This document shows positions 1-30,448 of a stretch of 30,448 nt of DNA, piece after piece. Each line of letters opens with the position of its first letter. Position 1 is the stretch's first letter. The position numbers were made by a program, and so were the translations under genes. The DNA is from a virus: the IMG/VR virus record IMGVR_UViG_3300034375_008720, positions 1-30,448 of that record. One strand, written 5' to 3'. The notes under the pieces are model-generated. The model had not been told where the DNA came from. It did not search any database and was given only the letters and a program-made list of their open reading frames with translations.

Positions 1-199
1 TGCATATGCAACCGCACGGTTCACGGCTTGCAACCTGCGTTTTCGCGCGGTGTCATTTGCACAGTGCAACCTACGATATGCACGGTTGACCCTGCGCTTC
101 CAGCTGCGTAGCACTTTGCACATGCAGGCTGGCACCCCATTGACCTTGCATGGTAGCGGTGCGATGCAACGCAGCGGCAGTATGCTTGCATAGTGCATG
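1..199. promoter_or_regulatory. Non-coding segment rich in TGCAAC words (one side of the genome junction)
   Basis: No convincing gene lies here. The word TGCAAC occurs at 7-12, 29-34, 65-70 and 165-170, with further TTGCA words around 57, 114, 146 and 186. The same word forms the iterons of the candidate origin at 1957-2234. If the window is circular this segment joins 30307-30448, making about 340 non-coding bases between the candidate small terminase gene and the ribbon-helix-helix/large terminase genes. A control region for the late genes, or a packaging or partition site, is an inference. I could not assign a clear -35/-10 pair. Confidence 0.5.
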
Positions 200-595
200 C
201 TATCCCAGCGCCTCACGCAGATAGTCTGCAGGCATTGATCGCAGCAGGTCTACGATCTGATCGCGGTCCATGTCTGCAACATCAGTGAGCTGTGACGATG
301 CAGCTAGGCCACTCCGGTTAAGCAGGTCTGACCAGATGCTAGCCCTGGTGCGCACTGGTGTGGTGGGGTCGTCTGCAATCTCGATCAGTGCAGCCAGAGC
401 GCGAGTGCCCAGCGTAGCTAGGCGAGTGCTCGTCAGGTGGTCTACCTTCTGCCGCACATGCTCAAAGTCCCGACCCCAGCTGGGCTGAGCCATCCAGCGC
501 CGCACTCTGCCTGGTTCGATCTCTAGCCGCTCTGCTGTCTCTGTGACACCAAAACCACACGCGATCAGCTCCAGCGCCTCTTGCCTGCAGCTCAT
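200..595 (-). CDS. Candidate phage small terminase subunit (HTH protein, 131 aa)
   Basis: Small terminase subunits bind the packaging site on phage DNA and hand it to the large subunit. The N-terminus (about residues 5-45) reads as a helix-turn-helix, with the stretch VTETAERLEIEPGRVRRW. A long helical segment follows, rich in Ala, Leu and Arg (about 46-95), then a short acidic C-terminal helix. HTH plus helical oligomerisation is the usual build of small terminases at this size. The ATG start overlaps the preceding stop as ATGA and has an AAGGGAGG ribosome binding site. It is the last gene of the leftward early block. If the genome is circular, the next genes downstream are the ribbon-helix-helix protein and large terminase, which supports the call. 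It could instead be a DNA-binding regulator; nothing in the sequence alone separates these. Confidence 0.6.
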   Translation of the reverse strand: MSCRQEALELIACGFGVTETAERLEIEPGRVRRWMAQPSWGRDFEHVRQKVDHLTSTRLATLGTRALAALIEIADDPTTPVRTRASIWSDLLNRSGLAASSQLTDVADMDRDQIVDLLRSMPADYLREALG

Positions 596-1038
596 GCCGC
601 CTCCCTTGCTAGCACCCTGGCAGCATGCCTATGCAGTCTCACTGTGACCCAGCCCTGCTGTGCAGCTGGCAGGCTCTGCACTGACAAGCACCACAGCCCT
701 GGCATGCCCTCTGCCTGACACACCAGCGCCAGATCCTGCAGATGCCTGACACTGTCCACTGCTCGAGCGTGCAGCCTGTGGCACTGCCCATACCTCTGCA
801 GGTACTTGATCTCGATCCATCGAGTGCCTGCAGGAAGTGGCGCATCATCGCGCAGAGTGCGCACGATCCGCGCATCAGGGAGAGGCACCAGCCTGTGTGT
901 GCTGTCCAGCGTCATCTGTGTGGGCTGGTCGGTCACAGGCCTGCCTGGGTCGTTGCCTGTGACCTCGAGCTGATACCACTGCGAGAGGTAGCGCAACGCC
1001 TGCACTTCTGCCCTGCTGCCACAGCCTCGCCTGCTCAC
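592..1038 (-). CDS. Possible PD-(D/E)XK-type nuclease (148 aa)
   Basis: I do not recognise the family with certainty. Residues 74-79 read WIEIKY, an E-x-K strand like the core of the PD-(D/E)XK nuclease fold. It is preceded by an N-terminal helix containing a Glu (about residues 9-20, SRAEVQALRYLSQWY) and by Asp residues at 64-65 that could complete the metal site. The GTG start overlaps the upstream stop as GTGA, and the end overlaps the next gene as ATGA, so it is translated as part of the chain leading to the candidate small terminase. A recombination or packaging-linked endonuclease would fit the position. The function is inference; the E-x-K motif alone is weak evidence. Confidence 0.4.
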   Translation of the reverse strand: MSRRGCGSRAEVQALRYLSQWYQLEVTGNDPGRPVTDQPTQMTLDSTHRLVPLPDARIVRTLRDDAPLPAGTRWIEIKYLQRYGQCHRLHARAVDSVRHLQDLALVCQAEGMPGLWCLSVQSLPAAQQGWVTVRLHRHAARVLAREAA

Positions 1039-1334
1039 AGCACACGCTCTACCCAGCGTCTGCCAGCGTCACCGCCCCACAGATCCCAGGCAATTGCTGC
1101 TGGGCTGTAGGGATCCTTGCGCCTCGCCTCGCGCTCTGCTGGGGTATCGTGCCGCGCGAAAAACGAGCGCATGCGCTGCAGGGTGGCATGCGGGATCATC
1201 GCCCCTCGCGCCAGATCGCGCGCTCGAGCTACCCCCACCAGTGTGCCGCCTGGCCGCTGGGTCTGCGCTGCTCTCTCTCGCCTGCGCTCGAGGGCACTAC
1301 GTGCTGTGTCTCGCACTGTCTTGGGTGGTCGCAT
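1035..1334 (-). CDS. Small basic phage protein with C-terminal WGGDAG motif (99 aa)
   Basis: The N-terminal half is very basic (many Arg, residues 1-45), consistent with nucleic-acid binding. The C-terminal half carries MIPHATLQRMRSFFARH, then a segment ending IAWDLWGGDAGRRWVERV. I know this WGGDAG(R)xW ending from hypothetical phage proteins and from the ends of larger phage proteins, but not with an assigned function. The ATG start has GGAGAG four bases upstream and overlaps the zinc-protein gene before it by 38 bases. It ends in a GTGA overlap with the next gene. The gene is clearly coding; its role is unknown. Confidence 0.6.
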   Translation of the reverse strand: MRPPKTVRDTARSALERRRERAAQTQRPGGTLVGVARARDLARGAMIPHATLQRMRSFFARHDTPAEREARRKDPYSPAAIAWDLWGGDAGRRWVERVL

Positions 1335-1479
1335 CAGCTCTCCACAGGTAGCCCAGGTGCTCGTCAGGATGGGTCAGGCACTGCCAGTAGCCAGGCCCAG
1401 GCAGCCCCTCTGCTGGCATCCTGATCCTAGCAGGCCTGCCGCAGCTGCTGCATGTGGCCTGCCCCTGCATGGTGATCAT
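1297..1479 (-). CDS. Small putative zinc-binding protein (60 aa)
   Basis: The protein reads through a CSSC pair near its N-terminus (about residues 10-13) and a second C-x-x-H pair (QCLTHPDEH, about residues 33-41). This CxxC...CxxH spacing suggests one small zinc knuckle or ribbon. I chose the ATG at 1479 because it lies just 10 bases after the ssb stop with a weak AGAG ahead. An ATG three codons later is the alternative. The longer open frame extending into ssb is unlikely to be translated. Downstream the gene overlaps the WGGDAG protein gene by 38 bases. Its position after ssb suggests a DNA-metabolism accessory role, but no function can be assigned. Confidence 0.5.
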   Translation of the reverse strand: MITMQGQATCSSCGRPARIRMPAEGLPGPGYWQCLTHPDEHLGYLWRADATTQDSARHST

Positions 1480-1489
1480 CTCTGGGCTG

Positions 1490-1912
1490 TCAGAATGGAA
1501 TATCGGCACCAGCAGCCCCTGCCTGCCAGCCACCAGATGCCCCGGTGCTGCCCTGCCCTCGAGCTGGTGGCGCATCCTCACCTGGCTGCCTCTGACGCTG
1601 GCCTACCACTCGCGCACGCTGGCACTTGATCTGCCACCCGCTGCGCTGCTGCCCCTCGCGATCAGTCCACTGCTGTGCCTGCAGCTCACCCTCTACGTAG
1701 ACCCAGCAGCCCTTGGTGGCATCGCGCGCCACCCACTCTGCCTGCAGCCCAAACAGGACACAGGGAAACCATGCAGGAACGTCTGTCCAGCTACCGCCCA
1801 CCTTCTGCCGCTGACTCTCGCAGATCGAGAATCGCAGCATTTTGGTATCACTGCCGACTGTCACCACCTCTGGGGTCTGGCCTAGCCGCCCCAGCACACT
1901 GATCAGTGCCAT
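1490..1912 (-). CDS. ssb: Single-stranded DNA-binding protein (SSB, 140 aa)
   Basis: SSB coats single-stranded DNA during replication and recombination. The first 100 residues have the OB-fold pattern of bacterial SSBs: MALISVLGRLG at the start, a central LRFSICE strand, WFPCVLFG, and GCWVYVEGELQ. A Gly/Gln-rich linker then leads to the acidic tip DIPF, which in bacterial SSBs docks host replication proteins. I chose the ATG at 1912 rather than the longer frame to 2014. An AAAGGGAGG ribosome binding site lies just upstream of it, and MALIS is the natural SSB start. This leaves the 1913-2233 region non-coding. With the ERF protein encoded in the same block, it supplies a single-strand annealing recombination pair. 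Confidence 0.93.
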   Translation of the reverse strand: MALISVLGRLGQTPEVVTVGSDTKMLRFSICESQRQKVGGSWTDVPAWFPCVLFGLQAEWVARDATKGCWVYVEGELQAQQWTDREGQQRSGWQIKCQRARVVGQRQRQPGEDAPPARGQGSTGASGGWQAGAAGADIPF

Positions 1913-2233
1913 CGCACCCTCCCTTTGCATCAGTCTATCACGCTGGACTGCCCAGCGTGCAACCCGTGCAACCCTCTGCAACCCTGCCAAGGTTGCACAA
2001 TAGTGCCGCCCCATCCTAGCAGATCAGCGAGTGCAACCGTGCAACCCGGATCTGATACATATTCTCTGAAAAAAACCCAGGATGGCAAAAACACCCACCA
2101 GTTTCTGCCATTTTGGTTTTTTCCATGAGAATACCTTTAAACAGGGTTGCACTGGTTGCACTGGTTGCAGAGTAGTTACAACCCCCACTATGGGCAGAAA
2201 ACTGCAACATTCTGCAGGTTGCACAGGGTTGCA
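1913..2233. other. Candidate replication origin: inverted iteron clusters around an A/T-rich dyad
   Basis: No gene is supported here. On the left, GTGCAACC(C) occurs at 1957-1965, 1966-1974, 2031-2038 and 2039-2047, with a related TGCAACCC at 1977-1984 and one reversed copy at 1991-1998. On the right the opposite strand word, GGGTTGCAC or near variants, occurs at 2144-2152, 2153-2161, 2162-2170, 2216-2224 and 2226-2234. Between them lies a dyad: ATTCTC 2061-2066 with GAGAAT 2127-2132, the A-tract/CC 2069-2077 with GGTTTTTT 2115-2122, and ATGGCA 2082-2087 with TGCCAT 2106-2111. All three pairs centre at or near 2096.5. The segment follows the helicase gene and precedes ssb. Iterons beside an A/T-rich core are typical of initiator-bound origins; the assignment is inference. 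Confidence 0.6.
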
Positions 2234-4195
2234 CTACTCGTCTGCTGTGTGGTCAAGGGGCTGCAGGCAGCGGATCATGGTGACCACTTGACCAGCCAGC
2301 TGCAGTTTGCGGTTGACTTCCACAAGCCCAGCAGACTGCCAACGGGCCAGGGCTGCCTGCGCGTCATGCCCCTGTGCCTTCAGCCAGTCACGCGCATAGG
2401 TCGACACCACACACAGCCTGCCCTGGCTGTCAATCTTGGCCAGCCACTCGCGAGGGCTGCGCAGGTACTGATCAGAGTCAGCCAGGCCCCAGATCTGGGC
2501 AGGCCTCGAGAGCAGGTGAGACTGCAGATCATCCCAGGCCAGCAGTCCGCGATCGGCATCAGCTGCGCCTGCCAGCGCATGATCTCGCGCCACCTCGATG
2601 GGGCTGGGTAGCCCCTCTGGCAAGTGCAGGCCACAGGCTGTGCAAATCTCTTGCGCTAGCTGCAGGATGGCCAGCAGCTCTGCCAGCCTGCCAGCGACTG
2701 CCCCTCCCTGGTCTACCATCTGCGCCCTGTGCATCGCTAGCAGGCTGCTGTAGCGCGATCGCCAGTGGGTGCCCATCATCTGCACCCGGTCGACCACCAT
2801 AGGCCCCAGGTGCCCATAGTGCTGCAGCACAGTCTCTGTGAGCTGCCAGGCCTGCTGCCCGCTGGCCAGTGGGCTGCCCTCGAGCGCCAGCACTCGCGCT
2901 CTGGCTCCCTCGTCCTCGCTATAGCTGGTGATGCGTGCCTCACCCGTCGACAGCAGGATCGACTGCCAGCGCAGCACCTGCCTAGTGTCGACGGATCGCG
3001 CGCCCCTGCCTGGTTTTGCTCTGCCCTTGCTCTGACCGTAGGCATGGCTATACAGCACCTGTGCGATCTGGTGCTTCCGCTTGCTCTGCTTTGTATCGTC
3101 CAGCAGCAGGGGCAGGTGGCGCAGAATGCTGGCCTGCGCCTCGATGTAGTTGGTGGTGCTATCCCAGGAACGCAGCAGCCCCTGCTGGGTAGGCAGGCCC
3201 CACACGCTAGCTGCCAGGCGCAGGATCGTAGTCTTGCCCTGCGAGGTGGCCCCGCTGAAGTCGACGATCCAGCCCTGTGTGCAGCCCAGCCAGGCCAGCA
3301 GAGGCGAGGCCACAGACGCATACACAGCCAGCCAGGCATAGGGCTGGTCTTGCACCTGCTCAAGTGCCCTCTGCCACTCGTGATAGCTGCCCTGCTCTCG
3401 CAGTGCGTGTGCCAGATCCTCACAGCCCTGCAGGTGCACACGCTGGCCCATATCGCCGATCCACTGCTCGCCACAGAGGAAGCCGCCAGACACCCAGCCC
3501 AGCCTGCTGCACGTCTGCCTGACTGGCAGGTCAGTGCTGCGATACAGGCACTCTGACAGATAGCGAGCCACAGCCCTGCCGTTATCCGCGTGCACTGCTG
3601 CGCCAGCCCCAGCCAGCGTCTGTGTCAGCTGTGGAGCACTGCCCAGCTCTGCCAGCGGCACTGTTGCGCTACCCCTAGGCCACTTGACCACTGCGCTGCG
3701 CTCGTCTGTCTCCACATCGCGCACTGTCTCACTGCATGCGAGCCAGTGACTGCACACCAGCTCTGGGTGCTCGCCTCTGTCCCGGTAGACCCCAGCAGTG
3801 CTGACAGCGTAGCCATCTGGCACCACCCAGCCTGCAGGCAGTCTGTGAGCCTGGTGCGCTGGTGCCTCTGACTGGTGGCCAGCCTTGACCACTGCCCGCA
3901 CTGCTGACTCCAGATCGCGCACTGTGCGCTGGCTGACCTCTGTCTCCCGGATCTCTGCCAGGCCTGCTGCCCAGCCTGCAGGCTGATGCACTGCCAGGCC
4001 TGCCAGCGTCTCGAGCTGGCCAGCGTCTCGCAGTACCCCTGCCAGCACTCTGCCCCTGTCTCGCTTGCTGCTTGCTGTGGCCAGCCCATCCAGCAGGGAC
4101 TGCAGCAGCTCTGTGCCTGCCTCGATCCGCGCAGCTGGGCTGCTGCTGTCAATGCCCAGCAGCTGATCCAACTGCTGATCTGGTATCCGTTGCAT
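2234..4195 (-). CDS. DUF927-type replicative helicase/ATPase (653 aa)
   Basis: The central region matches DUF927 helicase-like ATPases found in phage and plasmid replication modules. A Walker A loop, GATSQGKTT, lies at residues 315-323. A Walker B strand, LPLLLDD, lies at 361-367. Downstream, about 410-440, is an LLSTGEARI strand and an Arg-rich segment typical of the family (STGE...EGARARV). The N-terminal 290 residues look like a helical region followed by a mixed domain; the C-terminal 200 residues are helical with a winged-helix-like end. The ATG start has an AAAGGGGAGAGG ribosome binding site and follows the primase gene by 19 bases. Primase plus helicase in this order indicates a self-encoded initiation/unwinding pair. 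The candidate origin lies immediately downstream. Confidence 0.85.
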   Translation of the reverse strand: MQRIPDQQLDQLLGIDSSSPAARIEAGTELLQSLLDGLATASSKRDRGRVLAGVLRDAGQLETLAGLAVHQPAGWAAGLAEIRETEVSQRTVRDLESAVRAVVKAGHQSEAPAHQAHRLPAGWVVPDGYAVSTAGVYRDRGEHPELVCSHWLACSETVRDVETDERSAVVKWPRGSATVPLAELGSAPQLTQTLAGAGAAVHADNGRAVARYLSECLYRSTDLPVRQTCSRLGWVSGGFLCGEQWIGDMGQRVHLQGCEDLAHALREQGSYHEWQRALEQVQDQPYAWLAVYASVASPLLAWLGCTQGWIVDFSGATSQGKTTILRLAASVWGLPTQQGLLRSWDSTTNYIEAQASILRHLPLLLDDTKQSKRKHQIAQVLYSHAYGQSKGRAKPGRGARSVDTRQVLRWQSILLSTGEARITSYSEDEGARARVLALEGSPLASGQQAWQLTETVLQHYGHLGPMVVDRVQMMGTHWRSRYSSLLAMHRAQMVDQGGAVAGRLAELLAILQLAQEICTACGLHLPEGLPSPIEVARDHALAGAADADRGLLAWDDLQSHLLSRPAQIWGLADSDQYLRSPREWLAKIDSQGRLCVVSTYARDWLKAQGHDAQAALARWQSAGLVEVNRKLQLAGQVVTMIRCLQPLDHTADE

Positions 4196-4214
4196 GACTT
4201 CACCTCTCCCCTTT

Positions 4215-5054
4215 TTATTCGTTCAGCGCCCATAGTGGGCCATACCAGCCACAGCTGTCTGCATGGTTGCATCGCGCTGTGGTGCGCGTCTGGCAGTCGA
4301 TCACATACCAGACGCTGTGCCGATCGCAGCCAGGGCACTGCAGCCCTGTGGCCACCCTAGCTGTGCCTCGCTGGTGCACTCGAGCACCCCAGGCCAGTGC
4401 CAGCCTGTGCCGCACCTCCGGATCCTCTGCCATCGCCTGCCTGCGCGCTCTGTCTCTGCCCCTCGCGCTGTCCTGCCAGACAGGCCTGCGCCTCTGCTGC
4501 CTCTGCCTCTGCTGCTGTGCCAGCCTCTGCCGCACCCTGGCTGCCAGCTCTGACAGATCAAGGCGCTGCCCCTCGAGCTGCACGCTGGTGGCTGTGGTCG
4601 GATCTGGGCTGCCTGGTAGCAGGTAGATCCTGCTGGGGTCACTGCAGCTGGGATCTGCCCGGTCCCCATCCTGGGCCACACAGGCGCGGTAGACCGCAGA
4701 CCAGACAGCAGCCGCGATGGGCACCAGTAGGGGCAGCACCACTCTGCACCGTGGCTCTGCCTCGCTGTGGCTGTAGGTCGTATGCGCCACTCCCTGCCAG
4801 CCCTGCCAGCGATCTGCAGCCTCCGCCAGCGGCATCTGCTGATCGTAGTCCAGCACCAGGGCTGACACCACCTCGACGGATGCCAGGGATCGGCGCAGCG
4901 TGCCTGCTGGGTAGCCCGCTGGTGACCAGCAGGGGATCTGATGCTTGCTCGAGGCCTGCGCTGTCTGCTGCAGCCTGTGCGCCAGCCTCTGCCACTGCAG
5001 ATCGCGCAGCACTGGCCTAGGATCTCGCAGATGGGCAAAAAAGGCGCAGCGCAT
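4215..5054 (-). CDS. Archaeo-eukaryotic-type primase (AEP) with C-terminal zinc ribbon (279 aa)
   Basis: AEP-family primases make the primers for replication, and in phages and plasmids are often paired with a helicase. The metal-binding D-x-D is LDYD at residues 68-71. It is followed by TTYSHS (92-97), RCRVVLPL (102-109) and DPSRIYLLPG (139-148). These match the three-motif pattern of AEP/prim-pol proteins (DxD, sxH-like, and the late D/R-PG motif). A basic Gln/Arg-rich linker (about 180-210) leads to a C-terminal zinc-ribbon-like segment with Cys 240, 243, 262 and 268. The helicase gene follows after 19 bases. A replication-initiator (Rep) role at the downstream iterons is possible. The primase call rests on motifs I can see, not on an alignment. 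Confidence 0.78.
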   Translation of the reverse strand: MRCAFFAHLRDPRPVLRDLQWQRLAHRLQQTAQASSKHQIPCWSPAGYPAGTLRRSLASVEVVSALVLDYDQQMPLAEAADRWQGWQGVAHTTYSHSEAEPRCRVVLPLLVPIAAAVWSAVYRACVAQDGDRADPSCSDPSRIYLLPGSPDPTTATSVQLEGQRLDLSELAARVRQRLAQQQRQRQQRRRPVWQDSARGRDRARRQAMAEDPEVRHRLALAWGARVHQRGTARVATGLQCPGCDRHSVWYVIDCQTRTTARCNHADSCGWYGPLWALNE

Positions 5055-5056
5055 GG

Positions 5057-5263
5057 CTAGGGCGCAGCCTCCAGCTGCTGCTGCAGCCAGGCCAGCACCA
5101 GCGTGCCTGTGATCTCCACCTCATCGAGCAGTGCGCCTGTGGCCATCCCAGCGAAAGCCTGATCCTGCGCGGCACGCTGTGCGCGCTCGATCACCTGCCC
5201 TACCTCGATGGCATCGAGGCTGTGTAGCCAGTCGCGGATCTGGCCTAGCTCTCTCAGTGTCAT
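5057..5263 (-). CDS. Small protein of unknown function (68 aa)
   Basis: A short acidic, helical protein (MTLRELGQIRDWLHS start, with a Leu-rich C-terminal helix). I recognise no family. The ATG has an AAGGGAG ribosome binding site. The leader, ribosome binding site and first codons are identical over 20 bases to those of the Mom-like gene upstream, whose stop overlaps this start by four bases. It ends two bases before the primase gene. The first codons (M-T-L) may therefore have been copied to, or from, the Mom-like gene. Confidence 0.6.
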   Translation of the reverse strand: MTLRELGQIRDWLHSLDAIEVGQVIERAQRAAQDQAFAGMATGALLDEVEITGTLVLAWLQQQLEAAP

Positions 5264-5275
5264 GCTGTCTCCCTT
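5256..5275. repeat. 20-base direct repeat, copy 1, downstream of the Mom-like gene
   Basis: The 20 bases here are identical to 5849-5868. On the minus strand they comprise the AAGGGAG ribosome binding site, its spacer, an ATG and the next two codons. Flanking bases differ (5255 is C and 5848 is T; 5276 is T and 5869 is G). The two copies bracket the Mom-like gene exactly. Confidence 0.95.
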
Positions 5276-5856
5276 TTAAATGCTTGAAAGTCACAGCCAC
5301 CAGTGCCGCCCACTAACCGCCCTCGCCTAAATTTTGGCTCCCTCCACTCTGCCCACGGGTATCTTTTGAGCAATCCCTGCTCTTTAATGCACAAAACCTG
5401 CATTCTGCGCGCATCAGGGGCTAAAGGGTAAACCCAGCGATCTTTCACTGCCTGCAGCGTTATCCCATCCCAAGTGCCTCCCTGTGACGGAGGGGGCCTT
5501 AGTCGGTGCCACGTTGGGGCCCACAGCCAGCCGCATGCACGATACAGTGCGCCAGTATGCTTTGCACTTGGGTCGCTATAGCTGATGACTGTTGTAACTC
5601 CCAACGATCTGACCCATGGCAAGGCTGCCTTCCATTGTTTGGAACCACCGTTTTTTCGACCGACCAGACACCAGCGCGACAGTTCCAACCAGTCGCAAGG
5701 CATGTGCCGAGAAGTAGGCGAGGCTAAAACCAAACACCCAAATTCATCGCGCCATGCGATTCCGCGATCTGTGGATCCAAGGTAATGATCGCGATCCAGC
5801 GTAGACGCCACAGCCTGCACAGTGCATGGGCCTGGCCCAAACAGAGATAGTGTCAT
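5260..5856 (-). CDS. Mom-like DNA modification protein (GNAT-fold family, 198 aa)
   Basis: Phage Mu Mom adds a carbamoylmethyl group to adenines, protecting phage DNA from restriction. Residues 57-66 read LELSRWCLVG. Residues 88-110 hold TTVISYSDPSAKH followed by TGALYRACGW, then APTWHRLRPPP to 123. This matches what I know of the Mom-like phage family, whose SYADP/S-x(n)-HTG-Y-A-GW core corresponds to a GNAT acetyltransferase fold. I chose the ATG at 5856 because it has AAGGGAGACAGC directly upstream; a longer frame exists to 5907. The gene differs in composition from its neighbours: fewer CAG/CTG repeats, more A-rich codons, and no CTCGAG. It is bracketed by a 20-base direct repeat, which suggests recent acquisition. 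A non-modifying GNAT is the alternative. The modified base cannot be read from sequence. Confidence 0.78.
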   Translation of the reverse strand: MTLSLFGPGPCTVQAVASTLDRDHYLGSTDRGIAWRDEFGCLVLASPTSRHMPCDWLELSRWCLVGRKNGGSKQWKAALPWVRSLGVTTVISYSDPSAKHTGALYRACGWLWAPTWHRLRPPPSQGGTWDGITLQAVKDRWVYPLAPDARRMQVLCIKEQGLLKRYPWAEWREPKFRRGRLVGGTGGCDFQAFKRETA

Positions 5857-5868
5857 GCTGTCTCCCTT
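5849..5868. repeat. 20-base direct repeat, copy 2, at the start of the Mom-like gene
   Basis: Identical to 5256-5275. It carries the ribosome binding site and first codons of the Mom-like gene. Recombination between the copies would remove 593 bases. That would leave the 68-aa gene directly behind the 85-aa gene with an intact leader. Confidence 0.95.
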
Positions 5869-5869
5869 G

Positions 5870-6127
5870 TCAGCTGTCGTATGGCTCGACTGCACAGGAC
5901 TGCACACCCACTGCGCGCAGCTGCTCGAGCACGTCAGCGCACAGCTGCTCTCCCACCACCACCATCACCAGCGCGATCCGCCTGCCTCCCTCTGCATCAG
6001 ACAGAGTGGCCCAGCCCATCGGGCTGCTGGTGTGCAGGCACTCGAGAATCGCAGTAGATGCACCCTCGCTGACTGCATCCACCCAAGCCTGGATCATCTC
6101 TGCTGGCAGGTCACTGGCGCTGCTCAT
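5870..6127 (-). CDS. Small protein of unknown function (85 aa)
   Basis: An acidic protein of mixed character. The N-terminal helix contains AEMIQAWVDAVSEGAST, followed by a strand-rich middle (RRIALVMVVVGEQL). I recognise no family. The start at 6127 has GGAGAG just upstream and lies 17 bases inside the end of the winged-helix gene, so the two are probably translationally coupled. Its stop lies 13 bases before the Mom-like start, right beside the 20-base repeat. A hydrophobic VMVVV segment is too short to be a membrane span. Confidence 0.5.
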   Translation of the reverse strand: MSSASDLPAEMIQAWVDAVSEGASTAILECLHTSSPMGWATLSDAEGGRRIALVMVVVGEQLCADVLEQLRAVGVQSCAVEPYDS

Positions 6128-6563
6128 GCTCTCTCCACTGCTGCACCAGACCAGCCCCTGCCTCTGTGACGCGCAGGCAGTGCGTGCCTTTAGTGCAGAT
6201 CAAGTCTACCAGGCCCAGTTTTTTGAGCTTTGCAAGTGCGCGATCCTGACTCCGGATCGACGCTGGGCGCGGCAGTGGCCCATGCTCCAGCAGCATATCG
6301 AGGAAGGCCATAGACCACTGCAGGCGGTGGGTTGGCACTCTGTGCTGTAGTGCCCAGGCAGCGTTTCTGCCTCGCACAGTCAGATACCAGCTGATCCCCA
6401 GCGACTGCACCAGCCCATCGCGACCCAGCGACCACAAGCACCGCCTGACGTTTACGTCAGACCGGCCAGTGTCTCGCATCAGCTGGGCCACCGTCATGCC
6501 GCCAGCGCGCAGGCTATCGAGCACATCAGCAGGCCCACCCAGCGGATCGATACGGGGCAGCAC
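6111..6563 (-). CDS. Winged-helix DNA-binding protein (150 aa)
   Basis: The first 65 residues read as a winged helix: VLDSLRAGGMTVAQLMRDTGRSDVNVRRCLWSL is a helix-turn-helix (quoted as positions about 13-45), followed by GRDGLVQS as a wing. A second repeat-like unit follows (about 88-125): WSMAFLDMLLEHGPL, then ALAKLKKLGLVDL. The protein may therefore hold two tandem winged helices, like MarR/ArsR-type or plasmid Rep modules. I chose the GTG at 6563 because it overlaps the upstream stop (TAGTG) and has GAGGT ahead; longer frames have no good site. It is encoded between recombination and modification genes, so a transcription regulator or an origin-binding accessory protein is plausible. Confidence 0.6.
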   Translation of the reverse strand: MLPRIDPLGGPADVLDSLRAGGMTVAQLMRDTGRSDVNVRRCLWSLGRDGLVQSLGISWYLTVRGRNAAWALQHRVPTHRLQWSMAFLDMLLEHGPLPRPASIRSQDRALAKLKKLGLVDLICTKGTHCLRVTEAGAGLVQQWREHEQRQ

Positions 6564-6997
6564 TAGGCACCTCGCAGTGCGACTGCGAGAAACTGCAACA
6601 AGGGCACTGCGCGCACATCGCACCCAGCCTCTGCAGCAATCGCCTGCTCTCGCTCCTCTGACCAGTCAGCCAGCGCCAGCAGATCACAGAGCCGGATCAC
6701 TGCGCGCCACTCCCGCCGATCCTCGCGATAGAGCAGGATCGGGATCCCATCCAGCCCAGCGTCATGGCAGGCCTGGCGCATCGCTGCCCGCTTATCCACT
6801 GCCTTCTGCCGCTTGACCTCGATGTGTACTCGATCCCAGTCTGGGGCATCCACTGGCACCACATCAGGTGCCTCTGTGCCTCCGCCCCTGGTCTGCACCA
6901 GGCTACGCTGCCACTCCAGCCCTGTGCAGGCTGACAGCAGATCGCAGGCCTCGCGCTCGCCTCGCGCTCCCTTGTCTCTCGATGCCCTACCGCCCAT
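6563..6997 (-). CDS. Holliday junction resolvase-like PD-(D/E)XK nuclease (144 aa)
   Basis: Such nucleases resolve branched DNA made during recombination. The motif set is clear: an N-terminal helix KGARGEREACDLL with Glu14, then RSLVQTRGGGTEAPDV with Asp45, then VHIEVKRQK with Glu60 and Lys62. This is the Hjc/VRR-type arrangement (E, D, E-x-K). The C-terminal part covers residues about 66-144 and contains ILLYREDR. I chose the ATG at 6997 (MGGRAS), with AAGGGTGG upstream; it overlaps the end of the ERF gene by 11 bases. Coupling with ERF fits a strand-annealing recombination pathway followed by resolution. Confidence 0.82.
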   Translation of the reverse strand: MGGRASRDKGARGEREACDLLSACTGLEWQRSLVQTRGGGTEAPDVVPVDAPDWDRVHIEVKRQKAVDKRAAMRQACHDAGLDGIPILLYREDRREWRAVIRLCDLLALADWSEEREQAIAAEAGCDVRAVPLLQFLAVALRGA

Positions 6998-7754
6998 CAC
7001 TGCCACCCTTGCCACGCAGGATCAGCGCCTGGATCTCGCTGTCTGTAGCCCTGCGCAGCCGCTCGAGCTTGCCCACTGCCGCCGTCTCTGGAATGTCAGA
7101 CAGCGAGGAAAAACCAAACGCGGCACGCTGCACCCTGTGCCGCTCGTCATCAGTCAGCCGGAATGGCTGCCGCCCCAGCTTTGCGTGCCAGAGCCTGCGC
7201 AGCTGATCTCTGGCGCTGGCCACCTCTACCTGACTGGCAGGCCACTGATCAGGGTCGACTGCAGGTGCTGCTGGTGCCGCCTGCCTCTGCCTCGCCTGCT
7301 GGGCTGCTGCCCCATCGTCATCAGTGGCGCTGATCCCCAGCAGTGCCAGCAGCCCATACCTGCGAGCATAGGTATACGCGCTGCCCTGGCCATGTGGGCC
7401 ACCCTGACGATCGCTCGGCATCGCAGTATAGGCCTCGATCCACTGGCCACTGACGTGCAGCAGCCTGGTAGCACACATCACCCCATCGTAGCCCAGCGCA
7501 TAGGTCTGCTGGTCTTTCAGCAGGTGCAGCACCTGCCCCTGCAGGCAGGCGAGCTGGCAGGTGATCAGCACAGGCCTGACCACTGCCAGCACAGAGGGCA
7601 GGTCAGCGTAGCTGTACTTGTGCGCTTTTTCGCCCTTATACACATCGCTGATCTGGGTGGTGGCCTTGACCAGCGCAGGGCTGATCTGGTCAGTGTCCAT
7701 CGAGGTGCGGATCGTGATCAGCCCCTCTGCTGTGATCTTGACTGTGGGGCTCAT
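6987..7754 (-). CDS. erf: ERF-family single-strand annealing protein (255 aa)
   Basis: ERF proteins anneal single strands and serve phage recombination and genome circularisation. The family signature is visible at residues 122-147: GQGSAYTYARRYGLLALLGI, followed by the acidic TDDDG. Earlier, KYSYADLPSVLAVVRPVL (46-63) is the typical ERF N-terminal strand-helix. A Gln/Ala/Pro linker (149-165) separates the core from a C-terminal helical domain. The ATG start overlaps the stop of the 33-residue membrane peptide as ATGA. The downstream nuclease gene starts inside its end. Together with SSB and the Hjc-like nuclease it forms a full annealing recombination set. Confidence 0.9.
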   Translation of the reverse strand: MSPTVKITAEGLITIRTSMDTDQISPALVKATTQISDVYKGEKAHKYSYADLPSVLAVVRPVLITCQLACLQGQVLHLLKDQQTYALGYDGVMCATRLLHVSGQWIEAYTAMPSDRQGGPHGQGSAYTYARRYGLLALLGISATDDDGAAAQQARQRQAAPAAPAVDPDQWPASQVEVASARDQLRRLWHAKLGRQPFRLTDDERHRVQRAAFGFSSLSDIPETAAVGKLERLRRATDSEIQALILRGKGGSDGR

Positions 7755-7852
7755 GCGAGCACCCCGTAGGCGAGGAACAGCAGCACCAGCAGGCCCAGGG
7801 CTGCCACAGCCTCACCCACCAGATCGGTCAGACTCTCTGTCTCATGCTTCAT
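7751..7852 (-). CDS. 33-residue single-span membrane peptide
   Basis: A short open frame with a strong AAAGGGAG ribosome binding site five bases before its ATG. It has an acidic N-terminus (MKHETESLTDLVGE) and one hydrophobic segment (AALGLLVLLFLAYGV) ending at the stop. The stop overlaps the ERF start as ATGA. It would be the first product of the leftward early operon. I recognise no family. Possible roles are a host-directed membrane toxin, an exclusion peptide, or a leader that sets ERF translation. The signals are good, but the frame is short. Confidence 0.6.
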   Translation of the reverse strand: MKHETESLTDLVGEAVAALGLLVLLFLAYGVLA

Positions 7853-7945
7853 CGGATCTCCCTTTAGGGGTTGCGCCCCTGCCCCATGTCTACTAGTCTG
7901 GATCGTGTCGCGTCAAGTAGACACAACAAAAAAGAGGGAGACAGA
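7853..7945. promoter_or_regulatory. Divergent promoter/operator region between early leftward and rightward genes
   Basis: The 93 bases between two divergent starts hold a perfect 8-base inverted repeat. TGTCTACT lies at 7887-7894 and AGTAGACA at 7916-7923, with 21 bases between. On the minus strand a TTGACG (7911-7916) could be the -35 of the leftward promoter, with TAGACA (7887-7892) 18 bases on. On the plus strand TTGCGC (7871-7876) and TAGTCT (7894-7899) are spaced by 17. These pairs are weak to moderate. The half-sites recur at 8573-8580 and 10832-10839. A dimeric repressor or activator, perhaps the HTH protein encoded next door, could bind here. Confidence 0.55.
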
Positions 7946-8338
7946 ATGCAAAAACGCCCATCCATTGCGGACTGTGCGCTAGCCCATCGTAAAGCACTGG
8001 GCCTGACAGTCGAGAACCAGGCCCAGCAGCTCGAGCTGGCGCGCAGCACGATCCACAGCTGGACACAGAGGCAGCCTGCCTGGTGGCACATCGCTGGCGA
8101 GCTATCGCCCCTGGCTGTGCTGGCCCAGCTGGCTGACCGGATCGCAGTCCGCAGCAGCGCAGAGATCAAGCTGTCTGCAGAGCTGACCTACCCTCCGATC
8201 CTCGATGACGCGGGCAGCAGCGATCTGGTGTGGCAGGTTGACGCGGATCTCGAGGCAGGGGCTGTCAGTGCGTATGGGCGCAGCCCTGACTCTGCGGCAC
8301 TCGCCATCCTGCAGCGCCTTGATCAGCTTGATGGCTGA
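7946..8338 (+). CDS. Helix-turn-helix regulator (130 aa)
   Basis: Residues about 8-40 fit a Cro/CI- or MerR-like helix-turn-helix: ALAHRKALGLTVENQAQQ, then LELARSTIHSWTQRQPAW, where the second helix follows an ARSTIHSW turn. The remaining residues form an acidic C-terminal part without a family I recognise. I chose the ATG at 7946, with AGAGGGAG seven bases upstream; the longer frame to 7871 would run through the operator region. It is the first gene of the rightward operon, directly beside the inverted GTAGACA repeat, so autoregulation and control of the early leftward promoter are likely. The partner gene starts inside its last codons. Confidence 0.6.
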   Translation: MQKRPSIADCALAHRKALGLTVENQAQQLELARSTIHSWTQRQPAWWHIAGELSPLAVLAQLADRIAVRSSAEIKLSAELTYPPILDDAGSSDLVWQVDADLEAGAVSAYGRSPDSAALAILQRLDQLDG

Positions 8339-8522
8339 CTACATCACAGCAGCCCTGATCGCGCTGTCTGTCAGGCGAGGGCATGCCGTAGACCCAGCCC
8401 TACAGCAGCTCGAGGCCATGCGCGAGAGGCTGCAGCAGCTCGAGCGACTGCACCAGCTCGTGCAGGCTAGTGGCCCGCTGACCTGTGAGCAGGTGCTGCG
8501 GATCTGGCGCAAGGATCTGTAG
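8331..8522 (+). CDS. Small helical protein coupled to the HTH regulator (63 aa)
   Basis: The ATG lies eight bases before the end of the HTH gene, with no strong ribosome binding site of its own, so translation probably depends on coupling. The protein has an N-terminal helix MADYITAALIALSVRRG and a Gln/Leu/Glu-rich coiled-coil-like middle (LQQLEAMRERLQQLERL, about 25-41). The C-terminus is VLRIWRKDL. It could be a dimerising partner or antagonist of the regulator. No family is recognised. Confidence 0.55.
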   Translation: MADYITAALIALSVRRGHAVDPALQQLEAMRERLQQLERLHQLVQASGPLTCEQVLRIWRKDL

Positions 8523-8595
8523 AGTCTACCTATCTGCACTTTTTTTGTTGCCAGCTGTGGAGCCGCTACATATGTAGACATTGTAGGGAGTCACA
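8523..8595. promoter_or_regulatory. Intergenic promoter/operator before the ligase-like gene
   Basis: It holds a T-tract (8540-8546), TTGCCA at 8548-8553 as a possible -35, and TATGTA at 8571-8576, 17 bases later, as a weak -10. A perfect 12-base palindrome, CTACATATGTAG, spans 8566-8577 and runs into TGTAGACA at 8573-8580, a variant of the divergent-region motif. Another related TCTAC lies at 8525-8529. The T-tract follows no clear hairpin, so I do not call a terminator. Confidence 0.45.
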
Positions 8596-9759
8596 ATGGT
8601 GCAGATCAAGATCAGCGAGCAGGCGCACATTCCGCCTGCCACCAGTCTGGAGCTAGCGCGCTGCTGCAGGCCTCGCCTGCGCCGCTGTCCTGACTGGCAG
8701 CACTTGCCAGAGCAGGTGCAGGTGCAGCGCAAATATGACGGGATCGCCGCTGTGGTGATCTGTGGCAAGGTCTGGTCACAGACCAGCCAGATCCATGCGC
8801 CAGCCATCGAGGAAGCATTTACCGGCTGTGGCGATGCTGTGATCGAGGTGGTGTCGACGCTAGACGGTCGATCGACTGTGGCAGACACACTGCACCTGCG
8901 AGCGCACCAGCCAGAGCTGCTGTGCGCTCGTGTGATCAAGGGTCACTGCCCTGATCACCCACAGGTGCAGCGCGCCTGGCAGCAGACTGTGCAGCGCGAG
9001 GATCTGCCTGGGCTGTGGCAGCAGGTGCTGGCAGACGGATGGGAGGGGATCGTCATCGATCAGCAGTGGAAGGCAAAAGCTGCCTACACTGCAGACCTGC
9101 TGGCTGTTGCGCGATGCCTTGACGAGCAGGGCAGCACTGTGGCAGTGCTGGTGGCTGTGGCTCACAGCTCTGGCCTGCTGACTGCTGGAGAGATCGCCTG
9201 CACCGATCAGCTGGATGCCATGCCCTCGATCGCAGGCCCAGCACTGCCTGCCAGCACTGGTGCACAGCTCGACTGGATCGAGCCCACACCCATCGAGGTG
9301 CAGATCCAGACCAGCACCACAGCACAGGGCTGGGATCTGTCGCGCACTCGCGCTGGCCTTGAGCTGGTCAGCGGCGCATCATCTCTGGCTGTCAGTGGTG
9401 AGCTGCTACGGCTACGGTCTGACAAGCGACCCACACCAGCGGACTGCGGACCACAGCAGCTGGGGCTGGTGCTGCCCCAGCGCGCTGCGCAGGCAGCTAG
9501 GCCTGGCCAGATCATCGAGCTGTGCACCTTCTACCGCGACTGTGGCGATGATGCCGCTGTGCGGAAGTGGGCGATCATTCATCACGATAGGCCAGGCTAT
9601 CACAGCTGGCTGGTGCACCATACGGACTACAGCCCTGCGCGCCAGCAGAGGCTGCGCCGCACTGTCAGAGTGGCTGGCAGCCTCGAACACGCACAGCAGA
9701 TCATGGATGCCTGGATCGCTGATACCTCCCTTTCACGCTGGAGCGAATATGCTGGTTAG
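8596..9759 (+). CDS. Divergent ATP-dependent DNA ligase-like nucleotidyltransferase (387 aa)
   Basis: DNA ligases seal nicks by adenylating a lysine. Motif I is KYDG at residues 46-49. Motif III is likely AVIEVVSTLDG (about 80-90). Motif IV is GWEGIVI (about 148-155), and motif V is WKAKAAYTAD (about 159-168). The order and spacing fit the nucleotidyltransferase domain. Two features are odd. The Arg normally two residues after KxDG is replaced by Ala. The C-terminal half (about 190-387) does not look like the usual OB domain. It could still be active, or it could modify another nucleic acid. The start has GGGAG before ATG 8596. The next gene begins inside its last codons. Confidence 0.62.
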   Translation: MVQIKISEQAHIPPATSLELARCCRPRLRRCPDWQHLPEQVQVQRKYDGIAAVVICGKVWSQTSQIHAPAIEEAFTGCGDAVIEVVSTLDGRSTVADTLHLRAHQPELLCARVIKGHCPDHPQVQRAWQQTVQREDLPGLWQQVLADGWEGIVIDQQWKAKAAYTADLLAVARCLDEQGSTVAVLVAVAHSSGLLTAGEIACTDQLDAMPSIAGPALPASTGAQLDWIEPTPIEVQIQTSTTAQGWDLSRTRAGLELVSGASSLAVSGELLRLRSDKRPTPADCGPQQLGLVLPQRAAQAARPGQIIELCTFYRDCGDDAAVRKWAIIHHDRPGYHSWLVHHTDYSPARQQRLRRTVRVAGSLEHAQQIMDAWIADTSLSRWSEYAG

Positions 9760-10198
9760 ACTGTCACACGCTGGCCACCAGCTCGAGCTGCAGACGCGCA
9801 GCGCAGTGCAGAGGCGAGCACCAGCACAGTGGGCAGCAGATGGGCAGCCCCTAGTGGCAGCTCGCCAGTGCCTCGACACTGGCACGATCTACCGCACTGG
9901 CGAGCTGGCGCGAGGCACCACAGGCACAGGGGAGAGCTCTCGCCTGCATTACCAGCTGGCAGAGCCATGCAGCCTAGACACGCTGCGCGCTGTGGCTGTG
10001 ACAGCGATCCACGATGTGCTGTCTGATGTGCCGCTGTGCCCCTCGCAGGCCTATGCCATTCCCTACCGCTATGGCAGGGCTGGCAGACTGCAGACAGCTT
10101 GGCTGGCCCATGATGGCGAGGGCTGGCGGCTACTGATCGGCAGACTGGTGCAGCCCAGCTACCACACACACGCAGTGCTTGATCTGGAGATCACATGA
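9749..10198 (+). CDS. Protein of unknown function (149 aa)
   Basis: The ATG at 9749 has GGAG five bases upstream and overlaps the end of the ligase-like gene by 11 bases. It ends in an ATGA overlap with the next gene, so the three form one translational chain. The protein is mixed alpha/beta, with strands such as GWRLLIGRLVQ near the C-terminus and a PYRYGRAGRLQTAWL segment. I recognise no motif or family. A partner of the ligase-like protein is a reasonable inference from the coupling. Confidence 0.55.
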   Translation: MLVRLSHAGHQLELQTRSAVQRRAPAQWAADGQPLVAARQCLDTGTIYRTGELARGTTGTGESSRLHYQLAEPCSLDTLRAVAVTAIHDVLSDVPLCPSQAYAIPYRYGRAGRLQTAWLAHDGEGWRLLIGRLVQPSYHTHAVLDLEIT

Positions 10199-10785
10199 AA
10201 ACCAAGGCATGCGGCGCAACCCTGTATGATTTGCAGGGGCTAGATGTGGCTGTCGCCCTGATCCCTCTGCACACAGAGCAGCGGACAGAGGCAGAGCCAC
10301 AGTGTGTAGCTGCCAGGCCTGCCCCATCAGGGCTAACTGGCTGGGATCTGCTAGGCGCGGATCCAGAGATCGATCTGCAGCAGGTAGGCAGGCAGGTGCC
10401 GCGCCTGCGCAGAGTCTATGTCTCGCAGGCCACAGGCCAGATCCCAGCCACTGCACCAGTGCGGATCGACACTGTGAGCACTCTGCAGCGCCAGCGCACC
10501 AGCCTGGCATCTGCTGGCATGGTGCCGATCGCGCGCCAGCCCCTGCAGGCTCTCGCGATGGGCAGTCAGAAGCTGTATGACGTAGTGCACAGGGATGGCG
10601 CAGGGTATGCGCTGCTGCACAGGCTAGCTGCAGAGCTGCAGCGCACTGGCCAGGCGCTCGAGCTGACCGGCCAGTCAGGCCTGCCCCTCGCGATCCGCAA
10701 AGGCGGCAGAGCCCAGCGTGTGCTGCTGTCTGGCTCTGTGGATGGGCCTGGCTACAGCCTGCGCCTGCACTGCTGCCAGCTGTGA
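10195..10785 (+). CDS. Protein of unknown function (196 aa)
   Basis: Its ATG overlaps the preceding stop (ATGA). The sequence is mixed, rich in Gln, Leu and Arg. A helical part (about residues 105-150) contains QKLYDVVHRDGAGYALLHRL, and the C-terminus is strand-rich (about 165-195), ending SLRLHCCQL. I recognise no domain. It is the last gene of the ligase-like transcription unit; 79 bases with a further promoter-like motif follow. Confidence 0.55.
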   Translation: MKTKACGATLYDLQGLDVAVALIPLHTEQRTEAEPQCVAARPAPSGLTGWDLLGADPEIDLQQVGRQVPRLRRVYVSQATGQIPATAPVRIDTVSTLQRQRTSLASAGMVPIARQPLQALAMGSQKLYDVVHRDGAGYALLHRLAAELQRTGQALELTGQSGLPLAIRKGGRAQRVLLSGSVDGPGYSLRLHCCQL

Positions 10786-10864
10786 CTATTTTTCTGGTGT
10801 TTTTCGTGGCACGTTGTAGGGTGTCTCATTAAGTAGACAACACACAACAAAGGGAGCCACCACC
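10786..10864. promoter_or_regulatory. Intergenic region with a third GTAGACA motif
   Basis: The region holds T-runs (10789-10804) and then TGTCTCAT at 10822-10829, followed by AGTAGACA at 10832-10839. These form a short imperfect dyad (TGTCT/AGACA). An AACACACAACAAAGGGAG leader leads to the next gene. Both half-sites match the divergent region 7887-7923. I see no convincing -35/-10 pair. A promoter is inferred from the position after a gene block and before small genes. Confidence 0.45.
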
Positions 10865-11077
10865 ATGCACACCATCACTGACCGTCACAGCGGAGATCGC
10901 TACATCGTGCTTTCGCTCGTCTTTTCCGGCGACTTTGCGATCTATCGCCTGCTTAACCTCAACCGTAACGAGATTGAGGAGATCGCCTACACTGCGCGCA
11001 ATGCATTCAAGAGCCTTGATGCTGACTTTGCTGGTGTGGCCGATCTTGACTTCAGCTCCATCTGCCAGGCAGCCTAG
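10865..11077 (+). CDS. Small protein of unknown function (70 aa)
   Basis: A good AAAGGGAG ribosome binding site precedes the ATG. The protein has a strand-like N-terminus (RYIVLSLVFSGDF) and a helix with alternating charges (NRNEIEEIAYTARNAF). The composition is less CAG-rich than the neighbours. I recognise no family. It leads a cluster of three small genes; such early-type small genes in phages often target host proteins, but this is inference. Confidence 0.6.
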   Translation: MHTITDRHSGDRYIVLSLVFSGDFAIYRLLNLNRNEIEEIAYTARNAFKSLDADFAGVADLDFSSICQAA

Positions 11078-11085
11078 CCACCACA

Positions 11086-11115
11086 CACAGGGGCGCACAG
11101 CGCCCCAAAAGGGAG
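11086..11115. repeat. Intercistronic hairpin plus ribosome binding site module, copy 1
   Basis: Thirty bases identical to 11281-11310. A seven-base stem, GGGGCGC (11090-11096) with GCGCCCC (11100-11106), closes on an ACA loop and is followed directly by AAAAGGGAG, the ribosome binding site of the 51-aa gene. It could set mRNA stability or translation. It could also be a weak terminator on the opposite strand, where TTTT precedes the stem rather than follows it. Confidence 0.85.
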
Positions 11116-11120
11116 TCACC

Positions 11121-11276
11121 ATGAGCAGCTACTATCGGATCGGTCGCATCGTATACCGCCAGGCCTCGCGCCCTGTGCGCGTAGTCACTGCCTCTACTGC
11201 GGTAAAGGCTGCCCTGATTGTGCGCGCCCTCAACAGCGGGCAGGACTACCGCCAGCACCTCGAGACTCACAGCTAG
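11121..11276 (+). CDS. Small basic protein of unknown function (51 aa)
   Basis: ATG at 11121 has AAAAGGGAG and a five-base spacer. The protein is basic (Arg at regular intervals, for example YYRIGRIVYRQASRPVRVV), with a following helix (STAVKAALIVRALNSG). Basic 50-residue proteins of this sort often bind nucleic acid; no family is recognised. It stands between the two copies of the 30-base hairpin leader. Confidence 0.6.
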   Translation: MSSYYRIGRIVYRQASRPVRVVTASTAVKAALIVRALNSGQDYRQHLETHS

Positions 11277-11280
11277 CCAT

Positions 11281-11310
11281 CACAGGGGCGCACAGCGCCC
11301 CAAAAGGGAG
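11281..11310. repeat. Intercistronic hairpin plus ribosome binding site module, copy 2
   Basis: An exact copy of 11086-11115, before the 89-aa gene. The stem is GGGGCGC 11285-11291 with GCGCCCC 11295-11301. After the shared 30 bases the two copies differ by one base (T or A) and then share CACCATGA. Confidence 0.85.
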
Positions 11311-11315
11311 ACACC

Positions 11316-11585
11316 ATGACAGACCGACACTACATCATCCAGTGCGCCAGCGCGCAGATGCCCTCTACCTGCTGGGGCAGGTATCGCCGGATCGCAGTGC
11401 TCGAAGTGGAGCCAGGGATCGAGCGCGTGAGCATGATCAGCGAGAGGGCTAGGGGCTGCATCCGGGTAGTGCGCACTTGGGAGCGGCTCCACTGCGGCAA
11501 GACAGAGCGCGATGCCTACAGCCGCGCCTGGCGCGAGGCAGAGGAGCTGATCGAGCAGCTAAAGGCAGGTGCAGCGACTAGCTAG
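11316..11585 (+). CDS. Small protein of unknown function (89 aa)
   Basis: ATG at 11316 follows the second hairpin/ribosome-binding-site copy. The N-terminus is strand-rich (HYIIQCASAQMP) and the C-terminus is a charged helix (SRAWREAEELIEQLKAG). It contains three Cys residues without clear metal spacing. No family is recognised. It is the last rightward gene before the convergent hairpin. Confidence 0.6.
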   Translation: MTDRHYIIQCASAQMPSTCWGRYRRIAVLEVEPGIERVSMISERARGCIRVVRTWERLHCGKTERDAYSRAWREAEELIEQLKAGAATS

Positions 11586-11607
11586 CGCGCACTGCGCCAC
11601 AGGGACA

Positions 11608-11641
11608 CAGAGCCAGTCTGCTATTGCGCAGGCTGGCTCTG
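11608..11641. terminator. Hairpin between convergent operons (likely bidirectional transcription stop)
   Basis: A 13-base stem, CAGAGCCAGTCTG (11608-11620) with CAGGCTGGCTCTG (11629-11641), has one G-T-type mismatch and an eight-base loop. It lies between the end of the rightward genes (11585) and the end of the leftward late genes; the stop codon of the latter (11621-11623) is inside the loop. There is no clear T-tract on either side, so it may need Rho or simply block convergent polymerases. Confidence 0.6.
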
Positions 11642-12076
11642 CTGCTGTTGAGGCTGGGCCAGCATGGCAGCGATAGCACCGCCACCACCGCCACCCACAG
11701 TCAGCCCACCCCCAAATAGGACAGCAGCGATCAGGCCTAGCCCTCGCCAGTCCATATGGCTGACCGGCGTCACAGGCGCTGCTGGCTGTGCCACCCTCTG
11801 CTGCACTGCCTCTGTGGTCGCCTCGATGCGTGACAGCCTGCCCTCGAGGCTGGGCCACCTTTCACGCCACCACCCATCTAGATCCTGCCGCCAGTCGCGC
11901 AGCGTGACGGTCAGCGTCTCGAGATCGCGAGAAACTGCCTGCAGGCTGGTGCGCAGCTCTGTGGCCTCCCTGCCAGTGCTGCTGCGCAGCTGCTCGATCG
12001 ACTGCTCACAGGCACGCACCCGATCGTCCAGATCGCGCACCCTCCGCTCTAGCCGCTCGAGCGCATCAGCACTCAC
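11621..12076 (-). CDS. Coiled-coil protein with C-terminal membrane segment; candidate holin/lysis accessory (151 aa)
   Basis: Residues 1-95 form a long heptad-rich coiled coil (ADALERLERRVRDLDDRVR at the start). A hydrophobic Gly-rich stretch, LGLIAAVLFGGGLTVGGGGG, follows near residues 114-133, then a Gln-rich tail. A coiled coil followed by one membrane span resembles XhlA-type lysis accessory proteins. It lies directly after the CHAP-type lysin gene. I chose the GTG at 12076 because it overlaps the lysin stop (GTGA); the frame continues to a GTG at 12088. A structural role is the alternative. Confidence 0.5.
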   Translation of the reverse strand: MSADALERLERRVRDLDDRVRACEQSIEQLRSSTGREATELRTSLQAVSRDLETLTVTLRDWRQDLDGWWRERWPSLEGRLSRIEATTEAVQQRVAQPAAPVTPVSHMDWRGLGLIAAVLFGGGLTVGGGGGGAIAAMLAQPQQQQSQPAQ

Positions 12077-12645
12077 AGCACTGCCCACCAGGCGATGTAG
12101 CAGATCGGGGTATCGGCACCCATGCGCCTGCTGGCCACCTCACTGCCCAAGTTGCCTTCGATCGTCTGGATCTGCGCCTCGTCAGGGTGGACCGACAGCA
12201 CCAGCCCTGTGTGCTGGTAGACCTGTCGATCGCCTCGCTTGTGGCCAATGATCCACACTGCGCCTGGCTCTGGCTCTGACAGCTGTGTCTCTGGGTGCTC
12301 CTCTGACCACTGCCAGAGCTGCTTACAGCCTACAAACCACTGCCCCCATGGGTGGCCCTCGATCGATGGTGCGAAAGGCTTTACGCGCCTGCGATCCCAG
12401 TCAGCCAGGCCCAGCCCTCGCCTGACCCAATGCGACACTGCTGCAGCGCACCAGTCAGGCTGGATCAGATCAGACCACCAGTAATCCGCGATCCCTCTGA
12501 CCAGATGATCGATCTGTGGCCCACTGTTGCTGCGGGGTGGCTGCTCTTGCGCTCCCAAGTCAGACAGCGCAGCGCACAGCACAGAGTGGCGCGCAGGTGC
12601 GTGTGGCAGCCCCTCGAGGCTGGCCCATAGCTGCTGCTGGTTCAC
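12073..12645 (-). CDS. CHAP/NlpC-P60-like endolysin candidate (190 aa)
   Basis: CHAP-type peptidases/amidases cleave peptidoglycan at the end of infection. The substrate-side motif EQPPRSNSGPQIDHLV (34-49) is followed by DWCAAAVSHW with Cys66 as the likely nucleophile. Then come PGAVWIIG (127-134), YQHTGLVLSV with His145, and TIEGN (161-165) with Glu163 or Asn165 as the third residue. This matches the phage CHAP family pattern (SN.G....WCA...V, HtG.V, T.EGN). The start overlaps the upstream gene's end (ATGA). Its neighbours are a single-span membrane protein and a coiled-coil membrane protein, a usual lysis cassette. A virion-bound cell wall hydrolase is the alternative. Confidence 0.75.
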   Translation of the reverse strand: MNQQQLWASLEGLPHAPARHSVLCAALSDLGAQEQPPRSNSGPQIDHLVRGIADYWWSDLIQPDWCAAAVSHWVRRGLGLADWDRRRVKPFAPSIEGHPWGQWFVGCKQLWQWSEEHPETQLSEPEPGAVWIIGHKRGDRQVYQHTGLVLSVHPDEAQIQTIEGNLGSEVASRRMGADTPICYIAWWAVL

Positions 12646-12821
12646 TCTGGCCCCTCTGGCAGTGCTGGTGGCTGTGGTGCGGGCTCTGGCTCTGGCTCTG
12701 GGCAGTCCTCTGGCACCAGCTCTGACACCAGCACCAGATCTCCGATCGTCAGGCTGCCGCCTGCCACTGCCATGCCCAGCAGAAACCCCACCACAGCCCA
12801 GATCCGGCGATCACTAGCCAT
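12642..12821 (-). CDS. Single-span membrane protein, candidate holin (59 aa)
   Basis: The N-terminal hydrophobic segment (IWAVVGFLLGMAVAGGSLTIG, with residues 7-26 as the core) follows MASDRR. The C-terminal 25 residues are Pro/Glu-rich (PEPEPEPAPQP) with no further span. Small membrane proteins of this size just before a lysin gene are often holins. I chose the ATG at 12821, with GGGAG upstream, rather than the frame to 12860, because the preceding gene ends at 12814-12816. Confidence 0.5.
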   Translation of the reverse strand: MASDRRIWAVVGFLLGMAVAGGSLTIGDLVLVSELVPEDCPEPEPEPAPQPPALPEGPE

Positions 12822-13281
12822 CGAGGGCTCCCACGATTTGATCAGCCAGTGCTGTGACATGCTCGATCTCTGCCTCTGACAGTGGAATCTCTGCGTGATC
12901 TAGCAGGGACTGCACAGCCCTGGCCAGTCTGTCGCCTCGAGGCGCTGCCTGGATCTCGAGCACATCGCGCAGCACATCGAGGACAGACGGGCCAAAGCGG
13001 GCCAGAGCTGCCCGCACCTCTTGCCAGGCCTCGCGCCTGCGCTGCTGCCTCTCCTCTCGCGCATCGTCTAGCTCGAGCCCTAGGTTAGCAACCTTCTGCG
13101 CCAGCCTCCCGCACAGCTCCTCGAGCTGGTCAAGGGTGGCCTGGAGCAGCACTGCCTGGGTGGTGTCGAGATCGCCCAGCGCATCTGCCAGATCCTCGAC
13201 TGCCCCATCTAGCTCGTCCTGTGCCAAGCGCAGTGATCGCCTAGCCCTGCGATATTCTGCGCGGATCCGTGACACGCTCAT
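12814..13281 (-). CDS. Coiled-coil protein of unknown function (155 aa)
   Basis: Residues 1-90 are a charged heptad-rich helix (RRARRSLRLAQDELDGAVEDL and similar). A C-terminal helical part (about 95-155) contains LARAVQSLLDHAEIPLSEA. I recognise no family. The ATG at 13281 overlaps the preceding stop (ATGA). It lies between fiber-like and lysis genes, so tail-fiber chaperone, virion or lysis roles are all possible. Confidence 0.5.
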   Translation of the reverse strand: MSVSRIRAEYRRARRSLRLAQDELDGAVEDLADALGDLDTTQAVLLQATLDQLEELCGRLAQKVANLGLELDDAREERQQRRREAWQEVRAALARFGPSVLDVLRDVLEIQAAPRGDRLARAVQSLLDHAEIPLSEAEIEHVTALADQIVGALDG

Positions 13282-13475
13282 GCCTGTGGCTCCACAGTGT
13301 AGACCGCAGACCCACTGCGGACTGTCCAGCCCTCACCAGTGCTAGTGACTTCCACAGTGGCCCCATCACCCGCTGCCAGAGCTGCCAGCACTGCGCATGC
13401 CACAGTCGCACTGCTCACAGGGTCAATGGCCACAGTGGCCACCTCAATGCCTGCAGCGTCGCGGATCGTCCACAT
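13278..13475 (-). CDS. Small beta-rich protein (65 aa)
   Basis: The sequence alternates hydrophobic and polar residues (MWTIRDAAGIEVATVAID and GEGWTVRSGSAVYTVEP), suggesting a beta domain. The ATG has GAGGGGAG upstream and lies two bases after the previous stop. It follows fiber-like genes and could be a tail-tip or fiber accessory. I recognise no family. Confidence 0.5.
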   Translation of the reverse strand: MWTIRDAAGIEVATVAIDPVSSATVACAVLAALAAGDGATVEVTSTGEGWTVRSGSAVYTVEPQA

Positions 13476-13477
13476 CG

Positions 13478-14233
13478 CTACTCCCCTCTGCTGTGGAATA
13501 GATGCACATATCGCACCTGCATCTGTGTAGTGCCCAAATCGAAAGTGATGCCATCAGCAGACTGGGTCACTGTAGAGGCTTTGGTGCCCAGGATCGAGGA
13601 CAGCCCCAGCGCCAGCGCATCAGTGGTGCCAAGGTCTAGCAGTGCCGCCTCTGTCTGTGTCGCCACAATCGCAGAAGCCCTGCGGGACTGCGCCTTTACG
13701 GCTGCGATCTGCTCACCCTGTGTGGGCGCTGTGTCAGTCCAACCTGATAGAGTAGCACCCAGCGAAAAATGTGCGGACAGTGCGCGCGCATCGAAAGTGC
13801 CGGATCCGACATAGACAGCTGCTGATGCACCTGTGATATTCGCACCCAGGATCCGGTCAGTGCCTGTGGTGTTCCGGAAACACTGGGTGTCGTTGCTCTG
13901 GCTGCTGTCGCCTTTAAAGCGAATAATGCGCGGACCTACCCCGTTTTCGCCCCAGGTTAGGGCACCAGTGGGCGTCAGTACGACTGACAGCGTATCCCTG
14001 CTGCCATCGTAGTCGGGGAAGATCCCCAGCAAGCTGCTGAAGTAGACCCAGCTGTTATTAGTGGTTCCAACCCCGTAGGCGATAGCAGAGGCTGTGCGCA
14101 CTGCGCTGCTGTTTTCATCGCGCACAGTCACAGTCAGCGATGCAAGGTCAGCCAGTGACCCACCAGATCCTGCCAGATCAAGGGTCAAGGCTCGAGAGTC
14201 TGCCTTGACCTGTGGCGCGAGAAAGCGGATCAC
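13478..14233 (-). CDS. Tail fiber or tail accessory protein candidate (251 aa)
   Basis: The N-terminal 150 residues are beta-rich with many Ser, Thr and Gly. Residues 150-225 include AQSRRASAIVATQTEAALLDLG, a short helical trimerisation-like stretch. The C-terminus is strand-rich, ending QMQVRYVHLFHSRGE. Starting GTG overlaps the previous stop as GTGA. The location after the hub gene and before lysis genes suggests a tail-tip appendage. The assignment is from position and composition only. Confidence 0.45.
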   Translation of the reverse strand: MIRFLAPQVKADSRALTLDLAGSGGSLADLASLTVTVRDENSSAVRTASAIAYGVGTTNNSWVYFSSLLGIFPDYDGSRDTLSVVLTPTGALTWGENGVGPRIIRFKGDSSQSNDTQCFRNTTGTDRILGANITGASAAVYVGSGTFDARALSAHFSLGATLSGWTDTAPTQGEQIAAVKAQSRRASAIVATQTEAALLDLGTTDALALGLSSILGTKASTVTQSADGITFDLGTTQMQVRYVHLFHSRGE

Positions 14234-14547
14234 CTGCCTGCCCTCACAGTGACAGTGGCAGTTGCAGTGCCGCTAGCCAGAGCCAAAAACACAGTGCTGC
14301 CGCCCCTGGCTCGAGCTGGTGGCGAGGCACCAGGGCAGGGCATCTCTACGATCGCCCCGCTGGCCAGGGGCAGAGTTTCTGCGTTGGCATTGACGCTGCC
14401 ACCATCTGTGCCAGTCGGATACCACAGCACATCAGAGCCACAGCTGATAGACCAGCGGGTTGCATCCTCTGGCAGATTGACCTGCAGAGTGGTGGTGGTG
14501 AGACTCACATCAGTGGGTGTGTCTAGTGCAGTGATCGTGCTTGCCAT
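14230..14547 (-). CDS. Small beta-rich tail-tip accessory candidate (105 aa)
   Basis: Ser/Thr/Ala-rich with alternating strands (SLTTTTLQVNLPEDATRWSIS and TATVTVRAGR at the end). The ATG at 14547 has GAGAGGT seven bases upstream; its stop overlaps the next gene (GTGA). A head- or tail-decoration Ig-like fold is possible but not shown. No family is recognised. Confidence 0.45.
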   Translation of the reverse strand: MASTITALDTPTDVSLTTTTLQVNLPEDATRWSISCGSDVLWYPTGTDGGSVNANAETLPLASGAIVEMPCPGASPPARARGGSTVFLALASGTATATVTVRAGR

Positions 14548-14581
14548 CGCAGTACCTCTCTACATGGCAAACAATAACAGA

Positions 14582-16156
14582 TCAGAGGGTTGCCGGTAGC
14601 ACCAGCTGCACCTGCACTGTGGTGGCTGACCAGCTGATCGCCTGCACTATGCAGACCTGATCTGTGAGTGCCAGATCGGGATCTGTCAGGGTCAGCACAT
14701 CGCCTGGCTCGAGGTAGCCCCAGCGCGATGGGTCACAGTCGTATGTGATCTCTCGATAGGGCATCGCGTGCAGTGCCGCCTGTACCCCAGCGATCAGCTC
14801 TGCTGTGGCAGTGTCATACACTAGATCCGTCTCGATCCGCAGAGTGGCCAGCCCCTCGCCATCGCGCACGTATCGCTGTGCACTCTTGCGCAGAGGCACA
14901 CTGCGCGCACTGTCCGCACTGTCACCAGACAGCGTGCAGGTGCGTAGATAGTCCCCACTGTCACCACGCGGCGCATACTCGACCTGCACACGCTGGATCG
15001 GCTCTGCTGTGCTGTATTGCACCTGACTAGCGCGCTGGGCCTGTGGCCCTGCATCCATGTGATCGATGGCATCGAGCTGGCGCGGATCCGGCTGCAGCAA
15101 GATAGGGCGCAGGCCTCGAGGCCCAGTCACTACAGACAGCGGCAGAATGGGCAGCAGATTATCCGCGATGTAATCCCAGATCGTTACGTCGGGATCGTCT
15201 GCATACGTGTCAATCTGGTACTGATCAAGCTGGCGCAGTGCCGCATACGTCCTGCCCCTATCGTATGGGATCGACGAGCGGCGCAGCAGGTAGCGCAGCA
15301 CCTCGCCAGCACCATGCAAGGTGCCTCCCTCTGCATCTGTAGCGCCTAGCCCATCATCCCAGCGTGCCCAATACTCGTCACCCTCGACGACAGATAGGCC
15401 TGTGCCACTCACCACACAAGTGGCCACCACCCTGCCCAGCCCATCCTGCACATGCTCGATGGTTTCATCCCTGGCCTCGCCTTTGTCGATGTTGATCAGG
15501 CGGATCATGGTGGCCTGCACTCTGTGACCAGCAATCAAAAACCGCTTGCCTGCTACGTCTACCGGGTAGGCTGGCGATCCTGTGGTCTTGCCCTCGCTGC
15601 CATCAGCCTCTGTGTACCTGCCAGGCTTGCCGATCACTAGCGGATAGGGTCGGCCATAGGCGCTGCTGTCTGCTGCTGGCCAGGTGGTAGGGCTAACTCT
15701 CGCATCCTCTGGGATCAGCAGTGCGCGATCCTCAAAAGCTCGTGACTCGATCGTCAGGCCTACTGGCTCGCCTGCTGCCCCATAGGTGGGCGCGTAGACT
15801 CTGCCAGACAGCAGAGGGATCCGCTGCTCGTGTGTCCTGCCTGGTGACCACACGCTGACCTGTGCTCGAGCGGCTGCCAGATCATGCCCAGCAGCCACAA
15901 GTGCCGGCACATTAATGTGTGGAGGGAAGTGCAGATCAGGAAACGACAGCGACCGGGCAGCTGTCGAGGTGGACAGCAGATCCGCTGCATCCTCCCATGA
16001 TACAGGCAGGCCTCCCTGGTAGGTCAGATCGCCTGCCTCGCTGCTGATCACCACCTCTGGCCCACTCGACCAGCGGATCACAGTGCTGGCCCACTCGAGA
16101 TCGAGCAGCAGCACCCACTCTGCACGCAGCTCTGCAGCTGTCAGGCCCAGGGGCAT
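14582..16156 (-). CDS. Tail tip/hub protein (524 aa)
   Basis: The position after the tape measure and the large tail protein, and the pattern of the sequence, fit a central tail-tip (hub) protein. Residues about 85-150 hold a beta stretch with WSPGRTHEQRIPLLSGRV. Around 285-305 is GAGEVLRYLLRRSSIPYDRG. The C-terminal 40 residues read YLEPGDVLTLTDPDL followed by CIVQAISWSATTVQVQL, the usual end of tail-hub proteins that place a beta domain at the tip. The ATG shares its A with the preceding stop (TGATG). It would attach fibers and open the channel at adsorption. Motifs are recognised by pattern, not alignment. Confidence 0.65.
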   Translation of the reverse strand: MPLGLTAAELRAEWVLLLDLEWASTVIRWSSGPEVVISSEAGDLTYQGGLPVSWEDAADLLSTSTAARSLSFPDLHFPPHINVPALVAAGHDLAAARAQVSVWSPGRTHEQRIPLLSGRVYAPTYGAAGEPVGLTIESRAFEDRALLIPEDARVSPTTWPAADSSAYGRPYPLVIGKPGRYTEADGSEGKTTGSPAYPVDVAGKRFLIAGHRVQATMIRLINIDKGEARDETIEHVQDGLGRVVATCVVSGTGLSVVEGDEYWARWDDGLGATDAEGGTLHGAGEVLRYLLRRSSIPYDRGRTYAALRQLDQYQIDTYADDPDVTIWDYIADNLLPILPLSVVTGPRGLRPILLQPDPRQLDAIDHMDAGPQAQRASQVQYSTAEPIQRVQVEYAPRGDSGDYLRTCTLSGDSADSARSVPLRKSAQRYVRDGEGLATLRIETDLVYDTATAELIAGVQAALHAMPYREITYDCDPSRWGYLEPGDVLTLTDPDLALTDQVCIVQAISWSATTVQVQLVLPATL

Positions 16157-19100
16157 CAGGTGATCTCTGTAAATTCTAGGGTGGCAATACGGTACAGCTC
16201 GTCTGTGTAGTCATCGCCTACCACAGACTCTAGCCGCACAGAGCTGCTGGTCAGCCTGCTATAGAGCGCCCCTGCAGCCTGATCCCACAGCTGCACGGTG
16301 GCTGTGTCTCCACTTGCGCCTGTAGCCACAGGCAGTAGCGGACAGAATACGATCGGCTGATCCGCCCCATCGAGGCGCTGCAGCAGGCCATCCAGCAGCA
16401 GTGGCTCTGTGTCTACGCTGCCCACAGGTGGCGCTCCGCTGGCATCTGTGGCGCGCACGTAGTCAGGGCTGTTGTTACCACCTCGAGCTGCTGTCACGTC
16501 CACACCCTCGCCGTAGCCTATCCGGTAGACTCTGCGCGCTGGGCCTCGCTTGCTGGTGCGGATCGTGCCATCGTCATACTGCGCGATCTCTGTGTAGCTC
16601 TGACGCTCGTGGCTATAGCCCCAGTCATATTCGCGCCCCAGCACTGCGATGTGCCCCAGCGCCAGCGTGCCGATCGTGTAGTACCCCTCTGCAGGGTCTG
16701 GCGCGCTGTTACCGTCGTCCACCTCGATGCGCAGCGCCTTAAACTGCACGTCTTCATCTGCCATCGCGATGGTGACCAGTGCTCGAGGAAACCAGATCTG
16801 GCCTGCATCACCGCTGGCATCCTCGCCACCATCGCAGCCCTCGAGCCACAAGATCGCGCGCTGCTCTGCCACAGTGCCGCTTGCCCAGTAGCCTGCACTG
16901 TTGCCTATGATCTTGCGCACATCACCACTGGTCGGAAAATAGAAGTACCCGCCTGCTAACTGGTCTTCTGCCAGATAGTAGCCATCTGCCCCTGCTGATG
17001 TGGTGCGCGGCTTAACGGTGCTGCCCTCCCGCAAAAAGCCCACCACCTCGCTGCAGTCCACGTCTGCCAGCTCTGACCAGCCGGACGATAGAAGGCCTGC
17101 GATCTTGAACTTTGGAAAATTGATCCGGTCCACATAGCAGCCCAGCAGATAGCCACCCATCAGCGGATACAGACTGTCATCCCTGGTAAATGGGATCTCC
17201 ATATCACCAGGGGTATCTGTGGAGCGCCAGCCCTGACGAGGGCTAGCCGTGTGGCCAGGCAGCACTGCACTGGCTGGGTAGTTGTAGGCCGGATCCACCT
17301 GCCAGGTGTCACCCTTGCTAGTGGGCCCATCCACTGCGCGGATCTGCAGTCCGTTAGCGACATAGCTGGGATCTGTGCTGTAGGTGCGCGGGAAAAGATC
17401 ATCAGGCCTCGAGAGATCCGCCCCTAGCCCCTGGCCGGTATACTCATCCCAGACTGCATGGTGCTCATACACGTCTGCATTACAGGCTGGAGTGGTGCGC
17501 AGCTTGCCCCACTGCCATCGAGGCGCGCCCAACGTGCCACCACCATCAGTCAGGCCTGTGGCAGCGTGCAGCAGCACCCACTTGCGATCCTCACCCAGTG
17601 TGGTGGCCTCGCGATACCAGACCACTGCAGAGCTGCCCCGCATGCCTACCAGCACATCATAGGAGCCACCCAGCCCTGTGGCCTGTGCGAGCTGTGTGAT
17701 CGCGTTCTGATCGCGCAGTGTCAGGGTGCTGGTGCTGGCTCTGATCTCGATCGCATAGTCTTCTGATCCATCATCGTTGTGGATCTTCCAATCAATATTG
17801 CCGCTGTTAACGGTCAATCGCCAGCGGCACACCAGCCCCTCTGCCACGGTCGGGCCTGCGCTTGCATTGTAGGTATAGGACAGCTGGGTAGTGAGCCCAC
17901 CAGCGATCTGCACTGCGCCATTAGTCAGGGTGTCAGTGGCTGCCCCTGTTACTGCGCGCGTCCAGCCCATATCCCCAGGCAGCTCAAACGGCAGCCAGTT
18001 GTGCACCCAGTGGGTCTGCTTATCTGCGCGCTGCAGCAGGTCTGCTGCTGGCAAGGTTACGGTGCTGTATCCCCCCAGGTGCATGGCACCCAGTGACCAG
18101 TCAGCTGTGGCTGTGTTGGCCTCCCAGTTATGAATGCACACCACCCTGCCGCGCTGGGCAACCATGTGAAAGTGACGGGGCCGATCCTGATAGCTGGTCA
18201 CTGCATCGCCTCGATACCACACAGCAGTGCTGCTCACACCCAGCCCTGCACTCTGCCAGGTATCGCCACCATCCACACTGCGCGCTACATAGGCTGTGCC
18301 TGGGTTGTTGCCTCGCCAGTACCACAGCAGCTCTCCGCTCTCGAGCTGACACAGGCTCTGATCCCAGTCAGAAAACAAGCGGCCAGAGGCAATATCTGCA
18401 GAGCCATCCTGCTGATCTAGATCAGCCCCTGCAGCCGTCTGCGGTTTTTCGCTGTCCACATCGAGGAAGCTGGTAAAAGCAGATCCCACTCTGGCGATCT
18501 TGGTGGCATACCCACTGCCGATCGTCACATCAGGGCTGCTGAACACCAGCACAAACCTGCCACGGTGGTACACCAGATCCGGGTTGCCACCTCGCTGCCC
18601 AGATGCGCCAGACCACACAGCTACCAGCTCGAAGGTGTTTCCCTCGTCATCGCTAGCAAACTGGTGCAGCACCTCATCTGTGGCAGTGCTCGACCACACC
18701 ACCAGGCAGTGCTGCCCGTTTCCGTATGCAACCCGGATCCGCTTTGGTGTGTAGGTGGCCAGGCTGATCGGAGACTCGAGCACCCAGCGCGCACCAGTGC
18801 GCCACTGGTTGCCATCATCATCACTGTATGCCTGGCTGATCTGGCACAGGTTGGCTGTGCCATCGCAGACGAGGTGGTACAGCTGCAGCCTGCCTGCGGT
18901 CATCTTGCACATAGCTGGGTGTAGGTACTGCACAGTGGTTTCTGTGTGCACCACATTGGTGCTGGCACCGTTGACAAACAGGCCAGAGGTGCCCCAGGTG
19001 CCAGCAGATGCGCTGCGCTTGTGGAGCACCACAGTAGTGTTTCCGCCACTCACCAGGCTGCTAGCCACTAGGATCGAGTCATCGTCAGCGACCACACCAG

Positions 19101-19452
19101 CAGGGTAGCGGTAGCCGCTGCCAGTAGTCCATACGATGTGTTCCCATCCACTGATCGCGCAGGGCACATCCCAGCCTCTGTAGGTATCGCTGGTGCTCTC
19201 GCGCCAGACAAAGGCAGCCCCGTCTGGCTCTGCATACCCACCACGCGCTGTCTGAATCAGCACAGTGCCAGTCTGTGTGCCTGTGCCCTCGAGCACCAGA
19301 TCCGTGGCAGTGGTGCTGGTCTGCACAGGCCTGCCAGCTCGAGGCCCAGCCTGTGTCGCTGCAGTGCCCACCACCTGCGCTGGATCGTAGGCTGTGACGT
19401 AGCGGTCAGGGATCAGGATCCCACGCAGTGCTGTCCTTACCTGCTCACCCAT
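16156..19452 (-). CDS. Large tail protein with sialidase-type Asp-box repeats (1098 aa)
   Basis: It lies between tape measure and hub genes, the place of distal-tail or tail-fiber proteins. Three Asp boxes (S-x-D-x-G-x-x-W/F) are visible: SDDDGNQW near 210-217, SDDEGNTF near 267-274 and SVDGGDTW near 392-399. These mark a beta-propeller as in sialidases and other glycan-binding or glycan-cleaving proteins. After the propeller (to about 470) come a beta-sandwich-like region (about 500-650) and a long C-terminal part. I found no complete sialidase Arg triad with confidence, so receptor binding is as likely as cleavage. The ATG at 19452 (TGATG overlap, GGGG upstream) or the GTG at 19455 may start it. 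Confidence 0.68.
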   Translation of the reverse strand: MGEQVRTALRGILIPDRYVTAYDPAQVVGTAATQAGPRAGRPVQTSTTATDLVLEGTGTQTGTVLIQTARGGYAEPDGAAFVWRESTSDTYRGWDVPCAISGWEHIVWTTGSGYRYPAGVVADDDSILVASSLVSGGNTTVVLHKRSASAGTWGTSGLFVNGASTNVVHTETTVQYLHPAMCKMTAGRLQLYHLVCDGTANLCQISQAYSDDDGNQWRTGARWVLESPISLATYTPKRIRVAYGNGQHCLVVWSSTATDEVLHQFASDDEGNTFELVAVWSGASGQRGGNPDLVYHRGRFVLVFSSPDVTIGSGYATKIARVGSAFTSFLDVDSEKPQTAAGADLDQQDGSADIASGRLFSDWDQSLCQLESGELLWYWRGNNPGTAYVARSVDGGDTWQSAGLGVSSTAVWYRGDAVTSYQDRPRHFHMVAQRGRVVCIHNWEANTATADWSLGAMHLGGYSTVTLPAADLLQRADKQTHWVHNWLPFELPGDMGWTRAVTGAATDTLTNGAVQIAGGLTTQLSYTYNASAGPTVAEGLVCRWRLTVNSGNIDWKIHNDDGSEDYAIEIRASTSTLTLRDQNAITQLAQATGLGGSYDVLVGMRGSSAVVWYREATTLGEDRKWVLLHAATGLTDGGGTLGAPRWQWGKLRTTPACNADVYEHHAVWDEYTGQGLGADLSRPDDLFPRTYSTDPSYVANGLQIRAVDGPTSKGDTWQVDPAYNYPASAVLPGHTASPRQGWRSTDTPGDMEIPFTRDDSLYPLMGGYLLGCYVDRINFPKFKIAGLLSSGWSELADVDCSEVVGFLREGSTVKPRTTSAGADGYYLAEDQLAGGYFYFPTSGDVRKIIGNSAGYWASGTVAEQRAILWLEGCDGGEDASGDAGQIWFPRALVTIAMADEDVQFKALRIEVDDGNSAPDPAEGYYTIGTLALGHIAVLGREYDWGYSHERQSYTEIAQYDDGTIRTSKRGPARRVYRIGYGEGVDVTAARGGNNSPDYVRATDASGAPPVGSVDTEPLLLDGLLQRLDGADQPIVFCPLLPVATGASGDTATVQLWDQAAGALYSRLTSSSVRLESVVGDDYTDELYRIATLEFTEIT

Positions 19453-21473
19453 CACAGTGCCCCATAATTCTGGCGCATCTGATAGCGCCTCTGCCCTGCT
19501 CGCCTACCATCGCGCCTGATCTCGCGCATGGGGCCAGTGCCCCTCCCGGCGTCTGTGACCTCTGCGCGGAAGCTCTGCCGTATGTGCTTCCACTGCACCA
19601 CCACTGCAGGCCCAACAGCCCCAGTGCCGCTGCGTGCATTCTGTGCAGCCAGGCCACCCCTGCCGCCCATGGCATCCACTGCACCCTGACTAAGCACACC
19701 CTCACCAGGGTGCAGCAGTGCAGGTGCACCACTGGCAGGCATCACACCACCCAGCGCAAAGGCAGGTTGCTGGCTGGCGATCTTGGCGATCTGCACTGCC
19801 CCTGCAGCGCCCACCAGCCCAGCAGTGATGAAGTTAAGCGGAGGTGGACCGCCCACAGATGGGTTTAGGGTCTGCGCGATGCTCACAGCAGTGGCCACGA
19901 TCGCCTGTGCCAGTGCTGCTGCCTTCTGCACTGCAAAGGCTGTGCGTGCTGCTTTCTTTTGTTTCTCTGTCATCTGGTCACTTGCTGTGCCAGCGTCGAC
20001 AAACAGGCCAGCCAGATCGCCCACAACATCAGCAGTCTGTGAGATCAGGCCTATCGCACCCTGCCTGATCTCACTCTGGCGAGCAGCCCTAGCCTCTGCC
20101 TCTGCAGCTTGCTGGGCTTCGATCTCTGCATTCTCTGCCAGCACCTGCTGCAGTGTCAGCTGGGCTTGCACACGATCTGCTATCTCCCCGCTGAATAGCT
20201 GCATCGCGAGGCCATGCGGCACCAGTCCCCCACTGGTGTAGTCCGCATAAACCTGCTGCCCATCTTTGACTGCACGGTTTAGCCTGCTCTGCTCTTGCTC
20301 TGCCTTTTTTGCTTTCTCTGCCGCTTCCTCGAGCTTATCCAGCATGGCCTGCAGGCCTTCCGCTGCCTCTGTGCTGTTCGTCGCAAGGTCTGCAGTTTCG
20401 CCTGATGCCTCGCGCACTTTGCGCACCATCTCGACCGCAGCGTCATGCGCCCCAGAAACATTATCTGCCAGTGCCTGCAGGGGATTGAGTGACAGCCCCG
20501 CCTCTGCACGCAGCCGCTCTAACTCTGTGCCAGTGTCGCTGATCGCATCTACAGCACCTTGAAAATCCAGGGTGCTGTACCGGATAAATGCTTCTGCCAA
20601 GCCTGCCAGGCCACTGCCAGCCATCTGCACAGTGGTAATGAAGTCATTAAAAGTGCTGATCACTGTGTCGCTGATCAGCACTGACACATAAACCAGCCCA
20701 TCTGTGAGGGCAGGCAGAATGCTGGTGGCCATCCCAGCGAACAAATCACCCACTGACCGCTGGATCAGATCGAGTTTCTGCATCTGGGTCTGGTAGTTCT
20801 GCGCTGCCTCGAGCCCTGGCCCCTCGAGCTGCCGGGTAAACGCGGCTGCCCGATCTTCTGCCCGCTGCAGCCCCTTTGTCGACAGCTCACCCAGTGCTGC
20901 TGTCAGGCCTCCCGCTCCCTCACCCAGCAGCTTCTGCGCTGCTGCTGCGCGCTGTGTCTGGTCAGGCATCGCGCCCAGCTGGGCCAGCACTAGCCTGAAT
21001 ACCTCCTCTGTGCTGCGCATCGAGCCACTAGGCCCAGCCAGATCCTCTGCGCTGATCCCTAGTGCCGCAAACTCTGCCTGTGCGCTAGCACCACCCTGCG
21101 AGGCCTCATAGGCCTTTGCAGTCAGTGCTTTGAGCGATCCAGCCAGCTGATCTGCGCTGACGTTAGCAGCCCTGGCACCTTGCGCCAGCGACCCAAACAG
21201 CTTTGCACTGACGTTGCTCTGGTCTGCAAGTGACTTGATCTCGAGGCGAGCGCGCAGCGTCTGATCGACGAGCGACCCCAGCCCAGTGACTACCCGTTCG
21301 AGCACTGCAGCGCCTGCGATAGCCTTTAAGGCAGTGCCCAGATCCGCGACTGTCGCCTTTGTCTTTTTGACTTCCTCTTTTGTGCGCTTGAAGTCGCTTT
21401 GTAGCCGCTGATTAGCGCGGGTGATCGCCTTAACGTCAGCACTGCTCGTGATGCGGACTGTACCTGTAGCCAC
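19452..21473 (-). CDS. Tail tape measure protein (673 aa)
   Basis: The tape measure sets tail length and is ejected with the DNA. The N-terminus is helical and basic (ANQRLQSDFKRTKEEVKKT, about residues 20-38). A phage_tail_T/TP901-like segment spans about 55-200 with DQSNVSAKLFGSLAQGAR. Coiled-coil stretches lie around 380-470. The C-terminus shows the typical hydrophobic then Gly-rich end (ITAGLVGAAGAVQIAKIA, then FALGGVMPASGAPALLHPGEGVLSQGAVDAMGG, here about positions 556-615). The GTG start overlaps the stop of the G-T frame (TAGTG). As a rough rule 673 residues imply a tail near 100 nm. Confidence 0.88.
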   Translation of the reverse strand: MATGTVRITSSADVKAITRANQRLQSDFKRTKEEVKKTKATVADLGTALKAIAGAAVLERVVTGLGSLVDQTLRARLEIKSLADQSNVSAKLFGSLAQGARAANVSADQLAGSLKALTAKAYEASQGGASAQAEFAALGISAEDLAGPSGSMRSTEEVFRLVLAQLGAMPDQTQRAAAAQKLLGEGAGGLTAALGELSTKGLQRAEDRAAAFTRQLEGPGLEAAQNYQTQMQKLDLIQRSVGDLFAGMATSILPALTDGLVYVSVLISDTVISTFNDFITTVQMAGSGLAGLAEAFIRYSTLDFQGAVDAISDTGTELERLRAEAGLSLNPLQALADNVSGAHDAAVEMVRKVREASGETADLATNSTEAAEGLQAMLDKLEEAAEKAKKAEQEQSRLNRAVKDGQQVYADYTSGGLVPHGLAMQLFSGEIADRVQAQLTLQQVLAENAEIEAQQAAEAEARAARQSEIRQGAIGLISQTADVVGDLAGLFVDAGTASDQMTEKQKKAARTAFAVQKAAALAQAIVATAVSIAQTLNPSVGGPPPLNFITAGLVGAAGAVQIAKIASQQPAFALGGVMPASGAPALLHPGEGVLSQGAVDAMGGRGGLAAQNARSGTGAVGPAVVVQWKHIRQSFRAEVTDAGRGTGPMREIRRDGRRAGQRRYQMRQNYGAL

Positions 21474-21739
21474 TAGCCTAGCCTCTCGCGCAGCTGCTGC
21501 CGCTTTGCAGCACTCTCTATCTGTGACAGTCTATCAGGATCACTGCAAGCTATCTGCCAGACTGCCACAGCGCGCACCTGCTGTGCCCTCGTCAGCTGAT
21601 AGAACCAGGCAGGCTGTTGACCCCACCAGCGCGCACACTGCCATGCGTATAGGTCCTCTCGCGCGCTGGTTAAGAGTTTCCCATCTCTGCTGTGACCTCT
21701 GGCTGGGCAGGGAAGGCAAGCGGCAGAAGATGATCCCAC
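21473..21739 (-). CDS. Tail assembly chaperone T domain, expressed by -1 frameshift from G
   Basis: This frame overlaps the 3' end of the G gene by 70 bases and lies in the -1 frame relative to it. It has no convincing start signal. A GGGAAAC heptamer at 21676-21682 is in phase for slippage, giving a fused G-T product. After slippage the frame reads LLTSARED and continues to residue GLG (about 67 residues added). In lambda-like phages the G and G-T proteins chaperone the tape measure protein and are made in a fixed ratio by this device. Its stop overlaps the tape measure start. Confidence 0.78.
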   Translation of the reverse strand: MGSSSAACLPCPARGHSRDGKLLTSAREDLYAWQCARWWGQQPAWFYQLTRAQQVRAVAVWQIACSDPDRLSQIESAAKRQQLRERLG

Positions 21740-21996
21740 AGCTGCTGCGCAAGGCCTGACAGTGCCACCTCGTCAGTACCGCACTGCACACCCCGCTGGT
21801 ACAGCCAGCCACCCAGATCGTGCAGGTTGCCTAGTTGTCTGTGGCGCTGGTCTACCTGCTGGGCTGTCAGCTCGAGGCGCTGCGGAAACAGCAGCCCTAG
21901 TGCGCAGAAGCTGGCGCGCGTAGGGTTGCGATCAAAGTAGGTGCACAGCTCTCGCACAGTCGCAAAGTCTAGCCGTCTAGGCTTACCTAGATCCAT
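21670..21996 (-). CDS. Tail assembly chaperone G-like (108 aa)
   Basis: It sits between the tail tube protein and the tape measure protein, the conserved place for the G gene. The sequence is helical (RELCTYFDRNPTRASFCALG and QQVDQRHRQLGNLHDLGGWLY). The ATG at 21996 has AAAAAAAGGGAG eight bases upstream. The last codons are ATG GGA AAC TCT TAA, so the slippery heptamer lies only one sense codon before the stop. This late placement lets most ribosomes end as G and some shift to G-T. Confidence 0.75.
   Translation of the reverse strand: MDLGKPRRLDFATVRELCTYFDRNPTRASFCALGLLFPQRLELTAQQVDQRHRQLGNLHDLGGWLYQRGVQCGTDEVALSGLAQQLWDHLLPLAFPAQPEVTAEMGNS
21676..21682 (-). other. Programmed -1 frameshift heptamer GGGAAAC
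   Basis: On the minus strand the heptamer is G GGA AAC in the G frame, the canonical X XXY YYZ form with X=G, Y=A, Z=C. The G stop TAA is at 21672-21670, one codon after the heptamer. Slippage by one base back enters the open frame that runs to 21473. Confidence 0.8.
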
Positions 21997-22023
21997 GGTT
22001 TATACTCCCTTTTTTTGTTTGCG

Positions 22024-22518
22024 CTACGATGGGCCAGTATAGGTAATGGCTCCCAATACCTCGCAGTTGAACGTGGCAGTAAAGGGATCACCCTCTGCAA
22101 AATCCCACGAGGTGAGGCGCAGGCCTGTGCACACCACAGTGTGGTCTGTGTCATCAGAGTGATCTGTGCCCTCGATCGTGAACGTGCCTTTTAAATTGTA
22201 GTGTTCACAAGTCGACAACTGCTTGACCCAGCTGCTAAAAGCACCTGCCTGCTCGAAGGCATCGATCACAGTGCCATCAGTGCCGTCCGTAAAGCTGGTG
22301 AACACCACCTGAAAAGAAAACGAGGGGATCCCATCATTGCCCTTTCTGGTGTAAATCCGGCTGCCACGGTTAAAAACGTGGATCGCCTCTGTTTGCGTAT
22401 TGGTGAACGCCACAGCGTTGCTGTACTGCACGGTGTAGCTGTTCGCGGTAGGGGTGGTGCCATCCTCGAGAGTCAGGCTGCCATCCCTTGGCACCTTTGG
22501 CACTGCGCTTTCAGCCAT
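22024..22518 (-). CDS. Major tail tube protein (164 aa)
   Basis: Tail tube proteins stack as hexamers to form the siphovirus tail. The sequence is beta-rich with a typical mid part FSFQVVFTSFTDGTDG, and ends with a strand pair (VVCTGLRLTSWDFAEGDP, then FTATFNCEVLGAITYTG). This resembles the C-terminus of the lambda gpV/SPP1-type tube fold. Start: ATG 22518 with AAAGGGGC upstream; the frame extends two codons further. It overlaps the end of the gp10-like gene. It is followed by the G chaperone gene, as in other siphoviruses. Confidence 0.78.
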   Translation of the reverse strand: MAESAVPKVPRDGSLTLEDGTTPTANSYTVQYSNAVAFTNTQTEAIHVFNRGSRIYTRKGNDGIPSFSFQVVFTSFTDGTDGTVIDAFEQAGAFSSWVKQLSTCEHYNLKGTFTIEGTDHSDDTDHTVVCTGLRLTSWDFAEGDPFTATFNCEVLGAITYTGPS

Positions 22519-22846
22519 CGTCAAGCCCCTTTAGCATTGAGGCTGGCAGCAAGTCTGCCAGGCGCTCTGAGAGATTATCGGCAGTCTGCCGTAAGTTTGA
22601 CTGCAGGATCGGACTGCCAGTCTTTATGAACCCTGTATATCGTACCTCGTTCACTATTGTGAAACCAATAGGCAGCAGGTCAATATGCCAAGCCCGCTTG
22701 CTTTTGCCTGTTTTCACTGGCCAGCTGCTGTAGAGGCTAGCGTGCAGATCAGTGCCTGCCTGCTGAACCTCTGATACGATCAGATCCATGGGCAGCAGGT
22801 CTACCACCCTGCGCGGCACATCGATCTCTAGATCAAAGGCAAACAT
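22511..22846 (-). CDS. HK97 gp10-like head-tail/tail completion protein (111 aa)
   Basis: The central motif SSWPVKTGKSKRAWHIDLL followed by GFTIVNEVRYTGFI matches the gp10-like family (P-x-x-TG-x-(L/S)-x-x-S/A-W ... N-x-x-Y-A/T-x-(Y/F)). These proteins sit at the head-tail joint or tail terminator. The ATG at 22846 has only a weak AGAG ahead and forms CATG with the ATG of the KTSC gene on the other strand. Its stop overlaps the tail tube start. Confidence 0.68.
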   Translation of the reverse strand: MFAFDLEIDVPRRVVDLLPMDLIVSEVQQAGTDLHASLYSSWPVKTGKSKRAWHIDLLPIGFTIVNEVRYTGFIKTGSPILQSNLRQTADNLSERLADLLPASMLKGLDDG

Positions 22847-23222
22847 GCACAGCTCTGACTGGTGGCAGCCATCTAGTTTCTTTGGCGATCACGATAGTGG
22901 CAGCCTCGATGCTCGAGCGTTCACCGGGCTGGCAGTGCTGCGCGAGGCGCTGCAGAGGGCAGCAGATGCGCAGCGGCAGCAAGATGCGCAGCGCCAGCAA
23001 GACGTGCCAGTCACTACCCTTTACATCGGCAGCAGTGCGCTGGATACTGCGCGCTATGATCCTGACTCTGCCTCGCTGCAGCTGGGCTTTGACAGCGGGC
23101 ATGTGTACCAGTTTTTTGGGGTGCCGCCTGCTGCCTGGGATAGTTTTCGCAGGGCTGGAAGTTACGGGCAGCACTTCAACAGCCAGATCCGCAACCGATA
23201 TACCTACCGCCGGATCCGCTAA
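22845..23222 (+). CDS. KTSC-domain protein, encoded antisense within the late operon (125 aa)
   Basis: The C-terminal 68 residues match the KTSC domain. SSALDTARYDPDSASLQLGF is followed by SGHVYQFFGVP, then SYGQHFNSQIRNRYTYRRIR. The family's S-S-x-I/L-x-x-x-x-Y-(D/E)-P, VY-x(Y/F)-F-V-P, and FN-x-x-I-(R/K)-x-x-Y-x-Y-x-(R/K)-(I/V) positions are all there. KTSC domains occur in phage and bacterial proteins and are thought to bind nucleic acid; the function is not settled. I chose ATG 22845, with AAAGG six bases ahead, at MHSSDWW. The first 55 residues hold an 18-base tandem repeat (QRQQDAQRQQD). The gene runs against the late genes, and the opposing frame 22833-23279 is a shadow. Confidence 0.85.
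   Translation: MHSSDWWQPSSFFGDHDSGSLDARAFTGLAVLREALQRAADAQRQQDAQRQQDVPVTTLYIGSSALDTARYDPDSASLQLGFDSGHVYQFFGVPPAAWDSFRRAGSYGQHFNSQIRNRYTYRRIR
22964..22999. repeat. Two tandem 18-base units inside the KTSC gene
   Basis: Unit one is 22964-22981 and unit two is 22982-22999, with one mismatch (22976 G versus 22994 C). Translated, the pair gives the repeated QRQQD before the KTSC domain. A short slipped-strand duplication explains it. Confidence 0.85.
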
Positions 23223-23224
23223 CA

Positions 23225-23674
23225 TCAGCCCAGCTCTGCAAAGCGAGACAGCGTAAAAGTCTGCACGAGCACCAGCCACTCTGCACTGGCTGGGTGGCGC
23301 ACTGGCCCGGTGCTGCCTGTGTAAACCACTCGCCTGGTGTCGATACCGCCCCAGGCAGTAGCAGTTAGCGCGATCCGTATCGCGCGCCCTCGAGCTAGCA
23401 GCGCATCCCTGCCAGTCAGCTGATCGCGCGGATCTACTTTGTAGGCAGTCTGCAGCTCGATGGTATCGAGCACACGCACTACACCCTGCAGCCTGGTGGG
23501 GTACTCCCCTAGTACCTCGTCACTGATCCGCAGCACCGCAGTGCCCAGGTGCGCGAGGCCTCGCGGATCTGCCGTCACAGCGTCGATCTGCTGGCTGATG
23601 TGGATCCCAGCGATCTCTGCCTGCAGTCGGGCCTGGATGGCCTGCAGCAGTGACTCTGCAGTCGCAGTGCTCAC
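23225..23674 (-). CDS. Tail completion/terminator-like protein (149 aa)
   Basis: The order after the connector and before gp10-like and tail tube genes fits a tail completion or terminator protein. The N-terminal helix (TAESLLQAIQARLQAEIAG) and a strand-rich middle and end (GRAIRIALTATAWGG; AEWLVLVQTFTLSRF) fit that fold class. I chose the GTG at 23674 because it overlaps the upstream stop (GTGA), with GGTGG ahead. The antisense KTSC gene ends three bases beyond its stop. Confidence 0.5.
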   Translation of the reverse strand: MSTATAESLLQAIQARLQAEIAGIHISQQIDAVTADPRGLAHLGTAVLRISDEVLGEYPTRLQGVVRVLDTIELQTAYKVDPRDQLTGRDALLARGRAIRIALTATAWGGIDTRRVVYTGSTGPVRHPASAEWLVLVQTFTLSRFAELG

Positions 23675-24393
23675 AGATACCACCGCTTGCGACTGGTCAG
23701 CATGACCACAGGCACACCACCTCTGCGCTCGTCAGTGTCGATCGTGCCGTCCTCGTCATGATCATAGGTCAGCACCACTGTAGACCACTCGCGATCCCAG
23801 GCCTCTGCATAGTGGGCTGCTAGCTCTGCATGCCTGCCGTCACCCACTGCGTGTGCGTCATCGCGATAGATCAGCTCGAGCGCTTTGTATCTGTGCGCAT
23901 CTGCCAGAGCCCACGGATCGAGCACCAGATCAGGCCTGTTCCCCCGCTTGATCAGCTCTCGCCGCACCATGACATCAGCAGCTCTGATGTAGGCATCCAG
24001 ATCCACAGTCGCTGCTGTCTCGCGCGATGCCAGATCCGGGTGCAGCTCTGTCAAGTCAGACTGCACCACCACATGCCTGTATGGCCTGCGCACTAGATAG
24101 GCTGCCCGCTGGAATTGGTAAGTGACACCACTCACCACCATTGACCAGACCACTAGGTAGTCAGACGATAGACTGCGCCCATCAGTAGCCGCTGCAGCCA
24201 CTGTGTAGGTGCTCGAGGCACCAGCAGACACTGCAGCCCCTGTGATGATCTGCTGACTGCCAGCGTACACATCGACAGTGCCAGAGGCGGGGGTGATAGT
24301 TGCCCCTGTGGTGTCCTCTGTGATCACCAGCGTGAGGGTGGTGTCCACCCCTCGCTGGATCTCATCAGGTACTCTGGCAGCCGCGATTAGCAT
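23671..24393 (-). CDS. Head-tail connector/adaptor candidate with an EF-hand-like loop (240 aa)
   Basis: The N-terminal half (1-105) is beta-rich (TLTLVITEDTTGATITPASG and similar). The C-terminal half is helical (AYIRAADVMVRRELIKRG; ALADAHRYKALELIYRD), as in gp6-like connectors. Residues 211-222 read DHDEDGTIDTDE, an exact D-x-D-x-D-G-x-I-x-x-x-E calcium-loop pattern. It could bind calcium at the head-tail joint or be coincidence. The ATG shares its A with the preceding stop (TGATG); the end overlaps the next gene by four bases. Confidence 0.5.
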   Translation of the reverse strand: MLIAAARVPDEIQRGVDTTLTLVITEDTTGATITPASGTVDVYAGSQQIITGAAVSAGASSTYTVAAAATDGRSLSSDYLVVWSMVVSGVTYQFQRAAYLVRRPYRHVVVQSDLTELHPDLASRETAATVDLDAYIRAADVMVRRELIKRGNRPDLVLDPWALADAHRYKALELIYRDDAHAVGDGRHAELAAHYAEAWDREWSTVVLTYDHDEDGTIDTDERRGGVPVVMLTSRKRWYL

Positions 24394-24818
24394 CAGACCA
24401 CCAGATAGACCAGATGCACCTGCACAGCGCCGCTATCCAGATCCGTAGCAGAGCCACTGCCCAGGTTGGCACCAGTGGCGGTGAACTTGGCAGCCACGGT
24501 CATGCCAGACCACATTTCAGTGCTGCCAACAGCTACATTCTGCACTAGGCCAGTGACGGCGAACATATCGACGCCATCGACCACTGCATCAGGGTCTGCC
24601 GTATCGCCCACTTCGATGGTGAGTGCGCTGATCGAGCCTGCATCCGTCGCTGCTGCAGTGACATTGATGTAAGCAGCCAGCCCCACAGCCCCTGCAGGCA
24701 GGGTGGTGAGATCGAGGCTCTGTGTCGTGCTCGCATCGATCAGCTCTGTGTAGTCAATCGACCACTGCTCGTGAATGATGTTCGAGCCGATCGCGCGCTT
24801 CTGCATCTTTGTGGGCAT
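24393..24818 (-). CDS. Head decoration or minor structural protein candidate (141 aa)
   Basis: Beta-rich, low in charge, with Ser/Thr/Ala-rich strands (YINVTAAATDAGSISALTIEV; GSATDLDSGAVQVHLVYLVV). The start is ATG 24818 with AGAGGT upstream, three bases after the small basic gene. Location between the MCP and the connector genes suggests a capsid decoration or head fiber. No specific family is recognised. Confidence 0.45.
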   Translation of the reverse strand: MPTKMQKRAIGSNIIHEQWSIDYTELIDASTTQSLDLTTLPAGAVGLAAYINVTAAATDAGSISALTIEVGDTADPDAVVDGVDMFAVTGLVQNVAVGSTEMWSGMTVAAKFTATGANLGSGSATDLDSGAVQVHLVYLVV

Positions 24819-24820
24819 TG

Positions 24821-24979
24821 TTACCTCTGTTTCCTGTCATGTTTTCGCGCGATCTCTCGCGCCAGATCCATCACACTGTCATGGCTGCGAGGCCTGCCCT
24901 GCCTGCGCGATTCATCTGCAAAGCGGCGAGCCATGCGATCGATCGCTGCCCGTTTCTCTGCCTCGCTGTGCTTGCTCAT
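24821..24979 (-). CDS. Small basic protein (52 aa)
   Basis: Very basic and helical: MSKHSEAEKRAAIDRMARRF then DESRRQGRPRSHDSVMDLARE and a RKHDRKQR end. ATG at 24979 overlaps the preceding stop (ATGA), and it ends two bases before the next start. Too short for a family. A head-internal DNA-contacting or scaffold-linked role is conceivable; no evidence beyond composition. Confidence 0.55.
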   Translation of the reverse strand: MSKHSEAEKRAAIDRMARRFADESRRQGRPRSHDSVMDLAREIARKHDRKQR

Positions 24980-25665
24980 GCCTTCCGCCTGGTGCGCCTG
25001 CTGGGGCTGGCAGTGGGCTGTGCAGAGGGCTGTGCATAGGCCTGCGCCTTCATCCCTGCCAGCTGCTGCTGCAGCGCCTCGATCTGGGTCTGCACATGGG
25101 GCAGATGCGCGCGCCCCTCGAGCCGGGAGATCTGGTTAGCGACGGTGGCGATCTGGCCTTCGATTACCTCTGGAGGTGGCAGTGGCACTACACCATCGCG
25201 CACCAGCTGCCTGCGCCACTGCAGGTAGCCCAGATCATCGAAGCGAGGGGCCACCCTGCCGATCCCTACCTTTACGTAGCTAGTCCACACATCGCAGAAG
25301 CGATCGCCTCGCCTGGTGCGGATCCGCTGCACATAGGACAGCCCATCAGGCCCATGATCAGGGCTGATCACGATCCAGCCCCGTTCCTGATACTCGCCCA
25401 GCGCCCTCCCCAGGCCACCAGCTCGAGCTGCTACCCCATTGACCCCAGGCCTGTGCCAGAAGTGCTTAAGGCGCGGCACCCATTCATAGCGCACCTGCCT
25501 GTCTGCCTCTGGCACTCCAAAGGCCTGCAGGTCTACGCACTCCCAGCTGCCAGGGCTGTGGATGAAAGTAAACGGATGCCCGTTTGCTTCATCGCGGCCC
25601 AGATCGGGCAGCTGATCCTGGCGCTGCTCGCGCGTATCGTAGGTTTCACCTGTATAGACTGGCAT
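24976..25665 (-). CDS. Head-module protein of unknown function (229 aa)
   Basis: The ATG has a strong AAAAGGGAGG upstream. The sequence has a mixed N-terminal domain (1-150) with many Trp, Tyr and His, and a C-terminal helical tail (about 155-229) with QIATVANQISRLEGR and a coiled-coil-like QIEALQQQLAGMKAQ, ending in a basic RRTRRKA. It is translated right after the capsid gene. I do not recognise a family; it could be a head accessory or internal protein. Confidence 0.5.
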   Translation of the reverse strand: MPVYTGETYDTREQRQDQLPDLGRDEANGHPFTFIHSPGSWECVDLQAFGVPEADRQVRYEWVPRLKHFWHRPGVNGVAARAGGLGRALGEYQERGWIVISPDHGPDGLSYVQRIRTRRGDRFCDVWTSYVKVGIGRVAPRFDDLGYLQWRRQLVRDGVVPLPPPEVIEGQIATVANQISRLEGRAHLPHVQTQIEALQQQLAGMKAQAYAQPSAQPTASPSRRTRRKA

Positions 25666-25774
25666 GTGTTTTCCTCCCTTTTATCAGGCCACCTGCGACC
25701 GGATAGGCAGGAAAAAGGGAGTGAACCCACAGATCCGGCCACAGGCGGCAAACTAGTGCAGCCCAGCCTGATGG

Positions 25775-26683
25775 CTAGGCGTCAGTGACGATCCCTACCC
25801 CGCGCGCATCCTCGAGGATGGCCACACCAACATAGGCATGACCGATCACAGAGGTAGTACCTGCAGAGCTGTTGCGGTCGAATTCGACTGCATATTCATC
25901 TGCGCGAATGATGGTGCTACCGATCACGCTCTCGACAGTGCCGATCCGATAGCCCAGGCACCCAGCCCCCACCATCGCGCCATGCCGGTTCCCGCCTGCG
26001 CTATTGATCTTGCTGATCTTGTACACGTCCACGCCCAGGAATTGTCCAGCATATCCCTGGCCTTTGATTGAAAGCATGTCCATGGTGGCAGGGCTAAACT
26101 GCACTGCACCACCCTCTGCGCGCAGAGACTCGCGCAGATCGCTCAGCTGCACAGGATGCAGAATCGCACTGTACGGGCCAGGAACGTTATTCAGCTCAAG
26201 CTGGTACATCGCGGAAAAGAAGTCAGACACTGACATATCAGCCCCCGACGTGCCTACGTCCGTGCCCAGGTCGTCCACAGAGTCAGCCACGAGCTGATTG
26301 AACAACTGTTCATACTCGCCAGCCATCGATGCAGCCAGGCGCTCTGCACTGATCCCGCCGTTGCCCGTCAAAACGGCCAGATCGCTAATATCACGCCGGA
26401 TAGCGTGACGAGCAACAGCGACAGTGGCGCTGGCATCAGTCAGCGCAGTGGTGCTAACAGCCGTATCCTCTGCAGCAGTAGCAGAGAAAGCATCGTAGCC
26501 GTCAAGGCCTGCATACCGCTCCTTAAGGGTGTCAGTCAGTGCGCCATTCACGGAGCCCAGGAAAGTGACCACACCAGTACGCCGCAGGCTGGCCATATCG
26601 GCAAGCAGAACGCGCAGATTGGCCGCCAGGCTCGAGGCCAGGCGCAGGTCAGTTTCAAGGTTGCTATGCAGGATCGAAGTCAT
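25775..26683 (-). CDS. Major capsid protein (302 aa)
   Basis: The position after portal and scaffold-like genes, and the size, fit an HK97-fold capsid protein. The N-terminal helix (NLETDLRLASSLAANLRVL) is followed by a beta/helix part with YDAFSATAAEDTAVS. The middle (AERLAASMAGEYEQLFNQLV, about 110-130) is the long spine helix region. The C-terminus is strand-rich (EYAVEFDRNSSAGTTSVIG; GVAILEDARGVGIV). The ATG at 26683 has GAGG upstream. The gap to the next gene (25666-25774) holds an imperfect CCGGAT/ATCCGG dyad that could affect mRNA, but no clear terminator. Confidence 0.72.
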   Translation of the reverse strand: MTSILHSNLETDLRLASSLAANLRVLLADMASLRRTGVVTFLGSVNGALTDTLKERYAGLDGYDAFSATAAEDTAVSTTALTDASATVAVARHAIRRDISDLAVLTGNGGISAERLAASMAGEYEQLFNQLVADSVDDLGTDVGTSGADMSVSDFFSAMYQLELNNVPGPYSAILHPVQLSDLRESLRAEGGAVQFSPATMDMLSIKGQGYAGQFLGVDVYKISKINSAGGNRHGAMVGAGCLGYRIGTVESVIGSTIIRADEYAVEFDRNSSAGTTSVIGHAYVGVAILEDARGVGIVTDA

Positions 26684-26769
26684 GGGAGTGCCTCATGTGC
26701 AGGTGGTTTGGCTGCATACGATGGGTAACGCCCACGAGTCGATCGCCTATGTCTATGCAATACCACGCG

Positions 26770-27360
26770 CTATTTGAAAGCGCCAGATCGCAAGGCCTCG
26801 CGCAGCTGCTCGAGTGGCATGGTGGCCACATCAGCAGGGCTGTAGCTGGGTGGTGGGGCCACAGCCTGCAGACGCGCCCCAGCGTTGCTAGGTGGTGCAG
26901 GTGGCAGGGCAGCCACTGGTGCAGGCGCTGCTGGTGGGGCTGCCTGTGTCGCTGGTGCCGCTGGGGCCTCTGCAGGGGCTGCTGGTGCTGCCCACAGGCT
27001 AGCGAGGTGCCGATCCTCTCGAGCGCCAGCCTGTAGCCAGTCCGCAAAACTGGGTCGATCCTCGCCCAGTCGCTCATATCGCCAGCGCACTAGATCCTGA
27101 TCCTCTGCATCGAGCACCCCAGCGCGCATCAGATCCGCGCTCGTCTCGCTCTGCAGCACATAGGCCTGGTGCTCTGCCTGTGCTGCTGCCAGCTGTGCCT
27201 GCAGCTCTGTGGCCTGCGCCTCGAGCTTACCGGCTGCCTGTGCTGCCTCGCTAGCTGCCTCAAGCTGGGCCTGCAGCTCTTTGATCTGCTGGTTTTTACC
27301 ATTCAAACGCTCGCGAGGGATCACACCCTCGATCGCTGTCTCACAGTGTGGGCACTTCAT
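26770..27360 (-). CDS. Scaffold-like protein with N-terminal zinc pair (196 aa)
   Basis: MKCPHCETAI starts the protein, with one C-x-x-C pair that may bind zinc with a partner. Residues about 20-75 form a coiled coil (LNGKNQQIKELQAQL; ELQAQLAAAQAEH). A long Ala/Pro linker (about 125-165) and a short helical end (MPLEQLREALRSGAFK) follow. Coiled coil, low-complexity linker and location between portal and capsid suggest a scaffold that guides head assembly. ATG at 27360 has AAAGGGAG upstream; a GTG two codons earlier is less likely. Confidence 0.6.
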   Translation of the reverse strand: MKCPHCETAIEGVIPRERLNGKNQQIKELQAQLEAASEAAQAAGKLEAQATELQAQLAAAQAEHQAYVLQSETSADLMRAGVLDAEDQDLVRWRYERLGEDRPSFADWLQAGAREDRHLASLWAAPAAPAEAPAAPATQAAPPAAPAPVAALPPAPPSNAGARLQAVAPPPSYSPADVATMPLEQLREALRSGAFK

Positions 27361-27381
27361 GTGCACTCCCTTTGTCTAGTC

Positions 27382-28782
27382 TTACTGGCCTGTGCCGTAT
27401 CGGATCCGGTCCTGCCTGATGATCTCGAGGCGCTGCCTGGCCTGCTCCTCTGTGATGCCTTCCAGCTCTGCCAGAAACTGCACCACAGAGCCTGTGCCCA
27501 GCTCTGCGCGGATCCGGTACTCCTCTGTGCGCGCTCTGCGCTCGTCTACTGACAGAGGCAGGGGCTGATAGGCGATCTGGTAGCCATCCTCTGCCACTGC
27601 AGGCTGATCAGAGTAGCGATTGTGCAGGATGGCAGCGAGGCGCATTAGTTGACGGTCAGCCTCTGCAAAGTGAACGGCATATTTAGCCTGCGCGGCTCTT
27701 TTTCCGCTGTTTGCGATTAGCAGCGCATAGCCTGATCGCGCATCTGCATGGGTGCGCTGAATATCATGCGGCCCAATGTCAAACTCGCTCGCGATGTTCG
27801 CACTGTAGGCCTGGATCGCCTGCATGACACTGACCGGATCCCCGCCTGGCTGAAACTGGCCCAGCGTGACCGGCTGATCGGGGTTGGCTGCCTCCATGAT
27901 CAGCAGCGATGCAGGATCTGTAGGTATATACGTCGCGTTCTCGTCTTTGCTCGGGTCTGCTGCCAGCCCTGCAGGCCTTGCATTGATCGCATACCGCTGC
28001 GGATACCCACAGTCAAAGACTATGTGCCGCCAGTAGGAAAACAAAACGGCGACTGTCAGAGCGCCGTTCACAAGCTCTCTGCCCTCGAACGCATCGAACA
28101 GCTTGCCCGTATTGGCAGCGTGTGTCAGGACATAGGGCAGCACTGGCTGGCCTGCGCTGTCGCGGTACGGGTACGCATCGCCACTGTACGACTGCCCAAG
28201 ATAGTGCGCAGTCAGATCCTGCTGCCCGTCTGCCGTCTCGATCCTATAGACGGGATCCCCATCCCTTACGGACAGCACATCGCGTGTGAGAATATCTGCA
28301 CCCTCGAGCACCCTGGGGCGGTACTCGATCACGGTGTGTGGGGTGGCTGGGTCATCTGGGCTGCTCTCTGCAGTCACCAGATCCGGCGACACCACACGCA
28401 CCTGCAGCTGCCCCTGGTGCCAGTCCAGCCGGCGGAAACACTCACGCAGCCCGATCACTAGCCTTTGGAAGTATGGCCCCAGCGTCCACACCCCTGCCTG
28501 CTCTGTCAGGCCTCGCATCGCCTGCGCGCTGGCCTGATCTGGGTGGCTGATGATGGGTGCACGATCGTAGATCACAGCCAGCTGGCTGACCACAGATCGG
28601 AATGGATTAGCCGTCAAGTCAGGGCGGCCCCATGCTGCCAGCTGCTCTGCAGAGATAAACTGCGCCATCTGATCGATCAGATCTTGCTCCCACACACCCT
28701 CGAGCATGCGCCTGCGCTTTGCACTTTCCTGCATGCGAGCGCGATCGCTCATGCTTACATCACGCACATAGTGTGTGGGCAT
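27382..28782 (-). CDS. Portal protein (466 aa)
   Basis: Portal rings thread DNA into the head. The gene directly follows the large terminase (one base between stop and start region) and precedes scaffold and capsid genes, the standard order. The N-terminal part includes ANPFRSVVSQLAVIYDRAPII (about 58-78), as in SPP1 gp6-like portals. A middle helix with LMRLAAILHNRYS (about 392-404) and a long C-terminal helix (ERRARTEEYRIRAELG) follow. Size fits the SPP1/Mu-type portal (about 470-500). The ATG (MPTHYV) follows GAGG in the end of the terminase gene. Confidence 0.8.
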   Translation of the reverse strand: MPTHYVRDVSMSDRARMQESAKRRRMLEGVWEQDLIDQMAQFISAEQLAAWGRPDLTANPFRSVVSQLAVIYDRAPIISHPDQASAQAMRGLTEQAGVWTLGPYFQRLVIGLRECFRRLDWHQGQLQVRVVSPDLVTAESSPDDPATPHTVIEYRPRVLEGADILTRDVLSVRDGDPVYRIETADGQQDLTAHYLGQSYSGDAYPYRDSAGQPVLPYVLTHAANTGKLFDAFEGRELVNGALTVAVLFSYWRHIVFDCGYPQRYAINARPAGLAADPSKDENATYIPTDPASLLIMEAANPDQPVTLGQFQPGGDPVSVMQAIQAYSANIASEFDIGPHDIQRTHADARSGYALLIANSGKRAAQAKYAVHFAEADRQLMRLAAILHNRYSDQPAVAEDGYQIAYQPLPLSVDERRARTEEYRIRAELGTGSVVQFLAELEGITEEQARQRLEIIRQDRIRYGTGQ

Positions 28783-28783
28783 C

Positions 28784-30142
28784 CTAGAACCTCAAGCCTG
28801 CATAGTATGGGCGATCTGCGAGTATGCTTAACACACCATAGCGCAAGGCATCTGCTGCATGCGAGAGCTGCCCATCCTCGCCAGTTTTGCCACCTTTCCA
28901 ATGGCGCAGCGTCTTAATGGTTGCACTGCAGCGAGGGTGGATGAACAGTTCTCGCCGCTTCATGGAGCCATTGATCACCCTGTGGCCCCAGTCGCGATCC
29001 TTTGTCGCATTCTGCAGGCGGAATGGTGGGGATCTGCGCTTCAGCTGCCTAGCCACCTCGCTAGACAGCAGATCATTAATTCGCCAGTTTCCGCGCCTGT
29101 TAGTGTCGCCTACTGCGATCTTTACATCACTGGCTCTGAAGCCCTGACGCTGCAGCATGGCGATGATCCCAGCTGCATGCTGCACCTCGCTGTCCCCATC
29201 CTGGCTGATATGCTCGTCGACTACCCACACATGCCTGCCTGCCTGGGGTGCCCAGCTCGAGGCGCGCGAGGTGCCACCACCCCACAGCATCAGCAGTGCC
29301 ACTGTGTTGCTGCCTACCTCGCCATGATCGATTGACAGCGCCAGCTGTACGTCAGTGCCTGCAGGGATGGCCTGCGCGTCTACGTTGTGTTCGCTGAACC
29401 CGGTATACCAGCGCTCTGTGGTGACCCCATCCCAGGCCCCATGCGCCCTCTGCTGTTTCTCCCAGGGGCTGCTGTCGAGCACCTCTAGCCAGCCCTGCAC
29501 CTGCTCTGCTGTGTACCAGGGGCAGTTTGCATGGCTAAACTCTGCAACGTATTCGACCCAGGGGCTGCCTGGTGCCTCGATCAGCTCGCGCAACCACTGC
29601 ACAGGCCTGCCCACTGGGGTCAGGCAAATGTTGACCACACCCTGCCTGCTCATCGTCCTGGCCATGCTTTCCATGAAAATATGCGCAGGTGGTGGCTCAT
29701 CGAGGATCACTAGGTCTAGTTCATCACCAGCCCATGACGTAGGATGATCCTCAAAGCTGCGCAGCTGGATCTGACTGCCATTCTTCAGCCTGATCGTCGG
29801 CTGGTTCCACCCTCGCCCCGGCGTGTAGTAGCTGCTGGGGTGCGTATGGGCAGGCTCGAGGAAGTCAGCGAGATATCGGCCCACCACATCCTGCACTTGC
29901 CTGCGCGATGGGCCACCCACTCTGCAGCGCAGGCCTTGCACGCTGGCTGCCCACTTGGCTGCCTTGAACACTGCATGCCTGGTCTTGCCTACGCGGTTGG
30001 CAGCCCTCACGCAGATGAAGCGATCATCGAAGTTATCGCAGAAGTCGGCGAGCGCAGGTGATGGGCGAAACGTCAGCAGCGGGTGTGCCCTGGCCACCTC
30101 TGCCAGCCTGGCAGCTGCTCGAGCTGTGCGCGGATCGATCAC
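28784..30142 (-). CDS. terL: Terminase large subunit (452 aa)
   Basis: The large terminase is the ATP-driven packaging motor and the nuclease that cuts concatemers. The Walker A-like motif RAANRVGKT is at residues 46-54. The Walker B strand LDLVILDE is at 142-149. The coupling motif LTPVGRP is near 174-180. The nuclease domain shows LSIDHGEVGSNT, with Asp272 as a likely metal ligand. A late HAADALRYG (428-436), with Asp431, is the usual third acidic motif. The GTG start overlaps the stop of the ribbon-helix-helix gene (GTGA). Domain order and length match phage TerL proteins. If the genome is circular the small subunit candidate lies upstream. Confidence 0.92.
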   Translation of the reverse strand: MIDPRTARAAARLAEVARAHPLLTFRPSPALADFCDNFDDRFICVRAANRVGKTRHAVFKAAKWAASVQGLRCRVGGPSRRQVQDVVGRYLADFLEPAHTHPSSYYTPGRGWNQPTIRLKNGSQIQLRSFEDHPTSWAGDELDLVILDEPPPAHIFMESMARTMSRQGVVNICLTPVGRPVQWLRELIEAPGSPWVEYVAEFSHANCPWYTAEQVQGWLEVLDSSPWEKQQRAHGAWDGVTTERWYTGFSEHNVDAQAIPAGTDVQLALSIDHGEVGSNTVALLMLWGGGTSRASSWAPQAGRHVWVVDEHISQDGDSEVQHAAGIIAMLQRQGFRASDVKIAVGDTNRRGNWRINDLLSSEVARQLKRRSPPFRLQNATKDRDWGHRVINGSMKRRELFIHPRCSATIKTLRHWKGGKTGEDGQLSHAADALRYGVLSILADRPYYAGLRF

Positions 30143-30306
30143 AGCACCGACCTAGGCTTGGTCGGCTGGGGCAATTCTTTGCGTAGCCCCTCGCGCAGCA
30201 ACAGCACGATCAGATCAGTGAGTGACAGCCCTGCAAGCTCTGCCGCCTCTACAAGTTGGTTCTTCAGTGCAACTGTGCAACGAAAACCGACAAAGCCGTC
30301 TGACAT
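30139..30306 (-). CDS. Ribbon-helix-helix (CopG/Arc-like) protein (55 aa)
   Basis: A short frame with a strong AAAGGGGGG ribosome binding site six bases before ATG 30306. The N-terminal strand (GFVGFRCTVALK, about 4-15) and two helices (QLVEAAELAGLS; LTDLIVLLLREGLRK) give the ribbon-helix-helix layout, which binds DNA as dimers. It overlaps the large terminase start as GTGA. It lies next to two dyads (30330-30352 and 30403-30415), so autorepression of the late operon is plausible. It may alternatively help packaging-site recognition. Confidence 0.65.
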   Translation of the reverse strand: MSDGFVGFRCTVALKNQLVEAAELAGLSLTDLIVLLLREGLRKELPQPTKPRSVL

Positions 30307-30448
30307 TGCATACCCCCCTTTGTTGACATAGCCCGTTGGGTATCAATGGGCTGTGAAGCGTCGTTTTCGCGGAGTCGCTTTGTTTGCATACCTGCGAAAA
30401 CCCAGGTTGAACCTGCCATATGTTAAACGTTAATTGTTTGCAGATGCG
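30307..30448. promoter_or_regulatory. Late-operon upstream region with two dyads (other side of the junction)
   Basis: A 13-base perfect dyad, CAGGTTGAACCTG, lies at 30403-30415. An imperfect 23-base dyad, AGCCC...GGGCT with inner TTG/CAA, lies at 30330-30352. A TTGACA is at 30323-30328 on the plus strand. An A/T-rich stretch with a TTAAACGTTAA dyad lies at 30423-30433. The segment joins 1-199 if the genome is circular. I see operator-like symmetry but no clear -35/-10 for leftward transcription. Confidence 0.5.

Follow-up and report, generated by a model that had tools for sequence, protein, structure and literature searches.

A probable SaPI/PICI-type replication origin beside a DUF927 helicase gene in an uncultured phage

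Pathogenicity-island replicons and the phage locus

The initiator gene of PICIs is followed immediately on its 3′ side by the origin, which 'always' contains two iteron sets flanking an AT-rich region; a cloned PICI pri-rep-ori replicates, whereas ori or rep mutants do not (PMC6092414). In SaPIs, the origin consists of iterons directly downstream of rep, which are recognised by the C-terminal domain of Rep, apparently as two hexamers, and the SCCmec protein Cch contains DUF927 and is related to Rep of SaPIbov1 (PMC7581432). Repeats downstream of its own gene are likewise bound by the C-terminal domain of SCCmec Cch2 (PMC7581432), although this protein is from a different helicase family and no more than three iterons make up its putative origin.

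The window analysed here is the whole 30,448-bp stretch of one IMG/VR virus record (IMGVR_UViG_3300034375_008720), in which the minus strand carries, in this order, a primase-like gene, a DUF927 helicase gene, a gap of about 322 bp (1913-2233) and an ssb gene. We propose, with a probability of about 0.88, that the gap is the replication origin of the phage, of the SaPI/PICI 'rep-ori' kind, and that the adjacent helicase is its initiator. The proposal is based on the repeat array and its position, on the kinship and predicted fold of the initiator and on the recurrence of the layout in relatives. An initiator-bound, symmetric origin had been suggested in an earlier note on this DNA, and the position, neighbours and layout of the gap do match those of proven SaPI/PICI origins, to whose initiator the helicase is kin. 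Like the SaPI replicon (SaPIbov1 pri-rep-ori), the locus has a DUF927 initiator with a primase gene upstream, and its probable origin follows the helicase gene immediately on the 3′ side, with an AT-rich core between two arms of iterons; the strand plan of staphylococcal loci is similar as well (++-++|-+..). Unlike it, the window looks like a 30-kb tailed phage and not a satellite, its helicase is only ~25% identical, the iterons read GTGCAACC where the SaPI words resemble AGTTCCC, the core is strongly palindromic and the next gene beyond the origin is ssb. The origins of Gram-negative PICIs (EcCICFT073 and others), which we liken to the window by their description, also have an AT-rich region between two iteron sets, immediately 3′ of the initiator gene (PMC6092414).

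The gene upstream of the helicase (4215-5054, minus strand) encodes a putative primase-like protein with a C-terminal zinc ribbon (PHROG 9765 'DNA primase', E 1e-9, residues 31-148), and ssb (1490-1912, minus strand; Pfam PF00436, E 3.2e-18) has a ribosome-binding site, GGGAGGG (~1917-1923), that closes the origin gap. The window also encodes a large terminase (PHROG 2, E 4.8e-17), a weakly matched major head protein (E 5.5e-4), a tape measure protein (E 7.1e-19) and a possible terminase small subunit (200-595; PHROG 2538, E 1.9e-5). Since the element has terminase, head and tape-measure genes of its own, it is a phage using a SaPI-type replicon and not a PICI satellite. Upstream in the same gene series are genes for a Mom-like DNA modification protein (5260-5907; Pfam, E 3.1e-8) and an ERF-type annealing protein (6987-7754; E 3.9e-17). 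Three contigs of a near-identical phage from different metagenomes (L002, L003 and L004) all end at the same base, 10 bp beyond window position 30448 and upstream of the large terminase gene, which is either a natural end or a shared assembly break; no contig spanning the window ends was found that would indicate circular closure. The cumulative GC skew proposed earlier as a check has no turning point at 2096, although gene strand bias could hide one.

The repeat array

The heptamer TGCAACC occurs 18 times on either strand in the 30,448-bp window, and 11 of these copies fall within the 280 bp from 1957 to 2234, leaving seven for the remaining 30 kb; nine of the 11 are exact copies of GTGCAACC. 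The most clustered 7-mer of the whole window is GGTTGCA, with 11 copies per 300 bp compared with 5 for the best unrelated word. The array fills the gap between the helicase stop codon and the ssb start, and its outermost iteron (2227-2234) touches the stop codon, so that the iterons stand directly 3′ of the presumed initiator gene.

With sites called at no more than two mismatches to GTGCAACC, and with further two-mismatch matches at 1906, 2003, 2176 and 2259 dropped as too weak and lacking the TGCAAC centre, the array comprises six sites on each side of a core of ~100 bp. The left arm starts with an outer group on the plus strand (1957-1964 and 1966-1973, both exact, and 1976-1983, which reads CTGCAACC with one mismatch), continues with a lone exact GTGCAACC on the minus strand (1991-1998) and ends with an inner group on the plus strand (2031-2038 and 2039-2046). 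On the right, an inner group on the minus strand (2145-2152 and 2154-2161, exact, and 2163-2170, with one mismatch) is followed by a weak plus-strand site (2202-2209, CTGCAACA, two mismatches), the mirror partner of 1991-1998, and by an outer group on the minus strand (2217-2224 and 2227-2234). Each arm therefore has two core-facing groups with one reversed copy between them. The copies listed in the earlier note are all where it placed them, except that its 2162-2170 is CTGCAACC, one mismatch from the 8-mer; it had seen nine of the 12 sites and missed the near-copy at 1976, the exact reversed copy at 1991 and the weak reversed one at 2202. As sites lie on both sides of the core and mainly on opposite strands, the array is not a classical one-sided iteron origin of the plasmid RepA or lambda O type.

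The orientation of the copies differs between left and right (Fisher p = 0.013). It had been claimed that near and far clusters mirror position 2096.5 to within 2-3 bases: with the axis fixed there, four of five copies do so within 3 bp (p = 0.03 under random cluster placement), whereas a tolerance of 2 bp leaves three mirror pairs (p = 0.07). The symmetry of the array is by itself only moderately beyond chance, with p values from 0.01 to 0.07 in the window alone, and relatives were therefore examined.

Related words are found elsewhere in the window. Three more TGCAACC copies, all on the plus strand, are packed into 65 bp of noncoding DNA at the contig start (7-71), past the 3′ end of the gene for the possible terminase small subunit; three copies within 80 bp, as here, appeared in 0 of 200 shuffles, and the cluster, which the contig end truncates, is possibly another binding region. 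Two tandem copies of GTGCAAC (30267 and 30275, within 30267-30282) lie inside a small ORF whose product resembles a ribbon-helix-helix protein (MSDGFVGFRCTVALKNQ...) and are probably a coding coincidence.

The palindromic core

Between the arms, an imperfect palindrome that includes A/T tracts spans positions 2060-2133. The inverted core centred on 2096.5 that the earlier note described is genuine: 25 of 33 positions are paired, a value reached by none of 200 first-order shuffles (maximum 21). Its folding is stronger than expected both as minus-strand RNA (z -5.8) and as plus-strand DNA (z -4.4), and at 60% AT, compared with 45% in the surrounding region, it provides the AT-rich centre between two iteron sets. 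We consider the core a candidate unwinding site capable of forming a cruciform. Searches for Rfam RNAs and tRNAs found none in the window. The palindrome is not a general feature of the class, being clear, among the loci tested, only in the window and in L015, a Thermoanaerobacterium phage.

The helicase as predicted initiator

The product of the helicase gene (2234-4195, minus strand; Pfam PF06048, E 1.1e-38) is predicted to be a self-loading replication initiator of the Rep/Cch kind. Its best sequence matches in the PDB are SaPIbov1 Rep (8tch; phmmer E 2.5e-30, residues 199-625) and SCCmec Cch (5dgk; E 4.2e-13). The predicted model, with a mean pLDDT of 74 and with residues 58-130 unreliable, resembles the same two structures (Z 34.0 for 8tch and 33.6 for 5dgk), far ahead of MCM helicases at ~13, and Cch thus shares the predicted fold of this DUF927 helicase.

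Residues 530-653 (2237-2608, minus strand) are predicted by AlphaFold2 to fold as a winged helix. When these last 124 residues were modelled alone, they matched the C-terminal part of SaPIbov1 Rep best (Z 11.0); Cch came next, and then 5vfx (Z 9.0, rmsd 2.2 over 85), a winged-helix protein of pCW3 that binds oriT and was solved on oriT DNA. On these models, the helicase itself is likely to bind the iterons through its C-terminal winged helix, and it is a better candidate than the primase or a separate HTH protein, both of which had been proposed as binders. Furthermore, staphylococcal relatives with the same repeat word have C-termini that are 94% alike and helicase cores that are 89% alike, whereas with different words the values are 79% and 87%, respectively. 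The C-termini, unlike the cores, vary with the word, which points to the C-terminus as the iteron reader in these staphylococcal proteins, as published for SaPI Rep. A single-protein search of IMG/VR found no near relatives of the window helicase.

Two-armed arrays behind other DUF927 genes

We counted the commonest 7-mer in the 500 bp around and after the DUF927 stop codon at 79 other loci, taken from staphylococcal, Pseudomonas-type, clostridial and further phage records; the controls were 969 windows drawn from those loci and from the remainder of the window studied here. A 7-mer was present 6-12 times in 72 of the 80 regions including the window (71 of the 79 relatives), and in 29 of 35 after removal of near-duplicates; two control windows had six copies and none had more. 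In some clostridial loci, the top word reached only four copies, and no array could be recognised on the 3′ side of three DUF927 genes (in L018, L084 and L211), which may have their origins at other places or rely on a different signal.

The words differ from group to group. Staphylococcal loci use AGTTCCC, AGTACCC, AGTCCCC or AGTACAC, Pseudomonas-type loci GGGGAAC or GGCAACA, the Thermoanaerobacterium phage GGTAACC and clostridial loci GTAACAA, and the words of the Faecalibacterium phage, the Geobacillus plasmid and the Streptomyces plasmid are AGGTGAAA, TGTCACAA and AGTTACCC, respectively. The free-axis mirror-pair test is weak for each single array, and we therefore relied on strand patterns and counts. 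On the helicase strand, with plus assigned to the inner left group, the patterns are ++-+++|--+--- in the window, +++-++|--+--- in a Pseudomonas-type locus (L074), +++-+++|--+- in the Thermoanaerobacterium phage (L015), ++-++|--+--+ in L024 and +++-++|--++-- in a Streptomyces plasmid (L210). At least 28 of 34 arrays have their two inner groups on different strands, a count made with an automatic core cut that misplaces the core in some clostridial arrays, and the lone reversed copy at the place of 1991-1998 recurs in relatives; as the surveyed loci are not independent, the pattern is given without a p value. What makes the layout convincing is this recurrence. The symmetry, regarded earlier as unusual, is normal for the relatives surveyed and for PICI origins, which have two iteron sets (PMC6092414).

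Among named elements, the Streptomyces plasmid pFP4 and the Geobacillus plasmid pSJEF4-2-2, as well as phages THSA-485A (Thermoanaerobacterium), FP_Epona (Faecalibacterium) and phiAH14b (Pseudomonas), resemble the window in having ~10-16 repeats 3′ of the DUF927 gene, with arms on opposite strands. They differ from it in their words, and the core is mostly non-palindromic among the phages tested, THSA-485A excepted.

A nine-member alignment was too divergent to serve as a query; pairs were usable. In searches with the repeats themselves, an exact pair, GTGCAACCCGTGCAACC, and a looser one, GGTTGCACNGGTTGCAC, matched many contigs, among which an HMM built from 28 relatives detected no DUF927 gene. 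In L013 (10395-10535) and L194 (4605-4665), facing tandem pairs of GTGCAACC stand behind or at the end of unrelated helicase-like genes, of the Prim-Pol/VapE and AAA_25 kinds, respectively, and it seems that the word is used by different initiator families. In L181 (6335-6680), clusters of GTGCAACC are located just before a gene with a weak terminase-small-subunit-like HTH match and in its initial portion, and L177 (591-1045) has a similar cluster at the corresponding place.

Other functions of the array

Plasmid iterons can also act as incompatibility or copy-control sites. The repeats might merely titrate the initiator, with the true origin elsewhere, for example near the second TGCAACC cluster at the contig start (1-71). 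That cluster, however, is small, one-sided and cut by the contig end, and functional origins are matched by the array, both in its plan of two arms with a core between them and in its place 3′ of the initiator gene, so that we give this explanation very little credence. A packaging site (pac/cos) bound by the terminase small subunit is just as improbable. The possible gene for that subunit is only 1.3 kb away and has the 7-71 cluster beside it, yet the array touches the helicase gene and not the terminase gene, and the arrangement is maintained where SaPI-like elements, plasmids and phages carry relatives of this helicase.

Slightly less improbable, but still unlikely, is that the repeats are operators through which a repressor or the helicase controls ssb and the downstream genes, with the core hairpin as the terminator of the helicase transcript. 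The gap does precede the ssb start codon, and a scan for terminators and promoters found that the core resembles an intrinsic terminator in the direction of helicase transcription, with a strong hairpin and a T-run on the minus strand, and gave one weak promoter-like match. Twelve sites over 280 bp far exceed the need of an operator, however; the place and plan of the arrays recur behind DUF927 genes regardless of the gene that follows, and the core hairpin is not found in most relatives. Autoregulation may nevertheless exist alongside origin function.

Proposed mechanism and implications

If the gap is an origin of the SaPI/PICI kind, the DUF927 helicase would bind the GTGCAACC iterons through its C-terminal winged helix, and, as the iteron groups point towards one another from the two sides of the A/T-containing core, one hexamer would gather on each arm. 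Melting of the core would follow, and two rings would load in opposite directions; the single strands would be primed by the primase-like neighbour and covered by SSB, the product of the next gene. From the layout, we infer that firing would be bidirectional.

The two-armed layout has been described before for staphylococcal pathogenicity islands, and many phages and plasmids have it with different repeat words. Specific to this window are the word GTGCAACC, the palindromic, cruciform-capable and terminator-like core and the adjacent phage-encoded ssb. A more general scheme is conceivable, although we hold it only tentatively and rather doubt it: DUF927 origins across Bacillota, Actinomycetota and Pseudomonadota might have one arrangement in common whatever the repeat word, namely a direct group, a single reversed copy, a second direct group and the core, after which the series returns in mirror image. 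Should it be the geometry and not the word that is conserved, it would encode how two hexamers are loaded head to head; the lone reversed copies would then mark loading or spacing, and the palindrome in the core of this phage would be an additional means of opening the strands.

For an uncultured phage, the analysis gives testable coordinates for the origin and its probable initiator. In free phages and plasmids, too, DUF927 helicases prove to be commonly paired with the two-armed origin of pathogenicity islands. A fixed layout with changing words provides a data set on origin recognition and on the placement of two rings by a self-loading helicase, and the same data set serves the question of which C-terminal residues choose the repeat word.
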